Positions 1 to 64,000 of a stretch of 64,000 nucleotides of DNA are shown here, piece by piece; within the stretch, counting starts at the first letter, position 1, and each line of letters starts with the position of its first letter. This DNA comes from a bacterium. GTDB taxonomy: Bacteria; Bacteroidota; Ignavibacteria; SZUA-365. The notes under the pieces were generated by a model. The model did no database searches, was not told the DNA's origin, and was given only the letters and a program-made list of their open reading frames with translations. Made by a program: the position numbers and the translations under genes. The DNA lies in contig JAHLLD010000001.1 of the NCBI GenBank assembly GCA_020444325.1, positions 372,001 to 436,000 of the forward strand, read 5' to 3'.

Positions 1-2
1 CG

Positions 3-1418
3 GAAACGCTGTTCGAGATTTCCTGGTGGGTGCATATCGTGCTTGTGCTGGGCTTCCTGAATTTCCTGCCCTACTCCAAGCACTTCCATGTCATCACCTC
101 CATTCCCAACGTGTTCTTCAGCAACCACGGCATCCACCCCGAAGGCGACGGTGCGCTGAAGCCGCTGGACCTCGAAGACGAAAACGCGGAGAAGTTCGGT
201 TCCTCCGACATCGAGGATCTGACCTGGAAGCAGCTGTTCGACAGCTACACCTGCACGCACTGCGGGCGCTGCACCTCGGTATGTCCCGCAAACATCACCG
301 GCAAACTGCTTTCCCCGAAAAAAATCATCGTCGACACCCGCGCGCGTTTCGAAGAAAAAGCACCGCTGATGAGCAATGGCGCAGGCGATGCTCCCGCGCT
401 GCAGAAGCAGCTGCTGCATGACTTCATCACGCCGCAGGAGCTGTGGGCCTGCACCACCTGCCGCGCCTGCGTGCAGGAATGTCCCGTGATGATCGAGCAT
501 GTCGATGAAATCGTGGACATGCGCCGCTACCTCGCGCTCACCGAAGGGGAATTTCCCGAGCAGTTGCAGGTGCTGTTCCGCAACCTCGAAAACAATGCCG
601 CGCCGTGGCAGTTCTCGCCGGAAGATCGCGCCGCCTGGGCCGACGGACTCGAGATCCCGCAGCTGTCCGATCTCGGCAGTGCCGAAGAAATTGATTATCT
701 GTTCTGGGTGGGCTGCGCGGGCAGTTTCGATGCGCGCTACAAGAAAGTCAGCGTCGCGCTAGCGCATATCATGAAGCAGGCGGGACTCCGTTTTGCCATC
801 CTGGGCAAGGAAGAAAAGTGCAACGGCGACGCCGCCCGCCGCGCCGGCAACGAGTACCTCGCACAGATGCTGATGGTCGACAACATCGAGAAACTGAATT
901 TTTACAAGGTCAAGCATATTGTCACCGCCTGTCCCCACTGCTTCCATTCGCTGAAGAATGAGTTCCCGCAGTTCGGCGGCAACTACTCGGTCATCCATCA
1001 CTCGGATCTGATCAATCGGCTTATCGACCAGGGATACATTCATCTCGAGAGTGATGTGCGGCAGAGCGTGACCTTCCACGACAGCTGTTATCTCGGACGC
1101 TACAACGACATTTACGACGAACCACGCTCCTCCCTCCTCCAGGTTCCCGGACTGGAACTGGCGGAGATGGAGCGCAGCCGCGACAAAGGCTTCTGCTGCG
1201 GTGCCGGCGGAGCCCAGATGTTCATGGAGGAAACCGAAGGCAAACGCGTCAATATCGAAAGGACGGAAGAAGCTCTCGCGACCGGAGCGGGCACCATCGC
1301 TTCCGCCTGTCCTTTCTGCATGACCATGATGACTGACGGGGTGAAGGAGAAAGGAAAACAAGAGGAAGTGGAAGTCAAGGACATCGCAGAACTCGTATAC
1401 GAGGCAATGAGGAAATGA
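3..1418 (+). CDS. Membrane-anchored (Fe-S)-binding oxidoreductase, HdrD/GlpC-like (5' partial)
   Basis: The reading frame is open to the window edge, so the N-terminus is missing. The first ~30 visible residues are hydrophobic (WWVHIVLVLGFLNF), which suggests the end of a NarI-like membrane domain. Two ferredoxin-type clusters follow: CTHCGRCTSVCP (about nt 250-290) and CTTCRACVQECP (about nt 450-490). The C-terminal half has two cysteine-rich CCG domains (ACPHCFHSLKNEFP; FCCGAGG; ACPFC). This architecture is known from heterodisulfide-reductase-related electron-transfer proteins that link quinones to soluble redox partners. The partner is not visible. The stop codon overlaps the next start (ATGA), so the lipoprotein downstream is probably co-translated. 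Confidence 0.85.
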   Translation, partial: ETLFEISWWVHIVLVLGFLNFLPYSKHFHVITSIPNVFFSNHGIHPEGDGALKPLDLEDENAEKFGSSDIEDLTWKQLFDSYTCTHCGRCTSVCPANITGKLLSPKKIIVDTRARFEEKAPLMSNGAGDAPALQKQLLHDFITPQELWACTTCRACVQECPVMIEHVDEIVDMRRYLALTEGEFPEQLQVLFRNLENNAAPWQFSPEDRAAWADGLEIPQLSDLGSAEEIDYLFWVGCAGSFDARYKKVSVALAHIMKQAGLRFAILGKEEKCNGDAARRAGNEYLAQMLMVDNIEKLNFYKVKHIVTACPHCFHSLKNEFPQFGGNYSVIHHSDLINRLIDQGYIHLESDVRQSVTFHDSCYLGRYNDIYDEPRSSLLQVPGLELAEMERSRDKGFCCGAGGAQMFMEETEGKRVNIERTEEALATGAGTIASACPFCMTMMTDGVKEKGKQEEVEVKDIAELVYEAMRK

Positions 1419-1975
1419 TCAACAATCGCCTGATGGTCCGCGCCATCGCATTCCCCGCACTCGCGTCTGCGCTCGCAGTCGCGCTTCTGCTCAGTCTCCC
1501 CGCCTGCAGCTCGCAGGAGGAGAAAGGTCCTGTGACCGACACGACAATGACAACGGAAAACGGTGAAATCGACGTTACTCCCGTGCAGCCTGATGAAGGA
1601 CTGCGCGTCGACATCGGCCGCTGGTATGAATCCACCTTAGAGGACTTCGGAAACAAGTACGTTTCCTTCTCCGCCGCGCGTCCCGTGGTGCACAACTACG
1701 GCATCTGCGACTCGGTGGAAGTCTTCTTTCCCGACGAATCCGCCGACGCACTGCCCGAAATTCTGATCTGTCACCTCAACGGCATTTACACCGTGGAAAA
1801 CGCTTTCAGTATGCTCGGTATCGCCACCGGTGCCGTGGCTGACAGCGAGGGACAGTGGATCAGTCTTGAGAGCATGGACGAGCGCTTTGCCGGACTCAAG
1901 TTCCAGGGCCTCGAAGGCTACCCCGACCGCACCACGCAGCTCCTTCTGCAGTTCGATCGAAGCGGAGAGGAATAA
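1415..1975 (+). CDS. Hypothetical lipoprotein
   Basis: The product has 186 residues. It begins with a basic N-terminus, a hydrophobic stretch and a lipobox (LPAC, cysteine near residue 31), so it should be an exported, lipid-anchored protein. After a short Glu/Thr-rich linker there is a compact domain that I do not recognise. Its start overlaps the stop of the Fe-S oxidoreductase by 4 bp, which suggests translational coupling and possibly an accessory role. A strong terminator follows directly. Confidence 0.7.
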   Translation: MINNRLMVRAIAFPALASALAVALLLSLPACSSQEEKGPVTDTTMTTENGEIDVTPVQPDEGLRVDIGRWYESTLEDFGNKYVSFSAARPVVHNYGICDSVEVFFPDESADALPEILICHLNGIYTVENAFSMLGIATGAVADSEGQWISLESMDERFAGLKFQGLEGYPDRTTQLLLQFDRSGEE

Positions 1976-1998
1976 GTCCAGTCAGATTAGCGGATATG

Positions 1999-2035
1999 AA
2001 AAACCCCGTCGCTTTTTCAAGAGACGGGGTTTTTT
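1999..2035. terminator. Bidirectional rho-independent terminator
   Basis: A 12-bp stem (AAAAACCCCGTC with GACGGGGTTTTT) encloses a ~12-nt loop, with A and T runs on either side. It sits between the plus-strand lipoprotein gene and the minus-strand frr gene, which converge here, so it can end transcription from both sides. Confidence 0.85.
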
Positions 2036-2054
2036 CTGATGAGGTGGTGAAGCC

Positions 2055-2612
2055 TCAGACTTCCATGATTTCTTCTTCCTTGATCTTGAGAAGCTCGTCG
2101 ACGTTTTCGACATGTTTGTCGGTAAGCTCCTGCACATCCTTCTCCGCCTTGATACGATCGTCCTCGGAGACGTGGTCTTCCTTCTCTGCTTTCTTGAGGT
2201 GGTCGTTGGCATCGCGGCGCACGTTGCGGAGGGCGATCTTGGCGTCCTCGCCGAAGCGCTTGATCATTTTCACCAGTTCGCGGCGGCGCTCTTCATTGAG
2301 CGGGGGAATGGGCACCATGATGGAGTTGCCGTTATTGCTCGGGTTAAGCCCGAGATCCGCCGTGAGGATGGCTTTTTCGATAATGCCGAGCTGACCTTTG
2401 TCCCACGGCTGTATGCTCAGAGTATGGGGATCGAGAACGGACACATTGGCCACCTGCGTAAGCGGCGTCAGTGAGCCGTAGTAGTCGACGCGGACACCAT
2501 CGAGCAGTGCGGTGGTGGCCTTTCCGGTGCGGATCTTGCTCAGCTCCGAGCGCAGGTGTTCGATGGAGTGATCCATGCGCGTGGAGGCATCCTTGAGAAT
2601 GTCCTTCATCAT
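2055..2612 (-). CDS. frr: Ribosome recycling factor
   Basis: The product is 185 residues, the usual RRF length, and starts MMKDILKDASTRMDHSIEHLRSEL. The conserved RTGKA(T/S)xxLLDxVxVDYYG block is present. RRF releases ribosomes from mRNA with EF-G after termination. I chose the ATG at 2612 because a GGAG lies 8 nt upstream and because longer versions would run into pyrH. The gene is 13 bp downstream of pyrH and last in the minus-strand translation block. Confidence 0.95.
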   Translation of the reverse strand: MMKDILKDASTRMDHSIEHLRSELSKIRTGKATTALLDGVRVDYYGSLTPLTQVANVSVLDPHTLSIQPWDKGQLGIIEKAILTADLGLNPSNNGNSIMVPIPPLNEERRRELVKMIKRFGEDAKIALRNVRRDANDHLKKAEKEDHVSEDDRIKAEKDVQELTDKHVENVDELLKIKEEEIMEV

Positions 2613-2625
2613 AATGACTGCTCCG

Positions 2626-3369
2626 TTATTCAGATTGGGTAGTATGCGATTCGACGGAATCAGACACGAGCGTTCCGACATCCTCGCCAAGGAGCAGGCG
2701 CCGGAGATTGCCCTTCGTGTTTATGTTGAAGACAATAATAGGAAGTTTATTCTCACGACACAATGTTATCGCGGTCAGATCCATCACCCGCAGATCTCTG
2801 CGCAGCACATCGATGTAGCTGATTTCAGGGAAGCGGAAGGCGTCGGGATTCTTCTCCGGGTCGCTGTCGTACACACCGTTGACGCGCGTGCCCTTGAGAA
2901 TGACGTCCGCTTCGATCTCCACCGCGCGCAGGGCGGCGGCGGTATCGGTGGTGAAATACGGGTGTCCCGTACCCGCACCCATGATAACCACGCGGCGTTT
3001 CTCGAGATGCCGGATGGCACGGCGGCGGATATACGGTTCTGCGATCTGATTCATTTCGATGGCGCTGGCCAGGCGCGTGTGCACACCTTTCGACTCGAGG
3101 ATGTTCTGCAGGGCGAGCGAGTTGATCATCGTGGCAAGCATGCCCATCTGATCGCCGGACGCCTTATGGATGCCTTCGGCGGCGTTGGAGACGCCGCGGT
3201 AAATGTTTCCTCCCCCGAGCACAATGCCCACTTCCACGCCGAGATCGATGACGGACAGAATTTCATCGGCATAACTCTGCAGCGAATCCGGATCGATGCC
3301 GAATTCCCGGTCGCCCATGAGGGCTTCGCCGCTGAGTTTGAGAAGAATGCGCTTGAACCTGGGTTCCAT
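2626..3369 (-). CDS. pyrH: UMP kinase
   Basis: The product has 247 residues of the amino-acid-kinase fold. [16 protein letters not shown] at the N-terminus and [10 protein letters not shown] match the bacterial hexameric UMP kinase signature; [19 protein letters not shown] is the acceptor/ATP region. It phosphorylates UMP to UDP in pyrimidine nucleotide synthesis. It lies between tsf and frr, the common bacterial order. A hairpin with a T-run separates it from tsf. Confidence 0.96.
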
Positions 3370-3382
3370 GTTACCTCCGCTT

Positions 3383-3415
3383 AAAAAAAAGCCTCTTGGC
3401 GTGAACCAAAAGGCT
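3383..3415 (-). terminator. Terminator/attenuator between tsf and pyrH
   Basis: Read on the minus strand, AGCCTTTTGG and CCAAGAGGCT form a 10-bp stem with one mismatch around a 6-nt loop, followed by seven T. It lies after the tsf stop and before pyrH, so it probably ends or reduces read-through from the ribosomal part of the block. Confidence 0.75.
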
Positions 3416-3435
3416 GTGAATGGGAAGTGGCGTGA

Positions 3436-4278
3436 TCAACCGCCGACCTGAAAACGTTCGAAGCGGGCGACCTTGAGATCGGCGTCAATACTCTTGCCGA
3501 CTTCAGCGATCTGCTCTTTCACGGTCTTGGTGGTATCACGCAGGAAGGTCTGCTCGAGCAGTGTGTATTCCTGGAAATACTTGTTGAGGCGACCCTCGGA
3601 GATACGATCGATCATATTCTCGGGCTTGCCCTGTTCGATGGCCTGCTGACGGTAGATCTCCAGTTCCTTGTCTTTGACATCCTGCGGAACGGCGTCGCGG
3701 TCAATGGCAACCGGGTTCATCGCGGCAACCTGCATGGCGATGTCCCTGCCCAGCTTCTGTACTTCGTCACCGCTGCCGCCGGTGATTTCCATCATCACGC
3801 CGAGCTTTGCACCGGGGTGGATGTATTCGATCAGCGTGTCATCGGAGCTGAAGGTCGCGAAGCGGCGCACTTCGATTTTCTCACCGATCTTCCCGATGGT
3901 TTCCTGCAGCACGTCCGAGAGCTTGAGTCCGTCGATCTCCATTTCCATCAGCGCATCAACGTCCTTCGGCGCGTTGGCCTTGACGAGGTCGAGTGCACGA
4001 TTGGCGAACGCGAGGAAGTCGTCGCTGCGTGCCACGAAATCGGTTTCGCAGTTGACTTCGACGATAACGCCGTTGCCGTTCTCGATGCTTGCGAGCACCA
4101 CACCTTCGTCAGCGCTGCGGTCGGCGCGCTTCTCGGCAGTGGCCGCGCCCTTCTTGCGCAGGTACTCGATAGCAGCTTGCATGTCTCCGTCGTTCTCGTT
4201 GAGCGCCTTCTTACAGTCCATCATCCCGGCGCCCGTCTTGTCACGGAGCTCTTTCACCATGGAGGCAGTGATTTCCAT
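3436..4278 (-). CDS. tsf: Translation elongation factor Ts
   Basis: The product has 280 residues. MEITASMVKELRDKTGAGMMDCKKAL is the classic EF-Ts N-terminus (UBA-like domain plus the TGAGMMDCK signature). INCETDFVAR-type sequence appears as VNCETDFVARSDDF. EF-Ts is the nucleotide exchange factor for EF-Tu. I took the ATG at 4278, with AGAGAG 9 nt upstream; an in-frame TTG at 4287 would add three residues. It lies downstream of rpsB, beyond an intervening hairpin. Confidence 0.95.
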   Translation of the reverse strand: MEITASMVKELRDKTGAGMMDCKKALNENDGDMQAAIEYLRKKGAATAEKRADRSADEGVVLASIENGNGVIVEVNCETDFVARSDDFLAFANRALDLVKANAPKDVDALMEMEIDGLKLSDVLQETIGKIGEKIEVRRFATFSSDDTLIEYIHPGAKLGVMMEITGGSGDEVQKLGRDIAMQVAAMNPVAIDRDAVPQDVKDKELEIYRQQAIEQGKPENMIDRISEGRLNKYFQEYTLLEQTFLRDTTKTVKEQIAEVGKSIDADLKVARFERFQVGG

Positions 4279-4331
4279 CTTCTTCAACTCTCTGTGTGAT
4301 TATAAAATATTAGTAATTGAATTCCAGCTGA

Positions 4332-4361
4332 TAAAAAGAATGGCTGAACGAGCAGCCATTC
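4332..4361 (-). terminator. Terminator/attenuator between rpsB and tsf
   Basis: A perfect 9-bp stem (GAATGGCTG/CAGCCATTC) with a 6-nt loop is followed on the minus strand by TTTTT. It lies just after the rpsB stop. rpsB and tsf usually share a transcript, so this is likely a partial terminator that tunes their ratio. Confidence 0.75.
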
Positions 4362-4370
4362 CATCGAGTC

Positions 4371-5132
4371 TTATTCGGTTTCTTCTGACTTCTCTGTTTC
4401 CTTGGCAACCCGTTCCTCTTCGGCCTCCTGTTCGGCCTTGGCCACGCGCCCTCGCTGACGTCCTTCTTCCATGGCTTCCACCAGGGCTTTGATCATCAGT
4501 TCGATGGTGCGGGCGGAATCGTCGTTGCCCGGGATAACCTGATCGATCACATCCGGATCGCAGTTGGTATCAACGATCGCGATCACAGGGATACCCAGGT
4601 TACGGGCTTCCTTGACCGCGATGTGCTCCTTCTTGATATCGACGACGAACAGTGCGCCCGGGAGGCGGTTCATGTCGACAATACCGCTGAGAATCTTGTT
4701 GAGACGGTCTTTCTCACGCGTGAGCATGAGACGTTCCTTCTTCGTGATCTGTTCGAAGGTACCGTCGCTCTCCATCTTTTCGATGTTGGTGAGGCGCTTG
4801 ATGCTCTTGCGGATGGTCGTGAAGTTGGTGAGCATGCCGCCCAGCCAGCGTTCAACAACGTAGTTCTGACCGCTCTCGACGGCGGCCTGGCGAATGATGT
4901 CTTTCGCCTGCTTCTTGGTGCCGACGAAGAGCACGCGCTTGCCGTCTGCGATCACGTCTGCGACTGCGTCGCAGGCCTTCTCGAGTTCTTCCTGTGTCTT
5001 CTTGAGATCGATGATATGAATACCGTTGCGTTCCATGAAGATGTACGGTTTCATCTTCGGATTCCAACGGCGGGTCAGGTGACCAAAGTGGGTCCCTGCC
5101 GCGAGCAGATCTTCGAGTTTTACCTTAGGCAT
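4371..5132 (-). CDS. rpsB: Small ribosomal subunit protein uS2
   Basis: The product has 253 residues and begins [52 protein letters not shown] and [11 protein letters not shown] are hallmark S2 segments. The C-terminus is an acidic/charged tail typical of many Bacteroidota S2 proteins. The start at 5132 has GGAG 6-7 nt upstream; an in-frame ATG 12 codons upstream is disfavoured. A stable hairpin precedes the gene. Confidence 0.96.
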
Positions 5133-5178
5133 GATTTCTCCAGAGAAAATTGTGTTGAACCTCTGCACCCATCCTCCC

Positions 5179-5213
5179 GTCCGCCGTTACCCCGTGGGGC
5201 ACACACGGCAGAC
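5179..5213 (-). promoter_or_regulatory. Candidate structured leader of rpsB
   Basis: On the minus strand, GTCTGCCGT pairs with ACGGCGGAC (9 bp, one G-U), and the enclosed loop contains a small CCCC/GGGG helix. The structure sits about 47-81 nt before the rpsB start. Ribosomal protein leaders are often bound by their own product; that role here is inferred from position only. Confidence 0.4.
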
Positions 5214-5307
5214 AGTCCGGATGCATGTGTGATGAAAAAATATCAGCGATCGCCGGCAGCAGCGCATGCTGAACATTGTGCACACGCCGTACAAACTCTC
5301 GCAGCAA

Positions 5308-5694
5308 TTAACGCTTGCTGAACTGGAAGCGTTTGCGGGCCTTCTTCTGACCGTACTTCTTACGCTCGACCATACGGGAGTCGCGGGTCAGGAGATTGGA
5401 GCCGCGAAGCTTGGGACGAAACTCTTCGTCCACCAGCAGCAGCGCGCGGGCGATACCCATTTTGATCGCGCCGGCCTGTCCGTGAATGCCGCCGCCGCGC
5501 ACGCGCACATGCGCGTCGAAGCGTTCGTTGGTCTCGGTCACCGTCATCGGCTGACGCACCTCTTCGAGCAGCGTATCCGTCGGGAAGTACTCGGTGAGGT
5601 CCTTGCCGTTCACCGTGATCTTGCCGGTTCCCGGGGTCAGAAATGCGCGGGCAACTGCCGTTTTCCGGCGCCCTACACAGATATTGTTGACCAT
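5308..5694 (-). CDS. rpsI: Small ribosomal subunit protein uS9
   Basis: The product has 128 residues. [14 protein letters not shown] at the N-terminus and the basic C-terminal tail [12 protein letters not shown] (the part that reaches the P-site tRNA) identify S9. [19 protein letters not shown] is the conserved central segment. It lies 42 bp downstream of rplM, the near-universal rplM-rpsI pair. Confidence 0.96.
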
Positions 5695-5736
5695 AAAAAA
5701 CCTTGTCTATCTAGTGAGAATGAATCGTTTGCGTTA

Positions 5737-6186
5737 TCAGTCGATGGTCAGTGTCTCGGGCTGCTGTGCCGCATGCGGATGCTCTGCGTCCGCGTACACT
5801 TTCAGCTTCTTGATGATGCGGCGTCCGAGGCGGTTGTGCGGAAGCATGCCGCGCACGGCGTGCTCGATCACGTATTGCGGATTGGTCTGCACCAGATCCT
5901 TGAACAGACGCGTCTTCGTACCGCCGGGATAGCCGGAGTGCGTGAAGTACGACTTCTGCTCCTGCCTCTTCCCGGTCACACGAACCTTGTCCGCATTGAT
6001 GACGATGACAAAATCACCGGTGTCGACATGCGGGGAAAACACCGGCTTGTGCTTTCCGCGAAGAATGCGCGCCACGTTGGCCGCCAGTCGCCCGAGCACC
6101 AGGCCTTCCGCATCTACGACATACCACTTTTTGTCCACGTCCGCTTCGTTTGGCGTGAAGCTTCTCTGTGTGGTCCGTTTGCTCAT
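5737..6186 (-). CDS. rplM: Large ribosomal subunit protein uL13
   Basis: The product has 149 residues. [46 protein letters not shown]-type and [14 protein letters not shown] segments are characteristic of L13, an early-assembling 50S protein. First gene of the minus-strand ribosomal block; its promoter must lie in 6187-6566. Confidence 0.96.
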
Positions 6187-6566
6187 ATTGTGCCTTTGTG
6201 AATCCGTTTATGACTCGATAAAATTAAACCGATCTACAAATTAACGGCATGGGATGGAAAAAGTCAAGGAATTCATGTGGATACATATTTCTCCACTAGA
6301 GATAAACAGCCGCAAGTGCCGCAGTTTCGCGGAGTTGGCCTGCGGTGTCAACATCAGGCTAATTTTGCGTGTGCTTCCGTCTTCAACGGAAATCGCGGAA
6401 TTATCTCGCCAAGTTGTTTCCCTCGCTTCGCGATGGAGGCGTTTCCCTCCGCAGGCGGAGGGAGGTGTTTCGTCCCGCTGGCGCGGGACGGGGAGTAAGA
6501 AATTCCATAGGATTCCGTATTTTATTGGGATATTGAACCTCTCCCCTTCACCCTCCACGAATAGCA
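6187..6566. other. Divergent intergenic region with clustered hairpins
   Basis: This 380-bp stretch separates rplM (minus) from the aminotransferase gene (plus) and should hold both promoters. No credible gene is visible. The half nearer the aminotransferase has two strong palindromes (6445-6462 and 6471-6490) and a weaker one before them. They are separated by near-identical AGGYGTTTC spacers, so they form a small array of hairpin units. Confidence 0.7.
6445..6490. repeat. Clustered palindromic hairpin units
   Basis: CCCTCCGCAGGCGGAGGG (6445-6462) and CGTCCCGCTGGCGCGGGACG (6471-6490) are each nearly perfect inverted repeats with short loops. Both follow an AGGYGTTT-like spacer. They resemble REP-type extragenic palindromes. 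No T-run follows, so they are unlikely to be simple terminators. Confidence 0.65.
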
Positions 6567-8033
6567 ATGAATCATACGAAACATCACTGCAACTGGAAGT
6601 ACGACGAACTCAGGCCGAATATCATGGGCATTGATACGGAAGTGCCGCTGCTCGATGGCAGCCGCGTGCCGTATGTGTTTCTGGACAACGGGGCGAGCAC
6701 GCCGAGTTTTCGGCATGCGTTCGAGGTGATGGCGGAGTTCATGCCGTTCTATTCGGGCGTGCACAGAGGGACGGGCTTCAAGTCGCTGCTGGCAACGCAG
6801 GTCTTCGACGAGGCGCATACCATCGCCGGGAAATTCGTCAAGGCGGATCTCGATGCGAACACGGTGATTTTCGTGAAGAACACGACGGAGGCAGTGAACA
6901 AACTTGCGAAGCGCGTGGATTGGAAGCCCGGCGACATCGTCATTACCACGATGATGGAACATCACTCGGATGACCTGCCCTGGCGGCAGCATGCGAAGGT
7001 GCTGCATATCGGTGTGGATGATCGTGGGTACCTGGATATGGACGGACTCCGTGCCGCTTTCACCGCGCATCGTGGACAGGTGCGCATGGTAGCGATGACA
7101 GGCGCGTCGAACATCACGGGCATCGTCAATCCCGTGCACGAGGTGGCGCGACTGGCGCATGAGAACGGTGCGCAGATTTTCGTGGACGCCGCACAGCTGG
7201 CGCCGCATCGCCCCATTGACGTGCTGCCGCAGGATGATCCCGGACATCTCGATTTCATCGCGTACTCCGCGCATAAAATGTACGCGCCCTATGGTATCGG
7301 TGTGCTGATAGGATCGAAGGAGTTTTTCTCGAAAGGCGATCCGGACATGGTCGGCGGCGGCGTGGTGGATGTGGTGGAACTGGATATGGTGGCGTGGACC
7401 GCGCCACCGGCCCGCGAGGAAGCGGGGAGTCCGAACGTGCCCGGTGCTGTGGGACTCGCAGCAGCCATACACATGCTCGATGCCGTCGGTATGGACAAAG
7501 TTGCCGAACACGAATACGAACTCGTGAGCTATGCCATCGCACAGATGAAGGAAATTCCCGGCGTGCGCATCTACGGTCCGGTCGACAACGATGAACTCCG
7601 CGACAAGGTCGGTGTGATCAGCTTCGACATCGTTGACGTCCCGCATGCAAAGGTCGCAGCCATTCTCAGTGTTGAAGGCGGCATCGGCGTGCGCAACGGC
7701 TGCTTCTGCGCGCACCCGTATGTCAAGCGCCTGCTCAAACTCAGTGAGGAAAACGCCGATGCGTTGACAAAGCAAATGCTAGATGGTGACCGCTCGAATA
7801 TCCCCGGCATGGTGCGCGCGAGCTTCGGCTGCTACAACAACCGTGAGGATGTTGACCGGCTGATCGCCATGCTCAAGCGCATCGCGGCCGGTGAATACAA
7901 AGGGGAATATCACATGGAAGAGAAATCAGGCACGTACTGGCCGAAGGAATTCGACTATCCCTTCGCCGAGTATTTCCCGCATTTCTCCTTCCGTCCCACG
8001 CAGGACATTGTGGAGTTCAACGAGGCGAGCTGA
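6567..8033 (+). CDS. Class V aminotransferase, cysteine desulfurase-like
   Basis: The product has 488 residues of the PLP-dependent class V fold. LDNGASTPS near the N-terminus, HRGTGFKS, MMEHHSDDLPW, VDAAQLAPHRPID and SAHKMYAPYGIGVL (Schiff-base lysine) match SufS/NifS-type enzymes. VRNGCFCAHPY places a cysteine where SufS carries its catalytic Cys. It is longer than SufS (~410) because of a C-terminal extension ending in FSFRPTQDIVEFNEAS. No SUF assembly genes are near, so sulfur transfer for Fe-S assembly is only one possibility; another is cysteine/selenocysteine or amino-acid lyase activity. Confidence 0.85.
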   Translation: MNHTKHHCNWKYDELRPNIMGIDTEVPLLDGSRVPYVFLDNGASTPSFRHAFEVMAEFMPFYSGVHRGTGFKSLLATQVFDEAHTIAGKFVKADLDANTVIFVKNTTEAVNKLAKRVDWKPGDIVITTMMEHHSDDLPWRQHAKVLHIGVDDRGYLDMDGLRAAFTAHRGQVRMVAMTGASNITGIVNPVHEVARLAHENGAQIFVDAAQLAPHRPIDVLPQDDPGHLDFIAYSAHKMYAPYGIGVLIGSKEFFSKGDPDMVGGGVVDVVELDMVAWTAPPAREEAGSPNVPGAVGLAAAIHMLDAVGMDKVAEHEYELVSYAIAQMKEIPGVRIYGPVDNDELRDKVGVISFDIVDVPHAKVAAILSVEGGIGVRNGCFCAHPYVKRLLKLSEENADALTKQMLDGDRSNIPGMVRASFGCYNNREDVDRLIAMLKRIAAGEYKGEYHMEEKSGTYWPKEFDYPFAEYFPHFSFRPTQDIVEFNEAS

Positions 8034-8084
8034 GCAGGCAGCAAGCAGACGCGGCAGTCCCGTGACCTCTTGCGAAAGCTGCGG

Positions 8085-8429
8085 TCAGGCGGGACGATAG
8101 ACGAGGACGTCGACTTTTTCGACGGTCACCATCGCACCGCAGCCTGCAGCGGTAAAAATCTCTTCGAGCTGCGCGACGAAGTCCTGAATGCGGTCTTCCT
8201 TGTCGGCGATTTCGATGACGATGGGGAGATCGTCCGAGAGTCGCAGCAGGCGCGCAGTGTGCAGCAGGCTCGACGCACCGAATCCTTCTATCCCCCGTAG
8301 CACTGTGGCGCCGGCCAGTCCCTGCTCGCGTGCGCGTAGCACGACATACTCATACAGCGGCTTCCCTTCGACCCTGTCTTTTTCCCCCACGAAAATTCGC
8401 AGCAGTTTCGCTTCACCGAGGGTTTGCAT
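8085..8429 (-). CDS. DUF190 family protein
   Basis: The product has 114 residues. AKLLRIFVGEKDRVEGKPLYEYVVLRAREQGLAGATVLRGIEGFG is the DUF190 signature, a PII-like ferredoxin fold. In many genomes DUF190 genes accompany crcB and are presumed accessory to fluoride export. Here it lies just downstream of crcB on the same strand, separated by 74 bp. Confidence 0.88.
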   Translation of the reverse strand: MQTLGEAKLLRIFVGEKDRVEGKPLYEYVVLRAREQGLAGATVLRGIEGFGASSLLHTARLLRLSDDLPIVIEIADKEDRIQDFVAQLEEIFTAAGCGAMVTVEKVDVLVYRPA

Positions 8430-8503
8430 GGCACCTCCTTGTTATGTGCAGGCGGAATGGCACAGACGCGTCAGCGCACGCGCGTTGACTCACGCGCAGG
8501 ACG

Positions 8504-8890
8504 TCAGAGCATGCGGGCGAGGACCACGCCGCCGTAGACGCCGGCGAGACAGAGCAGAACGCTGCCTGCGGCGTTGGCCGTGGCTGCGAGGTAGCTGCCG
8601 TCGGCCAGCATGCGCCAGGTTTCAAGAGAAAACGTGGAGAACGTGGTAAAGCCGCCACAGAGTCCGACCGTGAGAAACATTTTCAGAAGTGGACCCGTGG
8701 TCGTGCGGCTTTCCGTCAGCTCGGCAATGAAGCCGAGCAGCAGCGATCCGAGCACGTTCACGAGCAGCGTGCCGTAAGGAAAATCCTCTCCCGCCCAGCG
8801 GTAGACGAGTCCCGAAGCGCCGAAGCGCAGCACGGCTCCGATTCCACCCCCGGCTCCCACCGCAGCCAGTGTATCCCAGGCTACATGCAT
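8504..8890 (-). CDS. crcB: Fluoride ion channel CrcB/Fluc
   Basis: The product has 128 residues and four predicted membrane helices. GGGIGAVLRFG, PYGTLLVNVLGSLLLGF and GLCGGFTTFSTFSLE are the Fluc signature, including the pore asparagine and the TFSTF phenylalanine box. It exports fluoride passively as a dual-topology dimer. I chose the ATG at 8890 because it gives the normal family length; a longer in-frame version lacks homologous sequence. Confidence 0.9.
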   Translation of the reverse strand: MHVAWDTLAAVGAGGGIGAVLRFGASGLVYRWAGEDFPYGTLLVNVLGSLLLGFIAELTESRTTTGPLLKMFLTVGLCGGFTTFSTFSLETWRMLADGSYLAATANAAGSVLLCLAGVYGGVVLARML

Positions 8891-8996
8891 TGCGCCGTTC
8901 CAGACATCATACAATCGGCCTCCCGCCTTGCGGCGGAGAAGCGTGTTTCCTATCATGACATAATACAAGACGCATGAACCATCAGCAAAGGGTATT

Positions 8997-9704
8997 ATGA
9001 AGACCGTACTCATTCCCGGTGGAAGCGGCGCGCTCGGCACCGTGGTCACGCTGCGCCTGATCAACGATGGATATCGTTGCGCGGTCACCTATCGCAGCGT
9101 GGAAGAAGCACAGAAGCTCCGTGCGCATATCGCTCCGCAGCAGCGCGACCAGCTGCTCCTGCTTGAAGCGGATCTGATGAAGGACGAAGAGGTCGAACGC
9201 GTGGTAGAGACCGCCGCAGAGCAGAGTGAACTCTATGCGCTCGTGCACATTCTCGGCGGAATCAGGGGATTTCAATCCATTGAAGAAACCACGATCGAGG
9301 ACTGGGACTTCCTGCTGAACCTCAACCTGCGCTCGCTTTTCCTGTTCAGCCGCCTGGTCATGAAGGAATTGCATGCGCGCGGCACTGGCCGCATCGTCAC
9401 CATGGGCGCCATGGCTTCCGTCAAACCCGCTGCGTCTCAGGCCGGATACGGCGTGGCAAAAGCGGGCGTCTCTGCGCTGACGAAAATCCTCGCGGACGAG
9501 GGACGCCATTTCGGCGTGACCGCGAACTGCATCCTGCCCAGTATTATCCGCACACCCGCCAACGAGGAATGGGGCGGCGAGGATGATATTCCCGACTGGG
9601 TAACGCCTGATGAGATCGCGTCCACCATCTCCTACCTTCTCTCGTCAGAGGCAGATGGCGTAAACGGCTCGGATTTGCGACTTTTCGGGAAACTGAATAT
9701 CTGA
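8997..9704 (+). CDS. Short-chain dehydrogenase/reductase
   Basis: The product has 235 residues. The N-terminal GGSGALG is the glycine-rich NAD(P)-binding motif, NLNLRSLF is near the conserved Asn, and YGVAK is the catalytic Tyr-x3-Lys with a preceding Ser/Met region. It is a classical SDR; the substrate cannot be told from sequence. It is divergent from crcB and has its own start after AAAGGGTATT. Confidence 0.85.
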   Translation: MKTVLIPGGSGALGTVVTLRLINDGYRCAVTYRSVEEAQKLRAHIAPQQRDQLLLLEADLMKDEEVERVVETAAEQSELYALVHILGGIRGFQSIEETTIEDWDFLLNLNLRSLFLFSRLVMKELHARGTGRIVTMGAMASVKPAASQAGYGVAKAGVSALTKILADEGRHFGVTANCILPSIIRTPANEEWGGEDDIPDWVTPDEIASTISYLLSSEADGVNGSDLRLFGKLNI

Positions 9705-9782
9705 CCTTTGCCAGTGTGAACGAATTTTACCTCTTTCGTTGTTTAAATGGTGCGATATTCTGATTTTTGTAATTGAGTAAAA

Positions 9783-10658
9783 GTGCAGACAGCTGAATTG
9801 AGCATCACGGACATACATAAAACGTCAGTACCTCCAGGCGAGCACGCCGCAACGGATATGCCGGATGGCATGCTTCCGCGTGCGCGCGTGCGCTTCAAGG
9901 ACATAGAGATCGGCGGCGACAGCTTCGTCGTCATCGCCGGTCCCTGCGCCATCGAATCGGAAACGCAGATCGCCGAAACGGCATCTCTCGTTTCCAGTCA
10001 CGGCGCGCAGATTCTTCGCGGCGGCGCGTTCAAGGCCCGCACCTCCCCGTACACGTTCCAGGGACTCGGTCTCGAAGGCGTCAAGCTCATGCGCGAGGCG
10101 GCGGATACCATCGGCATGCCGATGATTACCGAAGTGCTGTCCGAACGCGACGTCGAAGCAATGGAGCCGTGGGTGGACGCCTTCCAGGTCGGCAGCCGCA
10201 ACATGGACAATACCGCACTGCTGAAAATGCTCGGCGACGTGCGTAAACCCATTCTCCTCAAGCGCGGTTTCGCAGCCACGATCAAGGAATGGCTGCTCGC
10301 CGCCGAATACATCATCGTGGGCGGTAACGAACAGGTTGTCCTCTGCGAACGCGGCATCCGAACATTTTCGAACGAAACCCGCTTTACCCTCGATCTCGCC
10401 GGCGCGCTCTTCGCACGCCAGGAGACGCAGCTTCCCGTCATCATCGATCCCTCCCATGCCACGGGCAATCCCCGTCTCATCCCGGCACTTGCCTCAGCGA
10501 CGCTGGCGGCCGGGCTTGATGGACTCATGGTCGAGGTGCATCCCGATCCTTCGCAGGCGCTCTCCGACGGAGAGCAGGCGCTGCCACCCGAGCTGTTCAC
10601 CGAAATGATGGATATGCTCAAGCGCATCGCCCCGGCGACGGGACGGGCGCTTCGCTGA
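9783..10658 (+). CDS. aroF: 3-deoxy-7-phosphoheptulonate synthase (DAHP synthase, AroA-I-beta/KDO8P-like)
   Basis: The product has 291 residues from a GTG start. [61 protein letters not shown] and IDPSHATGN are the conserved blocks of type I-beta DAHP synthases. The enzyme joins PEP and erythrose-4-phosphate at the start of the shikimate pathway. It has a ~35-residue N-terminal extension before the barrel. It lies 42 bp before menG and faces the men cluster, so it may supply chorismate for menaquinone as well as aromatic amino acids. Confidence 0.9.
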
Positions 10659-10700
10659 TGCGCTCCCCTTCCATACCCTTCACCAACAGCTTCCATCGCC

Positions 10701-11390
10701 ATGAGCCGTGAAGTGCATGACATGTTCTCCGAAATTTCGGGGAGCTATGATCGCGCGAATTCCGTCCTTTCCCTCGGCATACATCACCTCTGGCGGCGTA
10801 CCACCGTGCGCCTGAGCGATGCGTCGGAAGGTGATCGCGTACTTGACTGCGCAACGGGCACCGGTGACCTGGCCATCAGCTTCAAGAAGCGTGTCGGGAA
10901 CAGCGGCAGGGTCGTGGGAACGGATTTCAATGCGGACATGCTTGCCTTTGCTCCGGCCAAGGCGGAGAAGGAAGGGGTGGATGTTCGCTGGGAGGTGCAG
11001 GACGCCATGCATCTCGGCTATGACGATGACAGTTTCGATGTAGCATCCATCGCCTTTGGGATTCGGAACGTGGACGATCCCGTGCAGGCACTCCGCAGCA
11101 TGGGACGCGTGGTGCGTCCGGGGGGACGCGTGATGATACTCGAGTTTGGTCGCCCCCTCTGGTGGATGAAGCCGTTCTTTGCTTTCTACAGCAAAGTGAT
11201 CATTCCCATCGTCGGCGGCATCGTCAGCGGCAAACGCGATGCCTATGAATACCTGACCCGCACCTCTGCAGCCTTTCCGACCGGAGATGAATTCCTCGCG
11301 CTCATGGATGAAAGCGGCATGTACGCCTCCCGCCGCACGGTACCGCTGACCGGTGGCATCGCCTATCTCTACATCGGTGTTGTACGCTGA
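10701..11390 (+). CDS. menG: Demethylmenaquinone methyltransferase
   Basis: The product has 229 residues. VHDMFSEISGSYDRANSVLSLGIHHLWRR is the UbiE/MenG N-terminus, VLDCATGTGDLA is the SAM motif I, and AFGIRNVDD plus LEFGRP are family motifs. It methylates demethylmenaquinone in the last step. It lies downstream of the DAHP synthase gene and converges with menE. No ubiquinone genes are near, so the menaquinone role is favoured over UbiE's dual role. Confidence 0.92.
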   Translation: MSREVHDMFSEISGSYDRANSVLSLGIHHLWRRTTVRLSDASEGDRVLDCATGTGDLAISFKKRVGNSGRVVGTDFNADMLAFAPAKAEKEGVDVRWEVQDAMHLGYDDDSFDVASIAFGIRNVDDPVQALRSMGRVVRPGGRVMILEFGRPLWWMKPFFAFYSKVIIPIVGGIVSGKRDAYEYLTRTSAAFPTGDEFLALMDESGMYASRRTVPLTGGIAYLYIGVVR

Positions 11391-11424
11391 TCGTTATCAT
11401 GCGCTCATCGTTATCATGCGCTCA
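11391..11424. repeat. Two tandem 17-bp repeats
   Basis: TCGTTATCATGCGCTCA occurs twice head to tail between the convergent menG and menE genes. The repeat starts right after the menG stop. A small TCATCG/CGATGA hairpin follows. There is no obvious T-run, so its function is unclear. Confidence 0.75.
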
Positions 11425-11443
11425 TCGCACGATGATGCTGTGA

Positions 11444-12889
11444 TCAGGAGTCGAATAGCCTCCGCAACTCCCCACGCAGCAATTTTCCGCTCGCCGTACG
11501 CGGCAGTGCATCGAGCAGCAGCCAACAGCGTGGCAGCTTGTATCCCGCCAACCGCTCCCGGCAAAATTCGGTAAGCGCTTCCTCCCGCAGATCTCCTTCG
11601 ACCACAACTGCGGCAGCGACCTGCTGGCCCCATTCTTCATGCGGTACTCCGACCACGGCGACCTCGCGCACAGCCGTATGCTGGAGCAGCACTTCCTCGA
11701 TTTCCGCCGGGAGGATATTTTCCCCTCCACTGAGAATGAGGTCTTCCCTGCGGGCAAGTACATGAAGAAATCCCGACGCATCGATCATCCCGATATCCCC
11801 GGTGCGGAATCCCTCATCGGAAAACGCTCGCCGGGTAGCATCGTCATTACGGAAATACCCGGCTGCGATCATTTCCCCTGAAAGCACAATTTCCCCTGCC
11901 TCTCCAGGTCCTGCCGCAGAACTGTCCTCCTGCAGGATGCGCAGCTTCACGCCCGGAAGCGGACGCCCCGCCGTTCCGGCCTCTTCCTGCCAGCGGAGAG
12001 GATCGGCCGTGGCGACCTGCGCGCAGCTTTCGGTGAGTCCGTAGGTTCCCACGACAGGCAGGACACGTTCACGCACACGCTGCCAGAGCGCCTGCGATGC
12101 CGGCGCGCCGCCAAGAAGGATGGCCCTCAGCCGCGGCATTGCCGTACCCAGCAGCGCATCGTCCTCCGCAAGCAAGCGATGCAGCATGGTGGGGACGAGT
12201 GAAGAAACCGTCACCGTGCCGTCACGCAGCGCAGCGTCCACTTCCCCTGTATCGAAACCGTCATGCAGTCGCACGGTGCAGCCGGAGAAAAGACTGCGTG
12301 TGAGAATGGCGAGTCCCCCGATGTGATAGAGCGGAATCACGCACTGCCAGCAGTCCCGCACCCCGAGCGGAAGATTCGCAGCCGATGCCGCCGCGCTTGC
12401 CCTGTGCTGCTGCCAGCTGTGAAGCACGGCATGTGGATTCCCTGAACTGCCCGACGTATACAGCAGGCTGCAATTTCCCTCGTATGCAGTTTCTGCATCA
12501 TCCCCTGCACGAGAATATGCAGTTTCTGCATAATCCTCAGCCTTGGAATATGCACGTTCTGCATATTTCGCTTCATCGGACGCCGTGAGCTGCAGTGCAG
12601 GCGCAAGATGTGCGAGCCGCGCTTCCTGTTCGTCAGGGGAAAGCCGGATATTCACAGGCGCGGCAGTGGCAGCACAGTACCAGATGGCGTGGATGAGCTG
12701 GAAGTGAAATGCGCTGTTGGGAAAATGCGTGGCGACGATATCTCCCGGCCGTACTCCGCGTTCATCCTGCAGCCAGGCTGCAAGGGAATGCACGGCATCA
12801 CGCAGTTCACGCCAGCTCAGCGTGATCTCATCGGTGATCAGCGCGGCTGTGTCAGTCCAGCTGTCTGCTGCGCGATCCAGCAGTCTCAT
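11444..12889 (-). CDS. menE: o-Succinylbenzoate-CoA ligase
   Basis: The product has 481 residues of the adenylate-forming family. LLYTSGSSGNPHAV is the P-loop (A3), GTYGLTESCAQ is A5, FRTGDIG is A7 and PRTASGKLLR holds the A10 lysine. It activates o-succinylbenzoate to its CoA thioester. Its start overlaps the menC stop (ATGA). Between residues ~108 and 136 there are about 2.5 copies of an 11-residue repeat (YAERAYSKAED-like) encoded by 33-bp DNA repeats. The insert sits just before the P-loop and is absent from MenE proteins I know. Confidence 0.9.
   Translation of the reverse strand: MRLLDRAADSWTDTAALITDEITLSWRELRDAVHSLAAWLQDERGVRPGDIVATHFPNSAFHFQLIHAIWYCAATAAPVNIRLSPDEQEARLAHLAPALQLTASDEAKYAERAYSKAEDYAETAYSRAGDDAETAYEGNCSLLYTSGSSGNPHAVLHSWQQHRASAAASAANLPLGVRDCWQCVIPLYHIGGLAILTRSLFSGCTVRLHDGFDTGEVDAALRDGTVTVSSLVPTMLHRLLAEDDALLGTAMPRLRAILLGGAPASQALWQRVRERVLPVVGTYGLTESCAQVATADPLRWQEEAGTAGRPLPGVKLRILQEDSSAAGPGEAGEIVLSGEMIAAGYFRNDDATRRAFSDEGFRTGDIGMIDASGFLHVLARREDLILSGGENILPAEIEEVLLQHTAVREVAVVGVPHEEWGQQVAAAVVVEGDLREEALTEFCRERLAGYKLPRCWLLLDALPRTASGKLLRGELRRLFDS
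12483..12565. repeat. In-frame 33-bp palindromic repeats within menE
   Basis: TATGCA-N5-TGCATA-type palindromes start at 12483, 12516 and 12549, exactly 33 bp apart (the first ends TGCATC). They encode an AETAY-type peptide in the menE frame. A further copy with the same core and reading (YAETAY) lies at 42868-42884 in another gene. Confidence 0.8.
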
Positions 12890-13977
12890 GACGTCTCGAG
12901 TATCTCAGGATCGAAACCGATGCCGCTGCCCGATGGCAGGATCAGGTCTCCCTGCTCAATGGTATCACGGGCACTGTCCTGCGTAAACATTGCGCCCGTT
13001 GCCAATCCCTGGCTACGGAGCGGAAACGGCAGCGAGGCCGCGAGCCGGGCGACTGCACTTCGTCCCACCGCACCGTCTATCAGCGACGTCAGTACAACGT
13101 CAATTCCTTTCGCATAGGCTTCGAGCGCCAGAGTGCGCACACGCTGCAATCCCCCCATGGCCATGGGTTTGAGAACCAATACATGCACCGCTTCGCGCTG
13201 CAGCAGTTCGCGGGCGACTGTGGGATTCGTGGTGGACTCATCGGCGGCAACGGGAATGATGGCGAGTCCGGCAAGCGCCGCGAGTTCATCGACCTCCTCC
13301 GCGGGTACGGGCTGTTCGATATATTCGATGCCGTAGGGCGCAAACAATCGCATCGCCTCTTCTGCCTCCCCGAAATCCCACGCGCCGTTGGCATCCAGCC
13401 GCAGCGGCATATCCGCCGGAAGCACCATGCGCACGGCACGCAGACGTTCTTCATCCTCCTCGAGATCGGCGGCGCCGACTTTCATCTTGATGCATCGGAA
13501 ACCTGCCTCGACTGCAGCTCCCGCAGCGGCTGCGGCCTCCTGTGCGCTGCCTCCGCCCACCACGGCGTTCAGGGGAATGCGTCCTTCATGCGCGACGTTA
13601 CCCGGCTGCTCTCCGGAGAGCTGCGCTGCCAGGGAAATGCCCTCCCTGCGTGCGATAAAATCACGCAACGCGCTTTCGGCCGCAAAGCGTGCGGTGGGTG
13701 CCTGCGCAAATTGGGGACAGACGCTGTCGAGTTCGTTGAGCAACGTGTCCGCATCAGTGCCGGAAAGCTGATCCGCCTCGGAGAAAGCGGTAAGTGCGGC
13801 CTGACAGCGTTCAAGGCTCTCGGTCCCGAACGGAAGCAGCGGTGCGGCTTCACCCCAGCCGGTGAACGTACCATCGCTGATGCGCAGGAGAATGACGTCA
13901 CGTCTGACGATTTCCCAGCCACTGCTGCGGAAGGGTCTGTGCAGGGGATACTGTTGTGAGTAGATTGTTGCGTTCAT
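12886..13977 (-). CDS. menC: o-Succinylbenzoate synthase
   Basis: The product has 363 residues of the enolase superfamily. CIKMKVG (catalytic Lys), LDANGAWD, EYIEQPV, AADESTT and LKPMAMGGL carry the acid-base lysines and Mg ligands of the MenC/dipeptide epimerase group. Context (menA upstream, menE downstream, both coupled) supports OSB synthase, which dehydrates SHCHC. I chose the ATG at 13977, 1 bp after the menA stop; an in-frame longer version lies inside menA. Confidence 0.9.
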   Translation of the reverse strand: MNATIYSQQYPLHRPFRSSGWEIVRRDVILLRISDGTFTGWGEAAPLLPFGTESLERCQAALTAFSEADQLSGTDADTLLNELDSVCPQFAQAPTARFAAESALRDFIARREGISLAAQLSGEQPGNVAHEGRIPLNAVVGGGSAQEAAAAAGAAVEAGFRCIKMKVGAADLEEDEERLRAVRMVLPADMPLRLDANGAWDFGEAEEAMRLFAPYGIEYIEQPVPAEEVDELAALAGLAIIPVAADESTTNPTVARELLQREAVHVLVLKPMAMGGLQRVRTLALEAYAKGIDVVLTSLIDGAVGRSAVARLAASLPFPLRSQGLATGAMFTQDSARDTIEQGDLILPSGSGIGFDPEILETS

Positions 13978-13978
13978 A

Positions 13979-14893
13979 TCAAGCGGCCAGCATGAAACCG
14001 GCGGCATAAAGAATTCCATACAGTGCGAGCAGTTTCCCCGTGCCGGCGAGAGCACCGTTGAGCGCGCCGCCATCCAGACTCTTTTCTACCACCATCAGCA
14101 CGCTCACGGCGAGGGGAATGCTCAGCAGGGGCAGCAGGAGCCAGACGGGATAATCCTGCTGCAGGATCTGGAATACGGGCACGGCGTACGCGGCGAGCAG
14201 CAGCACGCGATATTCAAAGCGTGTGGCGCGACGGCCGATACGCACGGCCAGTGTCCGCTTGTTGGCTTTCCGGTCGGTATCGATGTCGCGGTAATTGTTG
14301 ACAACGAGAATGGCGGTGGAAATTGCTCCCACGGGGAGAGACGCGATCAAGGCGTCGGTCGACCAGCTGAGCGCCTGCACGTAGTACGTCCCGGTAACGG
14401 CAACGATGCCGAAAAAGATGAACACGAAGAGATCACCGAGACCGACATACGCGAGGGGAAAGGGTCCGGCCGTGTACAGTACCGCGCAGATCAGTGATGC
14501 CACACCAATGACCAGTACCGGCCATCCGCCGATGGCGACGAGATACAGGCCAAGAATAAAGGTCAGGGCGAAGACGCCGATCATCGCGTTACGCACAGTG
14601 GAGGGAGCAATGATGCCGCTCTGCACAACGCGAACGGGACCGATACGCTCATGCGAATCCGCGCCCTTGATGAAATCAAAGTAATCGTTCGCGAAGTTGG
14701 TACCGATCTGTATCAGCAGAGCACAGATGAGCGCCACGGTGGCGGGCAAAGGGACGAAGACGCCATCGGAAATGGCCACGGCGGAGGCCACGAGTACGGG
14801 GACGATAGCGGCAGGCAGCGTTTTGGGCCGCGAGGCGAGTATCCACGCCTGCGTCTTGCTGATATCCGGAGTTGTGGTCTGAGCGCTCGTCAT
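13979..14893 (-). CDS. menA: 1,4-dihydroxy-2-naphthoate prenyltransferase
   Basis: The product has about 304 residues and many membrane helices. NDYFDFIKGADSHERIGP is the first Asp-rich UbiA motif and NNYRDIDTDRKANKRTLAVRIGR the second, in the form typical of MenA. It attaches the polyprenyl tail to DHNA in the membrane. The start at 14893 lies 2 bp after the menB stop with GGTGAG before it; an ATG six codons upstream (14911) overlaps menB and is possible. Confidence 0.93.
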   Translation of the reverse strand: MTSAQTTTPDISKTQAWILASRPKTLPAAIVPVLVASAVAISDGVFVPLPATVALICALLIQIGTNFANDYFDFIKGADSHERIGPVRVVQSGIIAPSTVRNAMIGVFALTFILGLYLVAIGGWPVLVIGVASLICAVLYTAGPFPLAYVGLGDLFVFIFFGIVAVTGTYYVQALSWSTDALIASLPVGAISTAILVVNNYRDIDTDRKANKRTLAVRIGRRATRFEYRVLLLAAYAVPVFQILQQDYPVWLLLPLLSIPLAVSVLMVVEKSLDGGALNGALAGTGKLLALYGILYAAGFMLAA

Positions 14894-14895
14894 AC

Positions 14896-15744
<849 letters not shown>

Positions 15745-15792
15745 GGGAATAGATGACTCCATCATTGAAATTCAGCTTCTTCCACAACAATG

Positions 15793-18423
15793 TCAGGCCT
15801 CTCCGCGTTTCCACAGATCAAGCAATGCACGTGCAATGTCACGCTCCCGCTCGAAGGGAAGGTCGTGTCCCGCATTCTCGAAAACCCGCAGTTCCGACTG
15901 CGGCAGGGCGTCGCGCATACGTGCGGCGATTTCCACATACTTCCCGTCGCCATCACCGGCGGCGATAAAAACAGGGAGATCAATATTTCCAAGTTCGCTC
16001 CAGAGGGAACGTTGCTGTCCCTGCCCGCTGCCGAGCAACGCGGCCGCCAGTCCACCGGCGGTGTTCGACGTCCTGTCCTGCATGGCCGCGGCCCAGCGAA
16101 GCGGATCGGCATCTTTCTGTGCCGCGAACATCGGTGTTGCACTCCAGTACCGCACGAATGCATGGAGTCCACCGCCGTCGATCTGCGCGGCGAGGGCATC
16201 GTCCTGCTGCCTGCGCGTCTTGCGCGCAGCGTCATCTTCGATACCGGGATTGGCACTGAGCAGGGCAAGGGTACGCAGCCGCTTCCCATACCTTGTGGCA
16301 TAGGTCATGGCAGTTCGCCCCCCCATGCTGTATCCCACCAGATGCATATCGGAAAAGCCCCAGCGCGCAAACAGGGCTTCCAGAGCGTCGGCGGCGTATT
16401 CGAGCGAATAGCAGGAAGGATGGTTGTGCGCTTCAGGCACAGGTGACCAGCCGTGTCCCATCAGATCGACGGCGTACAGGGGACGACCTTCGAGCAGCGC
16501 GGACATACTATCCCACGAAGCAGCACTGCGCGTGAATCCATGCAGAAAGACAACCGGTGTCCCGGCTCCGGGACGCAGAAGCCGCAGGACGGGAACGGGC
16601 TGGAAGTTTGTCTCACCGGGGAGAGACTGCGCGTCGAGCGCTGTGTCCACCTCCCGGGCGACCCCGGCGAGCAGGTCGCGACGCAGCTGGCCGCTCTCCT
16701 GAATGTCGGTCCGTACTTCGATAAGCACGCAGTGCTCCGCCTGCGTACTGTCATCAAACGCAGCGGCGAAAGAGCCGCGATCATCGGCGCGATGCACGGT
16801 GAGTCCCATGGCCTGCGCGAGGGCGGTGATGTTTGCCTCCGGCGGTGTGAGAAAATGCCGCGTAAATGCCGGGTCGAACTCACGGACGGGAAGAAGTTCG
16901 AATATCTCTCCGCCACTGTTGTTGAGCAGCACGATGGTCAGCGGGAGCGATGCGAGCCTGCCGCCGACGACAGCGTTGAGATTGTGCAGAAAGGCGATGT
17001 CGCCGATGCAGAGCACCGTGCGGTTCCCGCTGCCCTGGGCGATACCCAGTGCCGTCGATAGAATCCCGTCAATGCCGTTGACGCCGCGATTGAAGTACAC
17101 GGGAATCGATTTCCGCAAGACGGGAAGAAAAGTCTCGACGTCGCGTACAGGCATGCTGTTCGAGAGCATCAGCGGTGTACCTTCCTGCAAAAGCTGACCG
17201 AGCTCGGCAAGGAACAGTCCTTCGAGTCCGGCGCTCATCCCCTGCAATCCGTTTTCCAGCGCGGCGACGGCTACTTTATTCGCCCGTGTGATGAAGGACA
17301 TCCAGGCAGACCGGTCCCTTATCGGTGCCTGTGCGAGAAGACGCTGCATTGCGCCGAGCATTGCTTTTGCATCCCCATGCAGATGATGCGTGACGCTGTG
17401 AGCCGGATCGTTCCGACGCAGCGTGGATGAAATTTGAAACACATCGATGTGCTCACGCGTCTCCAGGAAGCGCAGCATGCCCGCATTCGTGGCCGTGCCA
17501 CCGAGCAGCAGTACGCAGTCCGGCTGAAGCTGCGCGCGGAATGCCTCGGAACGCAGAAGCAGGTCAGCGCTGCCGATACCCGCCAGTCCGTCATCGGCAC
17601 GAAAGCGCAGCTGTGAGGCAGCTTCCGCGAAAACGGGAATCTGCCGCTCCGCCGCAAACGTGAGAAGCTGCGCGGCATAACTGTCACCTGCCGCATCGGG
17701 TCCGGCAATGATCAGGGGCCGCTCTGCGCGCAGCAGGGCATCAGCGAGAAGAGGCAGCGCCTCCACGCCATCGAAATACTGCGTCCACGCCCTGCCGCTG
17801 CGCCGACCTTCGTATCCTTCAAAAACGGGGAACACTTCCCTGTTGCGGATCCAATCGGGATCCACTGCGACCGGCTCGAGGGGTTTGCGGAAGGGAAAAT
17901 TGCAGTGTACCGGACCCGGATCCGTGCCCTGGCTTAGTGCGACGGCGTGGCACATGGCGGCGCGCAATGCGCGAAAACGCGCATTGTCGTATTCCGGGTG
18001 TCCGGCTGAACAATAGTGACGAACGCGATCGCCATAGAGCTTCACCTGGTCCATCGTCTGCGGCGCACCGCTTCCCCGCAGATGGTCGGGCCGATCTGCA
18101 GTCAGCAGAAGAAGCGGAACGCCCGCGGCATCCGCCTCGCAGACGGCGGGATAATAATTGGCAGCGGCCGTACCGGAGGTGCAGAGCAGGGCGACGGGAC
18201 GACTGGTGGCGCGTGCGATGCCAAGCGCAAAGAATCCGGCTGCACGTTCGTCGAGCTGACTGTGATCGTTCAGATCCGGATGCGAGGCGAAGGACAGCAC
18301 GAGCGGAGTACTGCGTGAGCCGGGGGAAATGACGACATCACGTACACCGCTGCGCGCGAGCTCATCGGCGATGATATCCGACCAGAGTGTATTGATGTTG
18401 GGGTAGCGTTCAGACGCCGACAT
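15793..18423 (-). CDS. menD: Fused MenD-MenH: SEPHCHC synthase plus SHCHC synthase
   Basis: The product has 876 residues. Residues 1 to ~600 are MenD, a ThDP enzyme: SPGSRSTPL, LCTSGTAAANYYPAV, DRPDHLRGSGAPQTMDQ, and the cofactor region GDIAFLHNLNAVV...NNSGGEIFELLP. Residues ~610-876 are an alpha/beta hydrolase of the MenH type: VVFLHGFTRSAASWD, GHG, nucleophile GYSMGG (~residue 696) and C-terminal AGHDLPFERE with the catalytic His. The reading frame is uninterrupted. The fusion would couple two successive steps from isochorismate to SHCHC. It lies between menF and menB in the operon. Confidence 0.92.
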   Translation of the reverse strand: MSASERYPNINTLWSDIIADELARSGVRDVVISPGSRSTPLVLSFASHPDLNDHSQLDERAAGFFALGIARATSRPVALLCTSGTAAANYYPAVCEADAAGVPLLLLTADRPDHLRGSGAPQTMDQVKLYGDRVRHYCSAGHPEYDNARFRALRAAMCHAVALSQGTDPGPVHCNFPFRKPLEPVAVDPDWIRNREVFPVFEGYEGRRSGRAWTQYFDGVEALPLLADALLRAERPLIIAGPDAAGDSYAAQLLTFAAERQIPVFAEAASQLRFRADDGLAGIGSADLLLRSEAFRAQLQPDCVLLLGGTATNAGMLRFLETREHIDVFQISSTLRRNDPAHSVTHHLHGDAKAMLGAMQRLLAQAPIRDRSAWMSFITRANKVAVAALENGLQGMSAGLEGLFLAELGQLLQEGTPLMLSNSMPVRDVETFLPVLRKSIPVYFNRGVNGIDGILSTALGIAQGSGNRTVLCIGDIAFLHNLNAVVGGRLASLPLTIVLLNNSGGEIFELLPVREFDPAFTRHFLTPPEANITALAQAMGLTVHRADDRGSFAAAFDDSTQAEHCVLIEVRTDIQESGQLRRDLLAGVAREVDTALDAQSLPGETNFQPVPVLRLLRPGAGTPVVFLHGFTRSAASWDSMSALLEGRPLYAVDLMGHGWSPVPEAHNHPSCYSLEYAADALEALFARWGFSDMHLVGYSMGGRTAMTYATRYGKRLRTLALLSANPGIEDDAARKTRRQQDDALAAQIDGGGLHAFVRYWSATPMFAAQKDADPLRWAAAMQDRTSNTAGGLAAALLGSGQGQQRSLWSELGNIDLPVFIAAGDGDGKYVEIAARMRDALPQSELRVFENAGHDLPFERERDIARALLDLWKRGEA

Positions 18424-18528
18424 GTAGCAGATTCCGGGCGTAGCACAGGTGTGAAAGCAAACAAGATACGGAATTGTGATCTTCTCTGCTCGATACCGGG
18501 GTGTGCGGGATTGCAGCTCGCGGTTGTG

Positions 18529-19707
18529 TCAGGATGCGAGGATATCGAGTACGGTCTGCAACTTTGCACGAGTTTCCTTTTCCTCGGCCACGGGATCGCT
18601 TGCCGAGACAATGCCGGCGCCTGCGAACGCCCTGGCCTGCCGTCCTTCGATTATGGCGGAGCGGATACAGACAGCGGCATCGCCATTTCCTTCCGCGTCC
18701 GTCCACCCTATACAGCCGGCATATAGTCCGCGGGGAAACTGTTCGAGTTCACGGATATGCTTTGCAGCCGCGGAGCGCGGTGTTCCCGCCACCGCCGGAG
18801 TGGGATGCAGAGCGCTGATGACGTCAAGCATGCCGGCGCCATCCCGCAGTCTGCCCTCGATGCGCGTGAGGATATGCGTGATATGCGGAAGACGCAGCAG
18901 TTGCACGTCCTCGCTTTTCAATTCATGCACGAATTCCGCAAGCGCGTCGCGTATCATTGTGCTGACATAGGCATGTTCCGCACGCTCCTTGGTGTTCTTC
19001 AGCAGCGATGCGGGTTCTGTGGCTTCCGCATGACTCATGGTCCCGGCCAGCGCCATGGTGCTGACCGTGCCGTCGTGCACACGGGCGAGCCGTTCCGGCG
19101 TGGCACTCAGGAAAAAACGGCGTCCGTCGGGACTGTAGCAGATACCGAAGGAATGTGGCTGCTGGAGGACGGGCAACAGGCGCGTGGGATTGAAGGGGAC
19201 ATCCATTTCTATCGCAACAGCGCGTGCGAGTACGATTTTCTGCAGCAATTCCGCATGCAGGAGCTGCAGGCCTCGCCGCACGCGCTGCTCATAGACATCC
19301 GCATCCCAGGAAGGGACATGGATTGCGGCGGCCGTGTGCCAGGCAATGTCTGAATCCTCCATAGAAGCGGTGGGTGGAGTCTGCAGCGGCATACCGGAGA
19401 GATGCTCGCGGATGCCATCGAAGTGATAATGCTGCGCCGGCTGCCAGATGCGGGCAGCGCTGAAACCTTCCCATTCTCCTTCCCCCACTTCGTCCGCTTC
19501 GAAGGGGAGTGCGAAAAACGAAGGCACCCCATCTTCACCCACTGCAGCATCGCGCAACCATTGCCGCCAGTCCACACCCGCGGGACATTGCTGCTCCGCG
19601 CGCACGCCGGCGGCACAATGCACATCACCCCCGGGCGCATGCCAGAAGAGAAACGGGGGCGCATGCCGTTCGATCAGCATGCGGTATATGGCGCGGACAT
19701 CCTTCAT
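18529..19707 (-). CDS. menF: Isochorismate synthase
   Basis: The product has 392 residues of the chorismate-binding family. KIVLARAV (start of the catalytic domain), SATPERLARV, LAGTMSHAEATEPASLL, HPTPAVAGTPR and GLYAGCIGWTDAEGNGDAAVCIRSAIIEG are conserved. The KIVLAR lysine and HPTPAVxGxP motif favour isochorismate synthase over anthranilate synthase. It commits chorismate to menaquinone and is first in the minus-strand men operon, 105 bp before menDH. Confidence 0.92.
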   Translation of the reverse strand: MKDVRAIYRMLIERHAPPFLFWHAPGGDVHCAAGVRAEQQCPAGVDWRQWLRDAAVGEDGVPSFFALPFEADEVGEGEWEGFSAARIWQPAQHYHFDGIREHLSGMPLQTPPTASMEDSDIAWHTAAAIHVPSWDADVYEQRVRRGLQLLHAELLQKIVLARAVAIEMDVPFNPTRLLPVLQQPHSFGICYSPDGRRFFLSATPERLARVHDGTVSTMALAGTMSHAEATEPASLLKNTKERAEHAYVSTMIRDALAEFVHELKSEDVQLLRLPHITHILTRIEGRLRDGAGMLDVISALHPTPAVAGTPRSAAAKHIRELEQFPRGLYAGCIGWTDAEGNGDAAVCIRSAIIEGRQARAFAGAGIVSASDPVAEEKETRAKLQTVLDILAS

Positions 19708-19713
19708 GCAATG

Positions 19714-22700
19714 TCAGCGGATGATGACCGCAAGTTCGCGCCGCACCGAGCTTCCACCCTGTGTGGCTTCAAGCACGGCGAGATACGTGCCGGGAACAAA
19801 GCCCTCGAGGTTTGCTGCAATGGTGTGCATTCCCTGCGCAAGCGTGCCCGTGTAAACAGTGCGCACAGCGCGTCCCAGTACGTCATGCATGGTAAGACGT
19901 AGATGCATGCGTGCGGGCAGCTCCACACGGAAGCTGGTGTGCAGGCGCTGGGCGGATACGGGATTGGGATAATTACCATGCAGTGTCAGCTGCTCTGCGA
20001 GCGGGATATCTTCCGTCCCGAGCGTCGTGGCATTGCCGACGAGGGGAATGGCGTACATCCCATTTGTCAGGTCATCGCTGGTGACGATAATCTGCGCGGA
20101 TTTCCCGCCATAGGTGCGCGGCAGGAAACTCACGGGGAATACCAGGCTGTCGCCTGCGGCGACGGCCCCGGGACCGGGATTGGTGAAGTTGAATTCCGTT
20201 GCGTCGCTGCCGACCATGGTGATGTCGCTGATGTTGAGGGCGGATGTGCCGATGTTGTGTATGGCGAGATCCAGCGTTTTACTGCTGTCGATGTACACGT
20301 ACCCGAAGTCGAGTCCCGTTGCCCCGATAATCGGTGTCACGGCTTCGCCGATGACATCCACACGGTACATCGGCTCCACTTTGTCATTGGATTCGATAAG
20401 CAGCGTGGAATGGAATTTCCCCTGGCGGACGGGAGCAAAGGTGATCTGTACGGAATCCCTTTTATCCGCTGAGAAAATGAAGGTCGATTCCTGTGTCACC
20501 TGGAACATCAGGGAGTCGCCACCGGACATGACTTCCCGGTTGATGAGAAGCGTCTGCGTGGAGCGATTGTGCAGGTATACGTGCCTGATATCGAATTTCC
20601 CGAGCAGGATGTTCCCGAAGTCCAGCGTGTCGGGGGTATGTTCGAGCGCTGATGTCCCGGCAGGGATTCCGTGTCCCCGCAAACCGACAAAGGGAACGCC
20701 AAGCGCGGCATTTGAATACACGGTGCCATTTCCGTACACGGTGCCGGTATCCTGCGGGGCGAAGCCCAGTGTGACCTGCCGCGCACCGCCGGGTGGAATG
20801 GCGCTGAGATCCCCGTTGATGTACAGGAAGCCGGGACCGACGACAGTGAAATTCGTAAACTCGAGATCCACTTCACCGCGGTTGTAGACTGTGATCGTTC
20901 TCTGCTCCTGCTGTCCAATGGGCACGTCGCCGAAATCGAGGTTGTCGGGCTGAATAACGATAGCAGCGGTCGGTGTATAATATTGCGTCACACCGTATCT
21001 GCCCACCAGCCACAATGCCCCGCCGGGACGTGCGTCGAGATCCTGCAGTCCGAGGGAAGGATAATCGGTCCGGTAAAATGTACTGCCCCCGTCGCTCGTC
21101 CTTGCCACTGCGCGGCTGAGCATGATGAAGCCATGCTGCGCATCCGTGAAGTTGATGTCGTAGATGACATCGAGTCCGACGAGTTTATTCTCCACAAACC
21201 ATGTCGCCCCGCCGTCCGTTGTATGCAGCAGGGCAAGCTGTCCGCCCGCCCAGCCTTCGGTGGCGGAAGTGAATTCAATGGTCTGAAGATTGGTGGTGAT
21301 GGGCGTAGTCTGCTCGGTCCAGTTCGTGCCGCCGTCAGAGGTATGGAAGATGACGCCGCCGTTTCCGGCGATCCATGCTTCCTGTGCCGAACGCGCCGCG
21401 ACACCGTTGAAATCGTGATCTACGCCTGCATCGCTTTCTTCCCAGGTCCCACCACCGTCGGTGGTTCTGGCGATGGTACCATGCGCACCGGTGAGCCAGC
21501 CCGTGTTTTCATCTACGAAGTCGATTTCCTCAATCTGTCCCAGCGTAGAAATCACCTGCGTGCTCCAGCTCTGTCCGGCATCCGTGGAAAGCATGACTTG
21601 ACCCTGTGATCCGGTTGCGATGATGCGTGTTTCGCTCAGTGCATATCCCGAACGGAAGCCGGGGAGAGAGATGGTATCGCTGCCATGCCAGCTGCTGCCC
21701 CGGTCGCTGGTAAAGAACGCACTTCCGTCGCCAAACACCCAGGCGGAGGTATCGCTCACCGCGCGAACACCATGCAAGTGCTGCCGGGTGAAGGCCGTTC
21801 CCCGCTGCGTCCAGTTTGCTCCGCCGTCATTGCTGGTAAACACGGCACCGCCGGTACCGAGCAGCACGACGTTCTGCTCATCGAGGGGATATACTGCATA
21901 AAAGGTGAAGCGCCGGGGCTGCTCGACGGCGACGAACTGCCAGCTCATGCCGCCGTCCGTTGTTTTGTAAACGGAACCGGGACTGTTACTGACCAGCCAT
22001 CCGACGTTTTCGGATACGAAGTGCACGTCGAGCAATTCATTGACGGTGAATGAAGTGTCCGTCCAATTCTGTCCCCCGTCGGTCGTACGCAGCAGATATT
22101 TCGGCTGCTGTATGGCAAAGCCGTCCGTCGCGTTCCGGAAGCTGACCGAGCGCAAATCCGTGGTCAGCGGCGTTGTGTGACTGTCCCAGTTGATGCCGCC
22201 ATCGGTGCTCCGCAGCACCTTCCCGCCGCCGCAGACGGCAACCGCTGTCTGCGCATCGGGAAAATCGATGTCGAAGACCACGGTATTGATACCGGTAGAG
22301 AAAGGATCCCAGGTCTGGCCATCGTCGGTACTTCGTGCGATGGCGCCGAGACTGCCGACGCCCCAGAGCGTACCGTCAGGTGCCAGCGCGGTTTTCTGCA
22401 GCACCATCCCCGTACGGGGAAGCAGATCCCAATCCTGCCCGCCATCCGTTGTCCGCAGCATCATCCCATTGTTCATGGTGATGACACCGGTCTGCGCATC
22501 GACGAACGTGATACTCAGGCCAATAAACGGCGTGGTACGCAGGATGTTCGTTTGGGACGTCCAGTGCGCGCCACCGTCCACTGTTTTCATCAGGGAACCG
22601 TTGCCGCCCACGATCCACCCGATCTGCGGGGAGACGAAGGTTGCGTCGTAAAATTCATTGCCCTCGGGGAGCGGATTGAGCCATTCCCATTGTGCATATG

Positions 22701-22749
22701 CGGGAGCAGTACAGAAGAGAAAAAGCAGTATGATGATGATGCGCTTCAT
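19714..22749 (-). CDS. Large secreted Ycf48-like/HYDIN-repeat protein with type IX sorting domain
   Basis: The product has 1011 residues. MKRIIIILLFLFCTAPAYAQ is a signal peptide. Residues ~20-620 contain about a dozen propeller repeats with the ...RTTDGG.(N/T)W motif (Ycf48/BNR-like). Residues ~625-920 hold three Ig-like repeats of the choice-of-anchor/HYDIN type (LDFGDVPIGQQEQRTITVYN and relatives). The C-terminus (GNYPNPVSAQ...LGRAVRTVYTG...GTYLAVLEA) is a type IX secretion sorting domain, so the protein should be exported and surface-attached or released. Start at 22749 has GAGGG before it. Binding partner unknown. Confidence 0.85.
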   Translation of the reverse strand: MKRIIIILLFLFCTAPAYAQWEWLNPLPEGNEFYDATFVSPQIGWIVGGNGSLMKTVDGGAHWTSQTNILRTTPFIGLSITFVDAQTGVITMNNGMMLRTTDGGQDWDLLPRTGMVLQKTALAPDGTLWGVGSLGAIARSTDDGQTWDPFSTGINTVVFDIDFPDAQTAVAVCGGGKVLRSTDGGINWDSHTTPLTTDLRSVSFRNATDGFAIQQPKYLLRTTDGGQNWTDTSFTVNELLDVHFVSENVGWLVSNSPGSVYKTTDGGMSWQFVAVEQPRRFTFYAVYPLDEQNVVLLGTGGAVFTSNDGGANWTQRGTAFTRQHLHGVRAVSDTSAWVFGDGSAFFTSDRGSSWHGSDTISLPGFRSGYALSETRIIATGSQGQVMLSTDAGQSWSTQVISTLGQIEEIDFVDENTGWLTGAHGTIARTTDGGGTWEESDAGVDHDFNGVAARSAQEAWIAGNGGVIFHTSDGGTNWTEQTTPITTNLQTIEFTSATEGWAGGQLALLHTTDGGATWFVENKLVGLDVIYDINFTDAQHGFIMLSRAVARTSDGGSTFYRTDYPSLGLQDLDARPGGALWLVGRYGVTQYYTPTAAIVIQPDNLDFGDVPIGQQEQRTITVYNRGEVDLEFTNFTVVGPGFLYINGDLSAIPPGGARQVTLGFAPQDTGTVYGNGTVYSNAALGVPFVGLRGHGIPAGTSALEHTPDTLDFGNILLGKFDIRHVYLHNRSTQTLLINREVMSGGDSLMFQVTQESTFIFSADKRDSVQITFAPVRQGKFHSTLLIESNDKVEPMYRVDVIGEAVTPIIGATGLDFGYVYIDSSKTLDLAIHNIGTSALNISDITMVGSDATEFNFTNPGPGAVAAGDSLVFPVSFLPRTYGGKSAQIIVTSDDLTNGMYAIPLVGNATTLGTEDIPLAEQLTLHGNYPNPVSAQRLHTSFRVELPARMHLRLTMHDVLGRAVRTVYTGTLAQGMHTIAANLEGFVPGTYLAVLEATQGGSSVRRELAVIIR

Positions 22750-23007
22750 ATGGGACCCTCTACTATCAGACATAGCGGAAATATAGCGTAAAGCGGGACA
22801 TATAATCGACCCGTTTTCCTGAACTTTGTGACACCGGAGCGGCTGAAACATTCCGCGACTTCTCCCGAATACGGATAGAGCGCTGCGCATGCAGGCTGCG
22901 GACAGGTTCCGGCTTTTGCTCTCTCCTTGTCTTCAGCCCAAAAGTGCCGTACCTTTCTCACGATTTCACAAATACCCAATCAATTCAATACCCCGAGGAG
23001 TGCAGGC

Positions 23008-23811
23008 ATGGATGATACTTCGGTACCGCAGGAAACAACACCCGAGGAGATGGGAAGGACGGCGGAGGCACCACCTCCTGTAGAACCCTTATCCTTTTCT
23101 GACAAGTTCATCGGCGTGCTTACCGAACCCGGGGCAACATACGAAAATGTGCGAGCCGCCGGACCACGTACATCCGACTGGGTCATCCCCGCCATTATCA
23201 TGATGATCGTTATTGCGGCAGGTACACTTGCGCGCTTCGCCAATCCCGACTTCCTCGCACAGGTGCAGGAAGCGCAGTACACCGCGCTTGAAGAGCGGGT
23301 AGAATCCGGCGAAATGTCGCAGGAGCAATATGATCAGGCGCGGCAGCAGATGGAAAGCATGTCGGGATTCTACGGCCCAATAGGTGCCGTAACCGGCGCC
23401 ATTGGCTGGATCATTTTATTCTTCATCACCGCACTGTTCTACTGGCTTGTGACGAAGTTCATCATGCAGGGGGACATAGGATACACCGCGATGCTCTCCG
23501 TGCTGGGACTGGTGATGTTTATCAGCATTTTGGATCAGCTCATATCATTGCTGCTGCTCTATCTCACCGGCAATCCCATGGCAGCACTCAATCCGCTGAT
23601 ATTCATGGATGTAAACATCGCGGACATGGGCTTCGGCACCAAAATGCTCGCGCTGCTCAACCCCATCACTATCTGGGCGACGTATGTCACGGGTATCGGA
23701 CTCGAGAAAGTCGCCATGATTTCCCGCACAAAGGGCATGATCGCGGCCTTCTCCCTGTTCATCGTGTTCACCGCATTGATGATGGGATTTGGCATGGCCG
23801 GCATGGGCTGA
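23008..23811 (+). CDS. YIP1-family membrane protein
   Basis: The product has 267 residues. A Pro/Glu-rich cytoplasmic head precedes FIGVLTEPGATYENVRAAGPRTSDWVIP, the usual start of bacterial YIP1-domain proteins, then about five hydrophobic helices. Its role in bacteria is not established. ATG at 23008 has GAGGAG 7 nt upstream. It is divergent from the large secreted protein and ends at a bidirectional terminator. Confidence 0.8.
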   Translation: MDDTSVPQETTPEEMGRTAEAPPPVEPLSFSDKFIGVLTEPGATYENVRAAGPRTSDWVIPAIIMMIVIAAGTLARFANPDFLAQVQEAQYTALEERVESGEMSQEQYDQARQQMESMSGFYGPIGAVTGAIGWIILFFITALFYWLVTKFIMQGDIGYTAMLSVLGLVMFISILDQLISLLLLYLTGNPMAALNPLIFMDVNIADMGFGTKMLALLNPITIWATYVTGIGLEKVAMISRTKGMIAAFSLFIVFTALMMGFGMAGMG

Positions 23812-23826
23812 GCCGATGCTTCCCCG

Positions 23827-23861
23827 AAAAAAACGTCCCCTCAGCGAGGGGACGTTTTTTT
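23827..23861. terminator. Bidirectional rho-independent terminator
   Basis: ACGTCCCCTC and GAGGGGACGT form a stem with a 3-nt loop, extended by A and T tracts on each side. It separates the YIP1 gene (plus) from rpiB (minus), whose stop codon touches it. Confidence 0.9.
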
Positions 23862-24291
23862 ATGCTTCGATTTCAATCTTTTCTATGCGCCGGATATGGC
23901 GTCCGCCTTCGAACGGTGTTTCCAGCCAGATGCGAATCATGCGTTCCGCAGTTTCCCAGTCGATCAGCCGCTCGCCGAGTGCCAGCACGTTGGCGTCGTT
24001 GTGCAGTCTCGACATGCGCGCTGCTTCAGGGATCTGGCAGGCGGCGGCGCGGATTCCTCGATGACGATTGGCGGCGAGACTGATCCCGATACCGGTGCCG
24101 CAGATGAAAATGCCGCGGTCACACTCACCCCGCACGATGGCTTCGGCGGCGGCGTGTGAAAAATCGGGGTAGTCTACGCTCTCTTCGGAGTGCGTGCCGA
24201 AATCTTTCCACTGCAATCCAAGTTCGTCAAGCAGCGTCTTCACGCGCTCCTTGTAAGCAAAACCACCGTGGTCCGATGCCAGTGCAATCAT
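23860..24291 (-). CDS. rpiB: Ribose-5-phosphate isomerase B
   Basis: The product has 143 residues. IALASDHGGFAYKE, ESVDYPDFSHAAAEAIV, GIFICGTGIGISLAANR (catalytic Cys region) and SRLHNDANVLALG are the RpiB signature. It interconverts ribulose-5-phosphate and ribose-5-phosphate in the pentose phosphate pathway; some relatives act on allose or galactose phosphates. Confidence 0.94.
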   Translation of the reverse strand: MIALASDHGGFAYKERVKTLLDELGLQWKDFGTHSEESVDYPDFSHAAAEAIVRGECDRGIFICGTGIGISLAANRHRGIRAAACQIPEAARMSRLHNDANVLALGERLIDWETAERMIRIWLETPFEGGRHIRRIEKIEIEA

Positions 24292-24336
24292 TGCATTTCC
24301 TTGATCTATGCGTTGCGTGGATCTCAGTGTTTCCGG

Positions 24337-25620
24337 TCAGGGCGTGACGCTGCGTCCGATCCAGGTGTAGCAGTCCTTGTTGATCATGTACGGTGTACCG
24401 CGGGGAATCTTATTGACAAACAGGTCTTCCGCCGTGGGGACAACCGTACTCAGAGCGCCCGAGCGAGCTTTGGCCTGCTCCTCGTACTGCGGATCACGTG
24501 CCGCACGGGAGTACTCGGCTCTTGCCAGCAGATACACCAGCTTGTCGATGACTTTCATGTGTTCCCAGCCGCCGCGGTTGCGTTCCACGCATCGCTGCAC
24601 AGCTGCTTCGTAGACGTTGGCCACAACCATATGCGGGGCGCCCCATTCGGGATCCAGGTCCGCGGCCTTTTCCGCAGCGCTGCGCGCTTCGGAGAAATTT
24701 CCACCCTGCAGCACCGAGCGTGCGTAGTTGAGCCAGGCTTCTTTCGACTCCGGATCCAGCTCGGTCACTTTCTTGTAGGCTTCCGAGGCCTTGGAATAAT
24801 CACTGATGTAGAGCAATGCCGCGGCGTAGCGTTCCCAGTAATTTTTCACCGAGGGATCGAGCTTCACCAGCTTGCCGAAGTACACGGCGGCGCTGTCATA
24901 GTTCTGCACCATTTCATAGTAGCCGTTGGCGAGCTCATAGAGTTTCTGCCTGTTGTCGGAATCGGCATAGTACGCATCTCGGAGAATGCCGACATATTCT
25001 TCAGGGTCACTGATCAGGTTTTTCATCAGTGACTGCGCCGTGGTGTTATTCGGCTCGCGGAGCAGAATCGCCTGCAGCACTTTTACCGCGTTGGCTTTCT
25101 CGGCGGGGTCGTTGCTGTAGAGCACCGCCAGACGGAGCAGGTAGTAGATATCGGCTGTGGTATAGTCATGATTGATGCCGGTCTCATAGGCTTCGATGGC
25201 CTCTTTGCCACGATCCTTGAAATGCCGCTCGAGCTGATATCCCTTTACGAGACTGTACTCCGCTTTCTTGTCAGGAAATGCTTCGATGGCGTTATCGATC
25301 AGCCACAGCACGGTATCGGCGTAGCCCGTTTTCATTTCCGGCGCTTCTGCATTCGTTGCGAGCGAGTCGTACATCTCGATCATTTTCGAATGGAAGGTTT
25401 TGAAGCGCGAGGGATCGAGTTCGATGATTTTCCAACCGGCACGCTTCGCAGCTTTATAGTCACCGGTTTTGAAGTATTCGAGGAACAGGCTCCAGTTTCT
25501 TCTGAGCAGCCGTTCAGTATCCTCTCCGCCATCATTATCCTGCGCTACGGCGGTAAAGGAATTCGCCGTGAGCAGGAGGAGCGCAGCGAGCATCAGGCCG
25601 TTTCTTATGAGTCGTTTCAT
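24337..25620 (-). CDS. Exported tetratricopeptide-repeat protein
   Basis: The product has 427 residues. MKRLIRNGLMLAALLLLTANSFTAVAQ is a signal peptide. The rest is helical with TPR-like units, for example AAVYFGKLVKLDPSVKNYWERYAAALLYISDYSKASEAYKKVTELDPESKEAWLNYARSVL. It is probably a periplasmic scaffold. It lies 31 bp after an outer-membrane barrel gene and has GGAGG before the start, so the two are likely co-transcribed with the lipoprotein upstream. Confidence 0.8.
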   Translation of the reverse strand: MKRLIRNGLMLAALLLLTANSFTAVAQDNDGGEDTERLLRRNWSLFLEYFKTGDYKAAKRAGWKIIELDPSRFKTFHSKMIEMYDSLATNAEAPEMKTGYADTVLWLIDNAIEAFPDKKAEYSLVKGYQLERHFKDRGKEAIEAYETGINHDYTTADIYYLLRLAVLYSNDPAEKANAVKVLQAILLREPNNTTAQSLMKNLISDPEEYVGILRDAYYADSDNRQKLYELANGYYEMVQNYDSAAVYFGKLVKLDPSVKNYWERYAAALLYISDYSKASEAYKKVTELDPESKEAWLNYARSVLQGGNFSEARSAAEKAADLDPEWGAPHMVVANVYEAAVQRCVERNRGGWEHMKVIDKLVYLLARAEYSRAARDPQYEEQAKARSGALSTVVPTAEDLFVNKIPRGTPYMINKDCYTWIGRSVTP

Positions 25621-25651
25621 GACATCCTCCAGGGTCAAAAGCAAAGTAATA

Positions 25652-26866
25652 TTATTCGCTGTTTCGTTTGAACCACGATTCGCCGACGCTGATCGTGACA
25701 GATGCCCGTATGATGTTTTGTGAGCCCAGCAGGTTGCTGTCGCCATCCCGCCAGCCGTATTCGAGGGCGAAGTCCCCGCGACTGCCTCCGAAAATCGGGA
25801 AGCCCGCACCGGCGGTGAAGAAATATTCTTTTGCGCTCTGGTCATTGATCATCAAGTAAGGCTGTTGATAGTAAAAGCCGAATCGAAAGGCGGTTTCCGC
25901 GAGTGTACGGTATCCGAGTTCATTTTTATAAGGGTACCATTCGAAACCGGCTCCAATTTTATACGCAAGACCCAGCTCATTTTGTTTCCGATCGAACACG
26001 GTGGCATCCGTCCAGTCCTGTGTTGCGTACTCCGCAGCCACGAGCCACTTCTCCCCGAGCTGATAGGATGCGGCCACCTGGAAGAGCAGAGGATAGTCCT
26101 GCACACCGCTCGCGCCGGTCTGTGTCGAGTCTTCGGTCGAGTACTGGAGAAGCAGGTTTCGACTGGCGCGCAGTTCAACGGCAGGATGCAGGGATACGCC
26201 CAGCGTCAGGCCTTCGATACCGTCATACAGCAGTCCGGCCAGGAAACCGGATCCCGAATGACTGGTGGCACGGGTCTGATACGATGTAAAATAGCTCCCA
26301 TTGTCGAAGACCATCTCCCAGTCCTGAGAGATCGTGCCGAAATAATACTGGTATGCAGCGCCTATGCGCAGATGCGGCAGCGCTTCGAGCGCGAGTCCCG
26401 CACGGAACATGGAAACGCCGCCATCCCCGGCATACGTCGTCGTGTATTCTTCCCCGGCAACTTCCCCGCGATACGTCGTCTTGTATGAAGAACGGCTCAC
26501 CGGCAGCACGGCGGTTCCAAGACTGAGTTTCCAATCGTCCTCGAGCGGAAGCACAAACTGGAAGCCCTTGATCACACCGGTGTTGGAGGATGCGTTCGCC
26601 CGTTCCATACTGAGATGCTCAAGCGTGAGTCCACCCTGGAGGCGCAGCTGTGTGGACATGGACCAGCCGGCAGGGTTTGTGAGGGACATATCGTTGGTGG
26701 TCGACAGCCCGGTCACGGCACCCATGGCACGCTGACGCGCTGTTGCCATCAGATCGAGTTCGCCGATGCCGAAGCGGGATTCAATCGTACCGCCATTCTG
26801 CGCGAACAGTGTCTGTGCGAACAGCGCGGCGGGAAGAATCAGAAAAAAGATAAAAATGCGTTTCAT
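25652..26866 (-). CDS. Outer-membrane beta-barrel protein, FadL/PorV-like
   Basis: The product has 404 residues. MKRIFIFFLILPAALFAQTLFAQ is a signal peptide. SRFGIGELDLMATARQRAMGAVTGLSTTNDMSLTNPAGWS matches the start of OM barrels of the PorV/FadL type common in FCB bacteria. Alternating strands follow with aromatic residues and a C-terminal barrel strand (IIRASVTISVGESWF). Its cargo is unknown. The gene is between a lipoprotein and a TPR protein, consistent with an envelope complex. Confidence 0.78.
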   Translation of the reverse strand: MKRIFIFFLILPAALFAQTLFAQNGGTIESRFGIGELDLMATARQRAMGAVTGLSTTNDMSLTNPAGWSMSTQLRLQGGLTLEHLSMERANASSNTGVIKGFQFVLPLEDDWKLSLGTAVLPVSRSSYKTTYRGEVAGEEYTTTYAGDGGVSMFRAGLALEALPHLRIGAAYQYYFGTISQDWEMVFDNGSYFTSYQTRATSHSGSGFLAGLLYDGIEGLTLGVSLHPAVELRASRNLLLQYSTEDSTQTGASGVQDYPLLFQVAASYQLGEKWLVAAEYATQDWTDATVFDRKQNELGLAYKIGAGFEWYPYKNELGYRTLAETAFRFGFYYQQPYLMINDQSAKEYFFTAGAGFPIFGGSRGDFALEYGWRDGDSNLLGSQNIIRASVTISVGESWFKRNSE

Positions 26867-26872
26867 ATCGGC

Positions 26873-28066
26873 TCAGGGTTTCGAAGTGTAGGTGACCTGA
26901 AGACGGGGACGGCGTGTGCTGTCAGCCTCGGCACCGAAAATGGTGAGCCGTTCCAGTTCATTGTTCTCGGCGTACGGTACGAGCAGCAGTCCGTGATTGC
27001 CTTTTCCGTTCACCCAGTCCTGCACCGCGCGTGTGAGCGTCACCCCTTCAGCAACGATCATATTCTCATCGGTGTCGTCAATGCGTGTGAGAATACCCGT
27101 GCCCTGCCTGTGGTTGAGGGTGCTGTCATAATTCTGATAAATGATGATCGAATCCACCCCGCTGAAATGCGACGTCGTGCGGCTGCGGTCGATATGCAGG
27201 AAAAGCCTGGCGTAGTTGACAATCGGTGCCCCTTCAATGCTGGAGACATCGAAGAACAGTCTGCTGCGCTGTGTCAGTCCGCTGTGCAGCGTCATGTCCG
27301 GTCCGGAAGGAAATTCAGGGCCGGACGCGCCGTAGGTGTCATCGATGCTCGCACCACGCAGCGTATCGAGTTCCCCGTTCAATTCCATGATCACGGTCAA
27401 CACGGGTGGCGATGCATTTTCGCTGCTCTGGAATGGTCGCAGCACATTGCTGTTTGCACCGTCGATCTTCACACCGTACACCTGGGTAAACTCTCCATCT
27501 GCCATGTGCTCGAGCCAGGAACGCACGAGCGTGCTGTCGAGAGGAATTTCCACGCTATCGGCCCCGCCAATCGTTGCTGTGATCGATCCGCTGGGAACGG
27601 CGGCGACATCGAGCATGTCCACACTGTCACTGGTGAATGTGAAGGAATTCCAGAATTCCTGGATCTCGTACACGTTCAGCGTCATTGATGCCGTACTGTC
27701 CCCGATGCTGCCCGGGAGGCTGAAGAGTTTGATGGAGGCGGAGACAATACGTCCCGCGCGTCCAACCGTATCCGAGAGCTGATACCAGCGAATGAACGCA
27801 GAGGACTCGTAGCCGTCCGCGGTGCCGATCATGAGCGATACGGCATTGTATGGCGCGAGGGTGTCGTGGAAGGAAGTGGTCTGGATTCGGGTGTCGTCGT
27901 CAGCGGTATCGAATCGCTGTGCGTCGATAAGGTCACCCTCCGGAACCAGACCTATGCCGGTCGGATCCGGTTCGTTCTGACAGGCTGTAAACAGTATTGC
28001 CAGAAACGCGGTAAAAATGAGGGAAGTACGCAAAAGGCTCTTGTTCCGATTAGTGCGCGGGCTCAT
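26873..28066 (-). CDS. Secreted lipoprotein, DUF4270/DNRLRE-like
   Basis: The product has 397 residues. LIFTAFLAILFTACQNEPDPTGIGLVPEGD gives a lipobox cysteine at about residue 29. The body is beta-rich with two blocks that resemble disaggregatase/DNRLRE-type modules (FIRWYQLSDTVGRAGRIVSASIKLFSLPG; LFFDVSSIEGAPIVNYARLFLHID) and a VxGVTLTRAVQDWVNGKGNHGLLL segment. The family assignment is tentative. It is 6 bp upstream of the OM barrel gene, probably its operon leader. I chose the ATG at 28066 for the signal peptide. Confidence 0.65.
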   Translation of the reverse strand: MSPRTNRNKSLLRTSLIFTAFLAILFTACQNEPDPTGIGLVPEGDLIDAQRFDTADDDTRIQTTSFHDTLAPYNAVSLMIGTADGYESSAFIRWYQLSDTVGRAGRIVSASIKLFSLPGSIGDSTASMTLNVYEIQEFWNSFTFTSDSVDMLDVAAVPSGSITATIGGADSVEIPLDSTLVRSWLEHMADGEFTQVYGVKIDGANSNVLRPFQSSENASPPVLTVIMELNGELDTLRGASIDDTYGASGPEFPSGPDMTLHSGLTQRSRLFFDVSSIEGAPIVNYARLFLHIDRSRTTSHFSGVDSIIIYQNYDSTLNHRQGTGILTRIDDTDENMIVAEGVTLTRAVQDWVNGKGNHGLLLVPYAENNELERLTIFGAEADSTRRPRLQVTYTSKP

Positions 28067-28193
28067 CCCGACTGTCCGGGACCGTGATAAGTCATCAAAA
28101 TACGATTTCTCGCTAATCCCCGGCAAGGGAGAATTCCGCGTACAATTGACGGATCGCTGATGAGCGGCACATGAGTGCAATGTTATGGTTGCG

Positions 28194-29681
28194 TTATTTT
28201 TTCTTCAGAAGCTTTTTATACAGATCGATGTATTTCCTGGCTGATGAATCCCAGGAATTATCCTTTTTCATCGCCCGCTTCATTGCGGCCTGCCAGATCT
28301 TTTCGTCCTTGAACGCGGCAAGCGCCCGCTTGACGGCATCGAGCATCTGCTTGCCCTTGTAGTCTTCGAAGACGAAGCCGGTGCCGGATTTCGGTTTCGC
28401 ATCGAGATCCTCGACGGAATCCGCGAGACCGCCCGTGGCGCGCACGATGGGCAGCGTGCCATAGCGGAGGCTGTACATCTGATTGAGTCCGCAGGGTTCG
28501 TACTTCGACGGCATCAGGAACATGTCGCTTCCTGCCTCGATCAGATGCGCGAGGTCTTCGTCGAAACCGATATGCGCGGCCATTTTCTTCTTGTACTTCT
28601 TTGCTGCCTTGGAGAAGAGGTCTTCGTACTTCTTTTCTCCGGAACCGAGTACCACGATCTGCAGGTCGAGCTTCATCAGATCGACAAGCTTCTCCTTGAT
28701 CAGATCGAAGCCTTTCTGGTCTGCCAGACGTGAGACGATACCGATCACGGGAACGGCCGGATCGTAGGGCAGCTTGAAATGGTCACAGAGTGCTTTCTTG
28801 TTTTCCTGCTTGTCTTCGAGACTGTCGGCCGAGTACGTTTTCGGGATCAGCTTGTCGACTTCAGGATTCCACACCGTATCGTCCATGCCGTTGAGCAGTC
28901 CCACGGTCTTTCGGGCTTTCTTCTTGAACACACCCTCGAGGCCGTAGCCGTATTCCTTGCTGCCACGGATTTCCTTGGCGTAGGTGGGACTGACGGTGGT
29001 AATCTGGTCCGCATACATGAGCCCCGCCTTGAGCATGTTCATGTCGCCATGAAACTCGACGCCTTCCTGCTTGAAGGCCTTGGCGGGCAGACCGGTCTTC
29101 TCAAAAGAAGCGGCGGGGAAAATCCCCTGATACGCGGCATTGTGCACGGTGAACACGATATGCGTGTTCTTGAACAGCGGCTCGTTCGCATACTCGGTCT
29201 TGATCAGGGCAGCGATGAGCGCAGACTGCCAGTCATTGAGATGGATAATATCAGGCTTCCAGCCGAGCAGTATCAATGTCTGGATGACGCCACGGCAGAA
29301 GAAAATGAAACGGTCGTCATTATCCGGCCAGGCTTCCTTGGTTTTCGGATCGACATAGAGATCCGACCTGCAGTACAGATCCTCATTGCTGAGGAAATAC
29401 ACCTGCACCTTGGTCTTGATATTCGTAAGGAAAGATGATTTCACGCTGCCGAGCAGTGTGCGATCGCCGAGTTCAATCGGCATGTCGGTCAGCCGTTTGA
29501 TATCGTGGATCTTGAATTTCCGGTCACTTACGGCGGCGAACTTGGGCATGATGATGCGGATATCATGACCCATCTCACGAATTTGCTGAGGGAGCGCGGC
29601 GGACACATCCGCGAGACCGCCGGTTTTGGCGAAAGGAACAACTTCGCTGGACACGAAGAGGATACTCAAAGGTTTCGCCAT
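28194..29681 (-). CDS. glgA: Glycogen synthase (GT5)
   Basis: The product has 495 residues. ILFVSSEVVPFAKTGGLADVSAALP carries the KTGGLADV substrate-loop signature. FTVHNAAYQGIFP, INGMDDTVWNPEVD-like LLNGMDDTVWNPE and EPCGLNQMYSLRYGTLPIVRATGGL are GT5 motifs. It extends alpha-1,4-glucan from ADP- or UDP-glucose. A longer charged insertion (KKKYKKKMAAHIGF) lies in the C-terminal domain. It is upstream of the envelope operon by 127 bp. Confidence 0.93.
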   Translation of the reverse strand: MAKPLSILFVSSEVVPFAKTGGLADVSAALPQQIREMGHDIRIIMPKFAAVSDRKFKIHDIKRLTDMPIELGDRTLLGSVKSSFLTNIKTKVQVYFLSNEDLYCRSDLYVDPKTKEAWPDNDDRFIFFCRGVIQTLILLGWKPDIIHLNDWQSALIAALIKTEYANEPLFKNTHIVFTVHNAAYQGIFPAASFEKTGLPAKAFKQEGVEFHGDMNMLKAGLMYADQITTVSPTYAKEIRGSKEYGYGLEGVFKKKARKTVGLLNGMDDTVWNPEVDKLIPKTYSADSLEDKQENKKALCDHFKLPYDPAVPVIGIVSRLADQKGFDLIKEKLVDLMKLDLQIVVLGSGEKKYEDLFSKAAKKYKKKMAAHIGFDEDLAHLIEAGSDMFLMPSKYEPCGLNQMYSLRYGTLPIVRATGGLADSVEDLDAKPKSGTGFVFEDYKGKQMLDAVKRALAAFKDEKIWQAAMKRAMKKDNSWDSSARKYIDLYKKLLKKK

Positions 29682-29805
29682 GAGGACTCCAGACAGTTGT
29701 TATGACAAAGACTCTAGCAAAATGCAAAAATACGAAAATTGCTAAAAAACTACAATTTACCCCCAATAAAGCGCTTTCATTCCCTGAAAATACTGCGGTT
29801 CAGCA

Positions 29806-31074
29806 CTAATACAGCTTCAAAACATCCGTCTGCGGGAAGTATGCGCCGAGAATGGCGCGAAAATTCTCTCCTGCTCTTGCGCGGCCAATTGCACCCCACT
29901 GGCACATCCCCACTCCGTGACCGGCACCACCGCCTTTGATGCGTACCTGCCTGATCCAGCGATGTTCGTCCCGTTCGATATCGATATCGATGAGCGCTGA
30001 GCGCAGAGGCAGCTGTTCGTCGCCCCTGCGGAAGAGCTTGCGAATGTTATCACCGTGCACGTAGTAGGCACGCTGCCGGGCCCGGTTTCCCATGACCACC
30101 TGCATGGTTGCGACGCGGCCCGAAGGCATGCGGCTGATGATGTTCAGATCGAGCAGATGCCAGTTGTCCGCCGGAAGATCGGACGCCATGATGGCGTCGT
30201 TCGCAGCCGGTAGATATTCGCGAAGCATGCGATCGAGAGCAGGGAGTGAATACAATTCCGTCCATCGGTAATTCGGGGAGATTCGGCAGAAATCACCATC
30301 CGGCCCGCGATCACGCACCCCGGTCAGCCATGGCTGCGATTGGGGACGCTTCCAGATCAGGGAAGAAGCCTCTGTGCGTCCCCCACAGGTACTGTGATAA
30401 TAGCATTCCGCCAGCTGTCCGTTAAATGCGACAACCATGCCCCGCGTCTGTTCGACAGCCACATCCGTGATGTCGTCGCGCTGACCCGCACCGGGAAACA
30501 CCTGGTCACGTTCATCAGCATATACATCAAAGAGACGTGTGAGTGGCAATGCAATTTTCCGCAGGGCGTAGGTACGCGCAAGCACGGCCTGCGCACGTGC
30601 TGCCTCAAGTTCTTCCGGTGTGCGATTGCGACCGATTTCTTCCGGAACCACGCCGCGGAGGTAACGCTCAAGCGGCAGAATATTGACGAGATACAGGCCC
30701 TCCCCGTCGGAAGCCACCAGCAGTGTATCGCTGTAGCTGCGGTCCTCAAACCCGAAGCCATGCTCTCCACCGCGCGGGAAACAGCGAAACGCGCCACGCA
30801 GGTTGCGTGCTTCCCTGCCATCCATATACACGGTCATCGCCCCATCGTCTTCAAGCGCACATCGCAGCTCATGAAAGCCATCCATTGAAAAACGCTGTGT
30901 CGCTGTCTGCATGACGCTCTCAGGTGGCAGCACAAGTGTGATTTCACTGCTGCGTTCGGCGATACAGACGCGAACAAATGGCTGCTGATCCGCGCTGTCG
31001 GAGGGACGCGAGGAGGCGCAGCCGCCAAGAATTGCAAGTGCCAGAATAACGGGAAGGAGAAGGCGATGCTTCAT
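29806..31074 (-). CDS. SpoIID/LytB-domain lipoprotein
   Basis: The product has 422 residues. LALAILGGC is a lipobox. YLRGVVPEEIGRNRTPEELEAARAQAVLARTYAL and VEQTRGMVVAFNGQLAECYYHSTCGGRTE match the SpoIID/LytB domain, and IKGGGAGHGVGMCQWGAIGRA is its conserved end. SpoIID is a lytic glycan-strand enzyme in sporulators; in non-sporulators LytB-like proteins assist peptidoglycan amidases. An acidic catalytic residue (VPEEIG) is present. Confidence 0.9.
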   Translation of the reverse strand: MKHRLLLPVILALAILGGCASSRPSDSADQQPFVRVCIAERSSEITLVLPPESVMQTATQRFSMDGFHELRCALEDDGAMTVYMDGREARNLRGAFRCFPRGGEHGFGFEDRSYSDTLLVASDGEGLYLVNILPLERYLRGVVPEEIGRNRTPEELEAARAQAVLARTYALRKIALPLTRLFDVYADERDQVFPGAGQRDDITDVAVEQTRGMVVAFNGQLAECYYHSTCGGRTEASSLIWKRPQSQPWLTGVRDRGPDGDFCRISPNYRWTELYSLPALDRMLREYLPAANDAIMASDLPADNWHLLDLNIISRMPSGRVATMQVVMGNRARQRAYYVHGDNIRKLFRRGDEQLPLRSALIDIDIERDEHRWIRQVRIKGGGAGHGVGMCQWGAIGRARAGENFRAILGAYFPQTDVLKLY

Positions 31075-31097
31075 CGAATAATACCCTGTATACAGGA

Positions 31098-31122
31098 AAG
31101 GGCATGACCGTCAGGCATGCCC
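31098..31122 (-). terminator. Hairpin after the small fibronectin-like gene
   Basis: AGGGCATG and CATGCCCT form an 8-bp stem around a 9-nt loop. On the minus strand it is followed by TTTCC, a weak T tract. It lies between two minus-strand genes and may be a weak terminator. Confidence 0.5.
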
Positions 31123-31148
31123 TCGAAATGCGCGTGTAATTCCGGTGA

Positions 31149-31559
31149 TCAGCGGAACATGGCCTTGATGCTGCCCCAGGTGCGCTTGACGCTGCTCACA
31201 CTGTGCGAGACTGTAATCTCGTTCGAGAATGAAGCGGGGGAGCCGGAGGCTTCCACGATTTTCAGCCGGTACACATAAATACTTTCCGTCGCCTTGTAGG
31301 CCGAACGGTCGGTGAACGAATACAGTGAATTCGAACCCTTGGGATTGACCGTTGACAATGTCACGAATTCACCGTCCTGCCCGGCCTTGCGCTGAATCTC
31401 ATAGCGCAGCAGGTTGCTCTCCGACCTGGTCTTCCATTCGAGGATGATGTTCTCACCATCGCTGCGGCCATTGAAGAAATCCAGGAACGCACCGCCGAAC
31501 GCAGTGGCGCTGACGATCAGGAGAACGAGTGATATGCCGAGAAGTCGTTTCATCATCAT
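31149..31559 (-). CDS. Small secreted protein with one fibronectin-type-III-like domain
   Basis: The product has ~136 residues. MKRLLGISLVLLIVSATAFGGA is a signal peptide, then FLDFFNGRSDGENIILEWKTRSESNLLRYEIQRKAGQDGEFVTL resembles the Fn3-like domain found before type IX sorting domains. It ends there without a sorting domain. Three ATGs in a row (31559, 31556, 31553) make the exact start uncertain. Function unknown. Confidence 0.7.
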   Translation of the reverse strand: MMMKRLLGISLVLLIVSATAFGGAFLDFFNGRSDGENIILEWKTRSESNLLRYEIQRKAGQDGEFVTLSTVNPKGSNSLYSFTDRSAYKATESIYVYRLKIVEASGSPASFSNEITVSHSVSSVKRTWGSIKAMFR

Positions 31560-31740
31560 ATGCTGACGTTTTATCAGTGTAGAATGTAATCGGAAATCCC
31601 ACAAGAGTCAAGGCTGATCCCGGGGGTCCCCCAGCGCTCATCAATTTCTCACACGTCCCGCAGCGACGAATTTTTCACTGGTTGCCGCTGCGGACAGAGT
31701 GTATTTTTTGCCAGAACGTATTCATACAGGGAGACACATC

Positions 31741-33147
31741 ATGGGGAAAAACGTTCCGTTCCTTCTGCTTTTCTTTTTTATTTCCACATCCATCGCCGCT
31801 GCCCAGCAGCTCAGTATCAATGAATTCATGGCCGTACCACTCTCTGGAGAAGCGGAATGGATTGAATTGCGCAACGGTACGGCCACAGCCGTGCGTCCGT
31901 TGGACTGGAGTATCGAGGATGCCACGGGGAAGCGCTGCGCGTTCGGAGACGCCGTGGTGGAGATTCCACCGGGGGGACACCTGGTGCTCACCGAGGCCCT
32001 GCCACTCGGCGCGGCATGGCAGTTGACGGCCGACAGTGTGCTGCTGCTGCCGCAGCTTCCATCGCTCAACAACAGCGGAGACGATCTCGTGCTGCGAAAC
32101 ATGCAGGGCGAGGTCATAGACTCACTGCATTACACATCGTCCTGGCTCGGCGGGAAGGGATACTCCCTCGAACGCATCGATCCCGCCGGGGCACACGAAA
32201 AAGCCAACTGGCGTCCGAGTATCGCTGCATCGGGAGCCACTCCGGGCTTGCCGAACAGCGTGCTTCCCGTACAGCGCAATCCTCTGCCTCCTCACTCCTG
32301 CCGTATCAATGAAATCATGTATGAGCCGCTTACGCAGGGATGCGAGTGGGTGGAGGTAACGTATACGGGAAACGACAGTCTCGACATGGCCAGACTGTCG
32401 CTGGAAGTGTCACCCAGGGGAGAGGCCGCGGTGTTTGCACTTCATGGACACAGCGGCAGACTCGCACCGGGCGGTTATCTGGTCATCGCTGCTGACTCCT
32501 CCATTCTCCTGCGCTTCCCGGATATGCCGCGCGGGAGAAAGGATGCGGTCTTGATCGTCCTTGACCGCGCGTCTCTCGGACTCGCGAATGACGGGGATGC
32601 GATCCTGCTGCGTGATGAGGACGGGACGCTGCTTGACAGCGTGGTGTATGTGCCGGACTGGCATCATCCGTTTGTATCGGACACCAGGGGCCGTACGCTC
32701 GAACGTCTGCACCCCGCACTGCCGTCCCTTGCAGCGCAGTCCTGGAGTACCTGCACGCACAACGCGGGTGGAACACCGGGTGCGCTCAACAGCTGCTTCA
32801 CCGACAGCAGAGCAGTCGCTGCGAACGAAGCTGCCCTGCGTGTCGATCCCCTGCCCTTTTCACCCGATGGTGACGGGTATGAGGATTTCTGCCGCATCAG
32901 CTGTTCGGCCCCTGCCGGTATTCACGAGGCGCGGCTGCGCATCTACGATGTACAGGGAAGACTGCTCCGCACCCTGGTGGGCGGTGCGCCGATGGCAGCA
33001 AGGATGGATATTGTGTGGGATGGACTCGATGACGAAGGCCGGCGAGTGCGAATCGGACCGTACGTGGCATTGCTGGACATGCTCGACGTCGCGAACAATA
33101 CTGTCCGCTCGGTCAAGGGCATCATCGTTGTTGCACGGAATTTATGA
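31741..33147 (+). CDS. Secreted lamin-tail-domain protein
   Basis: The product has 468 residues. MGKNVPFLLLFFFISTSIAAAQ is a signal peptide. Two lamin-tail-type domains follow (LSINEFMAVPLSGEAEWIELRNG... and CRINEIMYEPLTQGCEWVEVTYTG...), each ending in LTEALP/RTLERLHP-like strands. The last ~100 residues (DPLPFSPDGDGYEDFCRISC...LRIYDVQGRLLRTLVGG...IVWDGLDDEGRRVRIGPYVALLDM) form a FlgD-type Ig domain. This is a common architecture for FCB surface proteins. It has GGGAG before the ATG and overlaps the opposing kinase gene by 6 bp. Confidence 0.8.
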   Translation: MGKNVPFLLLFFFISTSIAAAQQLSINEFMAVPLSGEAEWIELRNGTATAVRPLDWSIEDATGKRCAFGDAVVEIPPGGHLVLTEALPLGAAWQLTADSVLLLPQLPSLNNSGDDLVLRNMQGEVIDSLHYTSSWLGGKGYSLERIDPAGAHEKANWRPSIAASGATPGLPNSVLPVQRNPLPPHSCRINEIMYEPLTQGCEWVEVTYTGNDSLDMARLSLEVSPRGEAAVFALHGHSGRLAPGGYLVIAADSSILLRFPDMPRGRKDAVLIVLDRASLGLANDGDAILLRDEDGTLLDSVVYVPDWHHPFVSDTRGRTLERLHPALPSLAAQSWSTCTHNAGGTPGALNSCFTDSRAVAANEAALRVDPLPFSPDGDGYEDFCRISCSAPAGIHEARLRIYDVQGRLLRTLVGGAPMAARMDIVWDGLDDEGRRVRIGPYVALLDMLDVANNTVRSVKGIIVVARNL

Positions 33148-34836
33148 GGCGCTGTCGTCACGCGGGAGGAAAGATTCCATCGAACGCTTCAGTTCCTCAA
33201 TCTGGAACGGCTTCGAGAAATACGCGTTGCAGCCGGCCTCGAGGCTTTGAATGCGATCCTTCGGAAACGCATGCGCGGTCACGGCGATGATGGGGATATT
33301 TCCGAAACGTTCATCCCTGCGAATGCGGCGGGTGAGGGAAATACCGTCTTCATCGCCCTGAAGGGAAAGATCCATGAGCACCAGGTCGATGCGTGTGCTT
33401 TCCAGGATGGTCCATGCCGCAGCTGCGGTGGAAGCGATGCGCAGGCTGTATTCCCGGGCCAGAAGCGAGGCCATGTATTCCTGTGTCTCCTCGTCATCTT
33501 CGACGAACAGCACGGTGAACAGGCCTTTTTCGCTTTCAGGACGCACAAGCGGTTCGACAGGCATCTGTTCCGGGATGGGTTCTTCGTCGACAATGACGGT
33601 TTCTTCCACCATGTCGGCGAGAAACTGCAGGGTGAAGGTGGTGCCCTTTCCCTTGCGGCTCTTGACGGTGATGGAACCGCGGTTCAATTCCACGTATCGC
33701 TTGGTGAGTGAAAGCCCGAGACCGAGTCCGTCAAAGGGACGCGTATATCCGGACGCTTCCTGCGAGAACACGCTGAACACCTTGGGCAGATATTCGGGCG
33801 ACATGCCGATGCCGGTGTCCTTGATCTCAATGCACACACGGCGGTCGACGCAGTACACCCGCACATCGACGGAGCCGGTTTTGGTAAACTTTATGGCATT
33901 GTCGACCACATTGCTGACTGCCTGGTCGATGCAGTAACGGTCCGCGTACAGGATGGCGGCGGGACATTCGGTTGAATAGTTGAGCGCGAGCCCTTTCTTC
34001 TGCGCCAGCGACTTGAGTTCCTGCACCAGTTCTTCGACACGGTCGGAGAGACGGATTTCTTCGGGACGAACGGAGAACGTCCCTACCTGAATGCTGGAGA
34101 TATTGAGGATATGCTCGACGGTGCGCATCAGGCGCTGACTTCCGCGGCGGATGGCCTGGAAGTAACTGTCCATTTCCGGGTACAGGTTTCCCACCAGCTC
34201 ATTCGTGATGAGATTGCTGTAGCCAATGATGATGTGCAGGGGGGTGCGAATTTCGTGGGAAATATTGGCGATGAAGGCGTCTTTGAGCTTGTCCGACTGC
34301 TCAGCACGTTCTTTCGCGGCAATGAGTTCCGCCTTCTGGCGCTCCTGCTGCGTGATATCGCGAAGGACGATATGCTTCGCGTCCTTCTCGTCGTACGTAA
34401 TGGGGATGGCCGTCAGCTCGATATCGATAATCTGACCGTCCAGTTTCTCGAGTTGTCCCTTGATATCGTAAATCTCGTCATCCTGCGAAAGCAGTCCACG
34501 CATGCGGTCCTGCTCTGGATGCTCGAAATCCGTTACGACATAGTCGAAGATGGAACGTGCGTAGACTTCATCCTCATTCGTGGCATTGCAAAGCTTGATC
34601 CCTGCGTCATTGACATACACCACGCGGTCCCCTATCACCACCATCATGGGAAATGGAGAAAGTTTGACCAGGCGCCGGTAGCGTTTTTCGCTTTCCGCCA
34701 GCTGTTCAAGATTCTTCTGCTGCAGCGCGAACATTTTGCGCTGCTGGAAAATGATAATGGCAATGATACCGACGGCGAGGCTCAGCAGAGCGACGGTACC
34801 GATAACGAGCACAAGGACCGTAGTGTTGTCAATCAC
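33142..34836 (-). CDS. Hybrid sensor histidine kinase with PAS and receiver domains
   Basis: The product has 564 residues: one membrane helix (residues 8-30), a PAS domain (~50-170), HisKA with phospho-acceptor H194 in NISHEIRTPLH, HATPase (VVDNAIKF; DTGIGM; GLGLGLSLTKRYVELNRG), then a C-terminal receiver (FVEDDEETQEYM; phospho-acceptor D near 489 in LVLMDLSLQ; conserved Lys in YFSKPF). The sensor has no periplasmic domain, so the signal is likely cytoplasmic. The output partner is not nearby. Confidence 0.9.
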   Translation of the reverse strand: MIDNTTVLVLVIGTVALLSLAVGIIAIIIFQQRKMFALQQKNLEQLAESEKRYRRLVKLSPFPMMVVIGDRVVYVNDAGIKLCNATNEDEVYARSIFDYVVTDFEHPEQDRMRGLLSQDDEIYDIKGQLEKLDGQIIDIELTAIPITYDEKDAKHIVLRDITQQERQKAELIAAKERAEQSDKLKDAFIANISHEIRTPLHIIIGYSNLITNELVGNLYPEMDSYFQAIRRGSQRLMRTVEHILNISSIQVGTFSVRPEEIRLSDRVEELVQELKSLAQKKGLALNYSTECPAAILYADRYCIDQAVSNVVDNAIKFTKTGSVDVRVYCVDRRVCIEIKDTGIGMSPEYLPKVFSVFSQEASGYTRPFDGLGLGLSLTKRYVELNRGSITVKSRKGKGTTFTLQFLADMVEETVIVDEEPIPEQMPVEPLVRPESEKGLFTVLFVEDDEETQEYMASLLAREYSLRIASTAAAAWTILESTRIDLVLMDLSLQGDEDGISLTRRIRRDERFGNIPIIAVTAHAFPKDRIQSLEAGCNAYFSKPFQIEELKRSMESFLPRDDSAS

Positions 34837-35035
34837 GTATGGACTCTCTCGATTCTACCTGTAATTTCGCGCCGTGACCATGTGCGGTCAGGTGCTGCGC
34901 GAGAGAAGCTCCGGTTCAGAACAGCTGTATGATAATAAGACCGGAATGAGATCGTTGCGGTCAAAATAGGAAAAAAAATGGCTATCCAACAGTCCGTCGC
35001 CTGTCGATGCGAGATACCGGCGGAGATTGACGGCG

Positions 35036-35872
35036 CTAGGTCCCTTCCACCCCTGCGTCCTCTCCCTGTGACGCGCTGCTTTTCAAGGCGTACTTCCCCG
35101 AGTAATAGAGACCGATTGCGTACAGAATATTCTTCAACAGATTCACCGCACTGTGAATGTACCAGAAACTCTTTTCTGATTCGAGTATCAAATCCATCAG
35201 CGTAAACACGAACAGACTTCCCGAGTAATAGACGAGAATTGCGGCACTCACCCAGAACATGCCGCTCATCAGGATGGAATGCTCAAGATCCTTCAACCCT
35301 GTCAACAAGGTGACCAGTGCACAGATAATGAAGAAGACGCTTTCAGCGGAGAGCAGGTAATTCTCGAATTGCCAGACATTCCTTTTCACCGCTTCCAGCG
35401 TGGCCATATTTGAAATCAGTTCAGCGGACATGGCATCCGAAATCACGGAGAACATGCCGACAAGCCAGATGACCACGAAGACAGGGATGCTGAACGTCAG
35501 GACACGATCGAACGCCTTACCACTGTTCCAGAAACGGAACATCAACACGAAAAGCACGAATTCAACCGGCGTGAAGAGCGAGTAAATAAAGAAGTTCTCT
35601 TCTGGAATGAAACGCACATACTCTGCGAGTTCAGGTAAGCCGAAGGCGAGCAGTTCAACGATGAACGCGATCAACAGGTTCAACATCAGCAGGCGAAGAC
35701 CGCGGTCGAGTTTCTTGCGTACGTAGTACCCGACGACAAGGGGAATGATCATCGTGAACGCGATGGAGAGATGCATCACGTACCAGAACTTCGTCCAGTC
35801 AGACGCTGATACAAGGAATGCAAGCACCGGGTGCTTTATCGTGAGAAAGGATAGCAGACTGAAGATTGACAC
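35036..35872 (-). CDS. Hypothetical multi-pass membrane protein
   Basis: The product has 278 residues and seven or so hydrophobic helices, with short loops and a basic-to-polar C-terminal tail (KSSASQGEDAGVEGT). I do not recognise the family. The topology resembles 7TM sensor input modules without an output domain. It lies 199 bp upstream of the histidine kinase gene on the same strand, so a role in signalling is possible but unproven. Confidence 0.7.
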   Translation of the reverse strand: MSIFSLLSFLTIKHPVLAFLVSASDWTKFWYVMHLSIAFTMIIPLVVGYYVRKKLDRGLRLLMLNLLIAFIVELLAFGLPELAEYVRFIPEENFFIYSLFTPVEFVLFVLMFRFWNSGKAFDRVLTFSIPVFVVIWLVGMFSVISDAMSAELISNMATLEAVKRNVWQFENYLLSAESVFFIICALVTLLTGLKDLEHSILMSGMFWVSAAILVYYSGSLFVFTLMDLILESEKSFWYIHSAVNLLKNILYAIGLYYSGKYALKSSASQGEDAGVEGT

Positions 35873-35914
35873 TGTGCAGTCATCCTTAGGGAGGTGTAGG
35901 CATCAGGAATGTAA

Positions 35915-35948
35915 ATGAGGGGTTGTCTTTTGAGGACAACCCTCTCAT
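35915..35948 (-). terminator. Hairpin at the end of the paralogue array
   Basis: GGGTTGTC and GACAACCC form an 8-bp stem extended by ATGAG/CTCAT with a one-base bulge and a short TTTTGAG loop. It lies downstream of the last gene of the minus-strand array. No strong T-run follows, so it may be a terminator or an RNA-stabilising hairpin. Confidence 0.5.
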
Positions 35949-36018
35949 CTACAAGTCAATATACCACACACGAGAGCCTTTGCCAAAGTGTATCCCGCGC
36001 CTGTGACTGAATGTCTTT

Positions 36019-36441
36019 TCAGCTATTGAGCGCGTTCATCGTTTCGTGGAAACGGGAGACCGGAAGACCATTCCCGAACAGGAAACCTTCGGTCAGATCC
36101 TCGCCCTGGGCATTGACACCAACAAGGATCATCTGGGGTTTTCCTTCGGTGTCTTCAGCATAGTAGTAGCGCACACCGACGACGTCTTCCTGCATGAGCA
36201 GCTGTTCAATGGATACCCGGCTGAAGTAGCGACCCTTGACCGCGCCTCGTCCTGCTGCCATGCGGTAGTTCCGCGTCAGCGCGCCGGCTTCCTCCAGCGT
36301 GATATTGTGGTCTTCCATACCGGTGAACACCGGACGGCGCCTGCCCGTCGTGATCCGGGAGATCGCGGGAATGGGCATGTCCTGATTCAGTTGCTGCGCA
36401 TCTCTTGTCGTTGTCTGGGTGTTGTCATGCATTTCGTTCAT
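36019..36441 (-). CDS. Array paralogue, diverged copy without the Cys tail
   Basis: The product has 140 residues, the same length as its neighbours. Shared segments are RRPVFTGMEDHNITLEEAGALTRNYR, the Gly-rich GAVKGRYF and VVGVRYYYAEDTEGKPQMILVGVNAQGEDL. The C-terminus reads LPVSRFHETMNALNS where the others read MPCPPFCSPWNPLNS, so both cysteines are lost. AAGGA lies 8 nt before the ATG at 36441. It is the last, and most different, gene of the array. Function unknown. Confidence 0.75.
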   Translation of the reverse strand: MNEMHDNTQTTTRDAQQLNQDMPIPAISRITTGRRRPVFTGMEDHNITLEEAGALTRNYRMAAGRGAVKGRYFSRVSIEQLLMQEDVVGVRYYYAEDTEGKPQMILVGVNAQGEDLTEGFLFGNGLPVSRFHETMNALNS

Positions 36442-36499
36442 GGGGTTTTCCTTTATGCTGGCGAGATTCTTGTCCTGATTGCGATTGGGTGCGTCAGTC

Positions 36500-36922
36500 T
36501 CAGCTGTTGAGGGGATTCCAGGGGCTGCAGAACGGCGGACAGGGCATGGCGCGCTCGGCCATGAAACCGTCGACAAGGTCCTTGCCGTTCTCATCGACAC
36601 CGACCAGAATCAGCACCGGACGTCCGTTGTTTTCCTGTGCGTAGTAATAGCGGATTCCCACAACGCCTTCCTGCGAAAGGACCTGCTCGAGAGCCGCGCG
36701 GCCGAAGAAGCCGCCCTTGATCGCGCCTTTGCCTGCGCTCTTGCGGTAGTTGCGCGTCAGCTCGGCTGCGTCGTCAAGGGCGATCGTGTGGTCTTCGAGT
36801 CCGGTAAACACCGGGCGTGTACGCTCGCGCACTTCCGGCTGCACGGGGGCAACGGGAACGTCGACGTTCAGATCGGTGGTGGCAGGGGCATTGATGGTGA
36901 GAGTTGCTTCCAGATTCTTCAC
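36500..36922 (-). CDS. Array paralogue, copy 1 (Cys-tailed small protein)
   Basis: The product has 140 residues from a GTG start with GAGGAG upstream. A variable Thr/Pro/Val-rich N-terminus (~40 residues) precedes a conserved core, VFTGLEDHTIALDDAAELTRNYR, then KGGFFGRAALEQVLSQEGVVGIRYYYAQ and LILVGVDENGKDLVDGF. The tail CPPFCSPWNPLNS has two cysteines. From memory, FCB genomes carry other short proteins ending in a CPPxC-type tail, but I cannot name the family. Its protein sequence is identical to copy 2. Confidence 0.8.
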   Translation of the reverse strand: MKNLEATLTINAPATTDLNVDVPVAPVQPEVRERTRPVFTGLEDHTIALDDAAELTRNYRKSAGKGAIKGGFFGRAALEQVLSQEGVVGIRYYYAQENNGRPVLILVGVDENGKDLVDGFMAERAMPCPPFCSPWNPLNS

Positions 36923-37032
36923 GATGGTCTCCTCGAATTCACTGTTTCTATAAGATTTTTGCTTTCACTGTTTCCGGGGTCAGGATCAACGGGTTCGTGC
37001 TTTCAAACCTCCTCAGCGTCGCCGGGACCCGG

Positions 37033-37060
37033 CAGCTGCGGTGTTTCCGGGCCGCAGCTG
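37033..37060 (-). terminator. Intergenic hairpin inside the array (first unit)
   Basis: CAGCTGCGG and CCGCAGCTG form a 9-bp stem with a 10-nt loop between array genes. There is no T-run, so it is more likely an RNA processing or stabilising hairpin than a full terminator. The identical hairpin recurs at 37609-37636. Confidence 0.5.
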
Positions 37061-37075
37061 ACGGGAAGGCGCATC

Positions 37076-37498
37076 TCAGCTGTTGAGGGGATTCCAGGGG
37101 CTGCAGAACGGCGGACAGGGCATGGCGCGCTCGGCCATGAAACCGTCGACAAGGTCCTTGCCGTTCTCATCGACACCGACCAGAATCAGCACCGGACGTC
37201 CGTTGTTTTCCTGTGCGTAGTAATAGCGGATTCCCACAACGCCTTCCTGCGAAAGGACCTGCTCGAGAGCCGCGCGGCCGAAGAAGCCGCCCTTGATCGC
37301 GCCTTTGCCTGCGCTCTTGCGGTAGTTGCGCGTCAGCTCGGCTGCGTCGTCAAGGGCGATCGTGTGGTCTTCGAGTCCGGTAAACACCGGGCGTGTACGC
37401 TCGCGCACTTCCGGCTGCACGGGGGCAACGGGAACGTCGACGTTCAGATCGGTGGTGGCAGGGGCATTGATGGTGAGAGTTGCTTCCAGATTCTTCAC
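37076..37498 (-). CDS. Array paralogue, copy 2 (identical to copy 1)
   Basis: The 140-residue product is identical to copy 1, and so is the DNA, with the same GTG start and GAGGAG ribosome site. Having two identical adjacent genes suggests selection for dose or very recent duplication. The conserved core and CPPFC tail are intact. Confidence 0.8.
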   Translation of the reverse strand: MKNLEATLTINAPATTDLNVDVPVAPVQPEVRERTRPVFTGLEDHTIALDDAAELTRNYRKSAGKGAIKGGFFGRAALEQVLSQEGVVGIRYYYAQENNGRPVLILVGVDENGKDLVDGFMAERAMPCPPFCSPWNPLNS

Positions 37499-37608
37499 GA
37501 TGGTCTCCTCGAATTCACTGTTTCTATAAGATTTTTGCTTTCACTGTTTCCGGGGTCAGGATCAACGGGTTCGTGCTTTCAAACCTCCTCAGCGTCGCCG
37601 GGACCCGG

Positions 37609-37636
37609 CAGCTGCGGTGTTTCCGGGCCGCAGCTG
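37609..37636 (-). terminator. Intergenic hairpin inside the array (second unit)
   Basis: Exact copy of the hairpin at 37033-37060, 576 bp further on, between copies 3 and 2 in the direction of transcription. Confidence 0.5.
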
Positions 37637-37651
37637 ACGGGAAGGCGCATC

Positions 37652-38080
37652 TCAGCTGTTGAGGGGATTCCAGGGGCTGCAGAACGGCGGACAGGGCATG
37701 GCGCGCTCGGCCATGAAACCGTCGACAAGGTCCTTGCCGTTCTCATCGACACCGACCAGAATCAGCACCGGACGTCCGTTGTTTTCCTGTGCGTAGTAAT
37801 AGCGGATTCCCACAACGCCTTCCTGCGAAAGGACCTGCTCGAGAGCCGCGCGGCCGAAGAAGCCGCCCTTGATCGCGCCTTTGCCTGCGCTCTTGCGGTA
37901 GTTGCGCGTCAGCTCGGCTGCGTCGTCAAGGGCGATCGTGTGGTCTTCGAGTCCGGTAAACACCGGGCGTGTACGCTCGCGCACTTCCGGCTGCACGGGG
38001 GCAACAGGGGCGTCGACGTAGAGATCCTGCGTTGTGGTTTTTGTTTCTGTCTGCGGAAGGATTGCATTCACTGTTTCCAT
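37652..38080 (-). CDS. Array paralogue, copy 3 (different N-terminus)
   Basis: The product has 142 residues and an ATG start with GAGGAG 6 nt upstream. From VAPVQPEVRERTRPVFTG to the CPPFCSPWNPLNS end it is identical to copies 1 and 2, but the first ~25 residues (METVNAILPQTETKTTTQDL) differ. This is what is expected if the conserved part was duplicated or converted while the leader stayed distinct. It is first in the direction of transcription. Confidence 0.8.
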   Translation of the reverse strand: METVNAILPQTETKTTTQDLYVDAPVAPVQPEVRERTRPVFTGLEDHTIALDDAAELTRNYRKSAGKGAIKGGFFGRAALEQVLSQEGVVGIRYYYAQENNGRPVLILVGVDENGKDLVDGFMAERAMPCPPFCSPWNPLNS

Positions 38081-38917
38081 GGTGAACTCCTCAATGAGAG
38101 AATGATGTGATATGTATGAAGCGAGTTTGTTACTCTATGAATCTGTTTCCTGAGAATCCTGCTTTTTCAAACTGTATAAATACAATATCTTAAATTACGA
38201 CATATCGGATGAGAATATCGATTATTATTCTGTAACTCTTGGACGATTATGCCCGGTTATTTTATGAATTTCCGGAGCTATGCCTGGGATATTTCAAAGA
38301 GCGATATGATCCAGCTTATCGTTTTCTGGCGGTCGTATCCTTTACCGATTGGTTTCGCTTTTACGGTCCCCTGGCGGCATCAGCACAGCAGGAACACAAG
38401 ATGGCGTGTCTCTGGATGAGGCACACCTGCAAAATTCGGTATCGGGAAATATTGACACGTCACAAAGGGTTCAGTCGATGGCGACTCCAACAGCTGGTTT
38501 CACATTGTGCCTGGCACCCTGCGGGTGGCTGCAGGCGACATTTATCTTTGTCCGATATTTCCGATCATAATATCTTTAGAACTTCCGTGTGGCGAAATAT
38601 AATGAAATTTTTCCTCTAATTTCATTAAAAATCATGAATGCGTGCCTTAATATTTACGAATTTATTCATGATTTCTCGATTAACGCATAAAATTGACGGT
38701 TTTCCGACCATAAAAATCCTCACATACGCCTGATTTCAGCGTTGAATTTTCAAAGTACCGGATTCAAAAGAGGCGGGTGGGCAGTGCGTATGACAAGATG
38801 TGCAGAACTCATGCGGAATCCGGGAGTAGAGAATAGCCCCTTTATTCCTTACTTTCTGCCCTGAACTTCCGTGCTTCTTCATTGCTTGTTATGCGGGACT
38901 GGCATACATTATTGCCC
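38081..38917. other. AT-rich non-coding stretch with inverted repeats
   Basis: These 837 bp lack a gene I can support and are clearly AT-richer than the surroundings. The left part should hold the promoter of the array (minus strand), and the right part that of the type IX plug gene. Two perfect inverted repeats are visible: AATGAAAT/ATTTCATT (38601-38626) and AATCATGAAT/ATTCATGATT (38630-38673). The frame at 38239-38619 has a TTG start and no recognisable features, so I leave it out. Confidence 0.65.
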
Positions 38918-40213
38918 ATGATAAAACACCTCACACTCGCCTTTCTCCTGCTCCCTGCGATTGTGGCGCTGCCCGGCGTGCTCGGAGCACAGGAGGCCCC
39001 CTGCGAGGAATTACCATTTATTCGCGGGTTGCGCGTCTACGGGGGCGATGACGAACGCAATCTGCCGGTCATGGTGAAACGCGACACGACAAAGTCGAAA
39101 ACATCCTCTTTGCCGGATTTCATCACCATCCGCTTCGATGTGCAGGAAGAGATGCCGCCGCGACTGGCCATCCGCTTTTATCACTGTGACAAAGACTGGA
39201 ACATCGATACGGATTTCGTCGTGCGCGACGATTTCTTCACCTACACGCGTCAGCTCGAGTATGAACAGGCGGGAGCAGGGACGGAGCAATTCTCCTGGCG
39301 CTTTACCAACCGCTTCCCCAGTGCATTCCATTCCTTCGTGCGTTTCCTGTATTCGGGGAACTGGATTTTCGATGTCACGGACGAATTCGATGAGGATGTG
39401 ATCTATGCTTCGGGTCGCTTCATCGTCGTCGAGAATATCGTCCGCACGAACCTCGGGATCCGCAACGATTACTGGAGCGACTTCAGGCCGCCGCGCAACG
39501 AGGTGCATCGCCTGACGCTGAAAATGGCCATACCGGACAAGCTGTTTCCCGACTATGTCCGCACGGTTGATTTCTACAAGAACTTCAACCTCTTCGAACA
39601 CTACCGCGTCTCAAGCGATGACCGTGAGGAGAACACCTTCGTCGAAGGTATCGGCCTGAAGGAAAAGACCTTCCGTTACGACAATGTGCCCCCGGGCAAC
39701 GGATACCGCTTCTGGGATCTGCGCAATCCGGCGACCTATCCTGATGACAAGGTGCTGAGCAAGTTCGAAGGACCCGATTTTACGCGCTTCCGCTTTTCGG
39801 GTGATCTCAGCCGTTACTACGGTGCGGCGGAGACAACACCCCTCCGCTCGTTCAATACCGACTATCTCTGCGTCCGCTTTGAACTCGAACATCCCTTCAT
39901 CGACACGAAGGACATTTTTGTCGCCGGGATCTTCAACAACTGGGATCCGCAGTGGTCCGACCGCATGATTTTCGACGAGGACATCGAACACTATGTCATG
40001 CATCGCTGGCTGCTGCGCGGGGCCTACGATTATCAGTACGTCCTTGGCCGCTACGACGAAGAGCTCGGGTATGTGGTGGATCAGGATTGGATTTCACTTG
40101 CGGGAAATACGTGGGCGGCAAACAATCTGTACTGGGCCATCATCTACTTCGATGACGATCAGTTCGGTGGCGTCAATCGCGCCGTCGGCTTTGCCAGCGC
40201 CGTGCAAAAATGA
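38918..40213 (+). CDS. Type IX secretion system plug protein (DUF5103)
   Basis: The product has 431 residues. MIKHLTLAFLLLPAIVALPGVLGAQ is a signal peptide. IRGLRVYGGDDERNLPVM, AIRFYHCDKDWN, NDYWSDFRPPRNEVHRL and AGIFNNWDPQWSDRMIFDEDIEHYVMHRWLLRGAYDYQYVL are typical of DUF5103, known as the plug of the type IX translocon. It should sit in the periplasm/outer membrane with the secretion channel. Alternative starts at 38882 (TTG) and 38891 (ATG) would only lengthen the N-terminus. Confidence 0.85.
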   Translation: MIKHLTLAFLLLPAIVALPGVLGAQEAPCEELPFIRGLRVYGGDDERNLPVMVKRDTTKSKTSSLPDFITIRFDVQEEMPPRLAIRFYHCDKDWNIDTDFVVRDDFFTYTRQLEYEQAGAGTEQFSWRFTNRFPSAFHSFVRFLYSGNWIFDVTDEFDEDVIYASGRFIVVENIVRTNLGIRNDYWSDFRPPRNEVHRLTLKMAIPDKLFPDYVRTVDFYKNFNLFEHYRVSSDDREENTFVEGIGLKEKTFRYDNVPPGNGYRFWDLRNPATYPDDKVLSKFEGPDFTRFRFSGDLSRYYGAAETTPLRSFNTDYLCVRFELEHPFIDTKDIFVAGIFNNWDPQWSDRMIFDEDIEHYVMHRWLLRGAYDYQYVLGRYDEELGYVVDQDWISLAGNTWAANNLYWAIIYFDDDQFGGVNRAVGFASAVQK

Positions 40214-40226
40214 GTCAGGCAACGCC

Positions 40227-41177
40227 ATGACACTTTCCGTACTCACCACCGTCTACAACAGGGAGCGCAGCATTCTCCGTGCTGTCGAAAGTATTCTCCG
40301 GCAGGAATATGCAGATTTCGAATATGTCATCGTCGACGACGGTTCGACCGACGCCACGATGCAACGGCTGGCGTCCATTACCGACGAGCGTGTGCGTGTG
40401 ATTGCGCGTAAGCATGAGGGACGCGCGGCGTCACTCAATGCAGGACTCGCTGCATGCAGCGGCTCCCTGATTGCGATCATGGATTCCGACGACGAGGCAC
40501 AGGCCGATCGCCTTGCGAAACAGCTGGACTTCCTCGAGCACCAACCTGATGTCGCAATGCTCGGCTGTCACGTGCTGGTGAGGGACGAGACGACGGGAAA
40601 GCAGCGTGTCATCGCTTTCCCTGAACATCATGAGGACATCCTGCATGGCATGCCCGTCACCAGCATGCTGCCCTTCAATTCTTCAATCATTCGCCGTCAG
40701 GTTTTCGATACCGTCGGTGGCTTCGACGAAGCGCTGCCCGCCGGAGAGGATTACGCGTTTCAGCTCCGCGCGCTGCGGCATTTCCGTTTTCACAATCTTC
40801 CCTCGGTTCTCAACACCGTGCAGCGCTCGTTTGATTCGCTTGGCGTGGCAAGTCAGCAGGCGCAGGACCGTGTGACACGCGAAGCGAGTGCGGCCTTCCT
40901 TGCTGAGGAGCAACGCGATCCGTGTTGCTTTCCCTCTCCCCGGGCGCTGGAGGAAGCGCAGGCGCGTGCGGCTTATTATCACGGACGCATCGCCGAAGCG
41001 CGCAAACGGTATTTCCATCTGCTGCTCCATGCCCCGCAACGGCTGACCACTCTTCGCTATCTGATTCCAACGTTCATGGGTCGCGGTCTGCAGTTTCTCC
41101 GCAACCGTGGCATCCTCTCACGCATCACCACCCCCCTGCGATCACTTCGCAGTTTCCGCCGCCACATTCTCCCCTGA
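40227..41177 (+). CDS. Family 2 glycosyltransferase
   Basis: The product has 316 residues. LSVLTTVYNRERSILRAVESILRQEYADFEYVIVDDGSTDAT is the GT-A N-terminus, and AIMDSDDEA carries the DxD metal site; FDEALPAGEDYAFQLRAL follows. It transfers a sugar from a nucleotide donor, probably for surface polysaccharide. The start at 40227 is 13 bp after the plug gene stop. Its 3' end overlaps the opposing flippase gene by 36 bp. Confidence 0.9.
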   Translation: MTLSVLTTVYNRERSILRAVESILRQEYADFEYVIVDDGSTDATMQRLASITDERVRVIARKHEGRAASLNAGLAACSGSLIAIMDSDDEAQADRLAKQLDFLEHQPDVAMLGCHVLVRDETTGKQRVIAFPEHHEDILHGMPVTSMLPFNSSIIRRQVFDTVGGFDEALPAGEDYAFQLRALRHFRFHNLPSVLNTVQRSFDSLGVASQQAQDRVTREASAAFLAEEQRDPCCFPSPRALEEAQARAAYYHGRIAEARKRYFHLLLHAPQRLTTLRYLIPTFMGRGLQFLRNRGILSRITTPLRSLRSFRRHILP

Positions 41178-43676
41178 AAAACCGCGTAATACCGCTGCGT
41201 ATGCACGGTACAATTCCTCCCCGGCATCCTCGATCCGATGGTCCGAGAGAAAACGCCGTATCTCAGCCTGATACTCATGTCTTTCGTGAATGCGGACACG
41301 TTCAAGCATCTCGGCAATATCCGCACGCCCGGAGCCGGACATCAACACTCCGACAGCATACTCCGCGAAATATTCCGGGAACACGCCGCGCGCCGGTACG
41401 ATGATGGGACAACCGTGTGAAAGCAGATACACAGCGCTTCCGCTGTGCAGAATGCGCTGATAGGGGAGCACACCGTAGTCCGCCACCTCAATCAACGCGG
41501 CGAGACGCTCTTCTGTGAGATATGCGTCGACAATCACATGCTCAATACCTGCGTCAGCACAAACGGATTCCAGCTGCTGCATTCCCTTTCCCGCGCACAG
41601 CAGTGTGATGCCCATCGTATCCTGATCGCGCAGCGAGCGCACAAACTCGGCATATCCTTTATACGGTTTGTGCTCACCGAACATCAGCAGGATGCGGTGG
41701 TCAGCAGTGATACCGAGTTCCCGACGCAGCTCATTTCGCTCTGCCTCCACCTCTGTCGTTCTGTATGCCGCATGACGCAGGCGATGCACTGCGGCTGTTC
41801 TGCCGTAGCGGCGTGCGACTTCATCCACCCCGTTCTGTGAATACGTGAAAATGGCGTCGGCAGACTGGAACAGCAGTGTCAGGAATACCGCCTCCCACCG
41901 GCGGAACGGGAAGTCGTGCGCAATGGCGTCGTGCAAAGAAACGACGAAGTGCATGCCGGAAACGCGCAGCAGGGTGATGAGCAGCAGGTAGCGGCTGCCC
42001 CGCGCGACACTCGCGGACAGGCTCTTCCCCTGATAACAAATGACAGGAAAGTGAATATGCAGAATGTGCATATTTTTTTTGTCTTCGCCCCCACGAAGCC
42101 TCCGCTTCCAGGCTGCTGTCACATCGTTCCGGTAGTGCAGGGGCAGAATGCGAACATCCTCGTGCATACGCATCAGCGCTTCATGTACGTGTTTCAGATG
42201 CGGATTGTCTTCGGCAAAGGCGGCATCCGTATGCACGATACACATACGGGATTCTGCTTCGCCTGCGCGGCGGCGCAGCAGTTGACGAAACGACACGCCG
42301 ATATCGGCAAACTGCAGCCGGTACAACTGCGTGATCAGCACAAGGGAAAAGGCGAAGAGCAGTATGGCATGAACAGCTCCCTGCAATCCGGCTGCGCGCA
42401 GCAGCATGTGCAGAACACCGGTCAACACCGCTGCAAGCAAACCGGGAAGCCATGCCAGATGCATCTGTCGCACGGGAAAAGCGAAAGCGCGTCGCACCTC
42501 TATGTAAAAGTAGAGGTTGAGCACGCTGTTGATGAGCAGAAAACCGACGACGAAGACCGTGAGGTCGAAAAAAGCGAGTATGGTGAATGCAGGGAGAAGA
42601 ACGCCAACGCTGACGAGGGTAAAGCGCAGCAGCACCCGTTCGTGTGAAATGGCAATCAGCGCCTGTCCCGCCAGTGGCAGCAGCGACTGCCGCAGCGCCT
42701 CGAGCGCCAGCAGCTGAAAGATCAGCACGGCCCCGTTCCACCGCGCGGTAAGCAGCAGCGGAATCCCCCAGTCGGCAGTGCAGATGGTCCAGACGAGAAG
42801 CGGCGCAGTGACGGCAAACACAAGTCGCGTATCGAGACAGAACTGCCGGTACACAAGTTCACGGTCATATGCAGTTTCTGCATAAACGGGATAGGAAAGC
42901 ACGCGCAGTACGCCCGCGAGAAAATCCTGCACCAGGGTGATGACCCGGTAGCTGAGGTGATACACGCCAAGCATGGCCGGACCAAAACCCCGAGCGACAG
43001 CAAAGTCATCATACGTCGTCGTGAGCCTGTCGCCGGCACTTACCAGCAGCAGTCTCCAGCTTCCGAAATACTGCCGCAGCGCAGGTGTGCCCTGTACGTC
43101 CCTCATCCGCAGCGCACTCTGCCGCCAGTACAGCACAAGACGCACCGTGTACATTGCGGTGGTATACAGTCCATACGCCGCGGGATCACGCTGCTGAAAG
43201 AAGACAATGAGTGCCACGACCCAGCCAGACAGGCTTCCCGCACTGTCGATCCACGCCAGGGTTGTGAAACGCTGCGCACGCTGCAGCGTGCTGCGTGGAA
43301 CGATGTCCAGCGCCCGCAGAGGCAATGCCGGGAGTCCCAGCAAAAAAATCGTGCCGATACCGTTGATGGAGAAAAGCTGTTCGAACGGAGTGGCCGCAAA
43401 TCCCAGCAGCATGACGACGATCAGTGCGAGCAGCGGCGCGAAGAAGAGAACGGAACGGGCGCGAGAGGACGTGGCCCCACCTTCACGAATCAGCTGCTGC
43501 TCATTCCCGAAATCGAGCAGCATGCCGGCGAGCGAAAACACCGTCACGAAAAACGCGACGGATGCATAGGCCGCCGGACCGCTGCTGCGCGCGATGAGCA
43601 CATGCAGTGAAAGCGTACAGGCCACACCCACGATGCGCGAGAGTGCGGCCGGACCGTATGACGTAAGATGTCGCAC
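41142..43676 (-). CDS. Fused polysaccharide flippase-glycosyltransferase
   Basis: The product has 844 residues. Residues 1 to ~455 have 12-14 hydrophobic helices and the look of a Wzx-type O-antigen/polysaccharide transporter (RIVGVACTLSLHVLIARSSGPAAYASVAFF...). Residues ~470-844 are a GT-B glycosyltransferase, with RILLMFGEHKPYKGYAEFVRSL and HSGSAVYLLSHGCPIIVPARGVFPEYF near the donor site. The frame is open throughout. Transport and sugar transfer on one chain is unusual. It carries one TATGCA-N5-TGCATA palindrome in the flippase half and a related one in the transferase half. Confidence 0.85.
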   Translation of the reverse strand: MRHLTSYGPAALSRIVGVACTLSLHVLIARSSGPAAYASVAFFVTVFSLAGMLLDFGNEQQLIREGGATSSRARSVLFFAPLLALIVVMLLGFAATPFEQLFSINGIGTIFLLGLPALPLRALDIVPRSTLQRAQRFTTLAWIDSAGSLSGWVVALIVFFQQRDPAAYGLYTTAMYTVRLVLYWRQSALRMRDVQGTPALRQYFGSWRLLLVSAGDRLTTTYDDFAVARGFGPAMLGVYHLSYRVITLVQDFLAGVLRVLSYPVYAETAYDRELVYRQFCLDTRLVFAVTAPLLVWTICTADWGIPLLLTARWNGAVLIFQLLALEALRQSLLPLAGQALIAISHERVLLRFTLVSVGVLLPAFTILAFFDLTVFVVGFLLINSVLNLYFYIEVRRAFAFPVRQMHLAWLPGLLAAVLTGVLHMLLRAAGLQGAVHAILLFAFSLVLITQLYRLQFADIGVSFRQLLRRRAGEAESRMCIVHTDAAFAEDNPHLKHVHEALMRMHEDVRILPLHYRNDVTAAWKRRLRGGEDKKNMHILHIHFPVICYQGKSLSASVARGSRYLLLITLLRVSGMHFVVSLHDAIAHDFPFRRWEAVFLTLLFQSADAIFTYSQNGVDEVARRYGRTAAVHRLRHAAYRTTEVEAERNELRRELGITADHRILLMFGEHKPYKGYAEFVRSLRDQDTMGITLLCAGKGMQQLESVCADAGIEHVIVDAYLTEERLAALIEVADYGVLPYQRILHSGSAVYLLSHGCPIIVPARGVFPEYFAEYAVGVLMSGSGRADIAEMLERVRIHERHEYQAEIRRFLSDHRIEDAGEELYRAYAAVLRGFSGENVAAETAK
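42056..42072. repeat. TATGCA palindrome in the glycosyltransferase half
   Basis: TATGCA-GAATG-TGCATA is an inverted repeat with a 5-bp centre, like those in menE. It reads in the coding frame as KNMHILHI, a different frame from the YAETAY version. It is followed by a T-rich run. Confidence 0.6.
42868..42884. repeat. TATGCA palindrome in the flippase half
   Basis: TATGCA-GTTTC-TGCATA is identical in core to the menE copies and read in the same frame, giving the peptide YAETAY in a loop of the transporter. Confidence 0.75.
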
Positions 43677-43713
43677 GCGGGAAACTTTTCTTCTCCTGTC
43701 ACGTGACTGCGCG

Positions 43714-46260
43714 CTATCGCACGCGGCAGAGCACGATGGTCATGTCGTCTTTAATGCCCGTGGTATGCTCTTCGGGCAGCACCCCGGTGACGATATTCCG
43801 CAGCATGTCGGCCGCGGTCAGGGCATCGGTGCTTCCGCTGTCACCTGCGGCGAGCACATGCGCCTTGAGCTGTGAAACGCTGCTGCCCGCCCCGTCATCG
43901 TCCATCATTTCTTCGAGTCCATCACTGTACAGCAGAATCACATCACCGCTCTGCAGATCCAGTGTGTCCTGATGATACCGGGCATCGGGCTGCACCCCCA
44001 GCGCCAGGTGTCCCCCGGCATCCGACCACGCGATCTGGTACGCTGCGCCATCGCGAATCAGAAGCGGCATCGGCAGGCCGGCATTCGTGAACGTCATCTG
44101 CATGCGGGCGGCATCGAGCCGCGCGACGCAGACGGCCACAAACATGCTGCGGCTGGTATCCTGGAAAATCCGGTTGTTGGCTGCTTCGAGAATGCCACGC
44201 GGGGAATCTTCATATTCCGCGGCATAGCGCAGCGTGCTGATGGTCGACGCCATGACCATGGCAGCGGAGATCCCCTTATCGGAGACGTCCCCTACGATCA
44301 CTCCCGGACTCTCGCTGTCAAACTGCAGGAAATCGAAAAAGTCGCCGCCGACTTCCCGGGCGGGAAGCGACCACGCGGCAAAATCGAAGCGTTCGTGAGA
44401 AGGTGTTGCCCCCGGCAGCATCGCGGCCTGAATCTGCTGGGCGATATGCACCTCCTTGCGAAAGCGTTCCTTTTCACGCAACTCATCCGACAGTTCCACA
44501 TTCTTCCATCCCAGCATGGCATGTTCTGCAACGGAACGAAGCTCGACAAATTCCTCCGCGCTGAGTTTCCTGCCATTGCGTTTTTTCCCCAGCAGCAGCA
44601 CGGTATGCCGCCCTTCATGCTCCGCGATGTCGGTCATCGCATTGAGTCCATGCATATCCTCTGCCTCGGCGAAGCCGTGAACATCCAGCACCTCCCCATC
44701 CCTCAGACGCGCAAACAGATTCTTCTGCCGCAGCATGCGCTCGACCACCTCCTCCGGAAGTGTGGTACCCGCGAGCAGGTATGCACTGCCTTTTTCATCG
44801 AGCGTGATGACGCTGGCAACGCTCACCTCGAGAATGTCGGGCAGCGTCACGGTCAATTCGCGCAGCAGGTCGTCCCGCTCGAGCAAATGCAGCAGACTGC
44901 GGCCGAACGCCGCAAGCCGGCTGCGCCGCTGCCATTCATCGCGAAAGAGCGTGCGATCGAGCAGCTGCTGAATATGTCCTTTTCCCAGGGCAATGAAAAT
45001 GGCGATGACACCGGTCACGATGACGGAGACAAGAAGGGCATCCGTACTGGTGAAGGAATCGAAGTAGTGCTGGAGAAACGCGTTGAGCAGTACGAAGACA
45101 AGGACGATGAAGACGGACAACAGGGCGTACAGCGTCGTGCGCTTGAACAGTATCTGAATATCGAGGAAGCCATAACGCAGCAGCGCATAGCCGAAGGTGA
45201 GCGGAAGCATGAGGGTGATCAGGAGCAGCGCGACAAGACGCAATTCGAGCGCGACGGGGAGGAGGACATCGTAGAAAATATAGAGGATGTTGATCACGAT
45301 CAGCAGGATGAAGCCGAAGGTAAACGCGGTCATACCCATGAACACGACGTTCAGCAGACTCTTCGTCAGCGGTGCCCGGGCACGGCGGTAGCTCGCCCGG
45401 ATAATCAGGAGACCGACAACCGGCGAAACGGCATACACGAGGTTGGCGGCCAATGAGAATTCCTCAACAATGGGCAGCTGCATCTTCGTCAGCAGCACAT
45501 AGCCGCCTGCTGCAATGAGTACGTACGGAATATATACGAGCAGCAGGCGTAGTCCCCTGCGTTCACGCATGAACCACTCTTTCGGAAACACGAGCAGGAA
45601 ATGCAGCAGCATGGGGAGAAACAGCATGAAAGTGACTTCCAGACTGATCCCACGCAGCTTCCCGAGCGCACTCCACCAGGGCATGTAAATGCTGGCGTGC
45701 ACACCCCCGAGCAAATACCAGGCATAACAGGCCAGGCTGCCGAAAAAGAGGACAGACTCCCGTCGCCGCGGACGCCGCAGCAGTACGATGTAGCCAACGA
45801 GAATAATAAAGACCGGTGAGATGTTGTTGATCAGAAAGGTGAGAAGCGAGATCTCCTTCCCGCGCGCATCACTGATGGAATGCGACAGAATGATGGAAAA
45901 ACGCTTTTCCGCACCGCCGCGCAGCAGACGCACCCGCACGGTATCGCCGATGCGGAGCGCTGCCGTCATTCTCTGCAGCGCCATTTCATCGAAATGCGCC
46001 GAGTCGAGCGCCACATCGTTGACGCGGGTGAGGATATCGCTGGGCTGGAAATGCGCATCCGGCTCCCCTTCACGTGTCACTACCGGCACAATGCGCACAC
46101 CTTCCGCCATATTCTCAACCGGGAACCAGGGCAGACTGGGTTTGGTGTATTGAATGAGGATACCCGCAGGAAGCTGCACCAGAGCGAGCAACAGCAGGAA
46201 TCCCCCTGCCGTAGCGAGGGCGAGGTAGACAAAACGGGATTCGATGAATCGTCCTTTCAT
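43714..46260 (-). CDS. Membrane SpoIIE-type protein phosphatase with PDZ-like and GAF-like parts
   Basis: The product has 848 residues. A first membrane helix and a periplasmic PDZ-like segment (FQPSDILTRVNDVALDSAHFDEMALQRM...) come before about seven more helices (~130-430). A GAF-like region (~480-630) contains SVITLDEKGSAYLLAGTTLPEE. The C-terminal PP2C/SpoIIE domain has LPAREVGGDFFDF, VGDVSDKGISAAMVMA and GDVILLYSDGLEEMMDDDG with the metal-binding aspartates. Such proteins dephosphorylate anti-sigma antagonists (partner-switch signalling). The start at 46260 follows from the signal-anchor. No partner proteins are near. Confidence 0.85.
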   Translation of the reverse strand: MKGRFIESRFVYLALATAGGFLLLLALVQLPAGILIQYTKPSLPWFPVENMAEGVRIVPVVTREGEPDAHFQPSDILTRVNDVALDSAHFDEMALQRMTAALRIGDTVRVRLLRGGAEKRFSIILSHSISDARGKEISLLTFLINNISPVFIILVGYIVLLRRPRRRESVLFFGSLACYAWYLLGGVHASIYMPWWSALGKLRGISLEVTFMLFLPMLLHFLLVFPKEWFMRERRGLRLLLVYIPYVLIAAGGYVLLTKMQLPIVEEFSLAANLVYAVSPVVGLLIIRASYRRARAPLTKSLLNVVFMGMTAFTFGFILLIVINILYIFYDVLLPVALELRLVALLLITLMLPLTFGYALLRYGFLDIQILFKRTTLYALLSVFIVLVFVLLNAFLQHYFDSFTSTDALLVSVIVTGVIAIFIALGKGHIQQLLDRTLFRDEWQRRSRLAAFGRSLLHLLERDDLLRELTVTLPDILEVSVASVITLDEKGSAYLLAGTTLPEEVVERMLRQKNLFARLRDGEVLDVHGFAEAEDMHGLNAMTDIAEHEGRHTVLLLGKKRNGRKLSAEEFVELRSVAEHAMLGWKNVELSDELREKERFRKEVHIAQQIQAAMLPGATPSHERFDFAAWSLPAREVGGDFFDFLQFDSESPGVIVGDVSDKGISAAMVMASTISTLRYAAEYEDSPRGILEAANNRIFQDTSRSMFVAVCVARLDAARMQMTFTNAGLPMPLLIRDGAAYQIAWSDAGGHLALGVQPDARYHQDTLDLQSGDVILLYSDGLEEMMDDDGAGSSVSQLKAHVLAAGDSGSTDALTAADMLRNIVTGVLPEEHTTGIKDDMTIVLCRVR

Positions 46261-46349
46261 GCAGGAATCCGGTGGGAAACAGGCGTTCTGCCTAACATAC
46301 GAAATCGTGATTGCATAGCGAAGCACTCCGATACTCCACCGGTGACCGA

Positions 46350-46406
46350 TTGTTGCATCGCCGGGCCGTTGTTGCATCGCCGGGCCGTTGTTGCATCGCC
46401 CTACCG
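46350..46406. repeat. Three tandem 19-bp repeats
   Basis: TTGTTGCATCGCCGGGCCG repeats at 46350 and 46369, with a diverged third unit from 46388. They lie between divergent genes, in the likely promoter region of the phosphatase gene or its Ycf48 neighbour. Direct 19-bp spacing is close to two helical turns, which could suit a binding site, but I cannot assign a protein. Confidence 0.7.
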
Positions 46407-46468
46407 GGGAACAGTACATTGTGTTCGGACGTACACCGTCTCCGCAACCACACCCATGAAGATGCCGC

Positions 46469-47425
46469 ATGAAGCTTCGACATTGCATACTCCTTTTCAT
46501 GATTATCCTCCCCGTATCGATGCAGGGGCAGACACTCGGCAGCTGGGAGCATATTTCTCACCGCACCGAGTTCACCCTCTGGGATGTCGCTTTCGCCGAC
46601 AGTCTGCACGGCAGCATCGTCGGTGACTACGGCGTCATCATGCGTACGACGGATGGCGGGGAAAGCTGGACGCAGAAACTCTCATCGGATCAGCACGCGT
46701 TCCGCAATGTCCGCTACCTGAACGACAGTGTCGGTGTCGCCGCCGGCTTCCGCGGCAGTTTCCACCGCACGGAGGATCGTGGGAGCAGCTGGACGCGCAT
46801 TCCACTGCCAACGGAGTACACCTATCCCGGCATGGCTGTCGTGGGCAGCACTATCTGGCTCTCCGGAGAAAACGGAAGCATTCTGAAATCCACGGATATG
46901 GGATCGACATGGTCTGCACTGGAAAGCGGCACCGATGTGATGCTCAGCAGTATTTCCTTCGCCGATGCGAAACACGGCTGGTGCGCATCCCCGCAGCGGG
47001 TGCTTCTGCACAGCAGCGATGGTGGTACCACATGGGAGAAACAGAAGCTCGATTCCTTTCTCCCGGTCACGACATTGTTCGCGCGCAGCGCGAGTGAATG
47101 CTGGCTCGCCGGGTATCACGGACTGCTGATGCGTACGTCAAACGGTGGCTCGTCCTGGCAAAAACTCAACGCCTACGAAACTGATTACATCCGTCTCGCC
47201 TTCGACAACCGCGGCGCAGGCTGGGCGGTCGGCAAGCGTGGTGCCATCGTGCGCGCGGAGAAGAACAACACCTCGTGGCGGCTGCACGACCTGACATCGG
47301 CGAAGTCCCTGCATGGCATCACCTTCCTGCCAAACAATCAGGCCATCGCCGTCGGGGAATTCGGCGCGGTGCTCAAGCTGCGCAATGTGTATCCCCCCAC
47401 CGTGCAAACACCGGATCATCAATAG
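46469..47425 (+). CDS. Secreted Ycf48-like beta-propeller
   Basis: The product has 318 residues. MKLRHCILLFMIILPVSMQGQ is a signal peptide. Repeats such as GVIMRTTDGGESWTQKL, GSFHRTEDRGSSWTRI, GSILKSTDMGSTWSAL and VLLHSSDGGTTWEKQ give a ~6-7-bladed propeller. Ycf48 proteins in phototrophs assist photosystem II assembly; in FCB bacteria their role is unknown. There is no type IX sorting domain, unlike the large protein at 19714-22749. Confidence 0.82.
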   Translation: MKLRHCILLFMIILPVSMQGQTLGSWEHISHRTEFTLWDVAFADSLHGSIVGDYGVIMRTTDGGESWTQKLSSDQHAFRNVRYLNDSVGVAAGFRGSFHRTEDRGSSWTRIPLPTEYTYPGMAVVGSTIWLSGENGSILKSTDMGSTWSALESGTDVMLSSISFADAKHGWCASPQRVLLHSSDGGTTWEKQKLDSFLPVTTLFARSASECWLAGYHGLLMRTSNGGSSWQKLNAYETDYIRLAFDNRGAGWAVGKRGAIVRAEKNNTSWRLHDLTSAKSLHGITFLPNNQAIAVGEFGAVLKLRNVYPPTVQTPDHQ

Positions 47426-47481
47426 TCACAACCTCTCATAATTCTTCACCACGGAACGGCAAACAGCATACGGGAGCACGT

Positions 47482-48615
47482 ATGAAGGTTACAGTACTCG
47501 GCGGCGGCATGGTGGGTTCAGCCATTGCCCGCGATCTGGCACGGGAGGACGCTTGGGAAGTGTGCGTTGCCGACCGCAACGAACACGCACTCGCTGCGCT
47601 GTCTGCGTTTCCGGTCACGACACGCACGGCGGACCTGGCAGATGCCGGGGCTCTTACCGCTGCCATCAGCGACGCCGACCTGGTCATCGGGGCCGTCCCC
47701 GGTTTCATGGGATATGAAACCCTGCGCCGTGTGATCGATGCGGGGAAAAATGTCGTCGATATTTCTTTTTTCCCGGAGGATCCCTTCACGCTTGATGAAC
47801 TGGCGAAAGAGCGCGGTGTGACGGCGGTGATGGATTGTGGTCTGGCACCCGGACTCGGCAACATCCTCATGGGCCGGCTGAATGCGGATATGGACAGTAT
47901 CGAGAGTTTTCTCTGTTATGTCGGGGGACTCCCTGTCGTGCGCCGCAAGCCCTACGAATACGGCGCCGTGTTTTCTCCCATCGACGTGATTGAAGAGTAC
48001 ACGCGTCCCGCCCGCTACATCGAACACGGACATGAGGTCGTGCGTCCCGCGCTCAGCGATATCGAACAGCTGCATTTCGACGGTGTGGGGACGCTCGAGG
48101 CATTCAATACTGACGGACTCCGTACCCTCGCGGTAACAATGCAGGCACCGAGCATGAAGGAAAAAACCATGCGCTACCCGGGGCACGCAGCCCTGATGCA
48201 GGTACTTCGCGATACCGGGTTTTTCCGCAAAGAGGCAATTGATGTGGATGGAGTCGCGGTCGCTCCGCTGGATGTCACCGCGCGCCTGCTCTTCCCCGCA
48301 TGGCAGATGGAAGAGGGAGAGGAAGATCTCTCGGTCATGCGTGTAACCATCGTGGGTGAGAAAGACGGGATGCGGGAAAGTCACACCTTCGATATGCTCG
48401 ACCGCTACGACCGTGAGAGCGGAACGACGTCAATGGCACGCACCACCGGCTACACTTGTGCAGTTGCCGCCCGCCTTGTCGCCAACGGCAGCTATCGTCA
48501 CACCGGCATCTCACCTCCCGAGTACCTGGGCGCTGAGCTGGACGTATTCAATGCCCTGCTTGAGGGACTCGAACAGCGGAACGTACGCTTCGCACACAGC
48601 ATGAAGGCGGGGTAG
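47482..48615 (+). CDS. Saccharopine dehydrogenase-like oxidoreductase
   Basis: The product has 377 residues. KVTVLGGGMVGSAIARDLA is an NAD(P)-binding Rossmann start; GLAPGLGNILMGRL and the C-terminal PPEYLGAELDVFNALLEGLEQRNVRF match the saccharopine dehydrogenase C-terminal fold. It could reduce or oxidise a lysine-derived or carboxynorspermidine-like substrate. The start at 47482 was chosen for the Rossmann motif; a longer frame overlaps the previous gene. Confidence 0.85.
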   Translation: MKVTVLGGGMVGSAIARDLAREDAWEVCVADRNEHALAALSAFPVTTRTADLADAGALTAAISDADLVIGAVPGFMGYETLRRVIDAGKNVVDISFFPEDPFTLDELAKERGVTAVMDCGLAPGLGNILMGRLNADMDSIESFLCYVGGLPVVRRKPYEYGAVFSPIDVIEEYTRPARYIEHGHEVVRPALSDIEQLHFDGVGTLEAFNTDGLRTLAVTMQAPSMKEKTMRYPGHAALMQVLRDTGFFRKEAIDVDGVAVAPLDVTARLLFPAWQMEEGEEDLSVMRVTIVGEKDGMRESHTFDMLDRYDRESGTTSMARTTGYTCAVAARLVANGSYRHTGISPPEYLGAELDVFNALLEGLEQRNVRFAHSMKAG

Positions 48616-48639
48616 GTTCCGCGTCAGCCTGAAGCAGGG

Positions 48640-49209
48640 TTACGGGTAGAAGCGGATGCCGAGAGCGGGCTGGATGTCGAAGCCGAAGCCCGGGGTGATA
48701 CCCAGGATGGGGTCAATTTCGATGAAGATGTCGAGGGGCGTATTGCGCGGGATGATGTTCAGGCCGAACACCCCTTTCGCCGCGATGGCAACCTTGGAAT
48801 CGTCGCCGTAATACCAGCGTTCCTTGTCCTTCCCCTTTTTCACCCAGACGACAAATCCATTGTCCTTGTCTCCGAAACCCATCACACCGCCAACGCCTGC
48901 GTAGATCTTGAAAATGCGGGAATTGAAAGCATCGTTGAAATGCCACAGATAATCGGCATGAACATGGGGATTCCCCATCGCGGACGATCCCAGGGCAAGG
49001 TCCCATGAATTCTCACTGCTCAGCCAGAATCGCGCCGAGACTGCCGTGGGCTCACCAACGGAAAAACCAATACCGAAAGAGCGTCCCTTGGGTCCCTGGG
49101 CGTGAGCAGTAAACGCGGGAAAAACGATGAGTAAAAGCGTGCATGCAAGAAGGGCCGATTGTACGAATGTGCGCACGCGGCCTATTGCCGAATTCTGTTT
49201 GGAAAGCAT
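48640..49209 (-). CDS. Small secreted outer-membrane-like protein
   Basis: The product has 189 residues. RTFVQSALLACTLLLIVFPAFTAHAQ is a signal peptide. The rest is glycine- and aromatic-rich (SFGIGFSVGEPTAVSARFWLSSENSWDLALG; IFKIYAGVGGVMGFGDKDNGFVVW) and ends in a barrel-like strand (LGIRFYP). It looks like a small OM beta-barrel. AAGGGGA precedes the start. Function unknown. Confidence 0.7.
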   Translation of the reverse strand: MLSKQNSAIGRVRTFVQSALLACTLLLIVFPAFTAHAQGPKGRSFGIGFSVGEPTAVSARFWLSSENSWDLALGSSAMGNPHVHADYLWHFNDAFNSRIFKIYAGVGGVMGFGDKDNGFVVWVKKGKDKERWYYGDDSKVAIAAKGVFGLNIIPRNTPLDIFIEIDPILGITPGFGFDIQPALGIRFYP

Positions 49210-49299
49210 AAGTATCCCCTTCTTGTTGTTATCAGGCGTTTTCAATACAACGAGGGAATACAGCATTCCCGTTCCGTTCATGCTGTCGGTGACCTGGAA

Positions 49300-50718
49300 T
49301 CAGTTTCCCGCCAACGATTCGATGTGTTCGCGCAGCAGGGCATGTGCACCACCGAATTTCCCGTTGCTGCAGAGAGCGACGACATCCCCTTCGGCAAGAA
49401 TTGATTTCACGTACTCCACCATTTCAATGGGATCGGGAATGGCGCGTGCGGTGCGTCCTTCGCGCTTAAGTTCCTCGGCGATGCGTGGTGGAGAAAGTCG
49501 TTCTTCTTCGCTGTACCGTTCCGGCCGGTCGATGGCGCCGATGACGGAGACGTCGGCGAGACCGAGGGCCTCGGTGATTTCCTTCTGGTAGATACTGCGT
49601 GTCGTGGTATTCGATCGCGGTTCGAAGCATGCGATGAGTCTGCGATGCGGGAAGCGCTCGCGCAGCGCCGTGAGCGTCAGGCGCAGAGCGGTGGGATGAT
49701 GCGCGAAGTCGTCGATCAGCGTGATGCCGTTCGCTTCCGCGATAATCTCCATGCGGCGTTTGATGGAGCGAAAACTGTCGAAAGCCCGCTGGATGACATC
49801 GTCGGATATCCCGAGACGTTCCGCGATCGCCACGACGGCCATCGCATTGCGTACGTTGAACTCCCCGGTGAGTCCGATCCGAAAACTGTGCAGCGTCCCG
49901 CGCCGCATATCCGTCATCCGGAAGGTCGTTTTTCCATCCTCGTATGCCATATCCGTGCATCGCAGTTCGCACTCCGATCCCATACCGAAGCGCAGCACGC
50001 TGCAGTGCGCCTGCTGCGCGACTTCGACCGCATGCGCATCGTCGCCGTTGACGATGAGCAGTCCATTCCCCGGAATAAGATTGACGAACTGCCGGAAGGA
50101 TCGCTTGATATGTTCGAGGGAGTCGAAGATATCGGCATGATCGAATTCGACATTATTGATGACGGCGATTTCCGGGCGGTAATGCACGAACTTGGATCGT
50201 TTGTCGAAAAAGGCCGTGTCGTATTCATCCCCCTCGGTGACGAACACACCGTCCATCAGCGCCGTGCGGCAGCCACGGCCAAAATTCTCGGGGATGCCAC
50301 CGATAAGGAAGCCCGGACTGTGTCCCGCCACCTCCAGCACCCATGTTGCCAGCGAACTGGTGGTGGACTTCCCATGCGTCCCGGCGATCACCACGCTGGT
50401 TTTTCCCTCGATCATCTCATCGCCAACGAGTCCGGCCAGCGACGTGTATCGCAGTCTGCGGTTGAGCACCGCCTCCACTTCCACATTCCCGCGGCTCATC
50501 GCATTTCCAATCACCACCACCGTCCCATTCGGCAGGGCGGAAATATGCGTTTCCGCGAAACTGTCATGATACGGAATGCGCTGCGCAGCGAGGAAATCGC
50601 TCATGGGCGGATAGACACCATTGTCCGATCCGGCAACACTGTGTCCCTGCTCCCTCAGCGCCGCGGCGACACCCGCCATGGCCGACCCTGCGATACCGAT
50701 AAAGTAGAATTGCTTCAT
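49300..50718 (-). CDS. mpl: Mpl: UDP-MurNAc:L-Ala-gamma-D-Glu-meso-DAP ligase
   Basis: The product has 472 residues of the Mur ligase family. FIGIAGSAMAGVAAAL, VIAGTHGKSTTSSLATWVLE (P-loop), GFLIGGIPENFGRG and LIACFEPRSNTTTRSIYQ are the features that separate Mpl from MurC. It reattaches recycled murein tripeptide to UDP-MurNAc. The start at 50718 gives the N-terminal MKQFYFIGIAG. Its neighbour to the right is divergent. Confidence 0.9.
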   Translation of the reverse strand: MKQFYFIGIAGSAMAGVAAALREQGHSVAGSDNGVYPPMSDFLAAQRIPYHDSFAETHISALPNGTVVVIGNAMSRGNVEVEAVLNRRLRYTSLAGLVGDEMIEGKTSVVIAGTHGKSTTSSLATWVLEVAGHSPGFLIGGIPENFGRGCRTALMDGVFVTEGDEYDTAFFDKRSKFVHYRPEIAVINNVEFDHADIFDSLEHIKRSFRQFVNLIPGNGLLIVNGDDAHAVEVAQQAHCSVLRFGMGSECELRCTDMAYEDGKTTFRMTDMRRGTLHSFRIGLTGEFNVRNAMAVVAIAERLGISDDVIQRAFDSFRSIKRRMEIIAEANGITLIDDFAHHPTALRLTLTALRERFPHRRLIACFEPRSNTTTRSIYQKEITEALGLADVSVIGAIDRPERYSEEERLSPPRIAEELKREGRTARAIPDPIEMVEYVKSILAEGDVVALCSNGKFGGAHALLREHIESLAGN

Positions 50719-50879
50719 GGGAGATAAATGTAGCTATCCGGCGTGAATTTCCATATAGCTGAAGCGTTGGAGATTTCATCGCCACAGCGGATATTTGCGC
50801 AGCGTCACCCTGCAGGGAAGCATCTGCTCCCACCGCATGGGGACTTCTCCCACTCCCACTCGTACCGGATGCCACGACA

Positions 50880-51494
50880 ATGGATGCCGATTTCACCCCC
50901 GTTATCGACGGGCTTGCAGCAGACGGATGGACCGTCGCGCACGGCCTGTTGCCTGAGTCCGTCCTGCTCGCTCTCATGGAGGAAGCCCGGCAGCTGCACG
51001 ACAGTGACCGCTTCCGCGAAGCCCGCATCGGAACCGGAGGATCGGAAGTGCAGCGCGAAGACATCCGAAGTGACAGCATACTGTGGCTCGACGCCGCCAG
51101 CGCTCCCGCCGGAAGACGCTCCTATCACCGCATGATCGAGCAGCTCCGCCTGGCACTCAACAGCACACTGTTCCTCGGTCTGATCGATTTTGAATGCCAC
51201 TACGCCGTCTACGAAGAGGGCGCGCATTACGATGTGCATGTCGACCGCTTCCGTGCTTCCGACGCGCGCATGATATCCGTCGTGCTGTACCTCAACGAGG
51301 GATGGTCTACCGCCGATGGTGGCCAGTTGCGCCTGCATTTCATGGATAAGATGCACGATATTCTACCCGAGCTTGGCACCTTCGTCATATTCCGCAGCGA
51401 CACCGTGCCTCACGAGGTGCTCCCATCCACACGAGCGCGTTACAGTCTCACGGGCTGGTACCGCCGCCGCTCCTTCACCGACATTTTCCCGTGA
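50880..51494 (+). CDS. 2-oxoglutarate/Fe(II)-dependent oxygenase
   Basis: The product has 204 residues of the prolyl-4-hydroxylase-like fold. HYDVHVDRF supplies the HxD Fe ligands and VPHEVLPSTRARYSLTGWYRRR holds the distal His and the 2OG-binding Arg. Substrate unknown. It is the last backbone gene before the tRNA-Ser repeat region. Confidence 0.85.
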   Translation: MDADFTPVIDGLAADGWTVAHGLLPESVLLALMEEARQLHDSDRFREARIGTGGSEVQREDIRSDSILWLDAASAPAGRRSYHRMIEQLRLALNSTLFLGLIDFECHYAVYEEGAHYDVHVDRFRASDARMISVVLYLNEGWSTADGGQLRLHFMDKMHDILPELGTFVIFRSDTVPHEVLPSTRARYSLTGWYRRRSFTDIFP

Positions 51495-51577
51495 GTTTTT
51501 GCGGATTGCAAAAAATGCGTAGATTTGTAATCTGTGGCACGTGAGATGAAACTTCTCCAGGTCACATCGAGTGGAGG

Positions 51578-51733
51578 AACATAGAATTTCACCTGGAGAG
51601 GTGTCCTCCTTCATCCCGCTTCGCGGGATTTCGGCGGACGCAGCAGGAGTGGAGAAACATAGATTTTCACCTGGAGAGGTGTCCTCCTTCATCCCGCTTC
51701 GCGGGATTTCGGCGGACGCAGCAGGAGTGAGGG
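51578..51733. repeat. Two 78-bp tandem units made of tRNA-Ser 5' end plus hairpin insert
   Basis: Units begin at 51578 and 51656 (AACATAGA...). Each comprises ~20 bp like the tRNA 5' flank, the first 9 bp of the tRNA (GGAGAGGTG), a 40-bp insert (51604-51643; 51682-51721), and the next bases of the tRNA (CAGGAGTG). The insert is a hairpin: ATCCCGC/GCGGGAT with a TTC loop, flanked by TTC on both sides and by TCCTCC/GGCGGA. The third copy of the flank leads into the intact tRNA. Confidence 0.85.
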
Positions 51734-51750
51734 AACATAGATTATCACCT

Positions 51751-51838
<88 letters not shown>

Positions 51839-51850
51839 AAGCAACGCAAC

Positions 51851-51883
51851 CAGGTCAGGTGTAGTCACGCCTGGCCTGTTTTT
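51851..51883 (+). terminator. Terminator after tRNA-Ser
   Basis: CAGGTCAGG and CCTGGCCTG form a 9-bp stem with one G-U pair and a 10-nt loop, followed by TTTTT. It starts 14 bp after the tRNA 3' end. Confidence 0.85.
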
Positions 51884-51934
51884 ATTGGGTCAAATGAACA
51901 CGCGGTACCACGTAGTGTGCCCACATGGCACCAG

Positions 51935-52013
51935 TTTGGGACACTTTTGGGACATTCTATCCGGTACTGTATTTTCTAGAAGTCTTTGCCTATACTGACT
52001 GACCGGGAGTCAG
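51935..52013 (+). promoter_or_regulatory. Candidate promoter/operator for the ATPase-PIN-ligase operon
   Basis: TATACT (51991-51996) is a good -10 box. It overlaps an inverted repeat, CTGACT-N7-AGTCAG (51995-52013), which would cover the transcript start. Upstream, TTTGGGACA occurs twice exactly 11 bp apart (51935, 51946). No good -35 is seen. The operator role is inferred from position. Confidence 0.4.
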
Positions 52014-52077
52014 CTTTCAGAGGAAGCGATTCCTGGATGACATGAAGGGCTTGACGTCAATGACAGCTGAGGAAAGT

Positions 52078-53478
52078 ATGCTGAAACAACTACGAATACG
52101 AAACTTCAAAGGCTGGAAGGACACTGGTACCATTCGCATGGCTCCCATTTCTCTGTTCTTTGGTGCCAACAGCTCGGGAAAATCCAGCATCGGGCAATTC
52201 CTGATGATGCTGAAGCAGACAGTGGAGTCACCAGACAGAAAGGCGGTTTTTTATCCTGGGGGCAAAAACTCGGTAGTTCAACTTGGCTCCTATCAGGAAA
52301 TGGTCTTTCATCGTGACCCGAAAAACAAGATCACCTTCGGCTACCGGTGGTCTTTGCCGGAAACACTGAAGTTCAAGGACCCTTTGTCCGACCAGGTGTT
52401 CTCCGGTAACGAATTGAGTTTCAAAGCAGGCGTTGAGCTCAGCGATGCGACAATGCACTTGGTCCAGGTTTCAAAGTTCGAGTATCGACTACTAAACAAT
52501 GGTGAACAGGCGCTTTCGATCGAGCTATCAAGGAAAACTGAGAAGCATGAATATTCCGCTTCAGCTAAACAATACTCCCTTGTCCGGAAAAAGATGCGTG
52601 CTTGGGCACTCAAGGACATTGTTCGGTTCTATGGATTCCCTGATGAGGTTGTGGCCTATTATCAAAATGCGGATTTCGTTCAGGACCTCAATCTCGCGCA
52701 AGAGAAATTATTCAACTCAATATTCTACCTTGGGCCACTCAGAACAAAAGCTGATAGGCTTTATACCTGGGGTGGCATCACCCCTGAAAGCGTTGGGTTT
52801 TCTGGCGAAAATACTGTCGCGGCCATTTTGGCTGCAAGAGATCGTAAAATCAGTTTCGGGTATCGGAGGCCTGCAAAACCTCTCGAAGAAATAATTGCCC
52901 TCAAGCTCAAGGAAATGGGACTGATCGAAGAATTCAAGGTCAACCCAATTTCCGAACAACGGCAGGAGTACGAGGTAAAGGTTCGCACAAGAGGATCAAA
53001 AGATTGGGTTGATCTTCCAGATGTTGGATTTGGCATATCTCAGGTGCTACCGGTACTGGTGCAGTGTTTTTATGCTCCGGCTGGATCGATCATCCTGATG
53101 GAACAGCCAGAGATTCACTTGCATCCGAATGCACAATCGGCGTTGGCGGATGTGATGATCGACGTCATCAACTCCCGGGAGAACGGATCAGACAGGAATA
53201 TCCAGTTGGTCATCGAAACCCACTCTGAACATTTCCTGCGCCGCCTGCAGCGCCGCATCGCTGAGGATGCAGTCTCGCAGGAAAAAGTATCGGCCTATTT
53301 CGCCAATATCAGTAGGACACCCGCAACCCTAGAGCCGTTGCAAATAGACGTCTTTGGCAACATCCAGAACTGGCCGGAGAACTTTTTCGGCGATGAAATG
53401 GGCGACATAACCGAGCAGGCCAAAGCCGCCATGAAGAAGAGGATGCAAAAAACCGAAGATCCGGAGGCGTCCGCATGA
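52078..53478 (+). CDS. AAA ATPase, OLD/RecF-like with DUF3696-type C-terminus (defence-like)
   Basis: The product has 466 residues. LRIRNFKGWKDTG opens an ABC-type AAA domain; GANSSGKSS (residues 29-37) is the Walker A, ILMEQPEIHLHP (near 340) is Walker B plus the D-loop region, and VIETHSEHFLRRLQRR (near 382) is the switch histidine. The C-terminus (LQIDVFGNIQNWPENFFG) is DUF3696-like. It lacks a TOPRIM nuclease, so nuclease activity is probably the next gene's. I preferred ATG 52078 (AGGAAAG 5 nt before); 52042 and 52060 are alternatives. Its stop overlaps the PIN gene by 4 bp. GC is lower than the backbone. Confidence 0.88.
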   Translation: MLKQLRIRNFKGWKDTGTIRMAPISLFFGANSSGKSSIGQFLMMLKQTVESPDRKAVFYPGGKNSVVQLGSYQEMVFHRDPKNKITFGYRWSLPETLKFKDPLSDQVFSGNELSFKAGVELSDATMHLVQVSKFEYRLLNNGEQALSIELSRKTEKHEYSASAKQYSLVRKKMRAWALKDIVRFYGFPDEVVAYYQNADFVQDLNLAQEKLFNSIFYLGPLRTKADRLYTWGGITPESVGFSGENTVAAILAARDRKISFGYRRPAKPLEEIIALKLKEMGLIEEFKVNPISEQRQEYEVKVRTRGSKDWVDLPDVGFGISQVLPVLVQCFYAPAGSIILMEQPEIHLHPNAQSALADVMIDVINSRENGSDRNIQLVIETHSEHFLRRLQRRIAEDAVSQEKVSAYFANISRTPATLEPLQIDVFGNIQNWPENFFGDEMGDITEQAKAAMKKRMQKTEDPEASA

Positions 53479-54005
53479 GCCTTCCAAAGAAATGCTTGGT
53501 GGATACCAATGTGCCAATAACTGCCAATCTCGCCAGCCAGCCTGACATGGGGTCAGACGTATCCGATGCCTGTGTACTGGCCTGTGTCGAGGCACTTGAG
53601 CATGTCATTAAAAAACATGGCTTGATCATCGATGCGGGAGACGAAATTTTCGATGAGTATCGACAGCAGCTTTCCATGAAGGGACAGCCTGGTATGGGCA
53701 ATGCCTTCATGAAGTGGGTGAATGATCGACGATATAACCCAGAGTATTGCGATAGAGTGACCATAACCAGAAATGGCGATTCATACCAAGAATTCCCTCG
53801 GCATGACGATCTAAACGATTTCGACAGATCAGACCGAAAGTTTATCGCTTCAGCCAACTCCCACGCAGACAAGCCGCCCATTTTGCAGGCCACAGACAGC
53901 AAATGGTGGGGATGGAAGGATGCCCTCGCTGATGTTGGGATTACCGTTCATTTTCTATGCCCGGAGTATGTCGAGGCCAAATATTCTAAGAAGATGGGTA
54001 CATGA
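53475..54005 (+). CDS. PIN-like-domain nuclease
   Basis: The product has 176 residues. KCLVDTNVPITAN is a PIN-type N-terminus with the first catalytic Asp. IIDAGDEIFDEYRQQ holds a conserved acid, DFDRSDRKFIASA the central DxxD-like site, and PILQATDSKWW the last Asp before the C-terminal strand, so the acidic tetrad looks intact. PIN proteins are Mg/Mn-dependent RNases. Both ends are coupled by ATGA overlaps, to the ATPase upstream and the RNA ligase downstream. There is no antitoxin gene, so it is not a VapBC pair. Confidence 0.75.
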   Translation: MSLPKKCLVDTNVPITANLASQPDMGSDVSDACVLACVEALEHVIKKHGLIIDAGDEIFDEYRQQLSMKGQPGMGNAFMKWVNDRRYNPEYCDRVTITRNGDSYQEFPRHDDLNDFDRSDRKFIASANSHADKPPILQATDSKWWGWKDALADVGITVHFLCPEYVEAKYSKKMGT

Positions 54006-54700
54006 AGGAGAGCTTTTTCAAATTTCCTACAACCCCTCATCTGGCGACCTTGCCAGGGGTTGATATCAGGGGTGATAAGGTTTTTACAGAATCAGAACGT
54101 GAAGAATTCCTGACGCATGAGGTGACTGTAGAAGAAAAAGTAGACGGGGCGAACTTGGGGCTATCGTTTGATTCAGATGGGAATTTTCGCGCCCAGAACA
54201 GGGGGGCTTATTTGCATTTACCCAGCTCGGGGCAGTGGGAAAAACTCGACGATTGGTTGAGGCTCAACACCGAAACGCTTTTCGATCATCTTACTGACCG
54301 ATACATCCTGTTTGGTGAGTGGTGTTATGCACAGCATTCAATTTTCTATGGCAGCCTACCTGACTGGTTTCTTGCCTTCGATATTTACGACCGAGAGAAA
54401 CATCTCTTCCTGGCCACGGCACGCCGGGATCAACTATTCGCCGATATGCATATCACTAAAGTTCCATATATTGCACGTGGGAAATTTACTTATCCTGAGG
54501 TTCGAGAACTCTTATCACAATCGAAGTTGACAAATCTACCAGCTGAGGGGATTTATTTACGAGCTGGACACGGTGAATGGCTTGAACGACGTGCCAAACT
54601 AGTGCGTCCCGAATTTATCCAGGCTGTAGAGCAACATTGGTTTCGTTCCGCCATCAGACCAAACTGCCTAAATATCCGATCGAATTTCTTAAACAGTTGA
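54002..54700 (+). CDS. ATP-dependent RNA ligase (Rnl-type)
   Basis: The product has 232 residues. VEEKVDGANLGLSF is the nucleotidyl-transferase motif I with the AMP-accepting Lys. LFGEWCYAQHSI is motif III, WFLAFDIYDR IIIa, AEGIYLRAG IV, and RRAKLVRPEF motif V. The order and spacing match Rnl2-like RNA ligases rather than DNA ligases, and the ligase is compact with little C-terminal domain. It seals 5'-phosphate/3'-OH RNA ends. Its start overlaps the PIN gene stop. Confidence 0.85.
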   Translation: MKESFFKFPTTPHLATLPGVDIRGDKVFTESEREEFLTHEVTVEEKVDGANLGLSFDSDGNFRAQNRGAYLHLPSSGQWEKLDDWLRLNTETLFDHLTDRYILFGEWCYAQHSIFYGSLPDWFLAFDIYDREKHLFLATARRDQLFADMHITKVPYIARGKFTYPEVRELLSQSKLTNLPAEGIYLRAGHGEWLERRAKLVRPEFIQAVEQHWFRSAIRPNCLNIRSNFLNS

Positions 54701-55023
54701 TTGTATCTTTCTTAAGCATGCCGACACACTAACATGGTGAAGCAACAAACTTGGTGGCGAACTCGCGACAGGTCAATAACAACAGGACTGAGCGTGGAGG
54801 AATAGCACCCTCAGTTTTATGGAATAGTCCCAAGGGATCTAAAAAACAGTTTACCAAGATCTTCATCACGTGACCTGCGTCTGATCAATTTCGATCAGTC
54901 ACTTTCTATCAGAAGTTGTTGCGCATATAGGTGGGTATGCTCCAGTAATATCACGTCATGTGTAGCACGCAAAAAAGGCCCGCCCATTGCTGGACGAGCC
55001 TTTTTACTTTGAGTCTTCCTCGA
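54701..55023. other. Intergenic stretch between RNA ligase and integrase
   Basis: No gene is supported here. The region separates two convergent genes. ACTGAG/CTCAGT (about 54791-54819) with a following TTTT could weakly end the defence operon. CTGATC-AATTTC-GATCAG (54881-54898) is a small hairpin. The strong bidirectional terminator lies at 54971-55005. Confidence 0.6.
54971..55005. terminator. Bidirectional terminator between RNA ligase and integrase genes
   Basis: GGCCCGCCCA (54977-54986) pairs with TGGACGAGCC (54991-55000) with two G-U-type pairs, and has A6 on the left and T5 on the right. It can terminate the minus-strand integrase and any long plus-strand transcript. Confidence 0.8.
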
Positions 55024-56136
55024 TCAGTCTGAAATAGGGACAATGCCGACAAGATCCTGAACGACGTGCCCGAGACCTCTTGTTTCCATGTGTATGTAGC
55101 GCATTGTCTGTGCGATGGTAGCATGGCCCATCAACCGGGAGATGTACTGAACTGGAAATCCAAGTTCAGCAAGTTTCGTTGCGAACGTATGCCGAAATAG
55201 GTGGTTCGTCCCATGACCGATACCAGCGCGTTTTGCAACCTTGGAGCATACTGCCAACATCGCCCTCTCGCGAAGCTTACCACCCTGAGGAGCCATGAAT
55301 ACCAAGTCTGATTCTGAGTCCTGTTCACGAATACGTCTCAGCACTCTTAACAGGTCTTCGTTGATCGGGATGAGCCGATAGGCATTTCCTGTCTTCAGAC
55401 TGCCGTCTGGGGACGCCCATATACGCAGATAGGGCATGTCCTCGTCAATGAAGACATCAGTCCATTTCAGTTCTGCGATCTCACTGAAGCGTGCTCCAGT
55501 GTGAAGCATGCCGAAGAAGGCATCCTTATGAGCTGGATGCATCTCAACACGGAAGAACGCACGAAGTTGTTCATCCTTGTAGTACTCAGGCGGCCGCTTT
55601 TGGACTGGCAAGCTCTCGATATGGTCGAAGGGATTGAACTGTAGCGAACGCTTTCTTACTTCACGGTTGAACATCGTTTTGTACTTGGAGATGTACATGT
55701 TGACGGTTTTGGCTTGACGCGTTTTCACCTTCCCTGTCGATCCTTTGGGATCGATACACGGAGCCATGAGCTGCTGCTGTAGAAGGGAGGCGTGAACCTG
55801 AGAGAAATCTGAAAGCAGCGTGATATTGTTCGCGATACAGAATTCCCGGAGGTACTGGAAGATTGGTTGGTAGCGTTTCAGTGTCGACGCCGCGCGTCCG
55901 ACGTGATACTGTTCGAATTCATCGATTACATCCATGATGCGAAGACGGGGCCTTTTCAGGCCCCGCTTCACGCTCTTCTCGTCCTCCCTTTCGAGCAGGA
56001 TCTTCCGCACGAAGGATCGGGCGTCTTCACGATTGATAAATGTTCGCCGGGGCCGCTCTTTGCGGCTGAGACGAATGTCAACGCGGAATCGTCCGTCAGG
56101 CAACTGACGAATGTGCTTGTCAATGATCTTTTTCAT
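55024..56136 (-). CDS. Tyrosine recombinase / integrase
   Basis: The product has 370 residues. The N-terminal arm and SAM-like core-binding region are followed by the catalytic domain: HTGARFSEIAEL (Arg), SLKTGNAYRLI (Lys), HLFRHTFATKLAELGF (HxxR), LMGHATIAQTMRYIH (His/Trp site and nucleophilic Tyr). All catalytic residues are present. It probably integrates the surrounding element. It is ~3.2 kb from tRNA-Ser, with the ATPase-PIN-ligase operon in between, so the operon would be cargo. Confidence 0.92.
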   Translation of the reverse strand: MKKIIDKHIRQLPDGRFRVDIRLSRKERPRRTFINREDARSFVRKILLEREDEKSVKRGLKRPRLRIMDVIDEFEQYHVGRAASTLKRYQPIFQYLREFCIANNITLLSDFSQVHASLLQQQLMAPCIDPKGSTGKVKTRQAKTVNMYISKYKTMFNREVRKRSLQFNPFDHIESLPVQKRPPEYYKDEQLRAFFRVEMHPAHKDAFFGMLHTGARFSEIAELKWTDVFIDEDMPYLRIWASPDGSLKTGNAYRLIPINEDLLRVLRRIREQDSESDLVFMAPQGGKLRERAMLAVCSKVAKRAGIGHGTNHLFRHTFATKLAELGFPVQYISRLMGHATIAQTMRYIHMETRGLGHVVQDLVGIVPISD

Positions 56137-56283
56137 CGCGAATCACTTTGATTGTGGGACAGGACTCGAGGTGATATGACTTCATCAACTTCCTTGCGTA
56201 TGCATGGGCATGGCGGCGGCGGGAGAACAATCGCCTGATCCGACGCCGACCATTCCTTGCACTTACACGGTATTGGGCTTTCA

Positions 56284-56517
56284 TCAATCCACCCCCTCAA
56301 CGACGAGCTGCGCGAGCACCTCGATACGGACTTTGACCAGGTCCCCGAGCCGAACGACGGGGATCCGGCTATCCTCGGTCCTGTCACGGACGAAGGTTTC
56401 CGAAACACCGAGTTCCTTCGCAACCTCGCTGATGGAGAGAAGTGATTTTTGATACGTGGCGAGGAGGCGCTTGCGCACCCCCTCAACCGGGTCTTGATTC
56501 TGCTGGGCTGCCGTCAT
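56284..56517 (-). CDS. Small helix-turn-helix protein (excisionase-like)
   Basis: The product has 77 residues. LLSISEVAKELGVSETFVRDRTEDSRIPVVRLGDLVKVRIEVL looks like a winged-helix DNA-binding domain of the MerR/excisionase kind. It overlaps the gene upstream by 4 bp. It could control integration or copy the role of Xis for the neighbouring integrase. Confidence 0.7.
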   Translation of the reverse strand: MTAAQQNQDPVEGVRKRLLATYQKSLLSISEVAKELGVSETFVRDRTEDSRIPVVRLGDLVKVRIEVLAQLVVEGVD

Positions 56518-56750
56518 TCGATGCCTCCGGCGAGGATCCCAGCGACGTCGTAGACATGCAGGAAACTTTTCCCCATGCGGATTTCCGCACGGATCACATC
56601 GCGGCGAATGCGCGCACGGAGGAATTCCGCACTTGTGTCGCATTCTTGTGCTGCTTCGCGTACGAGCAACTGGTCGCGACCATACCGTTCACGCAAGTAC
56701 TTCACGTAGCGGTCACGAAGTGGGTCGGGGGAAGAAAGAAGAAAAGTCAT
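56514..56750 (-). CDS. Second small DNA-binding-like protein
   Basis: The product has 78 residues. DQLLVREAAQECDTSAEFLRARIRRDVIRAEIRMGKSFLHVYDVAGIL again resembles a helix-turn-helix (excisionase-like) domain. It is coupled to both neighbours by ATGA overlaps. Tandem small HTH genes next to an integrase often form the element's control switch. Confidence 0.65.
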   Translation of the reverse strand: MTFLLSSPDPLRDRYVKYLRERYGRDQLLVREAAQECDTSAEFLRARIRRDVIRAEIRMGKSFLHVYDVAGILAGGIE

Positions 56751-57496
56751 GAGTTCACCTCACGCTTAGTCTTCTTGTTCCCGATTCCAGCGTTTTTCCG
56801 TAAGTCAGCCACAGCGTCCCGAAGGACTTCGATGAATCGTTCGCGATACTCCCGCGGTGATTTAACCACCTTCGTATGGAGCACTTCGTTCACGGCCTTA
56901 ACAAAGCCAAGCAAGGTTGCCTCGTCCGGAATTGCTTCTGGCGTAAGGAGTTGCTCAATAGCGGTATCTGCGCGCTGCTGAACCTTACCCTTCTTGCCAC
57001 AGCTAAGATCGTATTGGCGCTGCGGTAATGCGGAAATGCTATTTTCAATACTCGAGCTATAGCGCTGTAGATAGTTTTGTGATCGCACCAATATTTCAGC
57101 TTCGGACTTGTCGAGTTCCAAACGTTCGATGCGTGATTGCTGAGAATGGGCTCTTGATAGGACTCTCCCACAACGCGTAAATCTACGCAAGAGCTTTGTC
57201 AGCCGTTTCAATTCCAGCTGATCCGCTGTCCGAAGATTCGAGGAAGTAGGACCGGATTGTGGGGTCTCGCTCAAAGCAAGCTTGACCGGATCGGTGTGAA
57301 GTCTGCTACGTATCATTTCACGAAGCGATTCACAATGGGCACGCCCCCACTGTGATTGCTGGTGGAGTTGTTGGATACTTTTGGCATCAACACCGGTGAT
57401 GCGCTCGCACGCGAGTTCGATGCTCTGTACGGCGAGGGTTAGTGACTCAGATGATATGATCTGGTCAGAGTTCGGGTCAATAATTGTGTAATTCAC
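56747..57496 (-). CDS. Unknown protein, first in integrase-side operon
   Basis: The product has 249 residues. I do not recognise it. It is mostly charged helix (LKRLTKLLRRFTRCGRVLSRAHSQQSRIERLELDKSEAEILVRSQNYLQRYSSSIENSI), with likely coiled-coil in the middle and a basic C-terminus. It starts at GTG with CGGAG upstream, and the start codon lies inside a perfect palindrome (57481-57501). It is coupled to the small HTH genes. A DNA-binding or element-maintenance function is possible. Confidence 0.6.
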   Translation of the reverse strand: MNYTIIDPNSDQIISSESLTLAVQSIELACERITGVDAKSIQQLHQQSQWGRAHCESLREMIRSRLHTDPVKLALSETPQSGPTSSNLRTADQLELKRLTKLLRRFTRCGRVLSRAHSQQSRIERLELDKSEAEILVRSQNYLQRYSSSIENSISALPQRQYDLSCGKKGKVQQRADTAIEQLLTPEAIPDEATLLGFVKAVNEVLHTKVVKSPREYRERFIEVLRDAVADLRKNAGIGNKKTKREVNS

Positions 57497-57501
57497 AATT
57501 A
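57481..57501. promoter_or_regulatory. Perfect palindrome over the GTG start
   Basis: TAATTGTG-TAATT-CACAATTA is an 8-5-8 inverted repeat. It covers the start codon and the first bases of the unknown protein gene. It could be a repressor site or an RNA hairpin limiting translation. Confidence 0.5.
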
Positions 57502-57972
57502 CTCCGTATACACTCCCTTGGAGCTAGGGTAATTATTGGATACCCATGGACTGAGGATACATCATTGCTCCAGAAATGAGGTCGATCAATTCGATTACAG
57601 TAGAACGTACGGGGATATGCCTCGGAACGAGGCGAGGGTGGGTATGGCTTCGAAATGTTGGTGATGGAGAACCAACTAGCATTAAAATATTAGTATTATT
57701 CATTTTAATATTTTCATGCATTCGAAGCCTACTATATGGGGGGCTCAGAATGACTGGATAAGTTTAAGAGAGCATTAATAAAATTCTTATGCATTCGAAA
57801 CCTACTATATGGAGGTTTGGAATGACTGTATAAGTTTAAGAGAACATTGGTCGTGGTGGAGGGTTAATGCGAGTCTGGGTTTACGCTGAATCTATTAACT
57901 CGATGGACGGTTGTTGCAGAAAGCCATACCCTTGAATCGAATATTTCCAATCCAAGGTGTTTGTTTTCACAT
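57502..57972. other. Intergenic region with long direct repeat and AT-rich palindrome
   Basis: No gene is supported here. ATTAAAAT (57681) and ATTTTAAT (57702) bracket an AT-rich 13-bp centre. Right after it comes a ~61-bp imperfect direct repeat (57716-57777 and 57789-57849), sharing ATGCATTCGAA, CCTACTATATGG, GAATGACTG and ATAAGTTTAAGAGA. Such a layout (AT-rich stretch plus iterated sequence) can be an origin, a recombinase arm site or a promoter with operators. The IS insertion begins at 57973. Confidence 0.65.
57716..57849. repeat. Imperfect ~61-bp direct repeat, 73 bp apart
   Basis: The two copies share ATGCATTCGAA, CCTACTATATGG, GAATGACTG and ATAAGTTTAAGAGA in order, with scattered substitutions. 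The 73-bp period and near-conserved spacing argue for maintained binding sites rather than chance. Confidence 0.75.
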
Positions 57973-58816
57973 GGTAATACGTACTTAGATCGGACCAATT
58001 ATTGCGCTATTTCCTCAACATGAGTCGACTGTAACAGCTTTAATATCAACGGATAAAGGTCTTCATCGCGGTGGTTGAATCGGTAGCAAAGTTCTGCCAG
58101 ATAAATGGGAAATAACTTTTTCGCCGCACCGCGGTATTGATACAGCCAGTGTTTCGCGCAACTCCAGAACCCCTCGATACCGTTGATATGGTCACGGCCT
58201 TTGGGCTTCCCACGTTCTTTTCGAACGACAACATGTTCTCCACGTACAGACAAAGAAGCATAGACTCGCCATTCATCAGTGAAGTACAGACTTCCTAGAC
58301 TCGTGTTCTCGCTGAGCAGGTCCAGCACATTTTCTTTGTCGCGTGCAGGGATCGGGAAGGCACGCACGGTTCCGTTTCGCTTGAGCAACCCGAAGACGAT
58401 GATCTTCCCGGCAGCTCCCCAGCCTTGTTTCCCTGGCCGATACCCGCCAAAACAGGTCTCATCGCACTCAATCGATCCATTGAGTTGCTCGCTGTCGGCA
58501 TGCTGGTGGATCCAAAGCGTCTTTCTGATTGCGCGATAGAACCGTTCGACGGTACGAACGGAGGCTGGAGTACGAAAGCGGAGACGGTAGGCAGGGACAC
58601 CGAGCACGAAGTACTCAAGCAGCTTCCGCTTCGCAGACTCCTTGATGCGAAAGCTCTGCCAGACCGTGCACAAGGTGTAGCTGCTCCGACAGTAGCGACA
58701 ATGGTACCGTTTGTCACTGAGCTTCCACGCCCAGTGATGCCCACAGTATAGACAAGATCGACGCATGATTTCTCGAATCTAAGCATTTCTCAGGTCCGTT
58801 TTGAGTACGTATTACC
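57973..58816 (-). mobile_element. Intact IS1595-family insertion sequence (844 bp)
   Basis: Terminal inverted repeats of 24 bp (57973-57996 and 58793-58816) match in 21 positions, beginning GGTAATACGTACT at each end. They are flanked by a perfect 8-bp target duplication, TTTCACAT (57965-57972 and 58817-58824), the usual length for this family. One transposase gene fills the element. The perfect duplication indicates a recent insertion. Confidence 0.93.
57999..58766 (-). CDS. IS1595-family (ISXO2-like) transposase
   Basis: The product has 255 residues. The N-terminal CLYCGHHWAWKLSDKRYHCRYC is a zinc ribbon. IECDETCFGGYRPGKQGWGAAGK and YFTDEWRVYASLS supply the first acidic residues of the DDE-type site, and HINGIEGFWSCAKHWLYQYRG matches the ISXO2-like core. 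The frame is complete. Confidence 0.93.
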   Translation of the reverse strand: MRRSCLYCGHHWAWKLSDKRYHCRYCRSSYTLCTVWQSFRIKESAKRKLLEYFVLGVPAYRLRFRTPASVRTVERFYRAIRKTLWIHQHADSEQLNGSIECDETCFGGYRPGKQGWGAAGKIIVFGLLKRNGTVRAFPIPARDKENVLDLLSENTSLGSLYFTDEWRVYASLSVRGEHVVVRKERGKPKGRDHINGIEGFWSCAKHWLYQYRGAAKKLFPIYLAELCYRFNHRDEDLYPLILKLLQSTHVEEIAQ

Positions 58817-58824
58817 TTTCACAT

Positions 58825-59166
58825 TGTTCAATGGCCTTCCACTGAATTGTGGAGCCAATGAATTCCTACGTCAAAGAACAAACCTGCCTCTTTTAGCAGG
58901 CTGATTGCGGAGCCTGTTGCGACCTCTTTATCAGTCGGAGCTGCGCCGTTCTGACAGAAATAACACCGGTGCACATGTTTTGTTACACCTGTTTTAAATT
59001 TCCGCCACATCCATGTCTGCAAACAATGTGCCAACAGGACCCGAAGCGCTATTTGACGGCATTTACTGGCATACTGGCAGGTCACTTCTGTCATTATGTC
59101 GAATTTGACTGCGATTTTGGCATAAGAGATATACGGAAACTGTTTCTAATCAAAATGGAGTCTCTT
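58825..59166. other. Intergenic stretch right of the IS
   Basis: Before the insertion this was joined to the region left of 57965. It contains CCTGC/GCAGG (58889-58907, hairpin) and a well-formed promoter at 59105-59133. A minus-strand frame at 58828-59094 has a CxxC pair but no clear start signal, so I leave it out. Confidence 0.6.
59105..59133 (+). promoter_or_regulatory. Sigma-70-like promoter for the Gam operon
   Basis: TTGACT (59105-59110), a 17-bp spacer and GATATA (59128-59133) match a standard promoter. It lies ~35 bp before the small peptide gene and 125 bp before the Gam-like gene. Confidence 0.55.
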
Positions 59167-59265
59167 ATGCAAACACGCCCATACCTTTTCAAAATCATTA
59201 TCGTCATCGGAGAGGAACTGATACGCAGAATCTTCCGGCGCAGATCGGAGAACGACGATGACTGA
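59167..59265 (+). CDS. Small basic peptide before Gam
   Basis: A 32-residue frame, MQTRPYLFKIIIVIGEELIR, ending in RRIFRRRSENDDD. GGAG lies 7 nt before the ATG, and its 3' end overlaps the Gam-like gene start by 8 bp. The mixed hydrophobic and very basic make-up may be a small regulatory or membrane-active peptide. No homologue known to me. Confidence 0.45.
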   Translation: MQTRPYLFKIIIVIGEELIRRIFRRRSENDDD

Positions 59266-59794
59266 TATGACATCGTTCATTGATGAGCTGATCGAAGAGC
59301 AGGAAAATCATGACGCAGCTCAAACGGAGGCGCACGCGGATTTGCTTCTGCTGGAGATATCCAACCTTCAGCAATCCATCGCGGACACGTTCACCACTGC
59401 CGAGGAAGAGCAAACGCTGATCCAGAAGTGGGCTTTGTCCCGCACGACGAAGATGCAGGACCGCATTGATCGTATCAGCCAGTATCTGGAAACGTTCATG
59501 ACAGAGCGCCATGAATCATCGGGAGAGAAAACACTGAATCTGGCTCACGGGACGCTGCGCATTAGAAAGTCACGCGAAAAAGTCGAGATCACTGACTTGG
59601 GGGAATTCCTGAAACACGCCCGGCCAGAAATGCTGAGAACGCAGCCGGAATCCAGCGCGCCAGATATGGCTGGTATCCGGTCCTGGATGAAGATGTCAGG
59701 CAAAGTCCCGCCTGGCGTTGAGGTCACCCCCGGCAAAAACGAATTTTCCATCAAGATAGAGGAACAGCCGCATGGAACAGACACAAAGGGCTAA
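59258..59794 (+). CDS. Host-nuclease inhibitor Gam-like protein
   Basis: The product has 178 residues. The N-terminal half is coiled-coil. LNLAHGTLRIRKSREKVEITD and GIRSWMKMSGKVPPGVEVTPGKNEFSIKI match the Gam family C-terminal motif (xGEVPPGVxVxPGxxxFxVKI). Mu Gam binds linear DNA ends and blocks RecBCD and exonucleases. GGAG lies 7 nt upstream. It is typical of phages and conjugative elements, and overlaps the next gene by 23 bp. Confidence 0.82.
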   Translation: MTDMTSFIDELIEEQENHDAAQTEAHADLLLLEISNLQQSIADTFTTAEEEQTLIQKWALSRTTKMQDRIDRISQYLETFMTERHESSGEKTLNLAHGTLRIRKSREKVEITDLGEFLKHARPEMLRTQPESSAPDMAGIRSWMKMSGKVPPGVEVTPGKNEFSIKIEEQPHGTDTKG

Positions 59795-60308
59795 ACTCGA
59801 TTTAGCCCTCAATCAACCCCGAACCTTAGTCCTTTTGTTTGATAACCCCCTCACCGGGGAGAACCGTTACGGCCCTTACTACTTGTATGCCTTCGCCGAT
59901 CCCGACACAGGCGAAGAGCTGAGTTTTTTCGCACCATCGGAAGCTCACGACATGCTTGAGCATTACAATGCGGGTGATCGTATCGAGATCACCAAGCACG
60001 CTCGCCAATCGGGAAAGAACGTCATCACGCAGTACATCGTTGTTCCGGCGAACGGCGGCCCGCTCAAGTCCAAGCTCAATGGGAACGGGAAGGCCGCGTC
60101 GCCAGCGCCGCATGCTGAGTCATCTCCGGTGACTCCATCAACCCGCGACAAGCTCTACGATCTGATGCTCCAGTCCTACAAAGACGCGCTTGCAATCCAA
60201 CAAGAAGTCAACTCATTAAATGTCGACAAATGTGCATTAAGCCTCTATATATCAAGGCAAAGAATGCTGACAAGTGGCAACGGCGTTGCCCTGACCTCTC
60301 TCACCTGA
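59772..60308 (+). CDS. Unknown element protein
   Basis: The product has 178 residues. The N-terminal ~95 residues alternate strands and look like an OB-type fold (TLVLLFDNPLTGENRYGPYYLYAFADPDTGEELSFFAP), followed by a Ser/Pro linker and a helical tail. It might be a nucleic-acid-binding partner of Gam. I do not recognise the family. It overlaps Gam, so the pair is co-translated. Confidence 0.55.
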   Translation: MEQTQRAKLDLALNQPRTLVLLFDNPLTGENRYGPYYLYAFADPDTGEELSFFAPSEAHDMLEHYNAGDRIEITKHARQSGKNVITQYIVVPANGGPLKSKLNGNGKAASPAPHAESSPVTPSTRDKLYDLMLQSYKDALAIQQEVNSLNVDKCALSLYISRQRMLTSGNGVALTSLT

Positions 60309-60341
60309 ATTAATTCCCCTACAATATTTACGAGGTAACTC

Positions 60342-61112
60342 ATGACCGACGTTGAACGGCGGTTATCGCCATACCTGTTTCCCGTGGCTGAAACATCCGT
60401 GTACCGTGACGGTGCCGGAGAGAATGGTGTGCCGCAACTCTCAAAAGACTACAAGGCCATCGTCCGCCAGGACAACGGCCAGCTCATCTCGATACAGCGG
60501 AAGACGTACAAGCTCGTTCCGAACTCGGAAGTCATCAAACCACTCATGGATCAGCTGCACAAGCTCGACACGTCCTGGTACGTTGACAGTTCTCATTCAT
60601 TCGTGGATGATGCCCGGATGAGACTGCAGATATCCTTTCCGGAACTCATTGTCCATGACGGACGTAGCGATATCGCACTGAGCCTCTACCTGCATAACAG
60701 CTACGACAGCTCTGAGGGCGTTCGTATGTACTTCGGAGCCATACGAGCAATCTGCAAGAACGGAATGGTCTTTGGCCAGATCCTTAGCAAATTCTATGGC
60801 AAGCACACGACGGGCTTCGATATGGAAAACCTGCAGCGTGAGCTTTCGGCCACAGCGGAAAAACTTCCAGTGATCAAGCACCGCATCGGCACGCTCCTGG
60901 AATCGAAGGTCGACAAAAATCTCCGCATGGAGATCGACCGCCGCCTGGGCAAGCGCGTGACCAAGTACATAGAGCAGCAGGAGCAGGAAACCCAGCGGGC
61001 ACAGAACCAGTGGGCCATGTACAATATTATCACCTACTACGTGAGTCACTTGGTTCGCCAGCGGATGCGTGCAGACTACCAGCTCCGAGCGAGCAAGATT
61101 TTCGGACTGTAG
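60342..61112 (+). CDS. DUF932 phage/plasmid-like protein
   Basis: The product has 256 residues. KDYKAIVRQDNGQLISIQRKTYKLVPNSEVI and the MYFGAIRAICKNGMVFG central segment are characteristic of DUF932 proteins, which are common in plasmids, ICEs and phages and linked to DNA maintenance. GAGGTAACTC lies before the ATG. It follows the Gam operon. Confidence 0.82.
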   Translation: MTDVERRLSPYLFPVAETSVYRDGAGENGVPQLSKDYKAIVRQDNGQLISIQRKTYKLVPNSEVIKPLMDQLHKLDTSWYVDSSHSFVDDARMRLQISFPELIVHDGRSDIALSLYLHNSYDSSEGVRMYFGAIRAICKNGMVFGQILSKFYGKHTTGFDMENLQRELSATAEKLPVIKHRIGTLLESKVDKNLRMEIDRRLGKRVTKYIEQQEQETQRAQNQWAMYNIITYYVSHLVRQRMRADYQLRASKIFGL

Positions 61113-61122
61113 ACAAGAAAAA

Positions 61123-61143
61123 AGGCCTGTGGGGAGCAGGCCT
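61123..61143 (-). terminator. Terminator of the XRE gene
   Basis: AGGCCTG/CAGGCCT form a 7-bp stem, with TTTTTTCT on the minus strand. It overlaps the stop codon of the XRE gene and lies just after the DUF932 stop. Confidence 0.75.
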
Positions 61144-61402
61144 ACTTCATTGAAAGTGCTTTTTCAAATTCCCGAACAAAACTGACGAAGTCTTTTCCGA
61201 GTGCGGACAGGATTGACCGCAGTTCCACGACATCCACGCGCCGTATGCCGCGCTCGATCTTGGAAAGATACGTCTGATCCTTCCCGATACGTTTCGCCAG
61301 CTCCACCTGCGTCATGTTTTTCTTCTGGCGCAGCTCAATGAGCATATCCAGCAAAATGCTGTAATCCCTGCGATGTATCGATTTCGTTTGTGCGTCTTCC
61401 AT
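61142..61402 (-). CDS. XRE-family transcriptional regulator
   Basis: The product has 86 residues. LRQKKNMTQVELAKRIGKDQTYLSKIERGIRRVDVVELRSILSALG is a classic helix-turn-helix of the phage Cro/C1 type. The start at 61402 follows the palindromic operator at 61433-61449. It is divergent from the protease gene, which it probably regulates. Confidence 0.9.
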   Translation of the reverse strand: MEDAQTKSIHRRDYSILLDMLIELRQKKNMTQVELAKRIGKDQTYLSKIERGIRRVDVVELRSILSALGKDFVSFVREFEKALSMK

Positions 61403-61422
61403 ACGTGGAAAAGGTAGACGCG

Positions 61423-61454
61423 TTGCATGCAGTATGCGAAAATCGCATATTAAT
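61423..61454 (+). promoter_or_regulatory. Shared promoter/operator of XRE regulator and protease
   Basis: TATGCGA-AAA-TCGCATA is a perfect 7-3-7 palindrome at 61433-61449. TTGCAT (61423) and CATATT (61446) with 17 bp between make a possible protease promoter over it. The operator lies in the 86-bp gap between the two divergent genes. Confidence 0.6.
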
Positions 61455-61488
61455 GTGTCCATCATTCTTCTCGCATAAAGGAGGTGTT

Positions 61489-62907
61489 ATGCTTCGTTCT
61501 CTGTTTTTCTTTGCGCTGTGCGGCTTGATCGCAGTACCTGCACACGCTCAGCTCGATGAACACTCGATTGTCAAGATTTTCGTCACATCGACGCCGCCTA
61601 ATCCATATCGGCCCTGGGCACCAAGCAATCCCACGGAGGCTACCGGGACCGGTTTCATCATTGAAGGCAACCGCATCATCACGAACGCGCATGTTGTCGC
61701 GTACAGTACCTTTGTTATGGTGCGCCGGGGCGGTGACTCGAAGAAATATGTCGCACACCCGGAATATGTTTGTCATCAGGCTGACCTGGCCGTGCTTACA
61801 GTAGAAGACCAACAGTTTTTTGAAGGTGTTCCGCCGCTATCGATCGGCGAAAGTCCGTCGACGCAGGATCAGGTTACTGTTGTAGGATATCCTACGGGTG
61901 GTGATGAGCTTTCCTGGACATCCGGCATCATATCCCGTATTGAAGTCAATGCCTACGCCCACTCATGGGAGTCGCTACTCACCATCCAAGTTGATGCAGC
62001 AATCAATCCAGGTAACAGCGGTGGTCCTGCCATTGTCGATGGAAAAGTTGTGGGCGTATCGATGATGACCCGCACCGATGCAGACGGGGTGAGTTACATC
62101 ATACCCCCGGAGATCATCGACCATTTCCTCGCAGATATTGAGGACGGCAGAGTCGATGGCTATCCGCTCGCAGGATTTACCTATGTCGCGTTGGAAAATC
62201 CCGGTCTCCGAAAGCAATTTGGCCTCGATCCTGAAGGAGAGACCGGCGTCTTCATCCGGGATGCTTCCTTCCCGCCAAGTGGCAATCAGGTTTTTCAAAA
62301 AGGCGATATTGTCCTGGCGGTGGATAACGTGCCGGTGCATTCGAATGGAAAGATCCGTAATGGGCTGAACATGCTCGACCTTTCCTATCTTGTTCGTCGG
62401 AAGCAAGTAGGAGAAATGGTACCATTCAGTATCATGCGGGATGGGAAAACTATGACCGTCGACTGGAAGGCCGAATATGTTCCTGAGCTTGTCCCATACC
62501 GCAGCTACAGCCGGGTTACGCCATATTATCTGTTCGGTGGTGTGTTGTTTACGATACTCACCGGCGATGTCATCTACGCGGACACCGAGGATTGGCCGGA
62601 TCCGGAGCTCTACTACTTCACGACACGGCACCGAAGGGAAACGCGGAAGCAGATCATTTTCGTGCATTCCATTTTCCAGCACGAACAGACACGTGGAATG
62701 ATAGGGCAGGTACATATCGTCAGCACGATCGATGGCAAGAGTGTGGCAAGCTTCAAGGATCTTGTTGAGATGCTGGACAAGGCAGACGGTACCGTGAGCA
62801 TCGTTTGCGATTCTGGCCTTACGCTAAAGCTCGATGCCGATGAAGCGCGGAGCATTGAACCCGATATCATGGAGACCTATGGTATTCCGAAGAAAAAAGT
62901 CCTCTGA
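61489..62907 (+). CDS. Exported Deg/HtrA-like serine protease
   Basis: The product has 472 residues. MLRSLFFFALCGLIAVPAHAQ is a signal peptide. ITNAHVV (His), QADLAVL (Asp) and INPGNSGGPAI (Ser) form the trypsin-like triad. A PDZ-like region (~260-340; VFIRDASFPPSGNQVFQKGDIVLAVDNVPVHS) follows, with a second degenerate one near the C-terminus. It resembles the Deg proteases with chloroplast-type C-terminal extensions. AAAGGAGGTG is a strong ribosome site. In a mobile region such a protease is unusual. Confidence 0.88.
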   Translation: MLRSLFFFALCGLIAVPAHAQLDEHSIVKIFVTSTPPNPYRPWAPSNPTEATGTGFIIEGNRIITNAHVVAYSTFVMVRRGGDSKKYVAHPEYVCHQADLAVLTVEDQQFFEGVPPLSIGESPSTQDQVTVVGYPTGGDELSWTSGIISRIEVNAYAHSWESLLTIQVDAAINPGNSGGPAIVDGKVVGVSMMTRTDADGVSYIIPPEIIDHFLADIEDGRVDGYPLAGFTYVALENPGLRKQFGLDPEGETGVFIRDASFPPSGNQVFQKGDIVLAVDNVPVHSNGKIRNGLNMLDLSYLVRRKQVGEMVPFSIMRDGKTMTVDWKAEYVPELVPYRSYSRVTPYYLFGGVLFTILTGDVIYADTEDWPDPELYYFTTRHRRETRKQIIFVHSIFQHEQTRGMIGQVHIVSTIDGKSVASFKDLVEMLDKADGTVSIVCDSGLTLKLDADEARSIEPDIMETYGIPKKKVL

Positions 62908-63178
62908 GCCAGATCCGCGATTGGATGAACCGTACTGGCCTGAGTGCTGTCCAGAGTGCGGATCCGACAAACTGGAGAAAGTCGTGTTCGGCATACCGAC
63001 TGAGAATGAAGAGCTTCTGGGTAAACGTCGTATGGCCTGCTTTCTCCCATGCGATGCTGATATCATCAACCTGCCACACTGGTATTGCCGCAAGTGCAAG
63101 CATGGATGGCAGGCAAAGGATGATTTCCGCTGCTATGAATGGAAAGAATGGTTGAAAGCCTTCCGCCACCTTCCTTGA
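62879..63178 (+). CDS. Zinc-ribbon protein
   Basis: The product has 99 residues. WPECCPECGSDKLEK and WYCRKCKHGWQ supply two CxxC-type pairs for one zinc. GGAG lies 5 nt before the ATG, and the gene overlaps the protease stop by 29 bp, so the two are co-translated. Function unknown. Confidence 0.65.
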   Translation: MVFRRKKSSEPDPRLDEPYWPECCPECGSDKLEKVVFGIPTENEELLGKRRMACFLPCDADIINLPHWYCRKCKHGWQAKDDFRCYEWKEWLKAFRHLP

Positions 63179-63199
63179 CCTACGACACATCTATCACAG

Positions 63200-63231
63200 A
63201 CGGCCTTGTCCATTCGGATGAGGCCGTTTTT
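63200..63231 (+). terminator. Terminator of the protease/zinc-ribbon transcript
   Basis: ACGGCCT/AGGCCGT, with an inner GTCC/GGAT helix and an ATTC loop, is followed by TTTT. It lies after the zinc-ribbon gene and before the RadC-like gene. Confidence 0.8.
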
Positions 63232-63246
63232 CATATGGAGGCAGTA

Positions 63247-63837
63247 ATGCAGTACGAGCACTGCACGACCGAACAGCTCGTGCAAGAAATCATCGGCAGA
63301 CGCATTCATGATCTGCCTCACTTGCGAGACATCAAACGAAATCCTGACTTACTACTAACCATTGATGGCATTGGCGCTGTATCTGCAAAACGGATACGTG
63401 CTGCGCTTGAGCTTGGAATCCGGTATGCAACTGAGCCGAGTACAGATAAACCAGTGATAACAGGTCCTGAGGATGTCGTGGAGATTTACGGCCCCAGGCT
63501 TCGCGACCTCGACCACGAACGGTTTTACGTCTTGCTCATGGATAACGGCGGCAGGATCACGTACGAACACTTGGTATCGCAAGGCATAGCGAATGCGAGT
63601 CTTGTGCATCCAAGAGAAGTATTTCGGGAAGCCATACGACGTTCTGCATCGAACATGATACTACTTCACAACCATCCGAGTGCAGTTCGTGAGGCTAGTC
63701 AAGAAGATTTTCTCATCACATCTCAGCTTGTCGAAGCTGGAAAAATCATTGACATACAGATTCACGATCACATAATCATCGCCGGTCATTCCTACGTGAG
63801 TTTTGCGGAGAATGGCTGGCTGGAGGCATCATCATGA
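63247..63837 (+). CDS. RadC-like JAMM-domain protein
   Basis: The product has 196 residues. A helix-hairpin-helix-like part (LLTIDGIGAVSAKRIRAALELG) precedes the JAMM/MPN core: ILLHNHPSAVREASQED is the H-x-H-(x10)-D metal site. GGAGG lies 5-6 nt before the ATG at 63247; longer frames start inside the previous gene. RadC-like proteins are common in mobile elements, but their function is debated. Confidence 0.88.
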   Translation: MQYEHCTTEQLVQEIIGRRIHDLPHLRDIKRNPDLLLTIDGIGAVSAKRIRAALELGIRYATEPSTDKPVITGPEDVVEIYGPRLRDLDHERFYVLLMDNGGRITYEHLVSQGIANASLVHPREVFREAIRRSASNMILLHNHPSAVREASQEDFLITSQLVEAGKIIDIQIHDHIIIAGHSYVSFAENGWLEASS

Positions 63838-64000
63838 AGAAAACAAATCTCGCCTTGCTGATCGCTGCAGGGCTGCTCGCAATCATCAACCTGATGAATG
63901 GCCAGACTGTTACCCAGGACAGCTGCTTCTACCGCAATGGCAGGGTTGCAACGCTGATGACCTACAAAGACAGTAAGCCGGTGCTTCGTGAAGCATTTTA
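63834..64000 (+). CDS. Exported protein, 3' partial
   Basis: The gene overlaps the RadC-like stop by 4 bp (ATGA) and runs off the window. MKKTNLALLIAAGLLAIINLMNGQ is a signal-peptide-like start, followed by TVTQDSCFYRNGRVATLMTYKD. Nothing further can be said. Confidence 0.6.
   Translation, partial: MKKTNLALLIAAGLLAIINLMNGQTVTQDSCFYRNGRVATLMTYKDSKPVLREAF

Follow-up and report, generated by a model that had tools for sequence, protein, structure and literature searches.

A tandem array of small-protein genes at the head of a conserved, apparently undescribed sensory operon of Bacteroidota

A tandem array of four small-protein genes in a member of the Ignavibacteria very probably heads a conserved, apparently undescribed sensory operon of Bacteroidota. 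The proposed operon consists of the small protein (1 to about 5 copies), a seven-transmembrane (7-TM) protein here called C2, a histidine kinase and a response regulator, in this order. The small protein is, judged by its gene context, a component of this conserved and apparently undescribed sensory system. On balance we favor a split sensory system, with the small protein as an input or modulator subunit of the 7-TM receptor C2. The small protein and C2 have no Pfam or NCBIfam name, yet together with the kinase they are found in a considerable part of the phylum. Many unnamed proteins thereby gain a place in a compact, testable receptor system, which would be a bacterial 7-TM receptor whose partner is probably genetically encoded.

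The array in the window

The array lies in a window of 64,000 nucleotides, which is the whole stretch of DNA analyzed. An earlier note, made from these letters alone, described four head-to-tail paralogues on one strand. Four ORFs of approximately 140 codons are indeed found head to tail on the minus strand, from 38080 to 36019, and a repeat finder agrees, identifying a 300-nt unit four times (three at 100% and one at 65% nucleotide identity) with a spacing of 481/576/576. Copy 1 (37652-38080, minus strand) encodes 142 aa with a leader of the type METVNA... and a CPPFC tail. Copy 2 (37076-37498, minus strand) encodes 140 aa from a GTG start with the leader VKNLEA... and the same CPPFC tail, and copy 3 (36500-36922, minus strand; 140 aa, GTG) has a coding sequence identical to that of copy 2. 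Copy 4 is of a second type, type B (36019-36441, minus strand; 140 aa, GNGLPVSRFHE...LNS), without the Cys tail. Translation of this copy most likely starts at the ATG at 36441, which makes the listed ORF of 193 aa an over-extension.

Copies 1 to 3 share one identical body and the tail CPPFCSPWNPLNS, which is absent from copy 4, just as the earlier note had it for three of the four. Copy 4 ends in GNGLPVSRFHETMNALNS, has lost the cysteines and is approximately 50% identical to the other copies. This Cys-less last copy is kept in relatives. The last 351 nt of copies 1 and 2 are identical, with the differences confined to the N-terminus, and the 110 nt behind them are identical as well. No further family copy was found in the 4.65-Mb source genome at a meaningful E-value.

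The gene is present in each of the 12 genomes of the same family that were searched, so the array is not a chance occurrence. An assembly artefact, which the earlier note had kept in view, is unlikely to explain the array as such, because a relative assembled as a single contig (G301) carries about five copies in tandem that differ slightly from one another. The number of perfect copies is given as assembled.

The small-protein family

No convincing match to the small protein was found in Pfam, NCBIfam, PADLOC or a PDB sequence search; the family that the earlier note could not name fits none of the families there. Single matches of the small protein or C2 to unrelated families (best E 0.0003) were put down to chance. 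The profile search that had been proposed was run across the phylum with a profile built from 27 diverse members, and it identified relatives in 46 of the 395 genomes drawn. The named relatives are uncultured Ignavibacteria/Bacteroidetes MAGs, and none were found among the viral contigs and plasmids searched. In the family of the window's genome the arrangement is conserved: at least one Cys-tailed copy comes first and is followed by a single Cys-less type B copy and then by C2.

Conservation is strongest in an alpha-helical EA..LT.NYR stretch, in a beta hairpin (GIRxYxA...LVGVD..G.D) and in the C-terminal CPxxC tail, and two residues, R91 and Y93, do not vary in the alignment. The conserved core, the variable N-terminus and a real Cys tail, all described earlier from the window, are present in the family. 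Members range from 100 to 250 aa, those of approximately 250 aa being two-domain forms. In one locus (L071, 6821-7630) two small-protein domains are fused in one ORF, and members in L106, L110, L142 and L143 also look two-domain. Structure prediction, also proposed in the earlier note, did yield an AlphaFold2 (AF2) model from an input of close relatives only, but the model is poor (pLDDT 55) and gave no usable structural matches. Its Foldseek list was discarded as meaningless.

CPxxC spacing is found in 59 of 92 members. The CPxxC/CPP motif is missing from about a quarter of the members and also from the conserved type B, and the Cys tail is therefore not essential in every copy. Among ORFs upstream of C2 that have no family match, 7 of 16 end in CPP or CPxxC, whereas the other ORFs have such an end in 7 of 1807 cases (p about 3e-12). 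The tail thus travels with C2 even where no sequence match to the family is seen. Two such tailed groups align weakly with the family over both domain and tail (hhalign probability 75 and 55%).

The copies in the window have no recognizable signal peptide, as is the case for most members. An N-terminal hydrophobic segment is found in approximately 10 of 92 relatives (about 11%), scattered over distant genomes, and a lipobox is flagged in four of these, which argues for export in part of the family. With most members lacking a signal peptide and about 11% having one, it is difficult to name one site of action for the family. In two loci a second, lipoprotein-like member of approximately 250 aa lies behind the 7-TM gene (L125, 3497-4252; L126, 3625-4398, minus strand).

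A conserved operon with C2, kinase and regulator

When neighbors were clustered across distant genomes, the only recurrent ones were C2 and the kinase and regulator genes. C2 lies downstream on the same strand in 62 of 67 family matches from the 395 phylum genomes, mostly within 200 nt; the remaining five matches include one at a contig end and second copies that themselves sit behind or between C2 genes. C2 itself was found in 76 of the 395 sampled genomes. A profile recognizes a family member upstream in 77 of 100 C2 loci, many of which were chosen for holding the family, so that 77 is not a population rate. Downstream of C2 there is a histidine kinase in 97 of these 100 loci and a regulator or receiver in 86. 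C2 appears, from sequence comparison, to be tied to the small-protein superfamily in general. A few C2 loci have no small gene at all, and in four loci (L075, L076, L082 and L133) the 7-TM gene is tandemly duplicated behind a single small-protein gene. The gap between the C2 and kinase genes is at most 10 nt, or the genes overlap, in 47 of 87 cases, and such close or overlapping genes suggest translational coupling.

A role in signal transduction is suggested by these neighbors, the only conserved ones being the 7-TM protein, the histidine kinase and the response regulator. No modifying enzyme, protease, maturation gene or ABC exporter is conserved beside the family across distant genomes. The earlier note had seen no modifying enzyme next to the array, and in this it was right. 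The maturation or transport genes that it proposed to look for did not emerge; the conserved neighbors are C2 and the two-component genes. The likeness to secreted or modified peptides holds insofar as export signals occur in approximately 10 of 92 members, but the array does not stand alone and instead heads a sensory operon. There is no indication of peptide modification, and a modified-peptide reading is unlikely.

Between the array and C2 is a promoter-like site, TTGGCA-17-TATATT (35958-35986, minus strand), whose TATATT is kept in relatives. It is followed by a 44-nt hairpin (35910-35953, minus strand), also kept in relatives, in what is presumed to be the 5' UTR of the C2 gene. Five of its 17 predicted pairs are changed on both sides among seven sequences. 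An Rfam scan around the array found no match. The hairpin has a single R1 match in the genome and was rejected as a regulon-wide element on this ground. These sequence features suggest that C2 and the kinase may be expressed apart from the array, probably at a lower level.

The C2 gene (35036-35872, minus strand) encodes a 7-TM protein of 278 aa, the presumed receptor or sensor subunit. No convincing family match was found in Pfam, NCBIfam, PADLOC or a PDB sequence search, and 27 C2 proteins compared with Pfam at E up to 0.05 had no shared match and no match to the 7TMR-DISM or HisKA_7TM profiles. Mean K+R counts are 3.1, 2.9 and 2.9 in loop 1, loop 3 and the C-terminus and 0.6-1.2 in the N-terminus and loops 2, 4 and 6. 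The predicted topology is N-out/C-in, with loops 1 and 3 and the C-terminus inside. No Cys or His is present among the 32 most conserved columns.

The AF2 model of C2 (pLDDT 76, pTM 0.75) has seven helices. Its best structural matches are mostly 7-TM receptors, with rhodopsins in the Foldseek list, at scores that non-homologous helical bundles can reach. The predicted topology agrees with a GPCR/rhodopsin-like arrangement of the helices; the structural comparison gave Z up to 12.6, within the chance range for helical bundles, Foldseek E above 0.05 and TM-scores of mostly 0.3-0.5. A more far-reaching reading, which we consider unlikely, is a phylum-wide system in which the CPxxC-tailed small protein serves as the protein or peptide ligand of a receptor of GPCR topology that signals to the sensorless kinase, with the ligand gene amplified and gene-converted.

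The kinase in the window is a hybrid histidine kinase (33142-34836, minus strand) with one N-terminal TM segment followed by PAS, HisKA, HATPase_c and receiver domains (Pfam). The regulator, which in other operons is mostly of the NarL type, is here present as a receiver domain fused to the kinase; example operons encode HisKA_3/HATPase_c kinases and Response_reg/GerE (NarL-type) regulators (Pfam). An extracytoplasmic sensor domain is absent from the window kinase. The first TM segment is found within 25 residues of the N-terminus in 72 of 87 kinases, nearly all of these having a single TM, and several or most of the remaining kinases are start-codon mis-picks. Among the matches listed, C2 was never fused to a kinase.

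Partial distance correlations were calculated over 50 complete operons with 999 permutations, a procedure that does not fully remove shared ancestry. The values are 0.69 for kinase and regulator, 0.48 for C2 and kinase, 0.21 for small protein and C2 and 0.20 for small protein and kinase (0 of 999 permutations for each of the last two). For small protein and regulator the value is -0.02 (609 of 999 permutations). This pattern fits, and does not prove, a relay in the order small protein, C2, kinase, regulator.

Proposed mechanism and alternatives

In the split sensory system favored here, C2 would be the membrane sensor that is missing from the kinase, encoded as a separate polypeptide. The small protein might bind C2 via its C-terminal CPxxC tail or its alpha-alpha-beta-beta core, and would act as a ligand, co-sensor or modulator that sets kinase activity. 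The resulting state would be relayed by the regulator or receiver. The copies are amplified and homogenized, presumably for dose. In the family of the window's genome, C2 and the kinase may use their own promoter-like site, followed by the 5'-UTR hairpin, behind the array.

The small proteins could instead be precursors of an extracellular Cys-containing signal, with C2 as its receptor or processor and the kinase and regulator reading cell density. Signal peptides or lipoboxes on some members, a tail that is the most widely kept feature, the N-out 7-TM topology beside a kinase and a NarL-type regulator, and a multicopy, homogenized array are all in keeping with such a signal. However, the export signal is absent from most members, including those of the window, conserved maturation or export genes are missing from the neighborhood, type B has no tail, and the tail motif is conserved rather than strain-specific. 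This reading is doubtful.

It is also improbable that the small protein senses the redox state or a metal in the cytosol with its C-x3-C tail, docking on C2 or the kinase and tuning the system accordingly. The CPxxC spacing, the lack of a signal peptide in most members and the correlation of distances with both C2 and the kinase would suit such a sensor. However, exported members carry the Cys tail too, and the cysteines are missing from the type B copies. The small-protein core has no conserved partner His or Cys, its invariant columns being R and Y, and no match to Sco, CuA or a metal-binding family was found.

An array of RiPP-type precursors of a modified peptide natural product has very little to recommend it: multicopy small ORFs that are conserved in part and have a Cys-bearing end would fit, but the family has sensory neighbors with no modifying enzyme, protease or ABC exporter conserved beside it, the core looks folded, two-domain members reach approximately 250 aa, and the most conserved C2 columns contain no Cys or His.

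Relationship to known systems

As in accessory-sensor two-component systems, a histidine kinase and a response regulator are encoded in the operon and the kinase has no extracytoplasmic sensor domain. In BceAB-BceS and LiaF-LiaS, a kinase with little or no sensor domain lies beside a membrane protein that supplies the input. The layout here is the same, a near-sensorless kinase with an adjoining membrane protein. The differences are that the membrane protein is a 7-TM C2 without a Pfam or NCBIfam family, and that an extra, sometimes amplified, CPxxC-tailed protein is present.

The Agr system (AgrD-AgrB-AgrC-AgrA) combines a small product, a polytopic membrane protein of approximately 200 aa, a kinase and a regulator, and the same set is found here. 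However, the best columns of C2 lack the His/Cys of an AgrB-like protease, the kinase has one TM segment whereas the Agr sensor is polytopic, the regulator is of the NarL type (GerE/LuxR) rather than LytTR, and the small protein is a domain of 100-250 aa rather than a short peptide precursor. The 7TMR-DISM and HisKA_7TM proteins also couple a 7-TM sensing unit to a histidine kinase. Their 7-TM unit belongs to the same protein as the output, whereas here it is encoded by a separate gene and has a small partner protein.

The copper motifs of Sco and CuA have C-x3-C spacing. This spacing is common here, and a few members have CPDLCP-like tails, but Pfam gave no match to those folds, a conserved metal-binding His is lacking, and the tail forms the very C-terminal end of a small domain that is unrelated. 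The open-licence full texts searched on such operons, peptide signaling and split sensors in Bacteroidetes contained no description of the system. Those on named 7TM/MASE sensor domains of kinases likewise contained no description of this operon.

Concerted evolution of the array

Different species have the leaders METVNA... and MKNQEA... in the same order. The bodies of these two leader-type genes have 100% nucleotide identity in the source genome and in one relative (G299), approximately 99% in G301 and 88.6% in a third relative (G297), whereas between genomes the bodies differ by 10-24%. Because the leaders persist across species while the bodies match within a genome, the genes are old duplicates with repeatedly homogenized bodies. 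The variable leader of the earlier note is accordingly real in that the N-terminus varies, but it is not a diversifying end, the two leader types being conserved between species.

Copy 3 is evidently a recent tandem duplication of copy 2, with a 576-nt period. The duplicated unit contains an inverted repeat, CCCGGCAGCTGCGG / CCGCAGCTGACGGG, located between array copies at 37028-37065 and 37604-37641. In G301 one array copy (L089, 8647-9251, minus strand) is split over two frames next to near-identical neighbors, and looks frame-shifted.

Follow-up and report, generated by a model that had tools for sequence, protein, structure and literature searches.

Hairpin-broken tRNA copies around tRNA genes of Ignavibacteria, with a tandem 5' array in front of tRNA-Ser(GGA)

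Chromosomal tRNA genes are usually viewed as stable docking sites for islands, which use their 3' ends. In E. coli, tyrT is followed by tandem repeats, the RtT family of Rfam, in which part of the tRNA, from its 3' end, is included. The array described here likewise consists of tandem repeats that lie by a tRNA gene and contain a tRNA piece, but it involves the 5' end, is located upstream and carries an inserted hairpin. Fungal mitochondria harbor double-hairpin elements, as well as gene-restoring homing inserts that leave a displaced gene piece; tiny hairpins and the combination of endonuclease insertion with a displaced gene piece are shared with our case, whereas the fungal elements are organellar and have other sequences.

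REP elements, associated with RAYT transposases, are also short, dispersed extragenic palindromes that are partly tandem, and their GTAG and CGTC super-families are defined by an end tag (PMC3733652). Our hairpin differs from them in lacking a GTAG or CGTC tag, in not tracking Y1 transposase genes and in being located inside broken tRNA copies. The SegB endonuclease of T-even phages, a GIY-YIG enzyme, cuts within tRNA genes at the T-loop motif RAWTSGAAC and drives tandem tRNA-segB amplification (PMC13096335). As in that system, small GIY-YIG genes lie here by tRNA genes, tandem tRNA-endonuclease amplification occurs, and breakpoints recur at the T-loop position, where cutting in Ignavibacteria is putative. 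Unlike SegB, the genes of our study reside in bacterial chromosomes, just 3' of a single tRNA or tmRNA, and the displaced pieces are hairpin-broken. Known ingredients, namely GIY-YIG genes at tRNA genes and dispersed palindromes, thus appear in a new combination. The open-licence papers searched describe neither hairpin-broken tRNA copies nor tRNA-adjacent GIY-YIG genes of bacterial chromosomes; such scarring is real, recurrent and, within the open literature searched, undescribed, and the locus presented below is one good 5' example of it.

The array in front of tRNA-Ser(GGA)

We analyzed a stretch of 64,000 nucleotides, hereafter the window, from a genome of the class Ignavibacteria (G000). 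The original prediction stated that two copies of the tRNA-Ser 5' end, each split by a hairpin, lie upstream of the gene, and that the flank and the tRNA 5' end had been copied in tandem. The features of this region, in window coordinates, are the following:

51496-51527, + strand: putative promoter of Bacteroidota type, TTTTTG-N18-TAGATTTG, proposed from sequence only
51551-51562, + strand: ACTTCTCCAGGT, complement of the tRNA 5' end and of both copies (inverted repeats I1-I3)
51569-51646, + strand: unit 1, 78 bp, comprising the flank, GGAGAGGTG, the hairpin and the start of CAGGAGTGG
51595-51603, 51673-51681 and 51751-51759: GGAGAGGTG, the last being the tRNA start
51604-51643, + strand: hairpin, copy 1 (R1 model match 51603-51644, E 8.8e-11)
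51644-51652 and 51760-51768: CAGGAGTGG
51647-51724, + strand: unit 2, 78 bp, 97% identical to unit 1
51682-51721, + strand: hairpin, copy 2, identical to copy 1 (R1 model match 51681-51722)
51722-51730: CAGGAGTGA in place of CAGGAGTGG, in the middle copy
51725-51750, + strand: third copy of the flank, abutting tRNA-Ser(GGA) (repeat family D2)
51751-51838, + strand: intact tRNA-Ser(GGA) (ARAGORN; Rfam RF00005, 53.9 bits)

Both statements hold. Each unit is made of the flank and tRNA nt 1-18, with a 40-nt hairpin inserted after nt 9, and the flank with GGAGAGGTG is present a third time at 51725-51759, in tRNA-Ser itself; a segment of the leader with the first 9-18 nt of the tRNA is duplicated in tandem upstream of the intact gene. 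The hairpin is nested, with a folding energy of -16.8 kcal/mol (z -2.9), and folding also predicts that ACTTCTCCAGGT pairs with the first copy. An Rfam scan of the array returned no family above its gathering score, RtT included, except tRNA-Ser itself. Because the putative promoter is upstream of the entire array, both units would belong to the pre-tRNA leader, as part of which the array should be transcribed. A TAnnTTTG box also lies 5' of the arrays at tRNA-Ser in three relatives (G002, G003 and G009) and at tRNA-Asp. Since CAGGAGTGG(A) is likewise present in the tRNA-Ser(CGA) leader of G003, which belongs to the same genus as the window organism, the 9-nt CAGGAGTGG piece could be native leader instead of copied tRNA.

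The same locus was compared in relatives. In G002, G003 and G009 the order is GGAGAGGTG, hairpin, leader and tRNA, so the arrangement is not the one-off duplication that had been named as the outcome able to refute the original prediction. The hairpins at these three loci are quite unlike that of the window in sequence, and in every species the leftmost copy consists of the flank and the tRNA end and not of a hairpin. GGAGAGGTG is perfect in four species despite the divergence of hairpins and flanks, so selection could act on it; old, neutral copies would not account for this conservation. At the tRNA-Ser locus of G006 there is a hairpin but no clear tRNA copy, and the upstream regions in G001, G005, G008 and G010 contain neither. 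A similar hairpin precedes tRNA-Ser(CGA) of the window genome, with a decayed one in G003. Outside the Ignavibacteria, a 5' copy with a hairpin before tRNA-Ser was found in single genomes under five labels: candidate division WS2, Bacteroidales, Parvularculaceae, Omnitrophota and the unclassified bacterium B46_G16. Many matches in Dehalococcoidia were rejected as broken tRNA copies, being adjoining tRNA-Ser genes: at L041, L044 and most other Dehalococcoidia loci, tRNA-Ser(CGA) and tRNA-Ser(GGA) follow each other head to tail, almost without a spacer.

Dispersed hairpins and broken copies at other tRNA genes

The hairpin is not confined to this locus. A covariance model trained on eleven examples detected at least 38 copies in the window genome, and genera g1 and g3 yielded dozens; with up to 150 candidates scored per genome, these counts are lower bounds, and on the same scoring no copy was detected in G005, G007 and G008. 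Among 53 distinct copies, in an alignment that had been fitted to the covariance model, the two stems covary strongly, with a score of 0.357 vs 0.131 after shuffling and 85 vs 32 two-sided pair changes. The hairpin shares its numerous extragenic copies and its conserved paired structure with REP-like dispersed palindromes in general. Tandem arrays of hairpin plus flank also occur away from tRNA genes, one of them with a 79-bp period (G000:C14:146916), and duplicated flanks accompany such arrays at L154 617-737, L155 512-611, L161 518-606 and L172 384-425.

In the window genome, the sequence 5' of each of the 45 tRNA genes was read, and the survey was extended to the tRNA genes found in G032 and G041, which belong to another family, for a total of 132 genes in three Ignavibacteria genomes. 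A copy of the gene's own 5' part lies upstream of 14 of the 132, and a copy of its own 3' part lies downstream of about a dozen. As a control, the 5' 40 nt of each of the 132 genes was compared with sequence upstream of other tRNA genes; the longest match was 9 nt, so the match in the window array is far beyond chance. Most of the own-end copies are hairpin-broken, at the D arm, the anticodon arm or the T loop. Perfect hairpins reach 14.7 per kb in the spare copies, the borders of which were set by hand, vs 0.4-1.9 in the background and 3.3 in real tRNAs.

A second locus of the window genome carries pieces on both sides of the gene:

G000:C4:251145-251830 (L123), - strand: tRNA-Asp locus with three broken 5' copies, a GIY-YIG gene and a 3' piece

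Here three tandem 87-bp units lie upstream of the tRNA, all 3' of the promoter. Each consists of tRNA nt 1-31, a 15-nt hairpin, TCCCGCACAGCGGGA, that replaces the anticodon arm, nt 45-53 and the flank, and the same 15-nt hairpin is found in the displaced 3' piece. The tRNA-Asp of G002 has one comparable unit with a different hairpin. The 3' pieces sit behind a terminator. Simple hairpin insertion with target-site duplication was considered and rejected: the flank repeats of the window fit it, but the tRNA-Asp copies of G041 require that tRNA sequence was duplicated beyond the insertion point.

GIY-YIG genes and the T-loop breakpoint

In G000, G032 and G041, nine of 17 small GIY-YIG genes lie on the same strand as a tRNA and begin within 60 bp 3' of it (binomial 4e-24); another three of the 17 adjoin tmRNA. 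Their identity is supported by PF01541 (E 5e-17). The order is tRNA, endonuclease gene and a displaced 3' piece of that tRNA, which is usually hairpin-broken; no displaced 3' piece was found behind tmRNA genes. In three genomes GIY-YIG genes come after the tmRNA, and hairpins lie in between (L281 2095-2966, L282 9027-9824, L283 2611-3736), and in G041 the tmRNA-GIY-YIG locus contains two tandem copies.

The most elaborate case is tRNA-Ser(GGA) of G008, a member of the same family as the window organism, where the tRNA is followed by three GIY-YIG genes that alternate with hairpin-broken tRNA-Ser copies:

L276 3197-4693: tRNA-Ser(GGA) of G008 with three GIY-YIG genes
L276 15319-15817: second tRNA-Ser locus of G008

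At the second locus, one 15-nt hairpin stands on each side of the endonuclease gene. GIY-YIG genes beside tRNA genes are thus a feature of the class (nine of 17, in three genomes) but not of the window locus: there is none on the window contig C1 or among the window ORFs, nor near tRNA-Ser(GGA) in G001, G002, G003, G006 and G009 within the stretches read. A GIY-YIG gene accompanies only four of the 14 tRNAs with 5' copies (overlap p 0.0075).

The break in displaced 3' pieces often falls exactly in the T loop, at GTTC/GAATC (the slash marks the breakpoint), and this recurs in several tRNAs. RAWTSGAAC is the reverse complement of GTTCSAWTY, and the breakpoint matches this reverse complement of the SegB motif. 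A search for insertions at this position in 391 genomes of the class Ignavibacteria gave 41 matches in 31 genomes; the reversed pattern, used as a control on the same 391 genomes, gave none. By an eye count from the list, about 29 precise double mini-hairpins, mostly of 22 nt, are present in 18 genomes. Twelve insertion loci were opened, of which nine have the double hairpin; seven of these nine lie just 3' of an intact tRNA (ARAGORN), and at one of the seven a GIY-YIG gene stands between the tRNA and the double hairpin. The 22-nt element consists of two 11-nt hairpins, the second of which covaries, for example at L295, L296, L297 and L300. The breakpoints of the window array are at tRNA nt 9 and 18, not in the T loop. 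Recombination at the tRNA, which had been proposed for the window gene, is upheld in general terms by the own 5' and 3' copies around multiple tRNA genes and by the T-loop breakpoints.

Origin of the array and the neighboring island

The hairpin-broken pieces around Ignavibacteria tRNA genes resemble scars left by recurrent breakage and repair of DNA, and we cautiously favor the reading that the window array is one such scar, transcribed and formed when a break at its tRNA gene was repaired, with the units as broken spare copies that hold hairpins within them. A tRNA gene would be cut and then repaired with partial duplication, which would give rise to the spare copies. The enzyme that usually cuts would be a SegB-like GIY-YIG endonuclease of small size; its gene would settle directly 3' of tRNA or tmRNA genes, with a displaced tRNA piece left behind it. 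Survival would require that a cell retain one intact tRNA, and spare copies with the cutting site would persist only once a hairpin splits that site, or would simply decay. The intact tRNA might be spared if the inserted endonuclease gene parts it from a downstream flank needed for recognition, which is a guess. For the window array, the part of a GIY-YIG enzyme is something that we infer, as no such gene lies near tRNA-Ser(GGA) now, and the array itself is most likely functionless. On the scar reading, tRNA genes of these bacteria appear to be repeatedly attacked and repaired, with broken pieces on both sides, the 5' ones probably transcribed, and genome annotation should reckon with pseudo-tRNA pieces overlooked by tRNA finders. 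If the GIY-YIG link is true, tRNA-gene cutting of the SegB type would extend from phages to bacterial chromosomes, and a testable origin would be at hand for very small mobile palindromes, namely the precise double-hairpin insertions at a single T-loop position in many genera.

A broader version of the endonuclease account, which we put forward only tentatively and consider rather unlikely, is a two-part chromosomal selfish system, in which GIY-YIG endonucleases target tRNA genes and structure-recognized hairpins immunize the displaced copies against recutting. The hairpins would enter the tRNA arms of displaced copies, notably the T loop at GTTC/GAATC, and tRNA genes would end up fenced by their own hairpin-broken pieces. 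The lack of a GIY-YIG gene on C1, the breakpoints at nt 9 and 18 and the overlap of only four in 14 mean, conversely, that plain hairpin-linked slippage could explain the array: a mobile hairpin in the tRNA leader would have induced replication slippage that reached into the tRNA by chance, and the GIY-YIG genes would be unrelated to it. The off-tRNA arrays of hairpin plus flank, with their similar period of 79 bp, and the lack of a GIY-YIG gene near tRNA-Ser(GGA) speak for this explanation, which we nonetheless judge to have a minor chance of being correct: the leftmost copy is flank plus tRNA end in every species, 5' and 3' tRNA pieces and GIY-YIG genes concentrate at tRNA and tmRNA genes, and the T-loop breakpoints are recurrent. 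Movement of the hairpin as a REP element by a RAYT (TnpA_REP) transposase, with the arrays as BIME-like REP clusters, would account for extragenic palindromes of 20-40 bp that are multi-copy and sometimes tandem. It is very improbable, given that the aligned consensus, GTCCGCC-TTC-...-TAC-GGCGGGnCAAG, has no unpaired GTAG or CGTC tag at its end (the criterion of PMC3733652) and that hairpin abundance does not track Y1_Tnp genes across genomes; G011 has at least 33 hairpins and no Y1_Tnp, and G005 has no hairpins and five Y1_Tnp.

An RNA-level function, or a conflict with 5' processing, had also been suggested for the array. The 5' copies in the pre-tRNA leader would then be decoys that tune tRNA-Ser maturation, by binding the antisense segment or by competing for the 3' acceptor strand, and their placement between promoter and tRNA and the perfect retention of GGAGAGGTG in four species would suit such a device. 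For the window, native acceptor pairing is predicted at 0.45 with both units in place and at 0.0002 after their deletion in silico, which leaves ACTTCTCCAGGT to pair with the 5' end of the tRNA proper. The predicted effect is reversed at tRNA-Ser of G003 (0.35 with copies, 0.99 without) and at tRNA-Asp of G000 (0.13 with copies, 0.96 without), and is small in G002. Since these effects run in opposite directions between loci, with no consistent outcome for the acceptor stem, we claim no RNA function, and a processing conflict is likewise not supported; the majority of tRNA genes have no copies, and the 3' pieces lie on the opposite side, behind the terminator, which makes a device of this kind improbable.

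The mobile island next to the 5' array is a separate matter. The original prediction had linked the two, a link that is not sustained, as the island uses the tRNA 3' end and such arrays are present at many tRNA genes. The features of the island are:

51811-51838, + strand: 3' 28 nt of tRNA-Ser(GGA), the attachment site of the island, repeated at G000:C1:457705-457732
55027-56136, - strand: phage-type integrase (PF00589), belonging to the island and not to the array

The second 28-nt copy is about 34 kb downstream of tRNA-Ser(GGA); a duplicated tRNA end combined with an integrase characterizes this 3' end and its 34-kb island, not the 5' array. The island, which spans 51838-64000 of the window and continues to G000:C1:457732, also encodes an AAA/DUF3696 ATPase, an RNA ligase, a Mu Gam-like protein and an IS1595-type transposase.

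Follow-up and report, generated by a model that had tools for sequence, protein, structure and literature searches.

An ATPase, a PIN-domain nuclease and a compact RNA ligase are encoded by three overlapping genes in the window, the 64,000-nucleotide stretch of bacterial DNA analysed here, and genomic context supports well that this trio is defence-associated. We favour, at a probability of roughly 0.55, a mobile anti-phage module that serves as a contingency in the manner of PrrC and PARIS, in which an ATPase-triggered PIN nuclease would cut RNA and the ligase would reseal it. The ATPase–PIN pair is already catalogued, as the PADLOC candidate system HEC-03; what appears undescribed in the literature searched is the regular presence of the ligase as a third gene and the siting of the trio within BREX type 3 loci. 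The genes of the trio are as follows.

52078..53478, + strand: ATPase with DUF3696 tail, HEC-03B (PADLOC, Pfam, alignment)
53475..54005, + strand: PIN-domain nuclease, HEC-03A (PADLOC, structure model, residue conservation)
54002..54700, + strand: compact RNA ligase, nucleotidyltransferase core only (Pfam, structure model, motif conservation)
53475..53478, + strand: ATGA overlap of the ATPase and PIN genes (sequence; −4 spacing in 51/72 homologues)
54002..54005, + strand: ATGA overlap of the PIN and ligase genes (sequence; −4 spacing in 58/69 homologues)

Three overlapping genes and their products

The sequence-only reading had joined the three genes by their two ATGA overlaps and proposed a co-translated module. 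Both overlaps are present, and the same −4 gaps are kept in most homologues. Because they are kept, the arrangement of the trio is far beyond chance, and the homologue survey rules out an artefact or a chance gene order. The longest ATPase reading frame opens at 52042, but the first residue of aligned orthologues corresponds to the codon at 52078, which has a GAGG 5 nt upstream, so the sequence favours 52078, the start originally assigned. The window operon contains no small antitoxin gene.

Pfam places AAA_15/AAA_21 and DUF3696 domains in the ATPase, bearing out the DUF3696-type tail first proposed for it. The Walker A motif reads GANSSGKSS, and its lysine, K35, is kept in 13 of 13 aligned sequences. 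Among PADLOC models, the ATPase matches HEC-03B (PDLC04148, E 6.8e-132) and the PIN protein HEC-03A (PDLC04147, E 8.9e-33), and the two genes are adjacent and overlapping, as in a HEC-03 locus. The ATPase also matches the Menshen NsnB (E 3e-59), PDC-M55A (E 5e-55) and PARIS AriA (E 4e-28) models, while the window ligase matches no PADLOC model. Within open-licence PMC papers, HEC-03 appears in the searchable defence literature by name only, in a survey; no paper there was found to link DUF3696 with an RNA ligase or to describe a ligase as a component of HEC-03, and no title or abstract describes BREX with an RNA ligase or PIN module.

The PIN protein has no significant match in Pfam and none by sequence in the PDB. 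A model built from a 69-sequence alignment (plasmid rows left out of the folding) has a mean pLDDT of 96. Its best solved matches are VapC21 (Z 9.2, 126 residues, 3.6 Å) and VapC11 (Z 9.1). Foldseek returned no significant match and poor superpositions; the matches listed by a second structural aligner are nearly all PIN or PIN-like nuclease domains, one of them the CRISPR-Cas9-associated protein PcrIIC1. The predicted fold is that of a VapC-like PIN domain. Residues D10, E61, D117 and D120 are invariant in 77 of 77 sequences and D141 is kept in 75 of 77, in keeping with the PIN-like nuclease and intact acidic site claimed earlier. No PIN relative was found in phage genome records. In three Chlorobiaceae-like genomes (L011, L016 and L017), truncated PIN copies of ~64 residues share the end QQLSMFQ, with Ala in place of the first catalytic Asp in L011 and L016; these copies are probably decayed cassettes.

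The third gene had been read as a compact Rnl-type ligase with all five motifs, and this stands. The protein matches Pfam RNA_ligase (PF09414, E 5.8e-31), and motifs I, III, IIIa, IV and V are conserved as K46-x-D-G, F-G-E, F-D, E-G and K199, with the nucleophile K46 and the residues of the other motifs kept in 66 of 66 sequences (65 of 66 at a few positions). The nucleotidyltransferase core of the model (pLDDT 88.5) superimposes on NgrRnl (Z 17.5) and T4 Rnl2 (Z 16.0), and also on TbREL1 and an archaeal RNA ligase (Z 14.9). RNA ligases thus score 17.5–14.9 and DNA ligases 12.2 or less, except for an Aquifex entry titled putative DNA ligase (Z 13.1), which groups with archaeal RNA ligases. We predict an ATP-dependent RNA ligase with an NgrRnl/T4 Rnl2-like core, closest in fold to nick-sealing RNA ligases. 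It lacks OB and C-terminal domains, so that the accessory domain used by solved RNA ligases for substrate binding is absent, and it carries a conserved tail of its own around and after motif V (F205, H212, W213, N221). In a tree that tested for a single origin of the trio ligases, the outgroup branches were very long.

Distant relatives of the ligase, at 29–34% identity, have as neighbour a protein that combines HD and kinase-like AAA_33 domains. Plasmids L137, L138 and L139, from Pseudomonas aeruginosa, Sphaerospermopsis and Variovorax, encode such related RNA ligases followed by the HD + AAA_33 protein, an end-healing candidate. Bacterial HD-Pnk-type proteins heal 5′-OH and 2′,3′-phosphate ends. 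That the trio lacks a gene of this kind is consistent, by an indirect argument, with a PIN nuclease that makes directly ligatable ends. On a Miltoncostaea oceani plasmid (L142:3605-4651), an RNA ligase domain and an N-terminal HNH nuclease motif are joined in one protein.

Recurrence, mobility and defence contexts

We scanned ~85,000 species genomes for PIN relatives and found 401, of which the best 80 were kept, a choice biased towards the window's PIN. Within these best 80 of 401 loci, the ATPase is present in all 80 and the ligase lies directly downstream in 71 of the 79 that are informative, L037 ending at a contig edge. The ligase is missing from the other eight (~10%), where the PIN active site is intact. 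More distant members (L010, L012, L013 and L018–L022) have the ligase in six of eight cases. Among the hosts are Thermodesulfobacteriota, Pseudomonadota, Chlorobiota, Planctomycetota, Verrucomicrobiota, Synergistota, Nitrospirota, Spirochaetota and an archaeon, Methanolobus; many are metagenome-assembled genomes, whose single placements may be wrong, and several are isolates. The survey suggested at the outset thus finds the trio widespread and refutes its uniqueness to this locus.

An even sample of 395 same-phylum genomes contained HEC-03A in 13; the ligase adjoins it in 10 of these, and a broken remnant does so in another. Searched in reverse, the same 395 genomes gave ligase matches above 80 bits only within the trio (10/10), which rules out, as a general case, a stray ligase or a neighbour from DNA repair. 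Distances among the three proteins correlate at 0.80–0.90 over 67 trios, above all shuffles, a sign of long joint inheritance, not of interaction. The nearest relatives of the window trio (PIN identity 80–88%) are mostly Desulfobulbus-like and belong to another phylum, a relationship that implies horizontal transfer.

The location between a tRNA gene and an integrase had suggested cargo, and the boundaries of an integrative element can be placed around the trio.

51751..51838, + strand: tRNA-Ser (GGA), integration site (ARAGORN)
51811..51841, + strand: attL, 31-bp exact repeat of the tRNA 3′ end (sequence repeat)
55024..56136, − strand: tyrosine integrase of the element (Pfam Phage_integrase, E 6.1e-26)
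G000:C1:457705-457735, outside the window: attR, second 31-bp copy (sequence repeat)

The element spans 33.9 kb, from 51811-64000 of the window on to G000:C1:457735 (L107–L109), with a GC content of 50% compared with 57% upstream. Behind attL the cargo begins with the trio, and the integrase comes next. Further cargo comprises type I restriction genes (HsdM, HsdS and the C-terminal part of HsdR) and Mu Gam-like, NYN, MBL-fold and primase-like proteins. Upstream, at ~51570-51750, a unit of roughly 80 bp, CACCTGGAGAGGTGTCCTCC...GCAGCAGGAGTG, occurs in two near-identical copies and a third partial one, extending to the 5′ end of the tRNA-Ser gene.

Defence genes surround many of the relatives, as the proposed defence association anticipated. 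Counting a locus as BREX-embedded when its 8-kb flanks hold at least two BREX type 3 genes, we found 26 such loci among the best 80 of 401, 25 of them with the ligase. The order is BrxC – PglXI – ATPase – PIN – ligase – BrxHII – PglZ – BrxA, with PADLOC model matches at E 0 for BrxC, PglXI, BrxHI|BrxHII and PglZ and at 1e-100 for BrxA. By way of reference, ~20 of the 395 same-phylum genomes, each considered in full, have a strong DUF6079 (BrxC) match. At least five loci (L027–L030 and L061) have type I restriction genes next to them, and four lie near a TOTE primase-helicase gene. The trio is also found on conjugative plasmids and, in L023, beside an integrase on a P4-like satellite, to whose trio no E. 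coli genome holds a similar one at the DNA level. BREX-embedded and free copies are intermixed on the ATPase+PIN tree, and the trio therefore seems to move in and out of BREX loci as a cassette.

The window trio itself is flanked by the tRNA gene and the integrase rather than by BREX type 3 genes, and BREX-3 is ruled out in its genome, which has no DUF6079 match. The window copy, if it works, would therefore do so independently of BREX-3. Another contig of this genome encodes one PglZ-domain protein, in an open frame of 525 aa, perhaps PorX-like.

Several relatives have additional neighbours. In L035, L048, L060, L069 and L076, a 98–99 aa protein of no known family (MSGGHFDYKESYLGYIAEQLE...) is encoded 3–8 bases upstream of the ATPase, and could be a fourth component. 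A second DUF3696 ATPase (L041:3300-5201, 634 aa, NsnB-like, E 1e-72) precedes the trio within one BREX locus. On an Aeromonas veronii plasmid (L018), the genes after the trio encode a metallophosphoesterase and a GTPase-associated system (GASH) cluster, the latter another candidate conflict system.

Function of the module

In the favoured reading, the DUF3696 ATPase would act as sensor and regulator, releasing or activating the PIN nuclease when infection is detected or when the surrounding BREX or restriction system is inhibited. The nuclease would cut cellular RNA, and growth and phage production would stop, as with PrrC and PARIS, which act on tRNA. Because PIN enzymes leave 5′-phosphate and 3′-OH ends, the co-translated ligase could reseal these cuts with neither kinase nor phosphatase, and the cell might then tolerate leaky activity or recover. 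We infer the trigger, the RNA (tRNA) target and the repair of PIN cuts by the ligase; it is the modelled fold that points to RNA.

Loci without the ligase bear on how far the nuclease depends on it. They are scattered over the approximate ATPase+PIN tree (FastTree), with nine changes for nine rows, and the ligase appears to have been lost repeatedly while the PIN gene stayed intact. No common replacement was found among them; an Acinetobacter plasmid has an HNH gene in place of the ligase. On an Aeromonas caviae plasmid (L136, NZ_AP022111.1), ISAeme25 copies split the ligase gene and leave the PIN gene whole, a natural ligase-minus variant. The losses and this broken copy therefore make the ligase accessory, not an essential antitoxin, and not needed to survive the PIN nuclease. 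Any repair step would be optional, not a requirement. The lack of the substrate-binding accessory domain in the ligase also counts against the favoured reading.

These losses could also mean that the ligase has a separate role, mending RNA damaged otherwise (by phage RNases or other toxins) or processing RNA while it rides with an ATPase–PIN defence pair. PADLOC catalogued that pair alone, and the ligase, lost several times independently, is dispensable to pairs that keep the PIN active site. However, the ligase and PIN genes are very strongly coupled, with a −4 gap between them in 58 of 69 loci, and a general repair ligase should also occur elsewhere, whereas all ten strong matches in the 395 genomes lie directly behind a PIN gene. 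We consider a separate role unlikely.

A restriction-like action of the ATPase and PIN nuclease on DNA, as in Septu or Gabija, with a ligase that seals host DNA or RNA–DNA nicks, strikes us as improbable. The best PIN matches are VapC RNases, and the ligase, which has no OB domain of the kind found in DNA ligases, scores higher against RNA ligases (Z 17.5–14.9) than against their DNA counterparts (12.2 or less). These observations are set against an ATPase class that also serves the DNA-cutting GajA and OLD, the structural match to PcrIIC1, and the residence of the module in DNA-targeting systems (BREX, type I restriction–modification).

An addiction cassette that stabilises mobile elements, with a PIN toxin limited by ATPase and ligase and phage resistance as a secondary effect, would suit the VapC-like fold and the mobile settings of the trio (plasmids, a satellite, an integrative element). 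It is improbable given that the trio has repeatedly been inserted between BREX-3 core genes, that its ATPase class is typical of defence sensors and that the window operon has no small antitoxin gene.

A broader claim, that the trio confers reversible immunity through an RNA-cutting effector with a dedicated ligase, as an add-on to BREX-3 or type I restriction or alone on mobile elements, is tentative, a little short of an even chance; on this claim, infected or falsely alarmed cells would halt translation and later mend their own RNA. In the conflict between phages and bacteria, RNA repair is known chiefly from the phage side, where T4 counters PrrC with Pnk and Rnl1; a ligase carried by a host defence cassette would reverse this picture and make 'abortive' RNA cleavage reversible. 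It would also explain what a compact ligase family, found almost nowhere outside the trio, is for. The BREX-3 embedding provides a direct handle, namely whether the trio fires once BREX is blocked, and the survey yields cultured donors (Pantoea, Aeromonas plasmids, Akkermansia glycaniphila and Methanolobus).

Comparison with known systems

HEC-03 shares the ATPase and PIN families of the trio and their order, but has no ligase model, whereas a ligase is the third gene here and in ~90% of relatives. The Menshen NsnB and PDC-M55A systems are likened by their similar ATPases alone, and HEC-03B scores far higher.

PrrC is likewise an NTPase-linked RNase that stands by as a contingency beside or within a restriction system; it is tied to a type I restriction system, and its tRNA cuts are mended by T4 Pnk and Rnl1 (PMC3506569). 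The trio differs from PrrC, a single protein that combines an ABC NTPase with a HEPN anticodon nuclease, in having separate genes for ATPase and nuclease and a PIN fold. PrrC ends need a kinase and a phosphatase, and the repair enzymes Pnk and Rnl1 are the phage's, while the ligase of the trio is encoded in the operon. PARIS has a related AAA_15/AAA_21 ATPase, AriA, and a nuclease effector, which cuts tRNA (PMC12409363). Its AriB is a Toprim nuclease and no ligase is described, whereas the partner in the trio is a PIN protein.

The trio ligase resembles NgrRnl (Rnl5 type) and T4 Rnl2 in its nucleotidyltransferase core, yet has neither the N-terminal OB domain of the former nor the C-terminal domain of the latter, and ends in its own conserved tail. 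In many genomes the trio is inserted into BREX type 3, between PglXI and BrxHII; free copies also exist.
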